From positions 1-41,880 of the IMG/VR virus record IMGVR_UViG_3300006033_000010: a DNA stretch of 41,880 bases. One strand, 5' to 3'. Position 1 is the stretch's first letter, and each line of letters begins with the position of its first letter. The DNA is from a virus. The translations under genes were made by a program, and so were the position numbers. Below the pieces are notes generated by a model. That model did no database searches. It saw only the letters and a list, made by a program, of their open reading frames with translations, and was not told the origin of the DNA. This document shows positions 1 through 41,880 of this stretch, piece after piece.

Positions 1-120
1 AAGTCCAACCACGACGCCGACCCGGACGACGTCAAGCGCATGGTCGACAAGGCGGACCTTGCCGACACCGACCGACTCGCGAAGTTCGTGGGCGCGGACG
101 CCTACAAGGCCGCCGGCGGC
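1..120. repeat. Terminal redundancy, left copy
   Basis: These 120 bases are identical to 41761-41880. They lie inside a ParB-like reading frame that continues in frame from 41760 into base 1. This fits an assembly overlap of a circular or circularly permuted molecule rather than a physical direct terminal repeat. The non-redundant length is 41,760 bp. Confidence 0.97.
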
Positions 121-1050
121 GCCGTGCGTCAGGACCTGTTCGATATCGACCTGCCGGACTGGGAGAAGCGCAAGGCCGGCGGCGGGCGCCTCGACAAGGA
201 CCTCGTCCAGAAGCTAGCGCGCGAGAAGCTGGCCGAGGCGAAGAAGAAGCTCGAGGCCGAAGGCTGGGGCGAGGTGAAGACCACGCTGGGCGTCTCGCAC
301 AGTGGGTATTCCGAAAAGGCGAAGCCCAAGACGAAGGAGGAGCGCGCCAAGTATCGCGCCGAGATCTCGATCGACCACAACGGCAAGTTGGAGATCGTGC
401 GCGGCCTGCGCATCAAAACGAAGGAGGCTACGGAGAAAAAAGCGAGCTCGTCCGCGAGCAACTGGAACGATCCGGTTGTGAAGGCGCAGCGCGAGGAGCA
501 CTCCGCAGTCACAGATGTTGCAACGCAGATCGTCGGGCGCGCATTCTTTGGAAAGGTCAGCGTAGCGCTGGCCGCTTTGCTCGCAGCTCTCTCCCGCGAA
601 ACGTTCCGCGAGCTCCAGCTTTTCCATGGCGGCCTGTTTGACCTCAGCCTCTATAGCAGCTCGCTTACGCCGCGTGGGCTCTCCTCCGATGCGGGGTACA
701 AGGCGAAGCGCGCTGAGCTCGTGCGCCTGCTCAAACCACACAAGGCCGATCTCGAGACGTTTATTCACGACGTCATGACCGACGATCAGCGCGGCATGCT
801 GCTGGCCTTCCTTGTCTCGGAGCTCATGTCTCTCAACGAAGGCATGCCGGACGACGTCGATCTCGAGGGCCGCAGGCAGCTGGCGACGCTGGGGCGTCTC
901 GCCGGCGCAAATCCTGCCTCCCACGGAAACGCTGTACCGGCTGCGCTCGCCAAGATTGTGACGTCGCCGCTGGTGAGCGAGCTCACTGGCTGGACGTCGC
1001 CGGCGAAGGCGAAAGCGCCCGCCAAGAAATCCGCGAAGGGCAAGAAGTGA
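1..1050 (+). CDS. ParB-like protein, C-terminal part (continues from 41113)
   Basis: This is the C-terminal 349 residues of a 565-residue protein whose start is GTG 41113 at the other end of the window. Base 1 is in frame with 41760. The N-terminal 216 residues carry the ParB-like fold (see the entry at 41113). This part is helical and charged, with a long Lys/Glu segment at about residues 275-360 of the whole protein. It ends in a Lys/Ala/Pro tail (SPAKAKAPAKKSAKGKK) like those of DNA-binding proteins. The stop TGA overlaps the ATG of the next gene (TGATG at 1048-1052). No ParA ATPase is encoded nearby, so a classical partition role is not supported. A DNA-binding or regulatory role is an inference. 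Confidence 0.85.
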   Translation, partial: KSNHDADPDDVKRMVDKADLADTDRLAKFVGADAYKAAGGAVRQDLFDIDLPDWEKRKAGGGRLDKDLVQKLAREKLAEAKKKLEAEGWGEVKTTLGVSHSGYSEKAKPKTKEERAKYRAEISIDHNGKLEIVRGLRIKTKEATEKKASSSASNWNDPVVKAQREEHSAVTDVATQIVGRAFFGKVSVALAALLAALSRETFRELQLFHGGLFDLSLYSSSLTPRGLSSDAGYKAKRAELVRLLKPHKADLETFIHDVMTDDQRGMLLAFLVSELMSLNEGMPDDVDLEGRRQLATLGRLAGANPASHGNAVPAALAKIVTSPLVSELTGWTSPAKAKAPAKKSAKGKK

Positions 1051-1238
1051 TGTCCCGCGCACAAACTCCGAGGCCCGTCCCCCCAACCCAGGGCCGAGGT
1101 GCCGAAGCCGCCAGAGCGAAAGCTCTGGCGGCCAAGGGGGACCTGCCCGCCTGGGCCATCCTCGGCGTCATCGCCCTGGTCTTCACCGCGATCCTCGTCT
1201 TCACGCTCAGCGTCACGCTGCAGGCGGTGCTGATATGA
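1050..1238 (+). CDS. Small single-span membrane protein
   Basis: This 62-residue protein has a basic, Pro/Ala-rich N terminus. A hydrophobic helix (AWAILGVIALVFTAILVFTL, about residues 34-53) probably spans the inner membrane once. The ATG at 1050 shares its A with the TGA stop of the ParB-like gene, so translation is probably coupled. A GTG three bases upstream is an alternative start. The stop overlaps the next start (TGATATG at 1232-1238). I do not recognise the family. It belongs to a run of very small overlapping genes between parB and the integrase. Confidence 0.6.
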   Translation: MSRAQTPRPVPPTQGRGAEAARAKALAAKGDLPAWAILGVIALVFTAILVFTLSVTLQAVLI

Positions 1239-1384
1239 ACCGCAACCCGTATGACCCCGGGCCCAGCTCCGCGCTGGCTGCAGCGCTGGTCGCGGGCTTC
1301 GTGGTCCTGCTCGTGGGCGCCGCCCTCGCCGGCGGCTGGGGCCTCCGCGGCTTCTGGGTTCTCATCAACGGAGGCCAGTGGTGA
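1235..1384 (+). CDS. Small membrane protein, 49 aa
   Basis: The gene runs ATG 1235 to TGA 1382-1384 and encodes 49 residues. A polar N terminus (MNRNPYDPGPSS) is followed by one hydrophobic helix (residues 13-33: ALAAALVAGFVVLLVGAALA) and a short tail. It overlaps the upstream gene's stop by four bases. Its 3' end carries GGAGG at 1370-1374, a Shine-Dalgarno for the next gene. The gene is short, and the support is mainly the tight gene packing and the clean hydrophobic segment. The function is unknown. Confidence 0.5.
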   Translation: MNRNPYDPGPSSALAAALVAGFVVLLVGAALAGGWGLRGFWVLINGGQW

Positions 1385-1671
1385 CCAACACCATCCGCAC
1401 GAGCGAACGCACCCAGCTTGAGATGGAGCTCGCCGAGATCCGCCGCATCCTCCGCCGGCACGAAGAGTACATGTCCAAGCGCGAGCTGGCCGAAGGTTTC
1501 ACCTACCTGGGCGCCGGCCGCTACGAAAAGGACAAGCGCAGCCGCGAACGCCAGCGCGCGATCGAGAAGCGCCTGCTCGACGCCCTCCTCGATCTCGCCC
1601 AACCCCATCCGCACCCGCCCCTGTTCGCGCAAGCGCCGGCGACGGAGCACCATGGCCCGGAGACACTGTGA
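1381..1671 (+). CDS. Hypothetical protein with coiled-coil N terminus
   Basis: This 96-residue protein starts at GTG 1381, six bases after GGAGG (1370-1374). GTG 1378 is possible but too close to that site. Residues 8-45 are strongly helical and charged (heptad-like TQLEMELAEIRRILRRHEEY). A second basic helix (KDKRSRERQRAIEKRLLDAL) follows, and then a Pro/His-rich tail. The stop TGA overlaps the ATG of the following gene at 1671. No family is recognised. The helix content suggests an oligomer or a small nucleic-acid-binding protein, which is an inference. Confidence 0.6.
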   Translation: MTNTIRTSERTQLEMELAEIRRILRRHEEYMSKRELAEGFTYLGAGRYEKDKRSRERQRAIEKRLLDALLDLAQPHPHPPLFAQAPATEHHGPETL

Positions 1672-2063
1672 TGCGTGACCTCTCTCTCTTGGACGCACTG
1701 CGCCAGGTCGAAATCGAGCGTAAGCTGTACGGCGTCCGCGGGGACAGTACGTGCGGGCTGTTCTTCGTGAAATCCCCGATCGACGCCCAGACACTCCGTG
1801 TCATCGCTTCGAATGGCGAAGGCTGGGATCATGTCAGCGTAAGCCGCGAACGGCGCACGCCGAACTGGCTGGAAATGGAGCACGTCAAGCGGCTGTTCTT
1901 CCGCGACGACGAGTGCGCGATGCAGCTGCACGTACCCGAAACCGAGCACATCAACTGCCATCCGTTTTGCCTACACATCTGGCGACCGCACGCCGTAGAT
2001 ATCCCGCGGCCGCCGAACATCATGGTCGGCCTTCCGAAGGACGAGGGCGCGCCAGTCACATGA
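1671..2063 (+). CDS. Phage protein of the DUF7694-like family
   Basis: This protein has 130 residues from ATG 1671, which overlaps the previous stop. The middle and end show a pattern I associate with a widespread small phage family (DUF7694): 'GWDHVSVSRERRTPNWLEM', then 'VKRLFFRDDECAMQLHVPE', then 'HPFCLHIWRP' and 'IPRPPNIMVGLPKD'. The conserved Trp, Cys and His positions are all there. The biochemical role of this family is not known to me. It usually sits in accessory or early phage regions, as here. The stop overlaps the next ATG (ATGA, 2060-2063). Confidence 0.75.
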   Translation: MRDLSLLDALRQVEIERKLYGVRGDSTCGLFFVKSPIDAQTLRVIASNGEGWDHVSVSRERRTPNWLEMEHVKRLFFRDDECAMQLHVPETEHINCHPFCLHIWRPHAVDIPRPPNIMVGLPKDEGAPVT

Positions 2064-2239
2064 CCCTCCACACCCTCCGCCCCGGCAAGCCGCGCTGCAA
2101 CTGCTGCGACAACACCGGCAAGGTCCCCGCCGCCGACGGCGAGCTGCGCCCCTGCTCGCGCTGCGACCATGTAGGCTTTGCCGCCTGGGCCCTCGCCCGC
2201 AGGCCTGTCTCGCCGCCGGCGCAGGAGAGGCGCGCGTGA
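2060..2239 (+). CDS. Small zinc-ribbon protein
   Basis: This protein has 59 residues. Two CxxC knuckles (CNCC at residues 12-15 and CSRC at 32-35) enclose 'DNTGKVPAADGELRP', a zinc-ribbon-like arrangement similar to the CxxCxGxG repeats of DnaJ. It overlaps both neighbours by four bases (ATGA upstream, GTGA downstream). A zinc-bound fold is likely. The partner or DNA target cannot be told from the sequence. Confidence 0.6.
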   Translation: MTLHTLRPGKPRCNCCDNTGKVPAADGELRPCSRCDHVGFAAWALARRPVSPPAQERRA

Positions 2240-2388
2240 CGCCGCTGGCCTTCATCATGAACGTCTGCCTCGGCGCGCAGTGGGGCCTGGTGCTTGATCG
2301 CTGGTGCGGCGGGCCGTCGCGCATCCGCCTGATCGCAACGCTTGCCCTGGTCGCGACAGCCGCCGCCACAGTCGAGGTCTTTCGATGA
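2236..2388 (+). CDS. Small hydrophobic protein, 50 aa
   Basis: The gene runs GTG 2236 to TGA 2386-2388 and encodes 50 residues. It starts inside the previous stop (GTGA) and ends in the next start (ATGA at 2385-2388). The sequence is MTPLAFIMNVCLGAQWGL..., with a second hydrophobic stretch IRLIATLALVATAAATVEVF, so one or two membrane helices are possible. The exact filling of the space between two coupled genes is the main evidence that it is real. The function is unknown. Confidence 0.5.
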   Translation: MTPLAFIMNVCLGAQWGLVLDRWCGGPSRIRLIATLALVATAAATVEVFR

Positions 2389-2657
2389 CCCGCGACACCG
2401 CCCCCCGCCTGGTCCCGCTCAGGACCGCCCTCAAGGTCCTGGGCGGGCACCACCCCATAAAGCTGGGGATAGTCGAGGCCTTTCCGGGCGTGTTCGACCT
2501 GAAAGCCATCCATGCCGCGCTTGACCGCAAGGCGGGCCTTGAAGTCGTAGTGTCGGGAGACACGCGGCTGACGGGCCCCGCCAATGACGACACCGACGTC
2601 GACGAGCACACGCAAATCGCAAAGAGGATCGCGGATCGTGCTCCCCGGCGTCCATAG
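2385..2657 (+). CDS. Putative excisionase (recombination directionality factor)
   Basis: This 90-residue protein is encoded immediately upstream of the integrase and overlaps its start by 20 bases. The N-terminal half (PRLVPLRTALKVLG ... VFDLKAIHAALDRKAGL) follows the layout of small winged-helix excisionases in alphaproteobacterial prophages. Those have a helix-turn-helix with 'LLPLREAAxYLG' and end in a 'VWDxxALDAALDRLSG' segment. A role in binding attP and biasing the integrase toward excision fits the position. The match is by pattern only. The middle of the domain is more divergent than usual, so another small DNA-binding role remains possible. Confidence 0.5.
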   Translation: MTRDTAPRLVPLRTALKVLGGHHPIKLGIVEAFPGVFDLKAIHAALDRKAGLEVVVSGDTRLTGPANDDTDVDEHTQIAKRIADRAPRRP

Positions 2658-3777
2658 GGTCTGCTTCGAGAAGGACGGCCAGTGGCGCATCTACCTGCGC
2701 GCCAGCCGGGCGCGCGGCGCCCCCACCTTCTGGCAGTGCGCCGCGCCCACCCGCGCCGAGGCCGAGGCGATCGAGAGCGAACAGGGGTTTGCCATAGCCG
2801 AACGTTACGCCCTTCTGGCCCACCCGCGACCCGCCGCCGGCTTCATGGTCAGGCTGATCTCGGACTTCAAGGCCTCGCCCGACTGGCAGGCGCTGGCGCC
2901 GCGCACGAAGAAGGAATGGGGCCGCCACCTCGACAACATCCGCGACGTGTTCGGGGCGACGTCGCTCGCCGGCATGGAGCGCCGCGGCAGCCGCAAGCTG
3001 ATCAAGGCCTGGCACCAGTCGATGAGCGCCACCCCGCGCTCCGCCAACGCCGCCCTCACCGTCCTCGTCCGCCTGCTCAATTTCGGCGTCGACCAGGAAG
3101 ACCTCACCCGCAACCCCGCCCTCAACATCGCCCGCCTCGAGGAGGGCGCCAGCCGCGCCGCGATCGTCTGGACCGAGAAGGAGTTCCAGACGTTGCTGGA
3201 TGCGCGCCACACAGGCCTCTCCGGCCGCAAGGGCGAAAGCGCCGGCACGATCATCCTCGGCCCCGCCCGCCGGCGCGCCCTGCAGCTGGAATGGCTCACC
3301 GGCCTGCGCCGCGAGGATCTGATCCGCCTGACCTGGGGCGAGGTCGACCTGGACGCCGGCCTGATCCGCCGCCCCACCCTCAAATCCCGCGGCCGCCACG
3401 TCGCCCGGATGACCATCACGCCCGAGCTGCGCGCCCTTCTCCTCGAGATGAAGCCGGCCGACGACGCGGCCGTGAAGTCCGTGACCGTCGTCACCTCCGA
3501 GTTTGGCAAGCCCTACAAGACGCCGGACGCCTTCACGAGCTCCGTGCGCACCGCCTTCGACACCGCCGACATCCGCGCCGACGACGGCCGCCGCAAGCAC
3601 CTGCACGACATGCGCGGCACGCGCGCCACCCACATGTTCGCGGGCGGCTGCACCGACACCGAGGCCGAGCTCTGGTTCGGCTGGGCGCCCGGCCAGGGCG
3701 CCGACATGCGCAAGATCTACGGCGACCCGGAGACGATCGCGATCGCCGTCGGGAAGAAGGTCAGGAGTGTGGGATGA
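2638..3777 (+). CDS. int: Tyrosine site-specific recombinase (phage integrase)
   Basis: The protein has 379 residues from GTG 2638, chosen because GAGGA lies at 2623-2627. ATG 2584 would add 18 Thr/Ser/Arg-rich residues and lacks a ribosome site. An N-terminal beta-rich arm-binding domain (residues 1-60) and a core-binding helical domain (about 75-160) precede the catalytic domain. Active-site residues are visible: R224 (TGLRRED), a beta-hairpin Lys in TLKSRGR, H323-x-x-R326 (HDMR), W349 in the usual His/Trp position (FGWAPG) and the nucleophile Y361 (RKIYGD). The candidate attP begins about 410 bases downstream. The enzyme would integrate the phage at a host tRNA-Gly gene. Confidence 0.93.
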   Translation: MLPGVHRVCFEKDGQWRIYLRASRARGAPTFWQCAAPTRAEAEAIESEQGFAIAERYALLAHPRPAAGFMVRLISDFKASPDWQALAPRTKKEWGRHLDNIRDVFGATSLAGMERRGSRKLIKAWHQSMSATPRSANAALTVLVRLLNFGVDQEDLTRNPALNIARLEEGASRAAIVWTEKEFQTLLDARHTGLSGRKGESAGTIILGPARRRALQLEWLTGLRREDLIRLTWGEVDLDAGLIRRPTLKSRGRHVARMTITPELRALLLEMKPADDAAVKSVTVVTSEFGKPYKTPDAFTSSVRTAFDTADIRADDGRRKHLHDMRGTRATHMFAGGCTDTEAELWFGWAPGQGADMRKIYGDPETIAIAVGKKVRSVG

Positions 3778-4166
3778 TGGCGCTGCAGGATATGTCGAAG
3801 CTGACCCCTAGACAGCTCCAGGAGCTCAAGGAAAGCCTTCACAGCCCGATGGCGTGGTGGAGCGCCAGATATCAAATCGGCGAGGACGTCTTCGTGAGGG
3901 AGCCGAAACGGTTCATCCCGGGGGCGACCTGCATCGTAGGAAGGATCTACGAACGTCATTGGGGTCACTGGGGGCACGGGACCTGGTTCTATCGCATTCG
4001 GGCGAGCGTGGGCGGCCTGTCGGAGAGCCTCTCGCTCGATCTCGCGTATCGGGAGCGCGATATCGGACCGCGGCCGGGAACGCCTCTCAACGAGCTCAGC
4101 GGCCGCCCCGGCTTCCCTGGCTACGACCGTTTCAAGCAGATCGCATCTTCGTACGGCTACGACTAA
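3774..4166 (+). CDS. Hypothetical protein between int and attP
   Basis: This protein has 130 residues. ATG 3774 overlaps the integrase stop (ATGA), with a second ATG at 3777. The sequence is rich in Trp, Tyr and Arg, including 'MAWWSARYQIGEDVFVRE' and 'YERHWGHWGHGTWFYRI'. The pattern suggests a compact beta-rich domain. No known motif is recognised. It is the last gene before attP, so in the prophage it would lie at the int-side end, next to the reconstituted tRNA gene. Confidence 0.65.
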   Translation: MMALQDMSKLTPRQLQELKESLHSPMAWWSARYQIGEDVFVREPKRFIPGATCIVGRIYERHWGHWGHGTWFYRIRASVGGLSESLSLDLAYRERDIGPRPGTPLNELSGRPGFPGYDRFKQIASSYGYD

Positions 4167-4190
4167 TCGGAACCCCCGGAGAACCCTCCT

Positions 4191-4209
4191 GTAAAACCAG
4201 TGTAAAACC
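4191..4209 (+). repeat. Two arm-type integrase site candidates, left of core
   Basis: GTAAAACC occurs at 4191-4198 and again at 4202-4209, 11 bp apart (about one helical turn). Two more copies lie on the other side of the tRNA-like core (4325-4332 and 4377-4384). Short identical direct repeats in pairs on both sides of a core are typical of arm-binding sites of tyrosine integrases. Confidence 0.65.
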
Positions 4210-4252
4210 GCTTCCCACCACGAGAGGAAATTGCTAATGCGCTCAACGCGAT

Positions 4253-4306
4253 GCGGGTATAGCTCAATGGTAGAGCAGCAGCCTTCCAAGCTGCTGACAT
4301 TCCCGC
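4253..4306 (+). other. attP: attP core: 5' half of a tRNA-Gly(TCC) gene
   Basis: The sequence reads as a tRNA from its first base: acceptor strand GCGGGTA, TA, D-stem GCTC/GAGC with loop AATGGTA, anticodon stem GCAGC/GCTGC and loop CTTCCAA with anticodon TCC. After the variable region (TGACA) the T-arm and 3' acceptor strand are missing. Only TTCCCGC remains before unrelated sequence, so it cannot be a normal tRNA. With int upstream and repeat arms on both sides, it is best read as the attP core, homologous to a host tRNA-Gly(TCC) gene. AATGCGCTC is directly repeated at 4236-4244 and 4354-4362, outside the core. CATTCCCGC (4298-4306) is inverted at 4339-4347. Confidence 0.75.
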
Positions 4307-4324
4307 AAAATCAACGACATCGCT

Positions 4325-4384
4325 GTAAAACCACCCTCGCGGGAATGCCCGTGAATGCGCTCCTCTCGGCGGGGGCGTAAAACC
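4325..4384 (+). repeat. Two arm-type integrase site candidates, right of core
   Basis: GTAAAACC occurs at 4325-4332 and 4377-4384, 52 bp apart. The second copy directly abuts the ATG (4385) of the DHH phosphoesterase gene, in the place where a ribosome site would lie. Integrase bound here could also block expression of that gene, which is an inference. Together with the left pair it gives a 2+2 layout around the tRNA-like core. Confidence 0.6.
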
Positions 4385-5359
4385 ATGATCTCCTACGAGA
4401 GGCCAATCTGCATCTATCACGGCGGGTGCGCCGACGGCTTCACCGCCGCCTGGGCAGTCTGGAAACGCTTCGGCGACAGCTTCGAATACTACCCGGGCAT
4501 CTATCAGAACCCGCCCCCGAACGTCGCCGGCCGCGACGTGGTCATCGTCGATTTCAGCTACAAGCGCGACGTGCTGGGCAAGATGCTCGAGAGCGGCGAC
4601 GTCCGCCAAGCCAACACGATCCTGATCCTCGATCACCACAAGTCAGCCGCGGAGGATCTCGCAGGGATCAAGCGGCCTGGCCAAGGGGCGTTCGACAACG
4701 GCAGCGAAGCCTACCAGCCACATGAATGGCGCGGCGGCTGGGAGCAATGGGCGGACTGGCCAGTGCGCGCCTTGTTCGACATGGAGCGCAGCGGCGCGGG
4801 GCTCGCCTGGGATTTCTTTCATCCAGGCAAACGGCGCCCTGAACTCGTGAGCTATGTCGAGGACCGGGATCTCTGGCGCTTCAAGCTACCGGCGTCTCGC
4901 GAGGTGAATGCTTTCGTGTTCGCACACACCTACGACTTCGCGACCTGGGACGAGCTCGCCGCCAAATGCGACAGCGACATGGAAGGCGTCCGCAAGGCTG
5001 GGGCCGCCATCGAGCGCAAGCACCACAAAGACGTCGCCGAGCTGGTCGCCGAAAATCGCTACGAAATGATCATCGGGGGCAAGTGGGTTCCCGTCTGCAA
5101 CCTGCCCAAAACGCTTACCAGCGATGCGGGCCATCTGATGTGCCAACCCTACGCCTCTCCCAACCTGCAGGGTGAAATCGTCACGCCGCCGTTTGCGGCC
5201 TGTTATTGGGATACTCGGGACGGCCGCGTGTTTTCGCTGCGCTCGATAGGCGATTTCGACGTCAGCGCGATCGCTTCCCTGTACGGTGGGGGCGGTCACA
5301 AGAATGCCGCCGGCTTCCGGCTGCCGCACGGCGTCTCGCCGGCGGAGGCGCGGTCATGA
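4385..5359 (+). CDS. DHH/DHHA1 phosphoesterase (NrnB/GdpP-type)
   Basis: This 324-residue enzyme belongs to the DHH superfamily, whose members use two metal ions to cut phosphodiester bonds in short RNAs or (cyclic) dinucleotides. Visible motifs in order are 'YHGGCADGFTAAW' (about residues 11-23, metal-binding Asp), 'VIVDFSYKR' (51-59), the signature DHH in 'ILILDHHKSA' (78-87), Asp in 'YVEDRDLW' (near 160), and the C-terminal DHHA1 substrate-binding loop 'GGGGHKNAAGF' (302-312). All expected metal ligands appear intact. ATG 4385 follows an attP arm repeat, and the only G-rich stretch (GGCGGGGG) lies 9-16 bases upstream. ATG 4355 is in frame but would begin inside attP. It heads a nine-gene operon of otherwise unknown small genes. 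Confidence 0.85.
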   Translation: MISYERPICIYHGGCADGFTAAWAVWKRFGDSFEYYPGIYQNPPPNVAGRDVVIVDFSYKRDVLGKMLESGDVRQANTILILDHHKSAAEDLAGIKRPGQGAFDNGSEAYQPHEWRGGWEQWADWPVRALFDMERSGAGLAWDFFHPGKRRPELVSYVEDRDLWRFKLPASREVNAFVFAHTYDFATWDELAAKCDSDMEGVRKAGAAIERKHHKDVAELVAENRYEMIIGGKWVPVCNLPKTLTSDAGHLMCQPYASPNLQGEIVTPPFAACYWDTRDGRVFSLRSIGDFDVSAIASLYGGGGHKNAAGFRLPHGVSPAEARS

Positions 5360-5832
5360 CCACTCGCCTGATCGAATACATCGAAGCGCTGCTGCACATG
5401 AAGAACCTGACGCCGCCAGTGCCGCACCTCCCGCGTGAGCTGCTCGCCAAAGCGGTCGAGCGGATCCGCGAGCTCGAGCAGCTCGTCTACGTCCCCGGCC
5501 TCTGGCGCTGCGCCAAGTGCGAATGCCAGGTGATGTCGACCAACCTCCACGCAGCCTCGGGCCGGATCTCCGCGAACAACGAGCCGCAGGCCTGCCCGAA
5601 CAACTGCGGACCGATGTGGCGCGTCACTGAGCGAGACGCCGGCAATCGCCTGATCGACCAGGCTGACCGGGAGCAGGAGCGTGTGCGGCCGTTCGTGCAG
5701 GGCGCCTACCATGCGCTCCGCAGCTATGAGTTCGGCAACGCTTCGACAGATCTCGCGAAGGCGACAGCCGACGGGTTGAGACTCGCCTTCCCCTATGTCG
5801 GCGCCACGCCCAAAGGGGAGCCGCGGTCATGA
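5356..5832 (+). CDS. Hypothetical protein with Cys-rich (zinc-binding) centre
   Basis: This protein has 158 residues. ATG 5356 overlaps the DHH gene's stop. The N terminus is helical (IEYIEALL, ELLAKAVERIRELEQL). Residues about 50-86 hold CAKCECQ and ACPNNCGPMW, a CxxC...CxxxC pattern likely to bind zinc, with Trp residues flanking it. The C-terminal half is helical (VQGAYHALRSYEF). The layout resembles small early phage proteins with a coiled N terminus and a zinc finger, but no family is assigned. Confidence 0.7.
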   Translation: MTTRLIEYIEALLHMKNLTPPVPHLPRELLAKAVERIRELEQLVYVPGLWRCAKCECQVMSTNLHAASGRISANNEPQACPNNCGPMWRVTERDAGNRLIDQADREQERVRPFVQGAYHALRSYEFGNASTDLAKATADGLRLAFPYVGATPKGEPRS

Positions 5833-6041
5833 CCGACAGCCTTCGCCAAGTCGCCGCGACCGTCTCTGGCCACATGGAAGAGATCGTCGCCTGCTTCAAA
5901 CCAGGCGTGAAGATCGCCGTCCTGGTCCGCACGCCCGGCTACCCGGACCGCGACTTCATGCTGACAGACGACACCATCCCCGAGCTTCGCGCGATGCTCG
6001 ATCGCCGCGAGGCCGCCGGCGAGACGGAGGCGCGGTCATGA
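5829..6041 (+). CDS. Small hypothetical protein, 70 aa
   Basis: The gene overlaps both neighbours at ATGA junctions. The predicted product has a helical start (SLRQVAATVSGHMEEIVACF), a beta segment (KIAVLVRTPG) and ends in a helix with 'PELRAMLDRREAAGE'. Its last codons (TEARS) come from the junction sequence GGAGGCGCGGTCATGA shared with two neighbouring gene boundaries. The family is not recognised. Confidence 0.6.
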   Translation: MTDSLRQVAATVSGHMEEIVACFKPGVKIAVLVRTPGYPDRDFMLTDDTIPELRAMLDRREAAGETEARS

Positions 6042-6238
6042 ACGGCGCACCTTTCGGCTCCCTGCTCATCTTTCCGGTCCTCGCAATCTTCGCCGCCGGC
6101 GCGATCGCGGGCGCGGCTGGCACGCTGTTCGTCTCCCGATCGCTGACACCGGCCGCCGAGGCGCGCGAATGCATCGTCATCGATATGCGCACCAAGCCAG
6201 GCCCAGGACGGGTCATTCCCGCAGAGCCGGAGATCTGA
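6038..6238 (+). CDS. Small single-span membrane protein, 66 aa
   Basis: ATG 6038 overlaps the previous stop. Residues about 5-33 (PFGSLLIFPVLAIFAAGAIA...) form one long hydrophobic helix. The cytoplasmic or periplasmic tail contains 'ECIVIDMRTKPGPGRVIPAE'. There is no cleavable signal motif, so a simple anchored peptide is likely. The function is unknown. Confidence 0.55.
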   Translation: MNGAPFGSLLIFPVLAIFAAGAIAGAAGTLFVSRSLTPAAEARECIVIDMRTKPGPGRVIPAEPEI

Positions 6239-6241
6239 GAC

Positions 6242-6529
6242 ATGATCATCGAGATCCCGCTGCAGGATCCGCGCAAGGTGTTCGAGCCGCTCAAGGAGCT
6301 CATCTCGGACGTGCTGACCCAGATGGTGTTCGAGAAGCTGATCGAGGTCGGCGACAGCGAGCGCGCCAGCGCAGGCCTGATGGGCTCGCTCGCCGACATC
6401 ATGAAATGGCGGTTCGTCGCCGACAGCGGAAAGGCCTGGGCCGCCGTTCAGTTCGAGATCAAGGACGACGACGCCGCGCGCACCATCCTGCGCCAGGCAG
6501 CGCTCGAGGCCGTGAGGCTGAAGCCGTGA
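6242..6529 (+). CDS. Hypothetical protein, 95 aa
   Basis: ATG 6242 follows three bases after the previous stop, with no gap for a promoter. The product is a soluble alpha/beta protein: 'IIEIPLQDPRKVFEPLKELI' at the start, a central helix and 'AAVQFEIKDDDAARTILRQ' near the end. The stop overlaps the next start (GTGA at 6526-6529). I do not recognise it. Confidence 0.6.
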   Translation: MIIEIPLQDPRKVFEPLKELISDVLTQMVFEKLIEVGDSERASAGLMGSLADIMKWRFVADSGKAWAAVQFEIKDDDAARTILRQAALEAVRLKP

Positions 6530-6867
6530 CGATGTATCCGCCGTCGACCGCCGCCGAGGAAAGCCGCCGCCTTAACCGGACGCTCAAGGTGCTGTCGCTT
6601 CCGCAGTGCCGCGCGCTGGCGTCGGTGCGGGATCTGCACCGCCCGACCTGGTGGGAGGCGCTTTATCATGCGCGCGACACCTACGGCGGCGGTCGGCGCT
6701 GCAGCTACAGGACGATTGGCGTCTTGAAGGATCTCGGGCTCGTGCTCGAGATGGAACTTCGGTCAGACGACCGCGCGCACTATCGACGGCTGCTTGAGCT
6801 CACGCAGGACGGGACGATGATTGAGCCGATGGCGCGGGCGCGCCTGCGCGAGGAGCGGAGGCCGTGA
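6526..6867 (+). CDS. Hypothetical winged-helix-like protein
   Basis: This protein has 113 residues from GTG 6526, which overlaps the previous stop. ATG 6532 is an alternative. Residues 15-100 look like a winged helix: helical 'LSLPQCRALASVRD', then 'WWEALYHARDTYGGGRRCSYRTIGVLKDLGLV', which fits a recognition-helix region, and a basic strand-turn 'RSDDRAHYRRLLELTQDG'. DNA binding is plausible but unproven. It lies in the middle of the DHH operon. Confidence 0.55.
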   Translation: MTMYPPSTAAEESRRLNRTLKVLSLPQCRALASVRDLHRPTWWEALYHARDTYGGGRRCSYRTIGVLKDLGLVLEMELRSDDRAHYRRLLELTQDGTMIEPMARARLREERRP

Positions 6868-7163
6868 GTGTCGATCTTTTTGGCAATCCGATCGCTGACG
6901 ACGCGCCCGTCGACGTCGCGCGCGAGAGGCGTCGTCGGAAAGATCGGCCAAAAGGTTACGCGCGAGCGCCCGGCTCTGGGCCGGCCGGCGAATTCTGCCG
7001 GACTTGCATGCATGCGAAGCGCAGCCCGTTTCACAACGCCTATTGGAAGTGCGGATTGGTCAAGCCGACGCGCGGGCCCGGCACCGACATTCGGCTCAAG
7101 TCGCCGGCGTGCAGTCGGTGGGAATGGCGCGACCTTCGACCAGGGCAACAGGAGAAGCTGTGA
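6864..7163 (+). CDS. Small Cys-containing phage protein (zinc-binding candidate)
   Basis: This protein has 99 residues. GTG 6864 overlaps the previous stop. The basic N-terminal third (ARERRRRKDRPKGYARAPG) precedes 'FCRTCMHAKR', 'YWKCGLVKPTRG' and 'DIRLKSPACSRWEW', a CxxC...C...C layout with a conserved-looking 'DIRxxxPACxxWE' end. This pattern recurs in small phage proteins of unknown role. The four Cys probably bind zinc. Confidence 0.65.
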   Translation: MSVDLFGNPIADDAPVDVARERRRRKDRPKGYARAPGSGPAGEFCRTCMHAKRSPFHNAYWKCGLVKPTRGPGTDIRLKSPACSRWEWRDLRPGQQEKL

Positions 7164-7519
7164 GCGTCCGCTCCACTGCGCTGCGCCTGGCGATCGCGTG
7201 CCGCAAGGCAATGCCCGACGCGAAGATCGACATCTGCCATCACCCGACGAGCTGGGGCTTCTCGTCCTACGTTCACATTCGCTTCGGGGCGACGCATACG
7301 GCCGCCCGCGTCAGCGATCACGGGATTGGCGCGCGGCGCTATTACAGCGACCCGGTCGTGACGCTCTACCTGCGCGACGGCGCCGTTCGCGGTGCATGGG
7401 AGCTCTGGTTGGCCGACCTGGCCGCGCGCTACCACGCCGCCGGCGGGACCGTCCCGGCGCCCGGCGGCCTGTTCGCCGATTTGACCCCGCCGGCCGCCGG
7501 GGCCATCTCCCAGGCATGA
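7160..7519 (+). CDS. Hypothetical protein, 119 aa
   Basis: GTG 7160 overlaps the previous stop. The product is an alpha/beta protein with 'LRLAIACRKAMPDAKIDI' (helix-strand), 'YVHIRFGATHTAARVSD', 'DPVVTLYLRDG' and 'WELWLADLAARYHAAGG'. The last third is Pro/Gly-rich. No family is assigned. The end overlaps the next ATG by four bases. Confidence 0.6.
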   Translation: MSVRSTALRLAIACRKAMPDAKIDICHHPTSWGFSSYVHIRFGATHTAARVSDHGIGARRYYSDPVVTLYLRDGAVRGAWELWLADLAARYHAAGGTVPAPGGLFADLTPPAAGAISQA

Positions 7520-7719
7520 GCCCGTCCGAGATCCGCGTCATCGTCCTCGACACCACCGGCCCCGTCGCCGGGCTGGCTGTGGAAAACTGGCAGCGCCGGG
7601 ACGCGCTGGCCTTCCACGGCCTGCCGGAAACGAAAAAACCCCGCCAGCGGACGCTGACGGGGCGAAAATCGAAATCCTATGGGGGTAACGTCAGGGTTTC
7701 AGGGGTGTCCGCTGGGTAG
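7516..7719 (+). CDS. Small hypothetical protein, last gene of the rightward operon
   Basis: ATG 7516 overlaps the previous stop (ATGA) and gives 67 residues. The first half is plausible protein (EIRVIVLDTTGPVAGLAVENW). The basic second half (KPRQRTLTGRKSKSYGG) is translated from DNA that also forms the terminator of the opposing late operon (7633-7662). The real gene may therefore be poorly conserved at its end. Confidence 0.45.
   Translation: MSPSEIRVIVLDTTGPVAGLAVENWQRRDALAFHGLPETKKPRQRTLTGRKSKSYGGNVRVSGVSAG
7633..7662 (-). terminator. Intrinsic terminator of the leftward late operon
   Basis: Read on the minus strand, CCCCGTCAGCG pairs with CGCTGGCGGGG (11 pairs, one G-T wobble, 2-base loop; 7639-7662). 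TTTTTT follows at 7638-7633. It lies about 150 bases past the last minus-strand gene and inside the 3' end of the converging plus-strand operon. On the plus strand no T-run follows the hairpin, so termination should be mainly leftward. Confidence 0.85.
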
Positions 7720-7809
7720 GTAGCCGCCGAGCGAAAAACGCATGGGTGACTCTCTAATGAGTCCCGTCGCGGATATTGATTTTTGCCCGGTCATTTGAGC
7801 AGGCGGAAC

Positions 7810-8031
7810 TTAGCGTTCCGTGTGCGCCGGCGGCCGCTCGTCCATCCACCCCGACCACACCCGGACGATCCCGCGCTGGTCGATCGCGAACAGCACGACC
7901 CACAGCACGATCGCATAAACGATCCACCCGGCGAGACAGATCTCGCCGGGTGTCATCGGGCGCAGGCGGATCGGTGGACGCCGCCGGCGCGGACCTCCGC
8001 GCTTGCGGAGGTCGTAGCCGCTCAGGGACAT
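7810..8031 (-). CDS. Small single-span membrane protein, end of late operon
   Basis: This protein has 73 residues. A very basic N terminus (DLRKRGGPRRRRPPIRLRP) is followed by one hydrophobic helix at about residues 28-49 (GEICLAGWIVYAIVLWVVLFAI) and a short tail with 'WSGWMDERPP'. The charge pattern places the N terminus in the cytoplasm. The function is unknown. It is the last gene before the late terminator. Confidence 0.6.
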   Translation of the reverse strand: MSLSGYDLRKRGGPRRRRPPIRLRPMTPGEICLAGWIVYAIVLWVVLFAIDQRGIVRVWSGWMDERPPAHTER

Positions 8032-8037
8032 GGGCGG

Positions 8038-8283
8038 TTAGCCGGGCTTCAGGAAGCCGGCCGGGGCCGGGTCAATCAGGTTCTGGCGGGCCCGGATGTA
8101 GGTGGCGGCCGCCGTGACGCCGGCGAGCGGCGCCACAACCAGCGGGGCCAGGCCGCCGACAAGCGGGATCATCGGGATCGCCAGGGCGTAAACGACGCCG
8201 GCAGCAACCCCGACGCCGGTGGCGACGGCGACGTCAGCGGCGATTGACGCCGGCCGATCGAGCCACTTCGTAAACTTAGACAT
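8038..8283 (-). CDS. Small two-helix membrane protein
   Basis: This protein has 81 residues from ATG 8283. Two hydrophobic stretches, 'IAADVAVATGVGVAAGVVYALAI' (split here as residues 13-35) and 'LVGGLAPLVVAPLAGVTAAATYI', are separated by a Pro turn. Size and topology resemble a class II holin. The gene lies downstream of the spanins rather than beside the endolysin, so a holin role is only one possibility. Confidence 0.55.
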   Translation of the reverse strand: MSKFTKWLDRPASIAADVAVATGVGVAAGVVYALAIPMIPLVGGLAPLVVAPLAGVTAAATYIRARQNLIDPAPAGFLKPG

Positions 8284-8297
8284 GGGCACGTCCTCCT

Positions 8298-9338
8298 CTA
8301 CGGTGAAGGTGTTGGCGTCGGCGCGTCCGGCTTGCGGACCACGACCTTCGCGAAGATCGCCGCCGGCACGAACAGCAGCAGCAGGCCAATGAAGAAGTAG
8401 ACGCGCGACTGCGCGTCGGGGATCGTCCACTTCGTCTGATCGGCAATCTGCCGGATGAAATAGTTCGAGGCCTCGGGCAGCGCCTTGAGCTCGGCCTTCT
8501 TCTTCTCGATGTCTGCCGCGCGCAGCGCCTGCAGCGTTTCCATCTCGTCGATGCGCGCAATCTGCATCTGCGCCGCCTTGATCGGGTCGCAGGCGCTGTC
8601 GCGCACGTTGGTGGAGACATCCTGCGTGCAATCGACGGAAGCTCGCAGGATCTTCTGCTTGCACTGCATCCGCTCCTCGAAGTCGGAGACCTTCGCGCAC
8701 AGGATCTTGGCCTCGCCGTCCGTCACCGTGTTGAGGTGTGAGCCGACAGCCTCGTCCTGGGCGCGCTCCATGGCGAGCTCAGCCGCCTTCCGGCTGGGCA
8801 TGGTGTCGTTCGTCTCGCGGATCTTCACCTCGAGGCCGCGGATATCGTCCTCGAGCGTCACGCGCTTGTCGACGATCGCGCGCACTTCGTCGGCCGCCTG
8901 CGTCTGCGCCGTGTAGATCGCAAACAGGGCGAGCGCCGCCGTCCCCGCCACGATCGAGGACCAGCGGTTCGCCTTGCCGCCGCGCACCGCGAAGAACTTG
9001 CGGCCGTCGGCGATGAACATGAACACGGCCAGGATGAAGATCAGCGAATTGAACACCGCGACGAGCCCGCCGAAGTGCCAGCCATTCACCTCGAGGCCCG
9101 GGAGCACGACGACGCCGGCCTGCCAGGCGAACGGGATCTCGCCGGCGCAGTACATGGCGACGCCGAACGCGAGGAGCACGATCCCCGCCCAGTCGTCGAG
9201 GCCGTCGCGCAGCGCCAGCCGGTCGAGGCCGTCGCCATAGTGCTTACGTTCCAGCCTCGCCCTTAGCCGGGGGTCGGACGACAGCTGCGCCGCCGCCTCG
9301 ATCTCCGCTTCCGTGTTCGCCGATTTCGGTTTGTCCAT
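8298..9338 (-). CDS. Four-span membrane protein with periplasmic Cys cluster and coiled coil
   Basis: This protein has 346 residues. Hydrophobic helices lie at about 50-70, 90-110, 127-147 and 313-333. Between the last two lies a roughly 165-residue soluble segment with a coiled-coil start (150-200, 'DDIRGLEVKIRETNDTM'), four Cys (214, 226, 237, 250) and a second charged helix (260-285). The Cys spacing suggests disulfides, so this segment may be periplasmic. It is not a recognised lysis protein. Its place after the lysis cassette at the end of the late operon suits an envelope-modifying or exclusion role, which is an inference. Confidence 0.7.
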   Translation of the reverse strand: MDKPKSANTEAEIEAAAQLSSDPRLRARLERKHYGDGLDRLALRDGLDDWAGIVLLAFGVAMYCAGEIPFAWQAGVVVLPGLEVNGWHFGGLVAVFNSLIFILAVFMFIADGRKFFAVRGGKANRWSSIVAGTAALALFAIYTAQTQAADEVRAIVDKRVTLEDDIRGLEVKIRETNDTMPSRKAAELAMERAQDEAVGSHLNTVTDGEAKILCAKVSDFEERMQCKQKILRASVDCTQDVSTNVRDSACDPIKAAQMQIARIDEMETLQALRAADIEKKKAELKALPEASNYFIRQIADQTKWTIPDAQSRVYFFIGLLLLFVPAAIFAKVVVRKPDAPTPTPSP

Positions 9339-9708
9339 CGTCAGCCCCTTGCTCTCTCCACCAGTCCTGCCAGGCGATCGCGATCGCGCGCAGCGCCAGC
9401 GCCGTGATCGCCAGGCAGTCGCGTTCGTTCAGTGCGTCTTCGGTCGTGATGCGCCCGTCGCCGGTGATGTCGCCGCTCGGGCACGCCGGCGGCAGCTGCT
9501 CGGCCGTCACCGGCAGGTCGGGCTTGCCGTCCCCATTCGTGTCAGCGTCGGGGCGGACCCGCCACGGCGCCTTCACGAGCGGGGGGCTCGGGGTAGCCTG
9601 CGGCGGCAAAAGGATCGGCTCTGCACGCCGCGCCGTAGCGCACGATGCACAGATCATCAGGCATGCGGCTGTTAAGCCAATCGGTAGTGGTCTTGTCCGC
9701 GCCTTCAT
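9244..9708 (-). CDS. Outer-membrane spanin candidate (Rz1-like lipoprotein) with EF-hand repeats
   Basis: This protein has 154 residues. The N terminus is a signal sequence (KARTRPLPIGLTAACLMIC) with Cys at 20 and 23 as lipobox-like candidates, then a Pro-rich stretch (LLPPQATPSPPLVKAP) typical of o-spanins. The first 56 codons overlap the i-spanin gene in another frame, a classic Rz/Rz1 arrangement. Unusually, residues 56-66 (DTNGDGKPD) and 80-92 (DITGDGRITTED) are dockerin/EF-hand-like calcium loops. Fusion of inner and outer membranes at lysis is the inferred role. The lipobox is not canonical. Confidence 0.65.
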   Translation of the reverse strand: MKARTRPLPIGLTAACLMICASCATARRAEPILLPPQATPSPPLVKAPWRVRPDADTNGDGKPDLPVTAEQLPPACPSGDITGDGRITTEDALNERDCLAITALALRAIAIAWQDWWREQGADDGQTEIGEHGSGDRGGGAAVVRPPAKGEAGT

Positions 9709-10099
9709 AGGATTTCACCAGCTTTGCGTATTGATCGGAAAGGGCCTTGAGCCTCGCCTCGAGCTGCGCGGTCCTGGCGCTCTGCGTGGCCTTGGCCTCG
9801 GCCGAGAGCGCCTCCCATCCCCGGAAGGTCTCGATCGTCTCGAAGCAGGCCTGCCGGTCAGCTTCCGCGCGCCAGGTGAGGTTCATCTCCCGCCGGCCGG
9901 CGTTCTGCACGAGCACGACCAGGCTGTCGGCGCTCGCTTTCTGCGCTTCGGCCGACTTGGCCGCGAGGGCGCGATACTCGCCGCTGGACGCCGCATCCTT
10001 CCAGAAGCCGACACCCCACGCGCCGAGAGCGGCGCCGAACAGGACGGCGGCCAGCATCATGCCGCCATTGCCGCCGAAGAAGCTCTTGATCCAGTCCAT
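9542..10099 (-). CDS. Inner-membrane spanin candidate (Rz-like)
   Basis: This protein has 185 residues from ATG 10099, preceded by AGGAGG. One N-terminal membrane helix (MMLAAVLFGAALGAWGVGFW, about 14-33) is followed by a long periplasmic helical region (40-140, 'AKSAEAQKASADSLVVLVQN', 'LEARLKALSDQYAKLVKSY') and a Cys/Pro-rich end. Type II topology, coiled coil, the position after the endolysin and the overlapping lipoprotein gene all fit an i-spanin. Confidence 0.75.
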   Translation of the reverse strand: MDWIKSFFGGNGGMMLAAVLFGAALGAWGVGFWKDAASSGEYRALAAKSAEAQKASADSLVVLVQNAGRREMNLTWRAEADRQACFETIETFRGWEALSAEAKATQSARTAQLEARLKALSDQYAKLVKSYEGADKTTTDWLNSRMPDDLCIVRYGAACRADPFAAAGYPEPPAREGAVAGPPRR

Positions 10100-10108
10100 C
10101 ACCGCCTC

Positions 10109-10786
10109 CTACGCAAACTTCCGGAGGCCCGCGGCCAGCTTCGTGTCGTAGGCGTTGTCGCGATAGCGCGGGCCGTTCCAGTGGAAGCTGATCGCGGGCA
10201 CGTCCTTGTCGATCATCGCCTTGCGCAGATCCGCGCACTTCGGGTGCCGGATGAAACGCGCCATCGCCACCAGCTGCATGCCCGCGCCCATCTTCTGCGC
10301 CGTGTAGAAGGCCAGCGCATCCTTGAAGCCGCATCGCTCGGCCCACCAGCCCATGATCTGCGGCCCGCCGTGACTGGTCGAGAAGATCGCGCGTTGCGGA
10401 TCGATCTCCATCAGCTTCTCGAAGTTAGAGAGACGCACGCGCTGGCCGGTGATTGTCGTCGCCGGCGTGTCGCCGCCGGGATTGAGGGGCTTGGGCAGAT
10501 CGCGCTTGTCGCCGCCGAACTTCACCCACTTGCCGCCCTCGATGCGTTTCAACGGTTCGCCGTTGAGCAGGGCGAGCTGGCGGCTCTCGATCTGCCAGAT
10601 GGTCTGCAGGACGGCGACCGATACGCCAGTGTCATCCGAGGTCGCGAGATACTCCTCGCGGGTGGGCTTGACCGCGCCCTCGCCATCGAAGCGCGCGCCG
10701 GCATCGTGATAGACGCGCGCCACGTCGCGGAGCTTCTCCACCGACGTCGGCCGCAGCATGCCGGTGAGCGTTTCACGGATCCCCAT
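10109..10786 (-). CDS. Endolysin, N-acetylmuramidase family (DUF3380)
   Basis: This 225-residue enzyme would cut the MurNAc-GlcNAc bonds of peptidoglycan at the end of infection. Family features include 'VAVLQTIWQIES' with the likely catalytic E67, 'SHGGPQIMGWWAERCGF' (compare the family's SWGxxQIMGxxxxxxG), and the C-terminal 'FHWNGPRYRDNAYDTKLAAG', close to the usual NGPxYxxNxYDxKLA. About 40 extra N-terminal residues have no clear signal peptide, so release probably needs a holin. The start overlaps the stop of the upstream gene (10786). Confidence 0.88.
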   Translation of the reverse strand: MGIRETLTGMLRPTSVEKLRDVARVYHDAGARFDGEGAVKPTREEYLATSDDTGVSVAVLQTIWQIESRQLALLNGEPLKRIEGGKWVKFGGDKRDLPKPLNPGGDTPATTITGQRVRLSNFEKLMEIDPQRAIFSTSHGGPQIMGWWAERCGFKDALAFYTAQKMGAGMQLVAMARFIRHPKCADLRKAMIDKDVPAISFHWNGPRYRDNAYDTKLAAGLRKFA

Positions 10787-11166
10787 CAGTCGCGCTCCGC
10801 CTGCGTGCGCAACCTGTGCTCCTCGCGCAACCTTTCCATCTCCTGCTCATGCTGCAGCTTCGCCATGGCCATCGCATGCTCCTGCGCCTGCCTGTCGTTC
10901 CGACCCTGCGCGACCTTGTCGGAAACCTGAGAGGTGAAGAACACGCGGATGACGAACGCGCACAGCGCCAGGGCGAGCAGCCATGACGGCAGTCCGTTGT
11001 CGCCGACCACGGCGTTCATGACGGCGCCGCCCGCCTTGGCGACACCGTTGCCGAAATCCTCGATCGGCTTCACGGCCTCGCCGAGGTCGTAAGGCATTTG
11101 CCCGCTCTGTATTGCAGCCCCGAGACCCAGCATCCCAAACCCCACCGATACGGTTGAAAGCTTCAT
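10786..11166 (-). CDS. Membrane protein with cytoplasmic coiled coil, lysis region
   Basis: This protein has 126 residues. A weakly hydrophobic N terminus (VGFGMLGLGAAIQSG) comes first, then a clear membrane helix at about 60-78 (PSWLLALALCAFVIRVFF), then a highly charged helix rich in Gln, Glu, Arg and Met (AQEHAMAMAKLQHEQEMERL). It sits between a holin candidate and the muramidase with 4-base overlaps on both sides. It could be a holin partner or antiholin. I do not recognise the family. Confidence 0.65.
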   Translation of the reverse strand: MKLSTVSVGFGMLGLGAAIQSGQMPYDLGEAVKPIEDFGNGVAKAGGAVMNAVVGDNGLPSWLLALALCAFVIRVFFTSQVSDKVAQGRNDRQAQEHAMAMAKLQHEQEMERLREEHRLRTQAERD

Positions 11167-11456
11167 TGTCCGGCAGGCCCAGCAGCCTTACGGCGATGCG
11201 GCCGGAAGAACACGAGCGCCGCGCACGCCATGGTGTGGTCCTGGAGGATCGGCCGCGGCGTCCACAGGTCCTCGGTCCGGATCGCTTCCCAGAGCTGCGG
11301 GGCTGCTTGCAGCAACTCGCCGCCGAACACGGCCAGCGAGATCCCGCCGATCGCGGCCCACAGCCAGTCCGCCCAGGGACCGCCCTGCGTCATCGCGCGC
11401 CAGGCAAGCGCGCCGGCGGACGCCAGAAGCCCAACCCACAGAAGCATCGGGATCAT
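11163..11456 (-). CDS. Holin candidate
   Basis: This protein has 97 residues. Two to three hydrophobic segments are 'MIPMLLWVGLLASAGALAW', 'WLWAAIGGISLAVFGGEL' and the weaker 'MACAALVFF'. The tail is basic (RPHRRKAAG). Size, helices, basic C terminus and position at the head of the lysis cassette fit a holin that would release the muramidase. No family signature is visible, so the call rests on context. Confidence 0.5.
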   Translation of the reverse strand: MIPMLLWVGLLASAGALAWRAMTQGGPWADWLWAAIGGISLAVFGGELLQAAPQLWEAIRTEDLWTPRPILQDHTMACAALVFFRPHRRKAAGPAGQ

Positions 11457-11467
11457 GCGGATACTCC

Positions 11468-11827
11468 CTAGAGAACTTGTCCGAGGAAATCGCCAAATTC
11501 CACGCCAAGCGTGTTGTCGTAGACCGTGATCTCGCCCTCTGATGGCGAGGTTCCTACAAAGCGGAGCGCCAGCGTATCGCCGTTGGCGACCGAGAGCGTG
11601 CTGTTGTGGGCGAACAGCGTGAAGCTCCCGCCGTTCTTCTGGTAGTAGAAATCGCCCGAGCTGCCCGACAGGCTGAACCGGATGACACCCGGATTTCCTG
11701 CCGGAACAGTGAGGGTCCGGGTTGCCGACGTCCGTGTTGTCGAGATGCCGGACGAGATGCCCCAGTTCACGTCAACCGTGATGGGCTGAACTTTGCCCAT
11801 GGCGGCCGTCGCCAGCAGCAGACTCAC
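11468..11827 (-). CDS. Beta-rich protein downstream of tail fibre
   Basis: This protein has 119 residues from GTG 11827, which overlaps the upstream stop. ATG 11800 is an alternative that removes 'VSLLLATAA'. The body is Ser/Thr/Gly-rich beta sequence: 'TVDVNWGISSGISTTRTSAT', 'PGVIRFSLSGSSGDFYYQKN' and 'TLSVANGDTLALRFVG'. It looks like a small beta-sandwich domain of the kind used in receptor binding or fibre decoration. The role is inferred from its place between fibre and lysis genes. Confidence 0.6.
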   Translation of the reverse strand: MSLLLATAAMGKVQPITVDVNWGISSGISTTRTSATRTLTVPAGNPGVIRFSLSGSSGDFYYQKNGGSFTLFAHNSTLSVANGDTLALRFVGTSPSEGEITVYDNTLGVEFGDFLGQVL

Positions 11828-12204
11828 TGGGCGGGGCCCGGCTTCGCCAGCAGCGGCTTCACACACGCATCGTAAGCAGCATCCGCGTCAGCGATGGCCT
11901 TCAGCTTGCCTTCCGCGTCGCGCAGAGCAGCCGCAAGTCCGTCCCGCTCGGCCGTAAGCGCGCCAATCGCAGCGTTGCGCTCATTCCGATCGGCCTCGAT
12001 GTCGGAGGCCTGCAGGGCGACGGCGGAGCCCACATGCGCCGTCACCTCCTCGGCCGTCGCCGGGATATCGTCGGGCACGACCTTCTCCGATCCGTCTCCG
12101 AATTTGACGAACCGATCCACGGCCCAGCGCCAGCCCGTGGGCGCTCCATTCTTGTCGAGATCGAGGATCAGTTGCTTTTTGACGACCTTGAGTTGTTCCA
12201 TCAT
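11824..12204 (-). CDS. Putative tail fibre assembly or accessory protein
   Basis: This protein has 126 residues. ATG 12204 overlaps the fibre stop, and ATG 12201 is an alternative. The N-terminal half has 'GWRWAVDRFVKFGDGSEKV'. The C-terminal half is a long helix (RNERNAAIGALTAERDGLAA). A small protein with a coiled-coil C terminus directly after the fibre gene matches the place of a fibre chaperone, but sequence identity to Tfa proteins is not apparent. Confidence 0.5.
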   Translation of the reverse strand: MMEQLKVVKKQLILDLDKNGAPTGWRWAVDRFVKFGDGSEKVVPDDIPATAEEVTAHVGSAVALQASDIEADRNERNAAIGALTAERDGLAAALRDAEGKLKAIADADAAYDACVKPLLAKPGPAQ

Positions 12205-13865
12205 GTAACTCCCATGCCGGAAACGATGGCTTCCGAATTGCTGACGAAGTAGAGAGCGGCGCGTCCGCGGGCGGCCAGAGAGCGCGTTCCCGTGGTCGAT
12301 GACCCGTCGAGGCGCAGCGTCATGCCCGTGTCCTGCACGATGCTGCGCGCGGACGCGCCAGCGTAGATCTCGATGCGATCTCCCGCTGCGTGCACGCCGT
12401 CATTGATCGTGATGTCGCCGGAAGCGTTGACCTGCTTGTTGGAGCTGGCGCTTGTGAGCGTGCCGGATGTTTCCGATGAGATCGCGACAGCGGACTGCAA
12501 TGGCACAGTGGCGCGAAGCAGAGACGTCCCGATTTCGAGACGCGTTGTGCCGCTGGTTTGCAGGTTGACGTTGTTGCCGTCCGCCGCATCCAGGTCGAGG
12601 TTGCCATTCTCGGAGGAGATGTCACCAGGGCGAAAATGCGTCCGGCGACTGGTTGTGCTGTTGCTGATCCGCAACCCTTCGTCTGCTTCAGCAGACCGGG
12701 TGATTGTTTGCAAATTGCCGGAGAACGTCCACGCGCCATTTACCGTCGGCGCTCCCGCCACCGTCCCGCTCAGCGTGGGACTGGAAAGCGTCTTGTTGGA
12801 GAGCGTCAGAGAGTTGGCGGATGTCGCGACCGTGTTGCCGCCGGACGTGATTGCGCCATCGACGGCAAGCGCTGTCTCGACAAACCACCTTGAGTTCGCG
12901 AAATCGTATCCAAGCTCTTTCGTGAAATCGAGCGTGCCAGCCGGTCCGGGCGTAAACGTGAAGAGTGTTCCGGCGGCCTGATAGAGCGCGTTCACGAGAT
13001 TGCTCGTGCCCGTCTCCCGCCAGCGCGTCAGCGAGTTGGCGCTGGCGTTTTCCCATGTCTGGACAGCGCTGAAGACATTGCTAGTGTTGTTCTTCGGAAC
13101 GGTATCGCCGCTCGTGCCGATGGTGGCGAGCGCGGCAGTGCCGAGGCTGAGCTGCGTCCGCATCGCTGCATAATCAGCAGCGCCAAGAATGCTCTGGACG
13201 TTGGCGGATGGCGTGATGCCGGAATAGGTCTGGAGGTTGGCGCTGTAGGCCTGCACGTTCGTGCCGATCGCCAGACCCAGGCTGGCGCGGGCGGCTGCGG
13301 CGTCAGCAGCGCCGAGAAACGCGAAGATGGCCGCTGACGATGCGACCTCCTCGGATGATCCGGCGCCGGAGCTGGAGCGCCCAACCAGCCGGTACTGCGC
13401 CGACATCGAAAGCGAGGTCGCCTCGCTGAGGCCGCCGACGATCTGAAAGCCGCCCGCCGTGCTGTCCAGAGCCGGCAAGTACACGACGTCAAGCAGCGTG
13501 CCGGCGAGAATGTCGCCGCTGCCCGCCTGGGTCCCGTCCGGCCGGTAGACCTTCTTGGCGCCAATCCCGTCCACGTTGAGGGTGACGGCGCCGGACGACG
13601 TCCCGTTCGGTTTCCACAGAAATCGCATGCCTGCGGAGTAGGCGGTTAGCGTCTCGCCCGAGGTCAGCGTGTAGGCGTTGGACGATCCGCCCTGGGTGAC
13701 ATTTCCCGCCAGCCAGTCGCGATAAAAGGCCAGTCTCGACATGAGCGAGCGGGCGCTGTCATTCACCGTCGACGGCGCCTGGCCTTCCTGGAAGTTGACC
13801 CCCGTCGTCGACGCCCCGTTATTGGCGGGTGTCCTGTCGAACGCTAGGATGCTGGGGTTAGCCAT
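12201..13865 (-). CDS. Tail fibre protein
   Basis: This protein has 554 residues. The N-terminal virion-attachment part has the recurrent phage motif 'NFQEGQAPSTVNDSARSLM' (24-42) and 'AGMRFLWKPNGTSSGAVTLN'. The middle contains short alanine-rich and 'SNVFSAVQTWENASANSL' segments. The C-terminal half is Ser/Thr/Asn/Gly-rich repetitive beta sequence, such as 'NTVATSANSLTLSNKTLSSP', expected to form a trimeric shaft and tip. It would bind the host surface. The divergent plus-strand moron gene and its promoter overlap or abut its 5' end. Confidence 0.82.
   Translation of the reverse strand: MANPSILAFDRTPANNGASTTGVNFQEGQAPSTVNDSARSLMSRLAFYRDWLAGNVTQGGSSNAYTLTSGETLTAYSAGMRFLWKPNGTSSGAVTLNVDGIGAKKVYRPDGTQAGSGDILAGTLLDVVYLPALDSTAGGFQIVGGLSEATSLSMSAQYRLVGRSSSGAGSSEEVASSAAIFAFLGAADAAAARASLGLAIGTNVQAYSANLQTYSGITPSANVQSILGAADYAAMRTQLSLGTAALATIGTSGDTVPKNNTSNVFSAVQTWENASANSLTRWRETGTSNLVNALYQAAGTLFTFTPGPAGTLDFTKELGYDFANSRWFVETALAVDGAITSGGNTVATSANSLTLSNKTLSSPTLSGTVAGAPTVNGAWTFSGNLQTITRSAEADEGLRISNSTTSRRTHFRPGDISSENGNLDLDAADGNNVNLQTSGTTRLEIGTSLLRATVPLQSAVAISSETSGTLTSASSNKQVNASGDITINDGVHAAGDRIEIYAGASARSIVQDTGMTLRLDGSSTTGTRSLAARGRAALYFVSNSEAIVSGMGVT
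13822..13850 (+). promoter_or_regulatory. Sigma70-like promoter of the plus-strand moron
   Basis: TTGGCG (13822-13827), a 17-base spacer and TAGGAT (13845-13850) predict a start near 13857, 23 bases before the ATG at 13880. The element lies within the 5' coding end of the minus-strand fibre gene. It would give the moron transcription independent of the phage operons. It is a pattern match only. Confidence 0.5.
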
Positions 13866-13879
13866 CGTTGGGGACCCTC

Positions 13880-14140
13880 ATGAAAACTGTGATCGCCGCC
13901 GCGCTGCTCCTTGCCGGAGCCTGCGCCTCATCCGACGCCGCCGAGGGATGGAACCTGACGACGAACGCGCAGCGCGTGCCCTGGGAAAACAACACGACCG
14001 CCTGGCTGGTCTCGTGCGGCCGCGCGGACCCTGCCGCCTGCTACGGCCGCGCGGCTGCGCTTTGCCCGGCCGGCTATACCCGTCTCGACGAAAAGCCTGC
14101 CGGCGCGAACCTCGCCGTCACGGTCGCATGCAATAGCTAG
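13880..14140 (+). CDS. Secreted Cys-containing protein (moron, lysogenic-conversion candidate)
   Basis: This protein has 86 residues, encoded on the plus strand alone in a 271-base gap between minus-strand late genes. It has a Sec signal peptide (MKTVIAAALLLAGACASSDA) with a Cys at residue 15 that could be lipidated, though AGAC is not a perfect lipobox. The mature part has 'VSCGRADPAACYGRAAALCP', 'AGYTRLDEKPAG' and 'AVTVACNS', giving four further Cys. The 'CYxxAxxxCPxGY' pattern is common in small exported bacterial proteins. The start has GGGGA upstream, and CGTTGGGGACCCTC nearly repeats the leader of the ParB-like gene. A TTG at 13868 is a longer but poorer start. Confidence 0.7.
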   Translation: MKTVIAAALLLAGACASSDAAEGWNLTTNAQRVPWENNTTAWLVSCGRADPAACYGRAAALCPAGYTRLDEKPAGANLAVTVACNS

Positions 14141-16866
14141 CGGCCGCCGAGCCCCGCACGGATCTCTGCGACCATCTCCTCCGGCAGCTGCCCGTCACGC
14201 AGCTGCGCCAGCCGCCGCGCCGTGAGCTCGTCGAGCTGGCCCGTGACGGGAATGCGCGCCGCCTGCTGAAAGCGGGTGAGAGCCGCCTGCGTCTCGGGAC
14301 CCATCTTCCCGTCAGCGCCGAAGCGCTCCAGCGGGATGCCCGCGACCGCCGACATGACCTTCTGCGCCTCGGCCAGGTCGATCGGCGCCACCGCCGGCGG
14401 AGCCTGGCCCGCGGCCGCAGCCTCGAGCACCGGGTTGCCCGGCTGCTGCGGCGCCAGCTGTGGGAGAATGCCCGCCGGCGGCGCGGGCGCAGACGGAGCC
14501 GGTTGCGGCCTCACTTCCTGGAACTGACCCTCGATCACGGGCGGGCCGCGATCGTCCCACTCCGGCCGCTCCTCGCCCATGCGCATCACGGCGTCGGCGC
14601 CCATCGCAATCGGGCCTGAGAACAGGCCGGTGGCGGTCACGTCGTTGTTGCTGACCTTCCCCTTCCGGTAGAAGTCGAGCGGCGAGATGAAGCGCGCCTG
14701 GTCGTCGCCGCGCAGCACCAGCGGCGGCCCCATGCGCGGATCGTGCGGGCCGGTGTAGGGACCCGGCTTGAATGCCTCCATCTCGCGCCGCAGCGCTTCT
14801 GCATGCCGCGTGCGCAGGCGCGGCCCCTTCTTGCCGAGCCTGCTGAGCGCGGCCTGGTAGCGCTCGGAGTTGTGCGCGGCGCTGGCCGGCTGACGGGCTG
14901 CATCGAGCACGTTGGGGATACCCTTCGCCTTGTTGCCAGCCATGCCGAGCGCGTGGAGGAATTCGCGCATCGTTGGAGTGTCGTTGAGGCGCGGATCCGC
15001 CCGCTCGTTGATCGCCAACTGTTGCGCGACGCGGCCGCGGACACGTTCCATCAGCCCGGGATCCCGCCGCGCGCGCTGATCGAGCGTCGACATCCAGCTT
15101 TCCAGCGCCGGCCTGTCCTGCCGGGTAAACGCCTCCATCATCCCGTCGACGAACTCGTCCGGCTGATACATGGTTTCGCGCGTGCGGGTGAGCTGCGCGC
15201 CAGCCTCCGGCATGCTCGACACGTGATAGTTTTCGGGCGGGGCGATGCGCTTGGCCATGCGATCGTAGAGCCGCGACCGCTTGGGATCGCTCCCCATCAT
15301 CGAGTAGTAGGCGCGGCCACCCGCCCCGATGTCATCTTCGATCGCCTTCTCGACCCCGCGCAGCACGTCCCGCGTTTCCCTGAGAGACGCTTTACCGTTG
15401 GACCCAAAATCATTGGTGAGCGACCGCGCCAGTCCTTTGCGATCGCGCCGGAACGCGACCGAAACGCCCTTGTTGGCGCCCGGCGCAAACTCGACCACGT
15501 AGCGCTTCCCGCCTGGCGTCTCAAACCTGCGTTCAGGAACATCAGCATAGGGTCGAGCCGAAGGCGGCACGGGATATGCCTCTTCGATCGATCGCGCCGC
15601 CTGCCCGCGCTCGGCGGCCCTCATCTGCGAAATTCGGTCCGTTGCGATCGGCTCCAGCGCCAGGTCCGCCAGCTCCTGTGTGCGCTTCCCTTTCGACTGC
15701 AGCGGCGGATCCGTGTCGCGGGCGATGATGCCGACCGGCTCCTGCCGGCGGTTCTCGATGTAAGCCGCCTTGATCTTCCGAACAGCGCTTTTGTGGCGTT
15801 CGTCGAGGAGCGCCTTCATGCTGGGATCGGCGAAGCCCTCGACCGTCGGCGCCTCGCGCGCCTGCTTCGAGATATAGGTGCGGACAGCGTCGACGTCCTT
15901 CTTCTTGGCGCCGGTGCGCGAGAACAGCGTGTCGAACTCGTCATAGTTCGGCGGCTCGTCCGGATCCCAGCCCTGCCTGATGGCGATTTCCCGGTCGGAG
16001 AGGCCCTGTTTGCGACCCTCATAGACCGCGCGCTCCAGCGTCGTGAGGCTCGGCTCGGAGAGGCGACGCGGCGGAGGCGCGTTGGCGCGCGCCGCGCTCT
16101 CGTCCATCGACCGTGCGATCTCGATCGCCTGGCGCGGATTGCCGGACGGGTTCCTGCGACTGACGCCGGGCGGCTCCAGCATCTTCCTGGAGCCGATGCG
16201 ACGGCCGCCGAACAGCAGCGGGATGTTCGTGGACGCGACACCCATGGACGTCGCGATCGGCGCCAGCGCCAGAGAGGCGCCCAGCGACAGGCCCGCCCGC
16301 TTGAAGCGCTCGACCGAGAGGGCGTCATCGTCCTGCGTCGGGTCGATGCCGCCATAGCCCAGCGCCGCGCCGTGAGCGGCGTCCAGTGCAAAGCCCCTGA
16401 CACGCGGATCCGTGTTCTTCCCGAACGGAAAGTTGCCCCAAGTCTCCTCGATGTCCTTGGCTTTCGCGGCGCGCTCGATCGCGCGACCCTGCCCGCCGGC
16501 GGCGACGCTTCCGGATCCGCGCCGGAGCGGCGCCGACCGTACCTTGCCGATGGCGCCGCCCGTGCCTCGAACCAGGCCGCCCGTCGCGGCCAGGCCGAGG
16601 ATCTGGCTCAACATGTAAGCTGTCGGATTGCTCGCCTGCGCCAGGATGTGGTTCTTCGCCGGCCCGCCGGTAACGGCCCGTTCAGTCTCATCTGCGAAAC
16701 CGTGGCTCGCGCCCTGCTGGAGGCCCTGCAGGATGCTATCCCCTAGGGAAGCCTTCCCATGCTTCCGCAGGAGTGTTGCGGCTTGCGCCGGGTCTTTCCG
16801 GAACTTGCCGCGCCACCCCTCCTTGCGGGATGCGATAAACGCCTCGATATCTTTGTCAGTGGCCAT
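14137..16866 (-). CDS. Large internal virion (ejection) protein with peptidoglycan-binding domain
   Basis: This protein has 909 residues from ATG 16866 (MATDKDIEAFIASRKE). A longer frame adds 34 unlikely residues. Alanine/glycine-rich helical segments at about 80-130 and 180-250 (SLGASLALAPIATSMGVAST) are typical of ejection proteins that enter membranes. Long charged regions follow, then a Pro-rich linker (PQPAPSAPAPPAGILPQLAP). The C-terminal domain has the PG_binding_1 pattern, 'GADGKMGPETQAALTRFQQA' to 'GQLDELTARRLAQL'. No lysozyme or transglycosylase motif was recognised. It probably contacts the cell wall during DNA delivery. Its stop overlaps the end of the plus-strand moron. Confidence 0.75.
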   Translation of the reverse strand: MATDKDIEAFIASRKEGWRGKFRKDPAQAATLLRKHGKASLGDSILQGLQQGASHGFADETERAVTGGPAKNHILAQASNPTAYMLSQILGLAATGGLVRGTGGAIGKVRSAPLRRGSGSVAAGGQGRAIERAAKAKDIEETWGNFPFGKNTDPRVRGFALDAAHGAALGYGGIDPTQDDDALSVERFKRAGLSLGASLALAPIATSMGVASTNIPLLFGGRRIGSRKMLEPPGVSRRNPSGNPRQAIEIARSMDESAARANAPPPRRLSEPSLTTLERAVYEGRKQGLSDREIAIRQGWDPDEPPNYDEFDTLFSRTGAKKKDVDAVRTYISKQAREAPTVEGFADPSMKALLDERHKSAVRKIKAAYIENRRQEPVGIIARDTDPPLQSKGKRTQELADLALEPIATDRISQMRAAERGQAARSIEEAYPVPPSARPYADVPERRFETPGGKRYVVEFAPGANKGVSVAFRRDRKGLARSLTNDFGSNGKASLRETRDVLRGVEKAIEDDIGAGGRAYYSMMGSDPKRSRLYDRMAKRIAPPENYHVSSMPEAGAQLTRTRETMYQPDEFVDGMMEAFTRQDRPALESWMSTLDQRARRDPGLMERVRGRVAQQLAINERADPRLNDTPTMREFLHALGMAGNKAKGIPNVLDAARQPASAAHNSERYQAALSRLGKKGPRLRTRHAEALRREMEAFKPGPYTGPHDPRMGPPLVLRGDDQARFISPLDFYRKGKVSNNDVTATGLFSGPIAMGADAVMRMGEERPEWDDRGPPVIEGQFQEVRPQPAPSAPAPPAGILPQLAPQQPGNPVLEAAAAGQAPPAVAPIDLAEAQKVMSAVAGIPLERFGADGKMGPETQAALTRFQQAARIPVTGQLDELTARRLAQLRDGQLPEEMVAEIRAGLGGR

Positions 16867-16876
16867 GGAGGTTGGG

Positions 16877-17173
16877 ATGCCCCGCTGGGTGAAGGTGCTG
16901 ATGGTCGGTTCGGTGATCGCCGGCCAGGCGCTGCTCGGCTTCTGGGCCCTCGCCGCGGTCGTTCTCATGTTCGGGCAGGAGGTTTTTAGCCTGGCCCCGG
17001 CCGACGCCCGGATCTTCGCGCTGGTCCTGCCCTTCGCCGCCGCTCTCGCCTACGGGCCAGCCATCGCCATGGCTCTAGTGAACCGTCTCCCGCATCGCCC
17101 GCAGCCCGGCCGCGTCCTCGCCGAACAGCGCCTCGATCTCCGCTCGCCGCTCCGGCGTCGTCTCGGGTCGTAG
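16877..17173 (+). CDS. Two-span membrane protein on the opposite strand (moron or holin-like)
   Basis: This protein has 98 residues from ATG 16877, preceded by GGAGG (16868-16872). Two strong hydrophobic helices are 'VLMVGSVIAGQALLGFWALA' (with VVLMFG after it) and 'IFALVLPFAAALAYGPAIAM'. They are followed by a basic tail (RLPHRPQPGR). The hydrophobic part fills the only 208-base gap between two large minus-strand genes, where no minus-strand frame exists. The basic tail runs antisense into the end of the 805-residue protein gene. TTGCGG (16823) and TATCTT (16848), 19 bases apart, are a weak promoter candidate. It could be an exclusion protein or a holin. Confidence 0.55.
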   Translation: MPRWVKVLMVGSVIAGQALLGFWALAAVVLMFGQEVFSLAPADARIFALVLPFAAALAYGPAIAMALVNRLPHRPQPGRVLAEQRLDLRSPLRRRLGS

Positions 17174-19492
17174 GTATTCCGCAATCATCGGTCGCTCGAG
17201 GCCTTCCACGACAACGTCCGCGCGGGCGAGCGCGCTGTCCTGCGCCCAGGGATCGTTTTCGGCTGACGCGGTCCCTACCCGCTGGCCGCCAATGCGGGCT
17301 GCAGCGACGCCAGGCCTGTCGGTGCTGAGTGTCGGCGTCGGCCTTGCCCGGTAAGCCGCGATCTCATCCAGCACGTCCAGAATGCTGTCCTCGCCCGTCG
17401 CAGCCAGCCGCTTGCCCAGCTCCTCGTTGATCTGCGGATTGTAGATACCGGGCCGCGTCACCCGGTTCCGCACCGCATTGCCGAAGCGCTCCGAGATCTT
17501 GCCGGGCTGGCGGGTGATCATCTCGCCGAGGAAGTCGACGACGTCGCGCGACAGGCTGGTGGTCTCAGCGGCGGCCTCCGCCTCGGCCGCCATGCGCGGC
17601 ATCGTCGCAGAGTTGCCGTACACCTGGCGGGCCCGGTTCGTGTGCTTCGTCACGCGATCGATCAGCGTCATGAAGCGCTGCGAGGCCTGGGTCAGGCTGC
17701 CCCGGCTCGTCTTGGGCAGGGCCGCGACCAGCTTGTCGCGCATCGCCGGCGTCGCCGCGATCTTCTGCGCCGCGTCAGCGAGCCCGCCGAGGTTCGACTG
17801 GTTGGCCAGGCTGTCGGACATCTCGCGAACCATGCCGGTCAGATAACTGTCGGCGATCTCCTGCGGGTAGTCCTGCAGCTTCGCGGTCACGTCCTCGAGG
17901 TCGACATTGCCGTGGAAGGCCTTGCGGCCTTCGACGAGCGCTTCCTTCGCCGTGAGGCCGATCGCGGCCGTGTCGCGCGCGCCGCCCAGGCCGGTGTAAA
18001 AATCAGTCGTGCGGAGCTGGTCCTGGATGTCCTTGATCAGTCGCGCATCGTTGGTGCGGCCCTTGGCCAGGGCGACGTCGATATCCTGCGTCATCCGCTT
18101 GTCGATCTCGTTGATCGCGCGATTTGAGAGGGCCCGGCGGGGCATCTTGCCGTCGGCGACCATCTGCAGGAAGCGGTTGAGCTCCTTCTCCATGAAGTCG
18201 CCGCCCTCGCGGGCCGCCTTCCGCGTGTCCTCGACGTAGCGAATGAACATCGGCCGGCGGCCGATCGGCTGCAGGTGCGGCGTCGCCCTGTCCTGTTGGA
18301 ACAGGATGCGGTTGAACTCCTGCGTGGGCATGCGGTTGCCGCCGAGCGGATGCCCCTGGACGGCCTCGTAATTCTGCTTGTCGCGCAGCAGGCGTGCGGC
18401 TTCCTGCTCGCGCTTGGTCTGGTGATAACGCTCGGGATCCTTGCCCGTCGCTTTCTTCGCGGACGCGTTGAGGTTCTTCCGCATGTTGCGGATCGACGAG
18501 ATGAAGGCCTGCTGGAGAATGGCTTGCGACGGGCCCGGCACATTGCCCAGCGCCGTCTGCATCGCTTCCGCGCTCGGGCCCATGAATTCGCCGGCAGTCT
18601 CGAACACGTCGCCGCCGCCCTTGGCGCGGCCGGCGACTTCCATGGCTGCGTCGATCGGCTTGATGTTGTTCTTCTCCATCATGCGCGACAGCGTCGCGAC
18701 GGCCTTCTGCGACGCCGGCCGGCCGAGAATGTTCCAGAGCGCACCCAGCCCGGCAGTCCCAACCTTCATGCCGGCGCCAAGCCCCGCGCCGACCAGGGCG
18801 CCGGGACCGGACGCGTTGAAGGCGGCCATCAGCCGGTCGTCCTTCGCCTCGCCGGCGCCGGCAAGGCCTGCGTAGAGCGCGCCCGGGCCCAGGCCTTTGC
18901 CGGCGGCGACCGCCAGCGGCCCAATCCCAAGAGGGAGTTTCGACACGCCGCGGCCGACTTTCGCGATCGTGCTGGTGACGGGCGCTGCAACCTTGCTCGC
19001 GACGTTCGCGACACGGGTGACGCCGGGGATGGCTTTGGCGGCGCTGCCCGCGATGTCCGCCACGGCGCCGCCGGCCTTCACGAGACCGCCACCCGCAGGC
19101 AAGGTCACAAGCCCGGAGCCGACGGCGCCGCCCAGGTATTCGAGAGGTCGGTCCGAGCGGGCTTTTTCCTGGTAGCCGCGCCATCTTTTGAGCTCTGCAT
19201 CGCCGGCGGCCTTCGCCTCCGCCTCCTTCGTGGCGAAGGCCCGCGGGTCGCGCTCGACTTTCGCCATGTACTGCGGCGCGCGGTTCACGTTGCGCATGGC
19301 CTCGACTGTCGTCATCGGCCGCCGGTTGCCGTAGGCGAGGCCGCCAGCGAGCTCGTCCGTCGTGTTGAAGGTCAGGCCATCGAGCGCGCCGAGGCCGGCT
19401 GCCTCCAGCTGCCCGAACTTCTGCTGACGCTTCGCCCGCGCCCGCTTGGCAGCGGCCGCAATCTCCACCTCCAGGTCGAGATCGGGATCCAT
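17075..19492 (-). CDS. Large internal virion (ejection) protein
   Basis: This protein has 805 residues. Residues 115-260 are strikingly Ala/Gly-rich and hydrophobic, for example 'GGAVGSGLVTLPAGGGLVKA', 'GPLAVAAGKGLGPGALYAGL' and 'GALVGAGLGAGMKVGTAGLG'. Such segments are expected to insert into or cross the envelope. The C-terminal two thirds are charged helices, as in P22/T7-type ejection proteins. It directly abuts the preceding ejection-protein gene. No enzyme motif was recognised. Confidence 0.75.
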   Translation of the reverse strand: MDPDLDLEVEIAAAAKRARAKRQQKFGQLEAAGLGALDGLTFNTTDELAGGLAYGNRRPMTTVEAMRNVNRAPQYMAKVERDPRAFATKEAEAKAAGDAELKRWRGYQEKARSDRPLEYLGGAVGSGLVTLPAGGGLVKAGGAVADIAGSAAKAIPGVTRVANVASKVAAPVTSTIAKVGRGVSKLPLGIGPLAVAAGKGLGPGALYAGLAGAGEAKDDRLMAAFNASGPGALVGAGLGAGMKVGTAGLGALWNILGRPASQKAVATLSRMMEKNNIKPIDAAMEVAGRAKGGGDVFETAGEFMGPSAEAMQTALGNVPGPSQAILQQAFISSIRNMRKNLNASAKKATGKDPERYHQTKREQEAARLLRDKQNYEAVQGHPLGGNRMPTQEFNRILFQQDRATPHLQPIGRRPMFIRYVEDTRKAAREGGDFMEKELNRFLQMVADGKMPRRALSNRAINEIDKRMTQDIDVALAKGRTNDARLIKDIQDQLRTTDFYTGLGGARDTAAIGLTAKEALVEGRKAFHGNVDLEDVTAKLQDYPQEIADSYLTGMVREMSDSLANQSNLGGLADAAQKIAATPAMRDKLVAALPKTSRGSLTQASQRFMTLIDRVTKHTNRARQVYGNSATMPRMAAEAEAAAETTSLSRDVVDFLGEMITRQPGKISERFGNAVRNRVTRPGIYNPQINEELGKRLAATGEDSILDVLDEIAAYRARPTPTLSTDRPGVAAARIGGQRVGTASAENDPWAQDSALARADVVVEGLERPMIAEYLRPETTPERRAEIEALFGEDAAGLRAMRETVH

Positions 19493-20761
19493 CTACAGCG
19501 AACCTCTCTGACCGGGAACGTGCAGCCCGCGCTGCTGCATGGGCGTGCCCATGTATTTCTGCCAGACGCGTTTGCGCTGGTCGTCGGTGAGTTCGTCCCA
19601 CGCTTCCGCCTCGATCGGCGAGAGCTTGCCCTGCAGGGCTGGCGGGATCGCGACGGCCGACGCGGGCCGCTCCTGCTCTTGCGGCGGCTCCTCCGGCTGC
19701 GGCATGCGCAGGTCCTGGATAATGCCCGGATCCATGCGATAGCGCTCGGCGCGCGCGCGGTACTGATCGAGCGTGCCCTGGTAGGTGCTTTCCTGCGCTG
19801 CATAGAGCTGCTTGGCCGAGGCAAGGAAGTCGGCGCGCATCTCCGGCGATAGCCCGGTCCCGTTCAACGCCTTGTTGTAGGCGTTGCGGATCTGACCAGG
19901 CACGCTGGTGGCGTTCTGCGCGGTTGCGTATTCGCCCTCACGCACTGTCGAGCCCGGATCGTTCATTTTCATGAAGTTGAAGACGAGCGAGATATCGCTC
20001 GCCGGCGACGGCGTCGGGCTGTTCTGGACGTATTTCTCGATCTGCTGGATCCGCGCAAAGGCGTCGCGCACGTCGATGAAGGTCTTGGCCTGGCCGAGAT
20101 ATTCGCCCGTGAGACCCTTCTCTTCGCCCGGGTCAATCCCGCCGCCGGCGTTTTCGAGTTCGAACAGTTTCTTGCGGCGATCAAAGTCCGCCTCGCCCAT
20201 GCTGCGGTCGTGCGCCTGGCTGTCTTCGCGGTCTTCGACCTGATAGCCGCGGCTGCGCTTCTCATCGGTCAAGGCAAAGTTACGATCGCGCATCGTATCG
20301 AAGGCGGCATCGCGCCGGCCGCGGCCATACTCGAAGTCATCCCGCCGCACGCCACGATCATAACGCCGATCGTCTTCGCTGCGGGCGTAGTCCCTGCCCT
20401 CCATCTGCAGCGACATGTCCATGGCCTGGTCCTCGAGGCCCTTGGCCGAGGCGAGGATCGCCATGGCGCCTTTCATGTCGCCGGCCTGCATGCGCGCCAC
20501 CGCGCGCTGCTGGGCATCGGACCGGCTGTCGGCTTCCGTCTGATCCTTGCGCTGCTGGAGCGCGCCCGCGATGCCCTGGGCCGCAGCGCCCCAGCCGCCG
20601 CCCTGCGCGCCCTGGCCCAGCGCGCCGCTGATCATCATCCAGGTGATGGGATCGAGCCCCATAAAACCACTCTTCGGCGGCGTCGCGGGGTTCTTGGTCG
20701 CCTCGAAGACGCCGGCGCGGCCCATCCCGGCCGCGCCCGCAGGCATTGGCATGAAGACCAT
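19493..20761 (-). CDS. Internal virion (ejection) protein, middle size
   Basis: This protein has 422 residues. The N-terminal third is Gly/Ala/Met-rich (PAGAAGMGRAGVF, WMMISGALGQGAQGGGWGAA). The middle is a very highly charged Arg/Asp helix (DYARSEDDRRYDRGVRRDDF). The end contains a helical domain with 'LSPIEAEAWDELTDDQRKRV'. Composition and position among the ejection genes support the call. No known fold can be named. Confidence 0.7.
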   Translation of the reverse strand: MVFMPMPAGAAGMGRAGVFEATKNPATPPKSGFMGLDPITWMMISGALGQGAQGGGWGAAAQGIAGALQQRKDQTEADSRSDAQQRAVARMQAGDMKGAMAILASAKGLEDQAMDMSLQMEGRDYARSEDDRRYDRGVRRDDFEYGRGRRDAAFDTMRDRNFALTDEKRSRGYQVEDREDSQAHDRSMGEADFDRRKKLFELENAGGGIDPGEEKGLTGEYLGQAKTFIDVRDAFARIQQIEKYVQNSPTPSPASDISLVFNFMKMNDPGSTVREGEYATAQNATSVPGQIRNAYNKALNGTGLSPEMRADFLASAKQLYAAQESTYQGTLDQYRARAERYRMDPGIIQDLRMPQPEEPPQEQERPASAVAIPPALQGKLSPIEAEAWDELTDDQRKRVWQKYMGTPMQQRGLHVPGQRGSL

Positions 20762-20770
20762 GATCGTCTC

Positions 20771-22201
20771 CTAGCTGAAAAGACCCGCGAGGCCGCCAAG
20801 GCCCGCCACACCCCAGCCCAACGGCCCGGTGAGACCAAGCAGTGAGGAGATACCCGCGCCGGCGGCCCCGCCCGAAAGCGCGCCCATGAGGCCGCCGGAC
20901 TGCGCCTTGGGGGCCGTCGACGTCGTCGTGCCGCCGAGGTTGCCCATGCCGCCGACAATGCCGGAGTAGCGGGCCAGCTGGTCCCATGGCGCCTGCTGCT
21001 CAAAGTTCCAGCGATTGAGCGCGTCCTGGATCGCCTCGTCCGACTTGCCCTCCTGCATCGCGCCCAGGCCGAGCAGATCCTGGCCGCCGGCCATGCCGAG
21101 CTCGCGGAGCATGGGGAGGAGGCCTGCGGCGCTCAGCCCCTGCGCCGTCGTGTTGAGGCCCTGGGCGTTGATCGCGTTGGCTGCGTCCACCTGCCGGTTG
21201 GCGTCGCTGTCGGCGACGTTCGCGGCCGAGTTCGCGGCCGAGAGCTGCCGCGCCTGGCCGCTGTCGGCGAGCTGGGCCAGCAGACTCTGCGCCGACAGGT
21301 TGCGGTTGGCGTCCGCCTGGTCGTAGCCGGCGACGCTCGATCCTGCAGACAGGCGCCGCGAAAGATCATTCGCGCCGAACTGGGCGGCAGCGCCCTGCGC
21401 AGAGGTCTCGCGGTCGATGTCGGCCGCCTCGCGCGCGCCCAGCTCGGAGGCCGCCGCCATCATGCGGTTGCGCTCGGCTTCATAGGCGCCGCCATACATG
21501 TCCGTGGCGAGACCGCCGAGCGTCTCGCCGAGCACTGACCCGTGAGCGCCGGATCCGTAACGGCCGCCGGCCGAGAAAGCCGCGTTCGTGTTGTCGCGGA
21601 CCTTGGCGGCCGCGCGCTCATACATCGCATCGAGCAGCGGGTTGCCGCCGAGCATTTCGCCGGAGGCCGTCTTCTGCAGCGTGTCGCCGCCGGCCGTCAC
21701 ATCGCGGCTGCCCGATGCAAGCATCGCCTGGACGTTCGGGGTCGTTGCCTGACCACTGGCGAGGATCTCCGCGATCCCGCGCTGATTGGTCGGCGTAGCG
21801 CCCGCGGCGGCGACGTCGCCGGCGACGGGATTGGTCATGCCCAGCGACATCGCCGTGAGCATGGCCAGCAGGGGATTGTTCTTCCCGCCCGACGCCGCGC
21901 TCTGCAGGACGTCGTTTCGGTTCATCTGCTCGCCCGTCATGGCCGCCTTCGTCGCGGCCTCGGCCTCCGGCAGCCCATCGGGCGTCTTCGTCGCCTCGGC
22001 GCGGATCAGATCCATGCCCGTCTTCGTGTCGCTCGAGAACGGCGTGACCGTCTGACCCGGGTAATACTGGCTGCCCGTCCCGGACTGATAAGCCTTTTTC
22101 GCCTGGCTGAAGATGTCCGTCAGATAAGGCTGCTGGCCGCTCCACGGATCCGATTTGGAGACGGTGGTCTGCGTGCCGCTCCCGCCGCTGCTACCGCCCA
22201 T
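20771..22201 (-). CDS. Internal virion or tail-core protein (podovirus ejection cluster)
   Basis: This protein has 476 residues from ATG 22201, preceded by GGAGGGAGG. The longer frame start is discarded. It is Gly/Ser/Ala-rich throughout, with 'GRYGSGAHGSVLGETLGGLA' and 'MYGGAYEAERNRMMAA', a signature seen in internal or tail-associated proteins of many podoviruses. Asn/Ala-rich repeat-like helices (QVDAANAINAQGLN) and a hydrophobic glycine-rich C terminus (LLGLTGPLGWGVAGLGGLAG) follow. It is first of the three ejection-cluster genes and may form part of the delivery conduit. Confidence 0.65.
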   Translation of the reverse strand: MGGSSGGSGTQTTVSKSDPWSGQQPYLTDIFSQAKKAYQSGTGSQYYPGQTVTPFSSDTKTGMDLIRAEATKTPDGLPEAEAATKAAMTGEQMNRNDVLQSAASGGKNNPLLAMLTAMSLGMTNPVAGDVAAAGATPTNQRGIAEILASGQATTPNVQAMLASGSRDVTAGGDTLQKTASGEMLGGNPLLDAMYERAAAKVRDNTNAAFSAGGRYGSGAHGSVLGETLGGLATDMYGGAYEAERNRMMAAASELGAREAADIDRETSAQGAAAQFGANDLSRRLSAGSSVAGYDQADANRNLSAQSLLAQLADSGQARQLSAANSAANVADSDANRQVDAANAINAQGLNTTAQGLSAAGLLPMLRELGMAGGQDLLGLGAMQEGKSDEAIQDALNRWNFEQQAPWDQLARYSGIVGGMGNLGGTTTSTAPKAQSGGLMGALSGGAAGAGISSLLGLTGPLGWGVAGLGGLAGLFS

Positions 22202-22709
22202 CGCCGCCTCCCTCCGCTGCATCCAGCTCCGGCACGTCGCGCTCGAACATGCGAGCAGCCTCGCGCCAGGCGCCGCTCAGCGTCTTGGCCCACCCCTTGC
22301 GCCCGATCATCTGGATCTTCGAGCAGCCTTCGCGCGCCGCCCACTCGGCGAACTTGTTCTCGAATGTCATCCAGCCCTTGGCGTTCTCTCCGCCGACCAG
22401 GATCACCTCGAGCACGCGCATGCCCGAGGCGTAGGTGGTGATGGCCGTGACCGCGACGGCCTCGATCGTCGCCGGCTGGTCGCCCTGGCGCAGATACCCG
22501 GCCGTCCACAACTGCGGATGCCAGCGGGGGTTGAGACCGGCGCAGGAGGCGAGGACCGTCTCCGGCTCGAAGCGGCCGTCGGAATAGCTGCAGGCCTTCT
22601 CCAGTAGTGGAAACACCCAACGCTGGAGCGCCTCGCTTGCACGCAGCCGATCGGCCGGAACCAGGGCAAAGGACATCGTCCGGGCCTTGTCTTGCGTCGC
22701 GGTGTCCAT
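22191..22709 (-). CDS. GNAT-like acetyltransferase domain protein in the virion gene cluster
   Basis: This protein has 172 residues. ATG 22709 follows GAGGAGA. The core 'ATIEAVAVTAITTYASGMRV', 'LEVILVGGEN', 'FAEWAAREGCSKIQMIGRKG' and 'WAKTLSGAW' follows the strand-helix-strand order of GNAT folds in small phage proteins that sit beside tail genes. The acetyl-CoA loop (Q/RxxGxG/A) is not evident. It may therefore be a structural or inactive relative. The substrate is unknown. Confidence 0.55.
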   Translation of the reverse strand: MDTATQDKARTMSFALVPADRLRASEALQRWVFPLLEKACSYSDGRFEPETVLASCAGLNPRWHPQLWTAGYLRQGDQPATIEAVAVTAITTYASGMRVLEVILVGGENAKGWMTFENKFAEWAAREGCSKIQMIGRKGWAKTLSGAWREAARMFERDVPELDAAEGGGDGR

Positions 22710-22717
22710 GGATCTCC

Positions 22718-23041
22718 TCAGCCGATGAAGGCGTAGTCGAAAACGCGATCGGTCACGCCGCTGTTCGCGTGCGTGATCGTGAAGCTCCGGTTGCCCTTGG
22801 CGCTGATGAAGCAGCCGCCGGCGGCGAGCTCGAGCGCCGCACTCAAAGTGCGGGGCGTAATAATGACCGTGGAGTTCTCGCTGGCGAAATATGCATCGAC
22901 GATCGTCGCGTCAGCGCCAGGGGTGAGCGTCACGCTCCCGTAGTTATCGCTGCGTCCCTCCGCCAGGCGATTGAGCGCCCCGACGATTTTCCGCGGATCC
23001 TTTTCGCCGTCCTTGAGCTTCACCGACACGGTGGCCGCCAT
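22718..23041 (-). CDS. Small virion-associated protein, 107 aa
   Basis: ATG 23041 overlaps the upstream stop (TGATG). The first third is 'VSVKLKDGEKDPRKIVGALN'. The rest is beta-rich with 'GSVTLTPGADATIVDAYFAS', 'NSTVIITPRTLSAALE' and 'FTITHANSGVTDRVFDYAFI'. This looks like a small beta-structured tip or collar domain that recurs in podovirus tail modules. The name is by context. Confidence 0.6.
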   Translation of the reverse strand: MAATVSVKLKDGEKDPRKIVGALNRLAEGRSDNYGSVTLTPGADATIVDAYFASENSTVIITPRTLSAALELAAGGCFISAKGNRSFTITHANSGVTDRVFDYAFIG

Positions 23042-24501
23042 CAGACTTCCCCCGCCTGCGTAGCGTCGAAATCGTAGCCCTGGGCCTTCGTCCAGTCCGC
23101 GCCTGCCGGCACGATCAGCTTGACCCGGCCATACCGGCCCTCGGCCTCGAGGCTGGCCATGCCGTGGGGTTCGAGGAAGCCCTCAGCCGTGTAAGCGGCG
23201 GTATCCATGACACGCTCGCGCATGGCGACAGACACCCTCACCTCGTCCGTGTCGACGACCGGGCGAACGCCCCGGACATAGGCCCGCCGCCCCTTCAGAA
23301 ACTCGACGTCGGACGCCTCGATCGTCGCCTCGAGATTGTCGCCGGCGAACACGCCGTACTGCGCCAGATGATTGAACGCGCCGAACCGCAGGGCGCCGCC
23401 GCGCAGGAGCGGATCGTCGAGCGGGATCTCGAAGTCATCGATCCCGGTGAGGGCGATCGCATCAAGGTCCTCGAGGGTGTAGCCGAGCCCCAGGGCGGTG
23501 AACACCAGCTCGGTCGGCGTCCTGATCAGGGACCAGCGCCGCTTGGGCCAGTAGTACATGAGCTGGCTGTCAGGGGCGCCCTCGGCCGAAGCCTTGCTCG
23601 GATAGCACCAGATGGCCAGCTGACGCGAAGGATCGACGGCCGAGCTCATGCGGTAGAGGTAGCTGGCGTTCACGTCGTTGATGAACCAGGCGTTGACGGC
23701 GCCCTCGCCTATGTTCACCGCGGGCTGGAAGCTGTCGACCTGGTAGAAGCCATCGGGCCCGAGCCAGAAAACCTTCTTGCCGTGCTGGCAGATGCTGTTG
23801 GGCTCGAGGCAACCGATCTTCTCCTCGAAGGGGTCGATCTGCATGATCAGTGGTGGACCCACATACTGCAGGATCCGCACCTTGGTCTGCTGGAAAATCA
23901 GGAGCGCGCTATCGGTCGGGGCGAAGCCCTGCAGGTCTCCGCCATCAGGCAGGATCTGCCTGTCGCACTGGTTGACGCCGATCGTGTGAAAGGTCGGATC
24001 GTTGATCCCGCTCCATCCTAGCTCCGAGGCCGAGTTGGTCGTGTAGCCGTAGAACAGGAAGTCGCGGAAGGTGCAGACGTGCTTCGCATTCGGAGGCGAG
24101 CCGGCGAGATCCGCGAACATGCCCGGGATCGACATTGTGCGGGCCTGCATCACGTCGTCGAAATTGGTTGCGATCGCGACATCGCCGAACTGGGCGAAGC
24201 GCCAGCGCGACGTGAGCCCGCAGCTGTAGGGCGAACCCGAGCGCGTCACGTCCAGAAAGCTGGTGTCGCTCTGCAGCTCGTACAGCTTGGTTTCGTCGCC
24301 GGCGAAGACATGGACGGTGGCGTTGGCGTCGGAGAAGGCGACCGCGCCCCTCGCCGGCGGCGTGTCGAGCGCGCTGCTTCCGACTGCGAAGCCCTGGAAG
24401 GGTCCATAATGGTCCGACGCCGGCGCCACGTTCAGGCACTGGATCAGGTGCGGGCCGGAGATGTCCGGCTGGTCAGGCAACCAGGGGCCGAGCGCGATCA
24501 C
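23041..24501 (-). CDS. P22 gp10-like packaged-DNA stabilisation / tail nozzle protein
   Basis: This protein has 486 residues from GTG 24501. The sequence shows the repeated short beta blades expected of a propeller, for example 'VHVFAGDETKLYELQSDTSF', 'RWRFAQFGDVAIATN', 'RDFLFYGYTT', 'KVFWLGPDGFYQVD' and 'LMYYWPKRRWSLI'. This order and length match the gp10-type nozzle ('phage stabilisation protein') that closes the portal-adaptor channel in P22-like phages. It lies directly after the adaptor gene with a 4-base overlap. Confidence 0.8.
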   Translation of the reverse strand: MIALGPWLPDQPDISGPHLIQCLNVAPASDHYGPFQGFAVGSSALDTPPARGAVAFSDANATVHVFAGDETKLYELQSDTSFLDVTRSGSPYSCGLTSRWRFAQFGDVAIATNFDDVMQARTMSIPGMFADLAGSPPNAKHVCTFRDFLFYGYTTNSASELGWSGINDPTFHTIGVNQCDRQILPDGGDLQGFAPTDSALLIFQQTKVRILQYVGPPLIMQIDPFEEKIGCLEPNSICQHGKKVFWLGPDGFYQVDSFQPAVNIGEGAVNAWFINDVNASYLYRMSSAVDPSRQLAIWCYPSKASAEGAPDSQLMYYWPKRRWSLIRTPTELVFTALGLGYTLEDLDAIALTGIDDFEIPLDDPLLRGGALRFGAFNHLAQYGVFAGDNLEATIEASDVEFLKGRRAYVRGVRPVVDTDEVRVSVAMRERVMDTAAYTAEGFLEPHGMASLEAEGRYGRVKLIVPAGADWTKAQGYDFDATQAGEV

Positions 24502-25142
24502 GGGGGCGTGCCCACGCGCATCACGAGCAGGCCGCCCGAAGCCTGGCCGAGATCTTCGCTTTCATTGGCGGCCGACACCGCGCCGGCAAACTCCTGCTCG
24601 TAGTAGCCCGCCACCTCGAAGTTGCGGATCTGGGCGAAGGCCTCAGCGAGAGCGCCATAGAGATACGCGTTCGGGCAGGTCTCCATGATCGTGTTGGTGT
24701 CGCCGTCGGACGCCGGCGTGGTCACGAGGCCATAGTGATACAGCGACAGCACGCCCGTATTGGCTGGCATGATCAGCAGCTGCCGGTTCTCGATCGTGTA
24801 GAACTGCGGAACGCCGCTGGACGTGAATAGGCCTGACGCCCGGAACTGCTCCGGCGGCATGTACTCAAGCGGCCGCGCGCCGGCGGTGTCCGTTGTGAGC
24901 CGCTTCATCTGCAGGTAGGTGTCCGGGAGCGTCGCGGCCCCGTTCGACGGGGTCAGCTCCGTCGTCGTCAGCATCCCGTCGATGCGCAGGGGTGGGATCA
25001 GCCAGTCGCGGCCGCGCTTGTGCCCTTTCATCATCTTCGAGTGGGCGGCCTGGATGAAGCCGGGGATCACCGCGGCCTTGTCGGACCGCGCGAGCCGCGC
25101 AGTCACCTCCGCCTTGATGCCGCCGAAGGTATCGAGGCTCAT
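24498..25142 (-). CDS. Head-to-tail adaptor protein (gp4/gp6-like)
   Basis: This protein has 214 residues from ATG 25142, which overlaps the glycosyltransferase stop. The N-terminal helices 'VIPGFIQAAHSKMMKGHK' and the later 'LPDTYLQMKRLTTDTAGARP', 'IENRQLLIMPANTGVLSLYH' and 'CPNAYLYGALAEAFAQIRNF' fit the phage adaptor family found between portal and nozzle in SU10/P22-type podoviruses. It would form a ring of about 12 copies under the portal. Confidence 0.75.
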   Translation of the reverse strand: MSLDTFGGIKAEVTARLARSDKAAVIPGFIQAAHSKMMKGHKRGRDWLIPPLRIDGMLTTTELTPSNGAATLPDTYLQMKRLTTDTAGARPLEYMPPEQFRASGLFTSSGVPQFYTIENRQLLIMPANTGVLSLYHYGLVTTPASDGDTNTIMETCPNAYLYGALAEAFAQIRNFEVAGYYEQEFAGAVSAANESEDLGQASGGLLVMRVGTPP

Positions 25143-25780
25143 GACCAGTGCTCCGCGATCCACGGAACATGGCTCTCGAGTTCGTGTGGCTTGTGCGAGC
25201 CGTGAAAGTAGACGATGCGGGCGTCACCCAGCCCGTAGTGCATGGCGTGGCCCTTGTAGCTGACAACATGGCCGGGGAAGAGGTCGTCTATGACGTCAAC
25301 CTCGCCGGCAGCGTACAGGCGTCGGTACGCGTCCATGTCGTTGCCGCGGCCGCCGTCCCTCCAGTTGCGGAAGATCTGCTCAGCCCCCTTTGGGGCCAGC
25401 ACCACGCCATTGCAGACTGTGTCGTGATGGAAGGGATCGCGAGGCACGGCCACTTTCTCTGCCGTCAGGCAGTATCTTGCCAGGTGATCCACGTTCCCGG
25501 TCACGACCGTGTCGAGCCCGCAAACGATCGCCGGCGCGCCCAGCCCCAGCGGCTCGATCAGGGCGCCATAGCCGGGCGGGTCCATCTCGATCGCGCGCTG
25601 CTGGATCTCCTCGACCGAATACTCGCGGGCGATGTCGGAGAAACACACGAACCGGAAAGGCGCGGTCAGGTTGCGGGCAAAACCCCGATACAGCTTCTCG
25701 ACCCAGCGCTCATCATACATGCGCGAGAAGTCGAAGCTCTCCTCGTTGGCGTCCCACAGGCAGCAGGCGATCGTGATCAT
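25139..25780 (-). CDS. Glycosyltransferase, GT-A fold (GT8-like)
   Basis: This protein has 213 residues. It opens with the strand 'MITIACCLWD', then 'PFRFVCFSD'. The 'IVCGLDTVVTGNVDHL' segment (85-100) is the metal/nucleotide-sugar site in the form G-L-D. 'CNGVVLAPKGAEQIF' follows, and 'VYFHGSHKPHE' near the end matches the HxGxxKPW region of GT8-type enzymes. It should transfer a sugar from a nucleotide donor. It is translationally coupled to a formyltransferase upstream and the tail adaptor downstream (ATGA junctions), so it is expressed with the virion genes. Confidence 0.75.
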   Translation of the reverse strand: MITIACCLWDANEESFDFSRMYDERWVEKLYRGFARNLTAPFRFVCFSDIAREYSVEEIQQRAIEMDPPGYGALIEPLGLGAPAIVCGLDTVVTGNVDHLARYCLTAEKVAVPRDPFHHDTVCNGVVLAPKGAEQIFRNWRDGGRGNDMDAYRRLYAAGEVDVIDDLFPGHVVSYKGHAMHYGLGDARIVYFHGSHKPHELESHVPWIAEHWS

Positions 25781-26529
25781 GCGCGCATGTCCTCGAATGT
25801 GGCGGCCTCGGCCTGCAGCTTTTCGTTGCCGTCATAGGCCGCGCAGATCTCGCGATACCGGACCTTGTAGGCATCGAAGCGTTTCATCACCTCGAAGTCC
25901 TGCGGCAGCGTCATCGGCCGGCGATAGACGCCCTCGCCGATCGGCGCGCCTGCGAAGGACGCCAGGGCGCGCGGGATCGCGGCGATCTGCGCCCACATGA
26001 CGCGATTGTAGATATCCGCCGGGCTGTCGTCGGGCATGACCTCGACGATATCCTCGAACAGCATCTGGCCGCGGTCCACGCGGCGGTCGATGACATGCGC
26101 CGCAACCGCTTGCGGCAGGCTATCGTGAACCGCCCATTTGAGCGTATCGAGCCCCCTGTTCAGGGGGAGCACGCCAGGGTGGAGGTTCACGATCGGCACG
26201 CCGGCGTCGACCACGTGAGGCGGCAGGACGCGAGCGCCGAGCACGATGCAGGCCTTCGCCCGCCACATGTTGATGAAGCCCGGAACGAGCATGTTCTCGT
26301 GCGGGCACACCCGGTAATCGTAGCCGAACGCGTCGGCGACCTCGCGCGGGTGATGCGCGTCGGCCATACCGTGCGTGCGGAACTGGTAGGGGCTCTCGTG
26401 GATCCCCAGCTCGCGTCGGGGCGCGGCGAGCACGCAGACATTCTCGTAGCCGGCGCGCTTCAGGGCGAACAGGCCCTGCGCGCTCTTGAAGTGCGGGAAG
26501 TCGTAGGCAAAGGCGATGATCCGCTTCAT
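25777..26529 (-). CDS. Formyltransferase (PF00551-type), probably acting on an amino sugar
   Basis: This protein has 250 residues. The formyl-transfer catalytic triad is visible: N115 and H117 in 'VNLHPGVLPLNRGLD' and D152 in 'IDRRVDRGQMLFED'. The spacing is as in GART and Met-tRNA formyltransferase (N106, H108, D144). The N terminus (MKRIIAFAYDFPHFKSAQGL) has no tRNA-binding C-terminal partner domain. Flanking glycosyltransferases on both sides suggest a sugar N-formyltransferase using 10-formyl-THF. The sugar substrate is unknown. Confidence 0.78.
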   Translation of the reverse strand: MKRIIAFAYDFPHFKSAQGLFALKRAGYENVCVLAAPRRELGIHESPYQFRTHGMADAHHPREVADAFGYDYRVCPHENMLVPGFINMWRAKACIVLGARVLPPHVVDAGVPIVNLHPGVLPLNRGLDTLKWAVHDSLPQAVAAHVIDRRVDRGQMLFEDIVEVMPDDSPADIYNRVMWAQIAAIPRALASFAGAPIGEGVYRRPMTLPQDFEVMKRFDAYKVRYREICAAYDGNEKLQAEAATFEDMRA

Positions 26530-27923
26530 TGGAGACGCCCCGAACTGGCGGCGCCCTGCGTCTTGTTCCGCAGCCGTTGCGCAGCCTTCGCGATCGCGCC
26601 CTGCCAGAACGGCCCCTGTCGCCGGATGATCTCGACACCCTGGTAAACCCAGGCCTCATCGCCGGCGGCCTCCGAGAAGCGCCATTGCGGCACGGGCGGC
26701 GTCAGCACCCAGCAGGGAACGCCCAGCGCGCCGGCGGCGTCCACGCATGTCTGCGGCACGCTGATCACGAGATCCAGTTCGGCGATCAGCGCGGCAGTCA
26801 GATCGTAATCGACGCCCTTGGCCGTCGCCCATGGGATTTCGTGAACGCCCGCCGGCGGCGGTCCGTTGAACTGGTACTCAAGCGAGACGAACTGACAGCC
26901 AGGCGAGGCCAGGATCGGCTTCAGCAGCTCAGGGTCGATGCAGCGCTGGGCGCGGTCCCAGGCCTTGACGCCGCCCGTCCAGGCGATGCCGACTTTCAGG
27001 CCCGGACCGAAGCTCTCGAGCAGGCCGCGGAACATGGCACGGTAGTGGCCATCGGCGACAAGATAGCGGTCGCGCCGGAACGGCTCAGGCGCCAAGAGCT
27101 CGCCGAGCCCCATGCTCTCCAACTTGTGCGTCGGCTTCTCGATCGACACCCAGCGCGGGTAATCCTCCAGCAGCGTGCCAAAGACCTGCACCTGCGGAAA
27201 GGATCTGCGGAACAGGCCTTCGAGCCGCGGCTCGCATTCGAGGATGATTTCGGCGTCCGTTCCCACAAGCCGGTCTATCATCGCGCCGGCGAGGATCTCG
27301 TCGCCGAGCCCCTGCTCACCATAAATCACCAGCTTGTCGCCCGCCTCGAGGTGGGCCAGATCGGTCAGGCGCCGCACGTCACGGAAATCATCCTCGCCTT
27401 CCCGGTGCGGGTAGGCTCGATCCTTGCGCTTATGGCTGTAGCGCCAGCGCGTCCAGGCCCGCTTCCAGTCGCCGGTCTGCATTTCAGCCAGGCCCAGATT
27501 GTGGTTCACGTCCGGATTTGTCGGATCGCGCTGCAGATAGTCGCGGCCGACTTCGACAGCATCGCTGAAGCGGCCAAGCGTCGAGAGGACGCCGACCGTG
27601 TTCTGGACAGCGGCGTCCAGCTCCCCCTCGAGACGCATCGCCCGCTCCAGCGCGTGCAGCGCCTCCTGGGGATGATACTCCTGCATCGCGCAGGCGAAGT
27701 TGTTCCATACCTCGGCGTCGTCAGGCCGCATCTTCGTGAGCATGCCCAGTAGCATCGCGGCGATGCCATACTTCTCCGACTTCAGCATGGCCGACGCCAC
27801 CGCCGACAGGCCCAGATGGTTGCCAGGGTCCAGCGCCAGCAGCTGGTCCCCGAGATTGATCATGTCCGGCCTGTGGTCAGCCTGCATGGCCGCCACAATC
27901 GCACGCTTCAGCTGGTCGCTCAC
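26526..27923 (-). CDS. TPR-repeat glycosyltransferase (GT-B, GT9/GT41-like)
   Basis: This protein has 465 residues from GTG 27923, preceded by GGGAGG. Residues 5-175 are TPR-like helical repeats (PDDAEVWNNFACAMQEYHPQ, PTNPDVNHNLGLAEMQTGDW). The catalytic part has 'LVIYGEQGLGDEILAGAMID' (glycine-rich loop), 'VGIAWTGGVKAWDRAQRCID', and 'AALIAELDLVISVPQTCVDA' with 'AGALGVPCWVLTPPVPQWRF', which match the donor-binding region of bacterial TPR glycosyltransferases. It probably modifies a protein or glycan. It is the first gene of a three-gene sugar cassette placed between head and tail genes. Confidence 0.82.
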   Translation of the reverse strand: MSDQLKRAIVAAMQADHRPDMINLGDQLLALDPGNHLGLSAVASAMLKSEKYGIAAMLLGMLTKMRPDDAEVWNNFACAMQEYHPQEALHALERAMRLEGELDAAVQNTVGVLSTLGRFSDAVEVGRDYLQRDPTNPDVNHNLGLAEMQTGDWKRAWTRWRYSHKRKDRAYPHREGEDDFRDVRRLTDLAHLEAGDKLVIYGEQGLGDEILAGAMIDRLVGTDAEIILECEPRLEGLFRRSFPQVQVFGTLLEDYPRWVSIEKPTHKLESMGLGELLAPEPFRRDRYLVADGHYRAMFRGLLESFGPGLKVGIAWTGGVKAWDRAQRCIDPELLKPILASPGCQFVSLEYQFNGPPPAGVHEIPWATAKGVDYDLTAALIAELDLVISVPQTCVDAAGALGVPCWVLTPPVPQWRFSEAAGDEAWVYQGVEIIRRQGPFWQGAIAKAAQRLRNKTQGAASSGRLQ

Positions 27924-28084
27924 GCGTCCACCTCCCGCCTGATTGTGAAACTGAAATCCCACCCGAGGATCCGGATGAAGACGAAGTCGTCGATCTCGCG
28001 CGCCCAGACGTCGCGATCGCGGATGAAGGAAAAACCCCGGGCGCCATAGCGCGGCGGCGTCAGCTTGACGTGTGCGATGCTCAC
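27920..28084 (-). CDS. Small hypothetical protein, 54 aa
   Basis: GTG 28084 and the stop at 27920 both overlap neighbouring genes (GTGA junctions). The product is beta-rich and aromatic: 'VSIAHVKLTPPRYGARGFSF', 'WAREIDDFVFIRILGWDFSF'. The tight packing argues that it is translated. It may be a small head-completion protein. No family is assigned. Confidence 0.55.
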   Translation of the reverse strand: MSIAHVKLTPPRYGARGFSFIRDRDVWAREIDDFVFIRILGWDFSFTIRREVDA

Positions 28085-28380
28085 AGCCGCTTGGGCATGC
28101 ACTTGAGGTAGGCGAACTCGCCGTTGAGGAGCTCGCGCACCTTGGGCCAGTCCTCCTCGCGGAAGACGTTTATCCCCCGCTGCAGCCACTGCTCGATCAC
28201 CATGTTGGGGATCGATGCAGCGTGCCAGAAGTCGTTGTCGTCGCCCCGCCATTCGCCGCTGGCGGAGATCTCGCGGGCGCGGTCCAGGAATGGCGTGCAA
28301 TCCTGGATGCGCTCCACCAGCAGGCTCCCGTCGGAACGGTCGAGCCGCCAGGTCTCCCGAATAGGCGAGAGCTCCTGCAT
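28081..28380 (-). CDS. Hypothetical protein, 99 aa, head-proximal
   Basis: ATG 28380 overlaps the upstream stop (TGATG). Sequence features are 'IRETWRLDRSDGSLLVERIQ', 'CTPFLDRAREI', 'GDDNDFWHAASIPNMVIEQW' and 'LLNGEFAYLKCMPKRL'. Short proteins with this 'HAASIPNxVIxxW' helix and a 'RELLNxxEYxxLRxxxKRL'-type end occur beside capsid genes in podoviruses. The exact role is not known to me. Confidence 0.65.
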   Translation of the reverse strand: MQELSPIRETWRLDRSDGSLLVERIQDCTPFLDRAREISASGEWRGDDNDFWHAASIPNMVIEQWLQRGINVFREEDWPKVRELLNGEFAYLKCMPKRL

Positions 28381-28931
28381 CAGATGATCTGCAGCAGGCC
28401 CTGGCCGCGCAGCGAATGCGCCAGCGACTTGCGCAACATGATCGGCCGGGCGTTCGGGTCAGGGAACACCTCGACCGATATCGCCTCCACGCTCGCGCCG
28501 TGAATATCGCGGCCGTCAATATGGAAGGTCTTCAGCGGCACGCACCTGACGTAGCCCTCGGGCAGTTCGCTGCCTTCCGGGGCCGCCAGGAGAGCGCGCT
28601 GCTCGGCCTTGACCTGCTGCGATTGCGCAAGCGAGCTGGCGCGCACGTCCACCTTGCGGATCTTGCCGCCGCCACCCTCAAGCGCGACCGCCTCCTTACC
28701 TTGCAGCTCCGCCGTCACTTCGGTCCGGATCACGCTGACGATGTTCGGAAGCTCTGCCTCAAGTTCTTCGCGGGCCTGCTTCACGGCATCTTCCCGCAGC
28801 TGCTGCAGCACTTCCGCCGGGATTTCCGGCGACACTGCCGGCCGGGGCGCTGCTTCGCGTTTGCCGCCGCCAGCCGGCTGTTGCGCCGACGGGCGTTTAC
28901 CCTCGCCGTTGCCGTTGTTCTCCGTTGACAT
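28380..28931 (-). CDS. Hypothetical virion-region protein, 183 aa
   Basis: ATG 28931 follows AAAGGAG. Residues 1-45 are low-complexity, Gly/Asn/Pro/Lys-rich. Residues 50-85 form an acidic helix (LQQLREDAVKQAREELEAEL). The C-terminal 90 residues form a beta domain with 'SELPEGYVRCVPLKTFHIDG' and 'ASVEAISVEVFPDPNARPIM'. It is the first gene after the capsid terminator and may be a head accessory protein. No family is recognised. Confidence 0.65.
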   Translation of the reverse strand: MSTENNGNGEGKRPSAQQPAGGGKREAAPRPAVSPEIPAEVLQQLREDAVKQAREELEAELPNIVSVIRTEVTAELQGKEAVALEGGGGKIRKVDVRASSLAQSQQVKAEQRALLAAPEGSELPEGYVRCVPLKTFHIDGRDIHGASVEAISVEVFPDPNARPIMLRKSLAHSLRGQGLLQII

Positions 28932-28970
28932 CGTCCACTCCTTTGCCGGGGTCTCGATCGCCCTCAATAA

Positions 28971-28999
28971 AAAGGCCGGCGCGATCGCTCGCGCCGGCC
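28971..28999 (-). terminator. Intrinsic terminator downstream of the capsid gene
   Basis: On the minus strand GGCCGGCGCGA pairs with TCGCGCCGGCC (11 perfect pairs, loop of four) and is followed by TTTTTATT (28973-28966). It lies 46 bases past the capsid stop. This would give the capsid and scaffold genes higher transcript levels than the tail genes, as in many phages. Confidence 0.9.
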
Positions 29000-29044
29000 C
29001 AGGTCGCAGAGGGAGAAACGCCGGCCTCAGCCAGCGCGTCACCC

Positions 29045-30037
29045 CTAGCTGGTCTTCAGATCGGCGCAGACGCCGTGCGCCTTTTCCTCTTTCACCTCGA
29101 GCGTGAGCTCGGCGTGCAGCAGGCGCTTGTCCGAGAGGCCGGTTTTCGCGAGCTTCTCCACCTTGAAGGGGTAGAGGTAGCGCAGCGACGCATATTCCGG
29201 GTTCAGGAACAGCGCCGAGCGGGAGCGCGAGAAGCGGTTGGCCACAACGCGGTGCTTGCCGAAATCCGACACGTAGATGTCGGCCGCGCCGATGATCGCC
29301 AGCGCCTTCGAGCTCTTGGCGCCCATCGGATATTGCTGGTTCGGGCTCGCGATGCCAGTGAAGCTCGAGGCCTTCGTCTTGTTGAAGGCGCCGACCACGA
29401 TCAGAGGCGATGCTCCACCGTCCGAGTTCTCCCAGATCGACTGGATCACCGCCTTCGCGCGCGCCTCGGTAAAGGTCCGCGTGTTGGTGGTGCTGGCATC
29501 CGTCGCCGCCACGGTCTGGCTCGTCGACGTGGTGTAGCCGCCGCTGGATCCGCCAGAGCCGCGGCTCACATTGGTCTTGAACCAGCTCTCCAGGCCGCCG
29601 AGACCGCGAGCTGTGGCGCGCGAGCCGTCATCCGAGGCGTAGTTGCCGCTGATCGTGAACTCGATGTCGCGCTTGATGCCCTTGGAGGCGAGCTGCACCT
29701 GGTAGAGCAGTTCCTGGCGGCGGCCGGCCGTATCGACCGCCTGCGCCGTCGTCGACACGCCCAGCGCTTCAGCGAAGATCTGCGTGTAGTTGCAGGGACG
29801 CTTGGTGCCGGTGCGGGTCTTCAGCGGAATGTCGTTACCGTCGAGCTGCTTGTTCACAGCCGCGGCGCGGACCGTATCGGTCTGCCATTCGACCTTTGTG
29901 TTCGTCGCCTTCTTCCCGCGGCCAAGCGCGGTCATGATGGGAGTGTCCATCGGAGCGACGTTGTAGATCCGATCGGACAGCTGCTCGCGCACGCCGACCT
30001 GATCGTATTTTACTTGGGTTGCTGCATCCACAGCCAT
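29045..30037 (-). CDS. Major capsid protein (SU10-type, HK97 fold)
   Basis: This protein has 330 residues. The opening 'YDQVGVREQLSDRIYNVAPM' with 'DTPIMTALGRGKKATNTKVE' and the centre 'TKRPCNYTQIFAEALGVSTT' with 'AVDTAGRRQELLYQVQLASK' are hallmarks of the SU10 major capsid family. A Gly/Ser/Thr-rich insertion follows (SRGSGGSSGGYTTSTSQTVA), then 'GAADIYVSDFGKHRVVANRF'. It follows the scaffold gene and is followed by a terminator. No separate prohead protease is seen. Confidence 0.88.
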   Translation of the reverse strand: MAVDAATQVKYDQVGVREQLSDRIYNVAPMDTPIMTALGRGKKATNTKVEWQTDTVRAAAVNKQLDGNDIPLKTRTGTKRPCNYTQIFAEALGVSTTAQAVDTAGRRQELLYQVQLASKGIKRDIEFTISGNYASDDGSRATARGLGGLESWFKTNVSRGSGGSSGGYTTSTSQTVAATDASTTNTRTFTEARAKAVIQSIWENSDGGASPLIVVGAFNKTKASSFTGIASPNQQYPMGAKSSKALAIIGAADIYVSDFGKHRVVANRFSRSRSALFLNPEYASLRYLYPFKVEKLAKTGLSDKRLLHAELTLEVKEEKAHGVCADLKTS

Positions 30038-30087
30038 TGGGGTTGCTTTCGCTTAACGCGAGATCGCAAGCCCGGTCTGTCCAGATC

Positions 30088-31191
30088 CTAGTCTATGAAC
30101 TTGCCCCAGTAGCCCTCGAGATCGCTCTCGCGGACCTTGCCCGTTCGCTTCACGCGCTCGACTGCTTCCCGCGACCGGCTGACGCCCCGCTTGTCCGGCG
30201 ACGGCGTTGTCCGGCCAGACGATCGCACAAGCCTGGGCTTGCGCTTCTCGCCTTCGACCTTGGGCGCCCCCTGTGCCTTCGCCGCACGATACAGCATCGC
30301 GTCGCGCGCGATCAGGATCATGCGATGATCGGTGAGGCCGTTGATCTCCTCGTCGGAAAACCCATCGGCCTTGAGCGTCTTGCGAAGGTCCGCCTCGAAG
30401 GCCTTCGCCTTCGCCTGGTCCTTCAGTTCGGGCGCCTTCTCGAGCAGTTTGCGCAGGTTATCGGCGACGGCGGCTTTCGTTTTCGCCTCCGTCTCCTGCG
30501 TGCGTTCCCCATTCGCCTTTTCGACGATGCCGCGCGCCCTGGCCAAGGTGGCCTGGAATTCGTCGTAAGCGCGCAACAGGAAGTGGTAGCCGTCCGGGTT
30601 ATAGTCCTCGTGGCTCTCGTCGAGCATGGTCGCCGGCGGCTTCTCCAGTTTCGGGACAAGCGCCTGCACCAGGGCGAGACCGTCCTCAAGCTCTTTCAGC
30701 TTGCCAGCGGATGCGGTCTTGAACGTTTCGAGCTCTTTGGTCGCTCGGGCTTCGTAGTTCGTTCGGATCTGGTCGACCGTAGCGCCGACCTCATTTTTGA
30801 ACTTGTGCGCTTCCAGAAGGTCGCGCACGGCGATTTTCTTGCCGCCCTCGTCCTCGACAAAGTCGCCATCCGGGTCCTCGCCCTCTTCGGCGTCCTTGGC
30901 CTTGGTTTTGGCCGCGCTGGCGTCGGCCTCGTCGTCGTCCTCGTCGTCTTCGTCGCCATCCTGATCATCGTCATCGCCGGCGTCGTCGTCTTCGCCCGTG
31001 GCCTCAGCCTTCGGCTTGGTCTTCTTCTTGTCCGGGTTGTCGAACTCGGCTGAGTCCTCCTCCCCGAATTGCAGTTCTTCCTCGAACGCATCGAGCAGGA
31101 GTTCGTCCTCCTGCGCCTGGTCGAGCACTACGTCCTGGACTTCATCCGCGCCTGCTGCGCCGCCTGCGTCCGTATCAGCATCACGCCCCAT
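30088..31191 (-). CDS. Scaffolding protein
   Basis: This protein has 367 residues from ATG 31191, preceded by AAGGAGAG. It is extremely acidic at residues 60-115 (TGEDDDAGDDDDQDGDEDDE). Long helices follow (KELETFKTASAGKLKELEDG, PELKDQAKAKAFEADLRKTL) and a basic C-terminal tail (KRKPRLVRSSGRTTPSPDKR). An acidic, helical protein with a basic end placed between portal and capsid genes is the usual scaffold, which guides prohead assembly and leaves the mature head. Confidence 0.8.
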   Translation of the reverse strand: MGRDADTDAGGAAGADEVQDVVLDQAQEDELLLDAFEEELQFGEEDSAEFDNPDKKKTKPKAEATGEDDDAGDDDDQDGDEDDEDDDEADASAAKTKAKDAEEGEDPDGDFVEDEGGKKIAVRDLLEAHKFKNEVGATVDQIRTNYEARATKELETFKTASAGKLKELEDGLALVQALVPKLEKPPATMLDESHEDYNPDGYHFLLRAYDEFQATLARARGIVEKANGERTQETEAKTKAAVADNLRKLLEKAPELKDQAKAKAFEADLRKTLKADGFSDEEINGLTDHRMILIARDAMLYRAAKAQGAPKVEGEKRKPRLVRSSGRTTPSPDKRGVSRSREAVERVKRTGKVRESDLEGYWGKFID

Positions 31192-31474
31192 CGCGCTCTC
31201 CTTGCTGGGTTGTCCGGCCAAGCATCTGCGCCGCGAAGTCGCCTGCTGCGACCGCCTGGGCGAGGAATGCCTTCATCTGCCGGATGGTTGAGGCCACGAC
31301 GGAAAGCCGCAGCCTTTCGAGGTCTTCCGTAGGCCCGCACGCCAACATGGCGTCTATGGCCTTCTTTTCGACCGCGTCGTAATACTCGAGCACCGCACGG
31401 TTATCGAGCGCGGCCCGGGCGGCGACAGCCAGATCGAGCTCGGCCTGGTAGGCCCTGCGCGCTTCCAGATCCAT
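31181..31474 (-). CDS. Hypothetical protein between portal and scaffold, 97 aa
   Basis: ATG 31474 overlaps the portal stop. The product is entirely helical and Ala-rich (ARRAYQAELDLAVAARAALD, KKAIDAMLACGPTEDLERLR, RQMKAFLAQAVAAGDFAAQ). Its end overlaps the scaffold start by 11 bases. Short helical proteins occur at this site in several podoviruses. The role is unknown. Confidence 0.65.
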   Translation of the reverse strand: MDLEARRAYQAELDLAVAARAALDNRAVLEYYDAVEKKAIDAMLACGPTEDLERLRLSVVASTIRQMKAFLAQAVAAGDFAAQMLGRTTQQGERDGA

Positions 31475-33690
31475 CAGACTTTCTCGCCGCCGACTTCGGT
31501 TCTCGGCCCGGCCTTGAGACGGGCGCCCGCAACGCTCGCCATCGTCTTCGCCTGCGTCTCTTCACGCGAGAGCGCGACCTCGGCTCCGAGCTGCTCGCGC
31601 TTGGCCTGCGTCTCCGCCTGCAGCTTCATCATGAACTGCTGCATTTCCTGCTGCGTCTTCATCACGAACTGGCGCATGTCCTGCTGCATTTCCTGCATCT
31701 GTATCTGCGCCTTGGCCATGGCCTCCTGGGCCTTGGGATCCGCCGGCGGCTGCATCATCGCCGCCAGCGCCTTATCATCCAGCGTCGAGGGATCCGCGAA
31801 GAACTCGTCGGCCGACAGGAAGCCCATCTCGCGCACGATCTGCTCGACCGTGTTGTGCAGGTGCTTCGGGGTGACGATCGGGTTGGCCGGGCCGAAGCGC
31901 GCGACGACCTTCTCCTGCTGGACCATGATGCCCATCAGCTGGCCGATGCGCACCTGGCGGTTGCCTGTGCCCTGGCCGGTCTGGACGGCGACTTTCAGGG
32001 ACCGCGACCATTTCGACGGGTTGAACTTGCGGTAATCGGCCTTGTTGGCCTTCGCGCTCACATTGACCTCGCGCTCGGACTTCACATGCGCGACGTGCAG
32101 GCGCAGGAACTTGGTGAGGCCCGGGCCGAGGCCGGCTGCCATCGCCTCGAGATAGCACTCGACGCGCTCGGCCGACGCGTTCTGCAGCAGGTCGATCCCG
32201 CCCATCGTCTGGTTCAGCACGTCCGGGTTCATGCCCTGCAGGTGTTCGGTCACGCCCGTGCGGCGCTCCGTAAGGCGGTCCATCTTCTCCATCATCTTGA
32301 GAGCGGCGCCCGACAGGTCGGGCGTCGTCTCTTCCTTGATCACCTCCGCCGGCAGCTTCTGCGACTGCTGGTTCATGCGGATGATGCCGCCGGGCACGAC
32401 GTTGAGCAGGTCCGGCATGTTGATGTGACCGGGATGCACGACCTTGCGCGGGGTCACGGCAAGCGCCGAGGCGTTGTTCGCGTTGCGCAGGTGAACCGTG
32501 TTCGTGCGCTGGATATCGCTCTCGACGTCGGCTATCGACAGGCCGATCAGACGGTGCGGGATCCTGATCGGGGTCCAGTAGAAATACGGGTTATCGTCCG
32601 CCGGCTCCGCCTCCAGCAGCAGGTCGCCAATGCTCCAGCACTCGAGCAGCTCGGGATAGCCATCACCGTCCCGGTCAAAGCGGATGTATTCGCGGAAAAG
32701 CTCGATGTCGTCTTCGTCCTCGCGCTGGGCCGAGACGCTGCTCTCGTCCAGGTCCCAGAAGCGCGCCTGCCGGCGCGCGTCATTGGTCACGCCGAGCGCG
32801 TCGCTGCCCGCCACCTCGTCGATCTCGTCAGCCTTGTCCGGCCACATCGCCTTGATGCGCGACAGCGTCCGCCGCATCTTGTGCCCGCAGTAAGGCGGGT
32901 CCGTCAGGTCAACGGCCAGGCGCGAGACGAGGATATCCTCGGGCGCAATGATCTCTATGACCGCCTTGGCCGGCCGGCGCACGTGCTGCACCACCGCCAC
33001 AAAAGTCTGCTCCTGGCCGTCGCCGCTCTCCGGCTGGATATCGCGCAGCTCGAATGGCGCGTCAGGCTTCTGCGCATCCGTCGCGAGCTGCTGCGCCTGC
33101 AGCAGATTGAGCCCGCCGGCCTTCTCCGGCGGGCCGAGCTCGGCCTCCTCCCAACAGACGGCGCCCCAGCCGATTTTCTGCAGGGCGCCGTCGAAGAAGA
33201 AATCGTCAAAGATCGCGTGTCCGTCGAGCTGCTGGGGATCACCGAAGAGGACGCCGCGCAGATAGTCCTGCGCTTCCTGGGCCTGCTGGGCCGCCTCCTC
33301 GCCCGGCGCCCACGGCTCGACCGTGATGGTCTTCGCGCCGCGCCCAAACATCCGCTTGGCCTTCGGGCGCATGGCCTCGATCGTCTCGAACACTTCGCGC
33401 GTGTGAACCCGGCTGGATCCGGCGATCTCGTCGCCATAGTCCTTGCCCAGATAGCGGTCGAAGGCCTTGACCTGGTCGTCGGCGATCTGGTCGCCATCGT
33501 GCCCGAGGCTGGCGGCCCGCTCGGCCATCAGGGCGAGCATCAGGTCCTCGTCCGCCTGCTCCTCGCCATCCTCGTCCTCGTCTTCATCGCCCTCGCGCAT
33601 GGCGAGTTCGGCGGCTTCCTGCTCGCCGGCGTCGTCTTCCGCGCCGCCGAGCATGGCCTCGCGCGCTTCGTGAGCCGCTCCCCGCGCCAT
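31474..33690 (-). CDS. Portal protein (P22 type)
   Basis: This protein has 738 residues. The N terminus is acidic (EGDEDEDEDGEEQADEDLML). Family-like segments are 'AGSSRVHTREVFETIEAMRP', 'NPYFYWTPIRIPHRLIGLSI', 'DVESDIQRTNTVHLRNANNA' and 'ERRTGVTEHLQGMNPDVLNQ'. The last 100 residues are a long Gln/Met/Glu helix (QIQMQEMQQDMRQFVMKTQQ) that could form a P22-like barrel or coiled coil. It makes the 12-fold ring through which DNA is packaged. The start overlaps the terminase nuclease stop. Confidence 0.9.
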   Translation of the reverse strand: MARGAAHEAREAMLGGAEDDAGEQEAAELAMREGDEDEDEDGEEQADEDLMLALMAERAASLGHDGDQIADDQVKAFDRYLGKDYGDEIAGSSRVHTREVFETIEAMRPKAKRMFGRGAKTITVEPWAPGEEAAQQAQEAQDYLRGVLFGDPQQLDGHAIFDDFFFDGALQKIGWGAVCWEEAELGPPEKAGGLNLLQAQQLATDAQKPDAPFELRDIQPESGDGQEQTFVAVVQHVRRPAKAVIEIIAPEDILVSRLAVDLTDPPYCGHKMRRTLSRIKAMWPDKADEIDEVAGSDALGVTNDARRQARFWDLDESSVSAQREDEDDIELFREYIRFDRDGDGYPELLECWSIGDLLLEAEPADDNPYFYWTPIRIPHRLIGLSIADVESDIQRTNTVHLRNANNASALAVTPRKVVHPGHINMPDLLNVVPGGIIRMNQQSQKLPAEVIKEETTPDLSGAALKMMEKMDRLTERRTGVTEHLQGMNPDVLNQTMGGIDLLQNASAERVECYLEAMAAGLGPGLTKFLRLHVAHVKSEREVNVSAKANKADYRKFNPSKWSRSLKVAVQTGQGTGNRQVRIGQLMGIMVQQEKVVARFGPANPIVTPKHLHNTVEQIVREMGFLSADEFFADPSTLDDKALAAMMQPPADPKAQEAMAKAQIQMQEMQQDMRQFVMKTQQEMQQFMMKLQAETQAKREQLGAEVALSREETQAKTMASVAGARLKAGPRTEVGGEKV

Positions 33691-34451
33691 CAGGCAATAC
33701 CCAGGTTGGCGTGCATCGGGCGCGTGAGGTCATGTCCGGGGCCGGGATCCTGGACGGCGAACCGCTTCATCATCAGCGCATAGCGGCTGGCGGAGATCAG
33801 GTCGTCGACAAGCTTCACGATCTGCCCCTCCACGCGGTGGTAGTAGCTGACCTCGTCGCAGTACGCGCCGCAGGTCTCGAAAACCTTGAACCGTCCCGTC
33901 TGCATGCGCACGAGCATGTCCATGACGCCGGCCTCGACGCTGACCTTGCTGGTGTCGCCGCCTTCCTCGAAGGTGGCCCAGCTCTCCAGCATGTTGAGCC
34001 CCTGCTCGCGATACTGAGGCGCAAGCGGCTTGCCCGAGCCCTTCTCGTGACCCTCGCCGTCCGCCGGCCAGGCGCACGGGATCCACGCTCCCCAGGGCTT
34101 GATCGCTGCAGCGTGGACGATCGGCGTCTGCTCGCGCTGCCGGTACTCGGCGCAGACGTAGAAGATATCGTTGTCGGCGTCGTAGGCGCAGCGCACGGCG
34201 CCGAAGGGGTGATCCCAGCCGAAGTCGAGGCCGTTGATCTGGAAGAAGTGCGCCGGGATCTTGAACGGTGCACACTTGATCGTGTCGACATCGATCGGGA
34301 AGACGCGACCAGAACCAAGCTGCGGAATGCCCTTGCCGCGCGCCTCGCGCTCGTGCGCCGGATAGCCCGCGACGATCGCGTCGGCCTGCTCCTTCGTGTA
34401 GAGAACGCCAATCGTGTCGTCGATCGTCGCGCGTGTGACGAGCTTGCTCAT
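33690..34451 (-). CDS. Terminase large subunit, nuclease half (split gene)
   Basis: This protein has 253 residues, corresponding to the C-terminal half of podovirus-type large terminases. Markers are 'YPAHEREARGKGIPQLGSGR' (linker region conserved in full-length homologues), 'INGLDFGWDHPFGAVR' with metal ligands near D76 and D80, 'VEAGVMDMLVRMQTGRFKVF' and 'LVDDLISASRYALMMKRFA'. ATG 34451 overlaps the ATPase-half stop (ATGA) in the -1 frame. The two proteins would need to assemble, or a frameshift would join them. The nuclease cuts concatemeric DNA during packaging. Confidence 0.87.
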   Translation of the reverse strand: MSKLVTRATIDDTIGVLYTKEQADAIVAGYPAHEREARGKGIPQLGSGRVFPIDVDTIKCAPFKIPAHFFQINGLDFGWDHPFGAVRCAYDADNDIFYVCAEYRQREQTPIVHAAAIKPWGAWIPCAWPADGEGHEKGSGKPLAPQYREQGLNMLESWATFEEGGDTSKVSVEAGVMDMLVRMQTGRFKVFETCGAYCDEVSYYHRVEGQIVKLVDDLISASRYALMMKRFAVQDPGPGHDLTRPMHANLGIA

Positions 34452-35188
34452 CCGGTCATCTTCTTGACCGCGTCAGCATCCAGGAACTGGCGCACCACTT
34501 CCGACAACCCCAGCAGGGGCGTGAACGTGATCATCGTGAAGATCCCCCGCTGCCCAAGCTGCGTCCGGGTCCTGCCTTCCGAATAGATGTCCGCCGGCGG
34601 CTCCTCGTCGAACCAGAGGCAATCGACGGTGTCGCCCTGCCACTTCTCGCGGCCCTTCTCGTAGCTCTTGAACATGATCACGGATTGGTCGGCCTGGATG
34701 TCACCGCCGCCGCCCCACCTCACCACGACGCTGTCAAGCGCGTCCGGCAGGCCGCGCGAGGGGTTGGTGTCGATCAGCGCGTCGAACGGCAGGGATCCCG
34801 TGCCCCACTTGTCCTTGAACTGCGGCTGGCCCACCAGGACGCGCTGCGGGTTGTCGCGCGTGCTCTCGCCGGTCACACCCGACACCCAGATCTTCGGGGC
34901 CTTGTCGAACGTCGCGCCCTCCCACCAGTCGGGATAGCGCCCCGTCGCATGCATCGCTGTTTCAGAGCCGCCGCACCAGGTCTTGCCCTGCTGGTTGCCC
35001 GCCATGAACAGACGCTCGCAACCGTCGGCATCCCGCCGCGCGCCGTTGTTGTGGAACTCCAGCTGCTTCGAGTAGGGCGTATAAGCCTTAAGCCTGTTGC
35101 GCTCCGCCCGTGTCGCCTTCTCCTTGAGCGCCTTTGCCACCAGCCGCCGCACGTCCGAGGACGGCAAGTCCTTGATCGATGAGTGCAT
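34448..35188 (-). CDS. Terminase large subunit, ATPase half (split gene)
   Basis: This protein has 246 residues. Walker A is 'MAGNQQGKTWCGG' (K69). 'GRYPDWWEGATF' is typical of this terminase family. Walker B with catalytic Glu is 'VDCLWFDEEPP' (188-198), and the coupling motif region is 'FTMITFTPLLGLSEVVRQFL'. The frame stops immediately after the ATPase domain, at the point where homologues continue into the nuclease domain. The first 101 bases overlap the small-subunit gene. GTG 35152 is an alternative start. Confidence 0.88.
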   Translation of the reverse strand: MHSSIKDLPSSDVRRLVAKALKEKATRAERNRLKAYTPYSKQLEFHNNGARRDADGCERLFMAGNQQGKTWCGGSETAMHATGRYPDWWEGATFDKAPKIWVSGVTGESTRDNPQRVLVGQPQFKDKWGTGSLPFDALIDTNPSRGLPDALDSVVVRWGGGGDIQADQSVIMFKSYEKGREKWQGDTVDCLWFDEEPPADIYSEGRTRTQLGQRGIFTMITFTPLLGLSEVVRQFLDADAVKKMTG

Positions 35189-35681
35189 CGAGGTCCTCGT
35201 CGTCTACATCGTCGAAATCGCCCAGCTTGTGGTGGAACTCCTTGGGCACAACGGAGCCGACCACCTTCACGAAACCGATCGGGCTCTCGAACATCGCCTG
35301 CTCCAGCGCGACCTTGCCGTTGGCCTGCCAGGCCTCCATCAGGTCCTCGAGAAACAACTCGCCGAGCTTGTTGCGCGCGCCCTTCGGCCGACCTGCGGGA
35401 TTGCCGCTCTGGCCGGGCTTAAACTGCGTGGCTTTGAGATGGTCAGTCGCGCCCTGTTTTTCGCCTGTAATATCAGGCCGGGCGACGCCGCGCGCGAACG
35501 CCTCCTTACGCTCGCGTATCAGCCGCTCTGCCGCGCTCTCGCGCCTTGGCTTCTCGGTTTGTGGTTTCGGTTTGACGGCCGCCTTCCTGGGCTTCGCCGC
35601 CGGCTTCGATTTAGGGGGGCTCTGCTTCGCCTTGGCGGCCGCCTTCCTGGGCGCCTTTGCCGCCTTCTTCGCCTTCGCCAT
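35088..35681 (-). CDS. Terminase small subunit candidate (DUF5681) with histone-H1-like tail
   Basis: This protein has 197 residues from ATG 35681. Residues 1-50 are almost only Lys, Ala and Pro (MAKAKKAAKAPRKAAAKAKQ), like histone H1 tails. Residues 85-105 carry the DUF5681 signature 'FKPGQSGNPAGRPKGARNKL', common in phage small-terminase-like proteins. An alpha-helical domain follows (GELFLEDLMEAWQANGKVAL). The position just before the large subunit, overlapping it by 101 bases, supports DNA recognition for packaging. Confidence 0.72.
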   Translation of the reverse strand: MAKAKKAAKAPRKAAAKAKQSPPKSKPAAKPRKAAVKPKPQTEKPRRESAAERLIRERKEAFARGVARPDITGEKQGATDHLKATQFKPGQSGNPAGRPKGARNKLGELFLEDLMEAWQANGKVALEQAMFESPIGFVKVVGSVVPKEFHHKLGDFDDVDDEDLDALIDQGLAVLGRAAAGGKGAQGEGDTGGAQQA

Positions 35682-35689
35682 AAACCCGG

Positions 35690-35962
35690 TCAGACCGCGT
35701 CGTAACGCTCGAAGGCCTCGGCACACAGGCCGAGAAGCAGATCCACGTCGCCGGCGGCGTAGGCCTTCGGCGCGGCCTGGTCGAGCCTTAGCGTCACGGT
35801 GACGGCGCCCAGGCCAAGGCGAACCTTCGCGGCCGACAGACGGGCAACCACATCGGGGGTGGCGCGCACGCCGGGAAAGTCCGGCAGCTCGAGCGCTTTC
35901 GCGCGTTCGCGCTGCTGCTGGATCAGGGACGCAGTCCCTGATGCGGGGCCGTTCGTGCTCAT
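35690..35962 (-). CDS. Hypothetical protein, 90 aa
   Basis: ATG 35962 overlaps the upstream stop. The sequence has 'TASLIQQQRERAKALELPDF', 'RLSAAKVRLGLGAVTVTLRL' and 'DLLLGLCAEAFERYDAV'. The fold is probably small alpha/beta. It lies just upstream of the terminase genes and may be a packaging accessory. No family is recognised. Confidence 0.6.
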   Translation of the reverse strand: MSTNGPASGTASLIQQQRERAKALELPDFPGVRATPDVVARLSAAKVRLGLGAVTVTLRLDQAAPKAYAAGDVDLLLGLCAEAFERYDAV

Positions 35963-36414
35963 TGCTGCTGCACCGCGCGAACCTCGCCCGGGCCGTCCCG
36001 CACCAGGTCGGCCTGCGGGCCTCGAGCAACGACCGCGGCGTCGGCTTCATGCCGCTCCGTCGTAATCTCGACGCGACGGACCTTCAGCTTCGCCTCATCG
36101 ACGGCGAGCTCCAGCTCCCTGCGGCGGTTCGCGGCCCAGACGGACGGCTTTCTCGACCCATCCGCGCTGTCGACCTCAAGATCGTTAGCCTGCTGATCGT
36201 CGTGGCGCTCAACCTCGAGCTCGGCTTCGCGCACGGCCAGCCGCGCATATTCGAGCGCAAGCGCCAACTGCTTGCGGCGAATGCCGATCGAGCCATACGC
36301 GTACACGTTCGCGTCGAGCCTGCCGCGCGCGCGCGCGCCGCCGATCGCAGCGCCTGCGCTGTCAATTCCACCGTATGTTTGCTGCCGATTGGCCGCGTCC
36401 TGATACCCGTCCAT
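35959..36414 (-). CDS. Hypothetical coiled-coil protein, 151 aa
   Basis: ATG 36414 follows GAGGAGA. A Gly/Ala-rich start (GAAIGGARARGRLDANVYAY) is followed by long charged helices: 'RRKQLALALEYARLAVREAE', 'NRRRELELAVDEAKLKVRRV'. It probably forms a helical hairpin or oligomer. It is the second gene of the late region, before the terminase. The function is unknown. Confidence 0.65.
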   Translation of the reverse strand: MDGYQDAANRQQTYGGIDSAGAAIGGARARGRLDANVYAYGSIGIRRKQLALALEYARLAVREAELEVERHDDQQANDLEVDSADGSRKPSVWAANRRRELELAVDEAKLKVRRVEITTERHEADAAVVARGPQADLVRDGPGEVRAVQQQ

Positions 36415-36424
36415 GTCCGTCTCC

Positions 36425-36763
36425 TCAGTTGATAGCGCCCGGGCTGGGCGAGAATTTCACGGCGATGTCCTCGCGCGCGGTGTGGCGGCCGGCCCTAACC
36501 TCAATGCGCGGGCGGCGGGTCGACCAATGCCAGGCGATGAACGTCACCTCGATTTCGGGCGTGCGGAGCCGATCGCTCATGACCATGTTGATGTCGTCCT
36601 GCAGCCCCGCGATCGTCGCGTATTCGTACGCGCTGCAGAACTCGATGGCCGCGCGGAATGCCGCCTCGAAGCCCTCGCGCGACGTGTCGGGGCGACGCTC
36701 CGCGTCCCAAAGCCATTTGGGGATGGCGATTCCGCGCCGCGTTTCCTTGCCGGCGTTCGACAT
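36425..36763 (-). CDS. Hypothetical protein, first gene of the late block
   Basis: This protein has 112 residues from ATG 36763, preceded by GGGGGAGG. Longer in-frame starts would begin in the terminator hairpin and are discarded. Features are 'RGIAIPKWLWDAERRPDTSR', 'GFEAAFRAAIEFCSAYEYAT' and 'PEIEVTFIAWHWSTRRPRIE'. It is a small alpha/beta protein of unknown function, located 33 bases after a terminator-like hairpin. Its expression may depend on antitermination. Confidence 0.65.
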   Translation of the reverse strand: MSNAGKETRRGIAIPKWLWDAERRPDTSREGFEAAFRAAIEFCSAYEYATIAGLQDDINMVMSDRLRTPEIEVTFIAWHWSTRRPRIEVRAGRHTAREDIAVKFSPSPGAIN

Positions 36764-36795
36764 GAGCGCCTCCCCCGCAGCCTCTACAAACTGAA

Positions 36796-36825
36796 AGGCC
36801 CGCTGCGGGGTCTCGCAGCGGGCCT
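36796..36825 (-). terminator. Terminator-like hairpin between early and late genes
   Basis: On the minus strand AGGCCCGCTGCG pairs with CGCAGCGGGCCT (12 perfect pairs, loop AGACCC) followed by TTCAGTTTGT. The stem is very strong and the U-run interrupted. It stands at the end of the 448-base gap after the NusG-like gene and just before the first late gene. Confidence 0.7.
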
Positions 36826-37211
36826 CCACTCCAGGCGCTCCGGTCGGGACGTGCGCCTGGTACAGCGACGGGTGAAGGGACGCCCGCCGACAGCCTGCGT
36901 CCACAAAGGACTATCGGCCGCCGGCGGGCGGTTCGCGCTATCCATCCAGCCTGTGACAGCCAGCAGGTCCGGCGCGAACCTCTCAAGTTCTGAAATCTTG
37001 CAGGCTTCGCACTTCGCGGCTCGCGCCGGCGCAAAGGCCCGGAGCCGCAAGGGGTTCGCACACCGCTCGTCCCGCGCTGCGGCCGATGCGCGGCCGCGCT
37101 GTTACGGGATGCAGGATGGAGGAAGCCCCGGAGGAAACACTAACGCGACAACGAGCCCCGGCGCTCTGCGATCGTCCCAGCGGCAGTGCTGGACTGCGTC
37201 GGCGTCATCCG
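36826..37211. other. Gap without a convincing gene between early and late blocks
   Basis: No frame with a good start and ribosome site fills this stretch. The minus frame 37050-36784 (starts TTG, contains CEACKISELERFAPDLL) looks weakly protein-like but has no ATG/GTG and runs through the terminator. The minus strand shows a strong GC hairpin candidate (GCGCGGCCG / CGGCCGCAGCGC near 37075-37102) and a TTGACG near 37216-37211 without a matching -10. It may hold a late promoter or an antitermination site. I cannot place one. Confidence 0.4.
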
Positions 37212-38045
37212 TCAAGCGGGTCCGGAAGGTGAACGTGACAGCTGCTTGCGCGACAACACCACCGGCGTCTCTCTGCCAAAAATCCGCGCTGTCACGGTGA
37301 ACTGGCTGCCTTCGATGGCTTCGATCACGCCGTCGAAACCCATGAATGGCCCTTCCTTGATCCTGACCGTGTCGCCGATCGCCCAATGTGTCGCAGCGCC
37401 TTTCGCGGCTGCCGCCGGCGCGGAGGCGTGGTGCATCGCCTCGGTCGCCGGGATCGTGACGACGCGGTCGGAGCCGAGCATGCGCAGCTCCACCGTGGCG
37501 AACTTCCCCTCCTTGTCGACCGAAATGCACTTCGCCCGGAACTGGAAGAAAACCTTGTTCGTGATCAGCACCTCGTCGCCTTCGACATAGTCGACCGCCG
37601 GCGCGTCGCCGACCACCTCGGCCAGCTGGGCGATGTTCTCGCAGTCGCGGAGCTCCTTCCACGTCCGCCAGTTACGCGGCAGCTTCAGCGGCCAGTCCTC
37701 CCACCGCCCGCCGCCGACATCGCGCTGCGTCGTGAACACGCCCGTCACCAGGTCGAGCGCCAGCAGGCGCGGCCAGCCATCCGTGCGCTGCAGCCAGCCC
37801 GGCGCGCCAACGAACAGATAGCCCGGCCAGGACACGAACCGTCGGCGCTCCTTCGCGGTCTCCGCCGCGTTCGGCCCCTTCCCGCCGCGCTGGCGCGAAT
37901 GCTTCAGCACGGTCTTGCGATAGCCCGGAAGGAAGCTCTCCCAGCCGATGCGCAACAGCGCCGCCGCCGCCGCCCGCTCCATGCCCGGCCGTACCGTCAC
38001 GAGAAACCAGTCAACGCCGTTGATGGGATCATTCGTGGTGCTCAT
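37212..38045 (-). CDS. NusG/RfaH-like transcription factor with two KOW-like domains
   Basis: This protein has 277 residues. Residues 11-108 fit an NGN domain: 'VDWFLVTVRPGMERAAAAAL', 'GWESFLPGYRKTV' and 'RRFVSWPGYLFVGAPG', the last matching the R..PLFPGYLF motif. Two KOW-like segments follow, 'VEGDEVLITNKVFFQFRAKC' (154-198) and 'AIGDTVRIKEGPFMGFDGVI' (222-265). The second is a canonical KOW. Cellular NusG is about 180 residues with one KOW. It should bind RNA polymerase and alter pausing or termination. The position just before the early/late terminator suggests antitermination of late genes, which is an inference. Confidence 0.82.
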   Translation of the reverse strand: MSTTNDPINGVDWFLVTVRPGMERAAAAALLRIGWESFLPGYRKTVLKHSRQRGGKGPNAAETAKERRRFVSWPGYLFVGAPGWLQRTDGWPRLLALDLVTGVFTTQRDVGGGRWEDWPLKLPRNWRTWKELRDCENIAQLAEVVGDAPAVDYVEGDEVLITNKVFFQFRAKCISVDKEGKFATVELRMLGSDRVVTIPATEAMHHASAPAAAAKGAATHWAIGDTVRIKEGPFMGFDGVIEAIEGSQFTVTARIFGRETPVVLSRKQLSRSPSGPA

Positions 38046-38878
38046 GGCAGCGCTCCCGGCGCCCCTTCAAGGCGCGCTATCCGCGTCTCGATGTCGACGA
38101 TCTCGGCGGCTATGGCCGCGCGCTGCTCGTCACCATGCAGGTTTCGCGTGTTCCACGACTGCCCGGTTGAGCGCATAGCGGCGAGCTGGGTGCGCAGCTC
38201 CCTCAGCTGGCGCTCTACGCGCGGGTCAGGCGCAGGCCGCGGGTTGTCGCTCTGCGCGCGATGGTCTGCGACGTAGTCCGGATCGCCCGCGGCGCGCCGC
38301 CCATCCAGGGCGGGGCGCGTCGCGCGCGAAGAATAGGATGTTCTAGAAGGATAGTTCGTGTCGGTTTGACGGGGGTCTTGACCCCCCAACTCCGACACCT
38401 TCGGTGTCGGTTTGACGGGGGCCTTCCGCCTCCGTTTCGCCCACTTATCCACAGGGCCGAGGTGTTTGCCGATGGGCTCGTCTCCCTCGACCAGCGCATC
38501 GTCCAAGGTGTCGGAATTCCGACACCTTGCCGGGAACGCGTCCGGAAGGGCCATGATGGCCGAAATCACCACCCGATACACGTAGGTGAAGCCCTCCTTG
38601 CACGGCCGCTTGCCCTCCGGCCACTTGCTGTCGTCGATCGCCAGCAGCCCGTCCTCCAGCAGCGAGCGCGTCGCCTTCACGACGGTTTCCCGGTCCTGCT
38701 CGTTCTCGGCCGCAATGCGCACCTTCGACACGAAGCAGTCCGAGCCGTCGTCATTGGCGCGGTCCGCGAAGCTCGCCAGCACCTGCTTGCGCGCATTCGC
38801 CGAGCACGGCGTGCCGCCGGCGGCGCGGGTCTTCCCGACGGTCTTGGACAGCACCAGGTTGCGGACGCGCCAGCTCAT
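38042..38878 (-). CDS. Replication initiator (lambda O-like layout) containing the origin
   Basis: This protein has 278 residues. The N-terminal domain (25-82) is a winged helix of the phage replication-protein kind: 'SANARKQVLASFADRANDDG', 'SKVRIAAENEQDRETVVKAT' and 'RSLLEDGLLAI'. Residues 115-215 are a low-complexity linker. The C-terminal 60 residues form a coiled coil (RQLRELRTQLAAMRS, ETRIARLEG). The linker DNA carries iteron-like repeats and a DnaA box (38358-38529), as the lambda O gene carries ori. It probably binds these repeats and recruits host replication proteins. It is coupled by ATGA junctions to genes on both sides. Confidence 0.75.
   Translation of the reverse strand: MSWRVRNLVLSKTVGKTRAAGGTPCSANARKQVLASFADRANDDGSDCFVSKVRIAAENEQDRETVVKATRSLLEDGLLAIDDSKWPEGKRPCKEGFTYVYRVVISAIMALPDAFPARCRNSDTLDDALVEGDEPIGKHLGPVDKWAKRRRKAPVKPTPKVSELGGQDPRQTDTNYPSRTSYSSRATRPALDGRRAAGDPDYVADHRAQSDNPRPAPDPRVERQLRELRTQLAAMRSTGQSWNTRNLHGDEQRAAIAAEIVDIETRIARLEGAPGALP
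38328..38529. other. ori: Candidate replication origin inside the initiator gene
   Basis: An 18-base repeat GTGTCGGTTTGACGGGGG is perfect at 38358-38375 and 38404-38421. CCGACACC (38392-38399) and GGTGTCGG (38403-38410) form an inverted pair. A perfect 26-base palindrome of the same motif centres on GAATTC (38504-38529). In all there are five copies of (G)GTGTCGG. TTATCCACA, the consensus DnaA box, lies at 38445-38453 among them. The flank 38328-38357 is the most AT-rich stretch nearby and could melt. The two 18-base repeats are 46 bases apart and so are read in different frames (PVKPTP and PRQTDT). The DNA rather than the protein therefore appears to be conserved. Confidence 0.8.
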
Positions 38879-39282
38879 GCCGCCTCAGCCTCCAACGCCC
38901 TGAGCCGCTCGCGGCTGTCTGGCGGCATCACGTAGCCGCGACCCCAGACGTTGCGGATCTCGATGCCCCACGGCACAAGTTTCGCGCGCGCCTTGCACAC
39001 GAATGTCGGAACGATCTTGTCGAGTGGCATCTCGCCGGAAGAGCGGTCGCTGTAGAGCGCCATCATCAGCAGATCGAAACTGCAGAAGGTCTCGCGCCCC
39101 ATGAGACAGCCGACGATGCGCGCTTCGTAGGGCGTCAGCTTGATCGCCGGGGGGGGTATCCACTCGCTGTTGAACTGCACCGCGCGCAACTGGCGCACGG
39201 TCTCGCGCAGCTCGTCGAGCTCGTCCGTCAGCTGCCCGACGCGCGTGCGCAGCGCCGCAATGATCGCGGCGTCATGCTTCAC
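38875..39282 (-). CDS. OmpR/PhoB-type winged-helix DNA-binding protein without receiver domain
   Basis: This protein has 135 residues from GTG 39282. Residues 5-35 are a coiled coil (RVGQLTDELDELRETVRQLR). Residues 45-120 match the trans_reg_C winged helix: 'IKLTPYEARIVGCLMGRETF', 'FDLLMMALYSDRS', 'LDKIVPTFVCKARAKLVPWG' and the closing hairpin 'IEIRNVWGRGYVM'. No receiver is present, so the coiled coil probably dimerises it. It may regulate phage promoters or act at the neighbouring origin. Its targets are unknown. Confidence 0.72.
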   Translation of the reverse strand: MKHDAAIIAALRTRVGQLTDELDELRETVRQLRAVQFNSEWIPPPAIKLTPYEARIVGCLMGRETFCSFDLLMMALYSDRSSGEMPLDKIVPTFVCKARAKLVPWGIEIRNVWGRGYVMPPDSRERLRALEAEAA

Positions 39283-39464
39283 GGCGCCGTCTCCAGCGTG
39301 CGCTCGTAAGGCAGCGCCTTCACCCACTCGTCGCCGTCGAGACCGTGCCCGCCGGTGGCGTGCTGCAGGTCCCCCTCCGCCGGCGGCGCCTCGCGCTCGC
39401 GAAAGAACTGCAATCCCATGGCGCGGCCGAACTCGCGCGCCGACTGGACAAGAATTCCGCTCAT
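39279..39464 (-). CDS. Small hypothetical protein, 61 aa
   Basis: ATG 39464 overlaps the upstream stop (ATGA), and the stop overlaps the next GTG. Features are 'SGILVQSAREFGRAMGLQFF' (helix) and 'DEWVKALPYERTL'. It is an early gene of unknown function, supported mainly by coupling to both neighbours. Confidence 0.55.
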   Translation of the reverse strand: MSGILVQSAREFGRAMGLQFFREREAPPAEGDLQHATGGHGLDGDEWVKALPYERTLETAP

Positions 39465-39826
39465 GATGTTGCCCCTGTGTCGAAGATCTTGCGGACCAGC
39501 TGGATCTGCCCCTCGATCAGGACGCCCGCCTCGGCGCGAACGAAGGGCGGCGCGGTCATGTCGCGCCAGGCGCCGATGTGATGGATCAGCGCGAGGAGGA
39601 TGCGCCGCGGCCAGCCGGAGACAAAGTTCGTGTCGAGATCCACGCAGTCGACCATCGCCCCCTGCAGGTGGAAGCGCAGGCGTCGCGCCTCGGCCTGGTC
39701 GACCTCGTCGCGCGCCGCCTCATAGGCCGAGATCAGCGCGCGGATCTTCTCGCGGGCGTCGGCCTTCTCCGCGGCGAAGGCGGCATCACGCGCCGCACTC
39801 CGGTCTTTCAACTGCCGGGGTGTCAT
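39461..39826 (-). CDS. Hypothetical early protein, 121 aa
   Basis: Mostly helical: the N-terminal 50 residues are charged (DRSAARDAAFAAEKADAREK, EAARDEVDQAEARRLRFHLQ). A second part contains 'DTNFVSGWPRRILLALIHHI' and 'EGQIQLVRKIFDTG'. The ATG overlaps the upstream stop by four bases. No family is recognised. Confidence 0.6.
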   Translation of the reverse strand: MTPRQLKDRSAARDAAFAAEKADAREKIRALISAYEAARDEVDQAEARRLRFHLQGAMVDCVDLDTNFVSGWPRRILLALIHHIGAWRDMTAPPFVRAEAGVLIEGQIQLVRKIFDTGATS

Positions 39827-40083
39827 GGCCGCGCCCCGGGCGGTTTCGTCGCGGGCTTCGGCTTGAGAAACGTCTCCTCGATCGCGTCGAGGTTGTTCAG
39901 CACGAGGCGGATCGTGCCTTTCGCAACCTTACTGCTGTCGTGGATCAACGTGACAAGCGTCTCGCGCTTCAGGCGCGACGCGTTGATCGCCTTCATAGCC
40001 GCGCCGATGGCGACGATCGCGTCTGCGATCTGCTCGATCGGCGGCAGCTCTGTCGCAGGTTTCGTATCCTTAGTCGCGCTCAT
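39823..40083 (-). CDS. Hypothetical early protein, 86 aa
   Basis: This protein has 86 residues from ATG 40083, which overlaps the Cro-like stop. A longer in-frame start is rejected because it would read through the Cro-like gene. The core is helical: 'IADAIVAIGAAMKAINASRL' and 'KRETLVTLIHDSSKVAKGTI', with a Pro/Lys tail. The second part could be a small helix-turn-helix (SKVAKGTIRLVLNNLDAIEE). The role is unknown. Confidence 0.6.
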   Translation of the reverse strand: MSATKDTKPATELPPIEQIADAIVAIGAAMKAINASRLKRETLVTLIHDSSKVAKGTIRLVLNNLDAIEETFLKPKPATKPPGARP

Positions 40084-40358
40084 GCCCGCGCCCTCCGTTT
40101 CGCTTTCTTGGGTTTCGCCGGCTCCGCCGGCTGGTCGTAGGTTTCGATCTCGAAATCGGGCCATTCCGCCTTCAGCCGGCGCGCCTTCTCGATCGACAGT
40201 TTGATGCGGCGCGGGTGCCCGGGTGGCAGCGTGATGCGCTCGGCCGCCTGTGCGCTGGCGCCTATGATCTTGCCGAGGCGCCCAAACGTCATGCCGGGCG
40301 TCCGCAAGACGCGCCGCCGCAGCTGCGTGTCGTCCTTTTGTTCTTGACGAGTTCGCAT
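40080..40358 (-). CDS. Cro-like helix-turn-helix protein, first leftward gene
   Basis: This protein has 92 residues. A helix-turn-helix-like part (TFGRLGKIIGASAQAAERIT) is followed by 'PRRIKLSIEKARRLKAEWPD' and a basic tail (KPKKAKRRARA). It is divergent from the repressor gene and lies 143 bases from it, with operator-like sites between them. By analogy with lambda it is the candidate Cro, but the sequence match to Cro proteins is weak. No clear Shine-Dalgarno precedes the ATG. Confidence 0.6.
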   Translation of the reverse strand: MRTRQEQKDDTQLRRRVLRTPGMTFGRLGKIIGASAQAAERITLPPGHPRRIKLSIEKARRLKAEWPDFEIETYDQPAEPAKPKKAKRRARA

Positions 40359-40380
40359 GTTCCGGGTCTGGTGTCCGCGT

Positions 40381-40399
40381 TTTCAACTGGGGATTGAAA
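40381..40399. promoter_or_regulatory. Operator-like site 1 (TTTCA-N8-TTGAAA)
   Basis: This is a near-perfect dyad. TTTCA (40381-40385) and TTGAAA (40394-40399) are eight bases apart, and GTTTTCAA / TTGAAAAC extend the symmetry (40379-40401). It lies 23 bases upstream of the Cro-like ATG, and a leftward TTGACG (-35-like, 40426-40421) lies just beyond it. Binding here should control the leftward early promoter. Confidence 0.7.
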
Positions 40400-40448
40400 A
40401 CGGAATGAGTTCGCGCCAGCCGTCAACCCGGTAATTCGTAGTGCTGAG

Positions 40449-40467
40449 TTTCAATCACGGCTTGGTC
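40449..40467. promoter_or_regulatory. Operator-like site 2 (half-degenerate)
   Basis: TTTCA at 40449-40453, eight bases, then TTGGTC at 40462-40467 (three of six matches to the right half). It ends 21 bases before the predicted -10 of the repressor gene, where an activating repressor dimer would sit. That promoter lacks a good -35. Confidence 0.45.
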
Positions 40468-40473
40468 GAAGAA

Positions 40474-40500
40474 TTTCACGTCCCGGTTGATAATCGGGAC
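40474..40500 (+). promoter_or_regulatory. Operator-like site 3 overlapping the repressor promoter
   Basis: TTTCA (40474-40478), eight bases, TTGATA (40487-40492). The site contains the -10-like GATAAT (40489-40494), which puts the transcript start at about 40501, the A of the repressor ATG. A separate dyad GTCCCG/CGGGAC (40480-40500) brackets the same -10. Binding here would shut off the repressor's own promoter. Confidence 0.55.
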
Positions 40501-40914
40501 ATGGCAAAATCCCGCTCTGACGCTACGGCCCAAGACGCCGACGGAGGCCCGGCGCATCCGGCGACCTTCATTCGCGCGATCCGGAAATCGCGCGGGATGT
40601 CGCTCATGCAGGCGGCCGAACTTGTCGGCACAACCCACCAGAGCTTCCAGCAATGGGAACTGAAGGCGAACCTTCAGGTAAATAAATTACCTGCTGTTGC
40701 TAGGGCGCTGGGCGTAACGCCTGCCGAACTCGTGCCTGGCCCGATCGAGCTCACCGCGGACGAACGCAGACTCCTCACAGCCTATCGCGCCGCGGGCGAG
40801 CGCGAGAAACGCACCATCTTCCGCGCCGCGATCGACCTGACCGAACCCGCCGGCGATAGCTATAAGCAAAAACCCGCTGCGGCCCCGACGAAAAAGAGCC
40901 GCCGCAAGACATGA
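40501..40914 (+). CDS. Phage repressor, XRE/CI-like, without peptidase domain
   Basis: This protein has 137 residues from ATG 40501. GTG 40441 is in frame but lies upstream of the predicted promoter. Residues 22-78 form an XRE helix-turn-helix: 'FIRAIRKSRGMSLMQAAELV', 'GTTHQSFQQWEL' and 'NKLPAVARALGVTPAELVPG'. A helical segment (ELTADERRLLTAYRAAGERE) and a Lys-rich tail (KPAAAPTKKSRRKT) follow. There is no S24 self-cleavage domain. No ribosome site precedes the ATG, and the mRNA is predicted to be leaderless, as for lambda cI from PRM. Operator-like sites flank the gene on both sides. It should maintain lysogeny. Confidence 0.8.
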   Translation: MAKSRSDATAQDADGGPAHPATFIRAIRKSRGMSLMQAAELVGTTHQSFQQWELKANLQVNKLPAVARALGVTPAELVPGPIELTADERRLLTAYRAAGEREKRTIFRAAIDLTEPAGDSYKQKPAAAPTKKSRRKT

Positions 40915-40936
40915 CCGGCCGCTGGGGATAACCCGA

Positions 40937-40955
40937 TTTCAGGCCCTGCTTGAAA
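40937..40955. promoter_or_regulatory. Operator-like site 4 (TTTCA-N8-TTGAAA)
   Basis: TTTCA (40937-40941), eight bases, TTGAAA (40950-40955). Spacing and half-sites are identical to site 1, and the dyad extends by one base each side (ATTTCA/TGAAAT). It lies just upstream of the -35 of the rightward parB promoter. Confidence 0.7.
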
Positions 40956-40961
40956 TTCCGG

Positions 40962-40990
40962 TTGACGCTTTTTCAACTGACACGTTAAAT
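40962..40990 (+). promoter_or_regulatory. Rightward early promoter with operator-like site 5 in its spacer
   Basis: TTGACG (40962-40967), a 17-base spacer and TTAAAT (40985-40990) make a good sigma70 promoter for the ParB-like operon. Within it lies TTTCA (40971-40975), eight bases, GTTAAA (40984-40989), a weaker operator whose left part TTTTCAACTG is identical to that of site 1. Repressor binding would block this promoter directly. Confidence 0.7.
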
Positions 40991-41112
40991 CCAGCGCGCA
41001 GGGTGATTTGCCACCCGGCCGTCGCCGCCAGCCCTTTGCGACGCAACCCGCCGGCCGCCGCAGGTTACTCGCACAGTTGCAGCGGCGGCCGGCACACGTT
41101 GGGGATCCTCTC

Positions 41113-41880
41113 GTGGCCACCAAGTCCGCCGCCGCCCGCAAACCCGTCATCGTCGAAACCGTCGGCGGAGGCGCCGCCGTCGCGAAGCACCTCACCAAGA
41201 CGCTCGCGATCGACGTGGCGCCGCTCAGCCGCTTCAAGATCGCGCCCGAGAACCCGCGCACCGATCGCCGCAAGGAAGATATCGCCGACCGCGCCGCCAG
41301 CATGAAGGCCGAAGGCCAGCTGATGCCGGTCATCTGCTACGCCGAGACCCAGGGCGGGGTTGAATGGCTGATGATCACCGCCGGCGGCACGCGTTTCTGC
41401 GCCGCTCCGGCCGCCGGCCTCTCCGTCCTCTGGTACGAGCGCAAGTCGAAGGAGGACGCGATCCGCGCCGGCCTGGTCGAGCAGGAGAGCTCGACCCCCC
41501 TGTCGCCGGCCGACCAGGCCCGCGCCTACGCGGCCGAACTCGACCGCCTCAATGGCGACGGCCCGCTCACCCGCGACGCCGCGGTCGAGACGATCGCCGC
41601 TCGCGTCGGCAAGACCGCGCGCTTCGTCGCCCAGCGCCTGGCGCTCGCCGGCCTCTTCCCCCCGATCCTCGAAGCCCTCGCCAAGGGCGGCATATCGGTC
41701 AAGCAGGCGGAGGCCTGGGCCAACGCCCCGGTCGAGCGCCAGCAGCAGCTCTGGCTTAACAAGTCCAACCACGACGCCGACCCGGACGACGTCAAGCGCA
41801 TGGTCGACAAGGCGGACCTTGCCGACACCGACCGACTCGCGAAGTTCGTGGGCGCGGACGCCTACAAGGCCGCCGGCGGC
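41113..41880 (+). CDS. ParB-like protein, N-terminal part (continues at base 1)
   Basis: The protein starts at GTG 41113, with GGGGA 8-12 bases upstream. It reads 216 residues to 41760 and continues in frame from base 1 to TGA 1050 (565 residues). Bases 41761-41880 duplicate 1-120. ParB/Srx fold markers are 'PLSRFKIAPENPRTDRRKED' (37-56) and 'WLMITAGGTRFCAA' (85-98), which stands where ParB has the CTP-binding GERRxRA. A helix-turn-helix region follows (TRDAAVETIAARVGKTARFV, 153-172). The GERR motif is replaced by GGTR, so CTPase clamp activity is doubtful. It is the first gene under the repressed rightward promoter. Confidence 0.88.
   Translation, partial: MATKSAAARKPVIVETVGGGAAVAKHLTKTLAIDVAPLSRFKIAPENPRTDRRKEDIADRAASMKAEGQLMPVICYAETQGGVEWLMITAGGTRFCAAPAAGLSVLWYERKSKEDAIRAGLVEQESSTPLSPADQARAYAAELDRLNGDGPLTRDAAVETIAARVGKTARFVAQRLALAGLFPPILEALAKGGISVKQAEAWANAPVERQQQLWLNKSNHDADPDDVKRMVDKADLADTDRLAKFVGADAYKAAGG
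41761..41880. repeat. Terminal redundancy, right copy
   Basis: This copy is identical to bases 1-120 (see that entry). Joining the two copies closes the ParB-like gene without any frame break. Confidence 0.97.

Follow-up and report, generated by a model that had tools for sequence, protein, structure and literature searches.

Mycobacteriophages are an established case of capsid and tail proteins glycosylated by phage-encoded enzymes (PMC12363180 and PMC12619734, citing Freeman 2023). In Che8, Corndog and Myrna the targets of the phage-encoded glycosyltransferases are capsid and tail-tube proteins, and the accessible portion of the source describes no acyltransferase for these three phages (PMC12363180, citing Freeman 2023). 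The locus described here lies in a viral DNA stretch of 41,880 nucleotides (the window; IMG/VR record IMGVR_UViG_3300006033_000010) and likewise encodes glycosyltransferases, recognized by family and fold. It differs from the mycobacteriophage loci, as far as the genes tell, in carrying, within the operon of an SU10-like podovirus, an acyltransferase that is paired with GT8 and alternates by exchange between a formyl and an acetyl type. Virion glycosylation is already known; of the exchangeable formyl/acetyl module no description was found. The literature search, outside which most subscription papers lie, also returned no paper pairing a phage formyltransferase with a glycosyltransferase in structural operons.

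Each protein of the cassette resembles described enzymes. The formyltransferase (FMT) shares the Formyl_trans_N domain and the N-H-D triad with bacterial NDP-sugar N-formyltransferases (VioF, dTDP-4-amino-4,6-dideoxyglucose formyltransferase, PseJ, ArnA N-domain), and the gene holding its place in sister phages resembles hexapeptide sugar N-acetyltransferases (WlbB, WxcM/FdtD, QdtC). The first glycosyltransferase (TPR-GT) appears to have the layout of OGT and SPINDLY (GT41), a TPR superhelix followed by a GT-B-like domain. The second is closest in fold to glycogenin and other GT8 enzymes, with which it has D90-T and a HG..KP-like motif in common.

Organization of the cassette

The original prediction placed three genes, overlapping by ATGA, between head and tail genes; open reading frames and junctions agree with it in every coordinate, and the flanking genes were identified as SU10 major capsid and SU10 adaptor. 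The features, all on the minus strand, are given in the order of transcription:

29045..30037, minus: major capsid protein (Pfam SU10_MCP 6e-84), upstream border of the variable slot
28973..29000, minus: intrinsic-terminator-like hairpin between capsid gene and slot (12-bp stem, 10 GC pairs, T-rich tail)
28380..28931, minus: small virion-operon gene after the capsid gene, an ORF with a similar-sized gene at the same place in relatives
28081..28380, minus: 99-aa gene just before TPR-GT, conserved in relatives (tblastn to L002-L008)
27920..28084, minus: 54-aa ORF, overlapping the TPR-GT start by GTGA
26526..27923, minus: TPR-GT, 465 aa, GTG start; about 160 aa of TPR repeats, then a GT-B/OGT-like domain
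25777..26529, minus: N-formyltransferase (FMT), 250 aa; Formyl_trans_N, triad N115-H117-D152
25139..25780, minus: GT8-like GT-A glycosyltransferase, 213 aa; phrog_1962, glycogenin-like fold
24498..25142, minus: SU10 head-tail adaptor (Pfam SU10_adaptor 5.4e-23), ATGA overlap with the GT8-like gene

TPR-GT starts at the GTG at 27923, preceded by a GGAGG site; no counterpart of the 54-aa ORF upstream was found in the relatives examined. The junctions, read directly, are ATGA overlaps in all three cases: CCAATGAAG between TPR-GT and FMT, CGCATGATC between FMT and GT8, and GTCATGAGC between GT8 and adaptor. By this arrangement the adaptor appears translationally coupled to the cassette. Transcription is probably common to cassette and adaptor. 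No sigma-70-like promoter was found inside the region. The strong terminator-like hairpin at 28973-29000 sets the capsid gene apart from everything downstream. A tyrosine integrase, also encoded in the window, suggests that the phage is temperate.

The three enzymes

The enzyme classes originally assigned to the three products are borne out by profile and fold matches. FMT matches Pfam Formyl_trans_N (PF00551) at 1.5e-12, with 48.1 bits against a gathering score of 26.1, and its triad is intact, as predicted, with no change at N115, H117 or D152 in 3 close and 8 wider homologues. The best PDB profile matches are the LgrA formylation domain, dTDP-4-amino-4,6-dideoxyglucose formyltransferase, VioF and PseJ. 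FMT differs from the bacterial sugar enzymes in that only about 80-120 core residues align, in scoring below the NCBIfam equivalog cut-offs, and in standing without the usual partner biosynthesis genes: as predicted, the scan of window ORFs turned up neither an aminotransferase nor a dehydratase. As a single query FMT detected no relative in viral contigs, nor, as a single query or an alignment, in bacterial and archaeal genomes.

The GT8-like protein matches phrog_1962 ('glycosyltransferase', 1.6e-37) and has 156 viral relatives. Its AlphaFold model (pLDDT 97.5) finds glycogenin as best PDB match (E 2.4e-8, TM 0.64), with a metal-independent glycosyltransferase (4ayl) also among the fold matches, and the sequence carries a FHGxxKP motif. 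Unlike glycogenin and other GT8 enzymes, it matched no Pfam family, Glyco_transf_8 included, and has GLD at 88-90 in place of DxD, with D90 invariant and G88 present in 89%. Profile-profile comparison with a second phage GT8 family was not significant. Because the first Asp of DxD is missing, with GLD in nearly all homologues, catalysis by the GT8-like protein is not assured, and the cassette might be a degenerate one, in which the genes persist with an inactive GT8. Given that the frames are open and strongly conserved in more than 60 lineages, that GLD is itself conserved, that the FMT triad is invariant and that 4ayl dispenses with the metal, degeneracy has a very small probability.

TPR-GT combines TPR repeats, recognized by Pfam, with a Rossmann-like second half. 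In the fold search with its model, SPINDLY and OGT were the best PDB matches (E 3e-12), with a whole-length TM of only about 0.35 and a similarity to OGT that is partly due to the TPR part. It differs from the GT41 enzymes in sequence (12% identity) and in having no Pfam GT41 match; comparison with phage GT9 proteins, profile against profile, was suggestive at best. The predicted structure resembles protein O-glycosyltransferases of the OGT/SPINDLY type.

A variable slot in related phages

The interval between capsid and adaptor genes contains TPR-GT in most of the 80 related contigs examined, often along with variable sugar genes. The proposed search for the three-gene synteny in other phages yielded two, L003 and L010, in which FMT and GT8 occupy the same slot in the same order, with FMT 54-55% identical; the cassette is not a chance arrangement, its gene order being found again in other contigs. 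In about 18 other phages (L002, L005 and L007 among them) a hexapeptide (LbH) N-acetyltransferase stands in place of FMT. The original view of the cassette as an insertion upstream of the adaptor holds for its position and fails as a one-off event: the locus is widespread and exchangeable, the cassette represents one of its variants, and, judging by the genes, acetylation is the usual chemistry there and formylation a departure from it.

The best PDB relatives of the sister-phage acetyltransferase are sugar N-acetyltransferases (7s3u, 4mzu, which is WxcM-like, and 3mqg), with QdtC (3fs8) also found; it is most like NDP-3-amino-sugar acetyltransferases. It departs from WlbB, WxcM/FdtD and QdtC in being stand-alone and GT8-paired; the loci examined lack the steps of dehydratase and aminotransferase. 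A distant FMT homologue adjoins, in one contig, PseC-like aminotransferase and NDP-sugar epimerase-like genes. Both observations, the replacement and this neighbourhood, strengthen the earlier proposal of an amino sugar as the likely substrate, which would be NDP-linked.

FMT could instead be a PurN-like enzyme of purine or one-carbon metabolism, boosting nucleotide synthesis, with glycosyltransferases as accidental neighbours. The NCBIfam PurN model (TIGR00639) gives 42.1 bits against a cut-off of 150.1, about the same as the dTDP-sugar formyltransferase model (42.3 bits, also far below cut-off), and related genes of cyanophages carry the annotation phosphoribosylglycinamide formyltransferase. 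A purine role is nevertheless improbable in view of the sugar N-acetyltransferase found at the same position, the homologue within a sugar gene cluster, the recurrence of the GT8 pairing in two phage groups, and the PDB profile matches, which apart from the LgrA domain are led by sugar formyltransferases.

Exchange of the acyltransferase and part of the GT8 gene

In comparisons of close relatives the acyltransferase gene is exchanged jointly with the 5' half of GT8, flanking genes remaining 84-98% identical. Between L003, which carries FMT, and L050, which carries the acetyltransferase, TPR-GT, adaptor and gp10-like protein are 86, 84 and 91% identical, but GT8 is only 62% identical and the middle genes are unrelated. 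Similarly, L048 and L092 share 98% identity in the major capsid protein, 92% in TPR-GT and 94% in the adaptor, against 52% in the acetyltransferase and 64% in GT8. The divergent tract runs from the stop codon of TPR-GT to a point within the GT8 gene. TPR-GT, which relatives retain in its place between the capsid and adaptor genes, belongs to the phage backbone, exchange being confined to the acyltransferase and a portion of GT8. The FMT-paired GT8s of the window, L003 and L010 form one clade (support 95/89), and the backbone of L003 is nearest to that of L050, although its GT8 groups with the other FMT-paired ones. Co-exchange of the GT8 5' half may be simple linkage.

Near-identical phage pairs, differing only in the acyltransferase-GT8 module, constitute clean natural comparisons.

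Occurrence in other phages

The acetyltransferase is located no more than 2 genes upstream of GT8 for 57 of the 64 distinct GT8s, with a 4-bp overlap in 28 of 62 adjacent pairs. These pairs are found next to HK97-type capsid, E-type capsid, and DUF4055 portal and connector genes, and by gene context they recur in virion operons of unrelated phages; as a raw count, 21 of the 64 GT8 loci have no Pfam-verified structural gene within about 5 genes. Among 50,697 catalogued phage records the acetyl pair hardly occurs, and a DNA-level search of these records with the cassette found nothing.

T4-like contigs independently pair GT8 with an FMT, beside replication genes and not virion genes. DNA-modifying phage glycosyltransferases exist (PMC12619734), and together with these T4-like pairs they would fit a cassette that attaches acylated sugar to modified bases of the phage. 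The chance of this is slight for the present locus: no base-modifying enzyme was found among the window genes scanned, the cassette sits with head-tail genes, and its TPR protein is OGT-like.

Proposed pathway and target

From the gene order, the intact triad, the folds, the formyl/acetyl replacement, the co-exchange and the recurrence in unrelated virion operons we infer the following enzymatic steps, sugar, target and benefit of a pathway acting late and in the cytosol. FMT would transfer a formyl group from N10-formyl-tetrahydrofolate to the free amino group of a host-supplied, nucleotide-linked amino sugar, the N-acetyltransferase of sister phages performing the same acylation with acetyl-CoA. 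The TPR superhelix of TPR-GT would recognize a protein, to which the first sugar would be attached, and the GT8-like enzyme would add the acylated sugar, probably to the first one. The acceptor is most likely a virion protein (capsid, a small head protein encoded nearby or a tail component), since the three enzymes seem to be soluble proteins produced along with the adaptor. New particles would leave with a formamido-sugar coat, whose chemistry could be changed by swapping the acyltransferase and the GT8 5' part, assembly genes remaining untouched. A Ser/Thr-rich loop of the capsid protein, considered as glycosylation site, is present irrespective of the cassette, hence not discriminating, and was discarded.

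Bacterial O-antigens and flagellins commonly contain amino sugars with N-formyl or N-acetyl groups, for example in perosamine polymers. The enzymes might accordingly act on LPS, capsule or flagellin, in lysogens or at a late stage of infection, and so keep released virions from re-adsorbing to debris or exclude rivals; the presumed use of host nucleotide sugars and the temperate lifestyle suggested by the integrase fit such a role. It is, however, unlikely for a cassette whose TPR domain suggests a protein acceptor and which lies, in several unrelated phage kinds, within a particle-assembly operon. Moreover, TPR-GT, FMT and the GT8-like protein contain no hydrophobic segment of membrane-spanning length, and Pfam matched neither a lipid-carrier glycosyltransferase nor a flippase, a composition other than that of Gtr-type seroconversion cassettes.

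We therefore lean, with some reserve, towards a cassette that is one allele of a modular N-acylated-amino-sugar glycosylation locus in a late particle-assembly operon, most likely directed at a virion protein. A broader proposal is put forward tentatively: several unrelated phage lineages may carry in the virion operon a plug-in coat-chemistry module, in which an N-acyltransferase, acetyl or more rarely formyl, is co-exchanged with the donor-side 5' half of a glycosyltransferase beside a conserved TPR protein glycosyltransferase, and the exchange may generate virion surface variation, as an antigenic or receptor-shield polymorphism of environmental particles.

If so, environmental phages would vary the surface chemistry of their particles by exchanging small acyltransferase-glycosyltransferase modules, and formamido sugars would belong to the phage surface repertoire. 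Virion glycosylation, for which mycobacteriophages are the main known case, would then be a common and modular trait of uncultivated phages and would affect how particles adsorb, decay and are recognized. Where a phage 'formyltransferase' gene adjoins a glycosyltransferase gene, a purine auxiliary role should be tested before it is assigned. A reannotation of the cyanophage P-SSM7 and P-SSM2 formyltransferases was considered and dropped, neither gene being located beside a GT8-like gene.

Organization of the late operon

The window, an IMG/VR virus record of 41,880 bases, has a G+C content of about 66% and carries on its minus strand a podovirus head-tail operon, in the order terminase, portal, scaffold, major capsid protein, two small genes, cassette, SU10-type adaptor and P22-gp10-like protein. 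An integrase encoded on the plus strand points to a temperate phage. The relevant features are:

37212-38045, minus strand, NusG/KOW-domain protein
33690-35188, minus strand, terminase
28973-29000, minus strand, strong terminator-like hairpin directly after the capsid gene
27920-28084, minus strand, 54-aa ORF between a conserved 99-aa gene and the TPR-GT gene, whose start it overlaps
26526-27923, minus strand, TPR glycosyltransferase (TPR-GT)
25777-26529, minus strand, formyltransferase (FMT)
25139-25780, minus strand, GT8-like glycosyltransferase (GT8)

The NusG/KOW-domain protein is possibly a phage antitermination factor acting on the late operon, and the hairpin could keep cassette expression below that of the capsid gene. 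No counterpart of the 54-aa ORF was seen in the relatives examined. The large terminase consists of two genes with an ATGA overlap (33690-34451 and 34448-35188), encoding Terminase_6N (ATPase) and Terminase_6C (nuclease); the same split, in different frames and with an ATGA overlap, is found in the related contig L008.

The cassette genes

The three genes of the original prediction were found at exactly the coordinates it had given, with the ATGA overlaps it described at every cassette junction, and also between GT8 and the adaptor. The predicted N115, H117, D152 triad of FMT is intact, and is invariant in eight homologues with identity down to 28%. FMT matches Formyl_trans_N well over the curated cut-off; in a profile search of PDB the LgrA formylation domain is nearest, followed by sugar formyltransferases (dTDP-4-amino-4,6-dideoxyglucose formyltransferase, VioF, PseJ), with PurN enzymes behind. 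The predicted GT8 structure (pLDDT 97.5) has a glycogenin-like GT-A fold; glycine replaces the first aspartate of its DxD motif. The TPR-GT model shows ten TPR-like helices, then a Rossmann-like domain for which SPINDLY and OGT rank highest in the fold search, with low whole-length TM.

Alternative enzymes in the same operon position

Relatives with a comparable interval between capsid and adaptor genes were reached by capsid protein search. The synteny search suggested in the original prediction recovered the order TPR-GT, FMT, GT8, adaptor in two related contigs, L003 and L010. In others (L002, L004/L005, L007) a hexapeptide acetyltransferase lies between TPR-GT and GT8, again followed by the adaptor. 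Its nearest matches are 7s3u, a WxcM-like protein and 3mqg, with QdtC lower, all of which we take to be NDP-3-amino-sugar N-acetyltransferases. One operon position thus hosts alternative enzymes, predicted to transfer formyl or, by homology, acetyl onto an amino group; this replacement is the best indirect evidence on the FMT substrate.

Two independent contexts support a sugar role for this type of formyltransferase. In T4-like contigs (L026-L033) GT8 and then FMT lie beside RegA, DNA polymerase B and clamp loader genes, which shows that the pair is not confined to virion operons; in contig L025 the neighbours of an FMT homologue comprise GT-like, epimerase-like and methyltransferase genes, together with the beginning of a gene for a PseC-like aminotransferase. 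The cassette chemistry is likely amino-sugar N-acylation coupled to glycosyl transfer.

Other arrangements were also observed. In L010 (6439-7136) a minus-strand AlpA-like HTH ORF and a 130-aa ORF separate TPR-GT from FMT. In Sinorhizobium phage phiM5 (L016, 7728-9038) the interval holds a GDSL/SGNH hydrolase whose annotation notes detection in the particle proteome; in Manatee Spring phage MW202512 (L012, 7644-11077) it holds TPR-GT, an HNH-like ORF, a methyltransferase and a Pfam-verified GT8.

Exchange of the acyltransferase-GT8 module

L003 (formyl) and L050 (acetyl) are 86% identical in TPR-GT, 84% in the adaptor and 91% in the gp10-like protein; their GT8s are only 62% identical and their middle genes unrelated. 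Similarly, L048 and L092, both acetyl, share 92-98% identity across capsid, TPR-GT, adaptor and gp10-like protein, whereas their acetyltransferases are 52% and their GT8s 64% identical. At the DNA level the compared pairs diverge from the TPR-GT stop onward, and the divergence fades within GT8, whose N-terminal parts are 41% and 51% identical, against 78% and 74% for the C-terminal parts. The module is exchanged between phages. Because the identity drop spans both genes, and the FMT-paired GT8s of the window, L003 and L010 group together (support 95/89) in conflict with the backbone, in which L003 lies closest to L050, we infer that GT8, or a minimum of its first half, travels with its acyltransferase. 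Donor specificity would be the attractive explanation, and plain linkage the dull one.

Occurrence among phages and acceptor

Neither of the two GT8 queries, from the window and from a sister phage, nor the acetyltransferase had more than remote matches in 50,697 catalogued phage records, so isolated and catalogued phages hardly carry these genes. No description of a virion operon with a formyltransferase or acetyltransferase module turned up in a literature search. GT8 relatives are plentiful in uncultivated viruses: 156 stretches were confirmed, of which 80 were kept. An acetyltransferase lies at most two genes upstream in 57 of 64 distinct GT8s; the other seven include L051 and L059, which are the FMT phages L010 and L003 again, the remainder being contig-edge cases or having an acetyltransferase elsewhere nearby.

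A Pfam-verified head or tail gene occurs within about five genes in 43 of the 64 loci, a descriptive count and not a test. These genes include SU10-type capsid and adaptor, HK97-type capsid, portal, connector and head completion, E-type capsid and DUF4055 portal/terminase. In mycobacteriophages, glycosylation of capsid and tail tube is established by published work (PMC12363180, PMC12619734). A virion protein is our best guess for the acceptor in the window phage, the host surface being the main rival.

TPR-GT relatives are very common, with at least 569 confirmed stretches. Among 80 of these, genes follow as a rule the order capsid, TPR-GT, adaptor, and the TPR-GT-to-adaptor interval is variable, holding acetyltransferase and GT8, FMT and GT8, another GT8, GT9 with methyltransferase and GT, or nothing recognised. 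By hand count, distinct SU10-like phages with the GT8 module comprise three with FMT (window, L003, L010) and about 18 with acetyltransferase. Some GT8 loci are larger islands, with GT9, a second GT8, methyltransferase or sulfotransferase-like genes. In one contig (L034, 2173-3906) an ADP-ribosyltransferase domain is fused to a Mu protein F-like domain.
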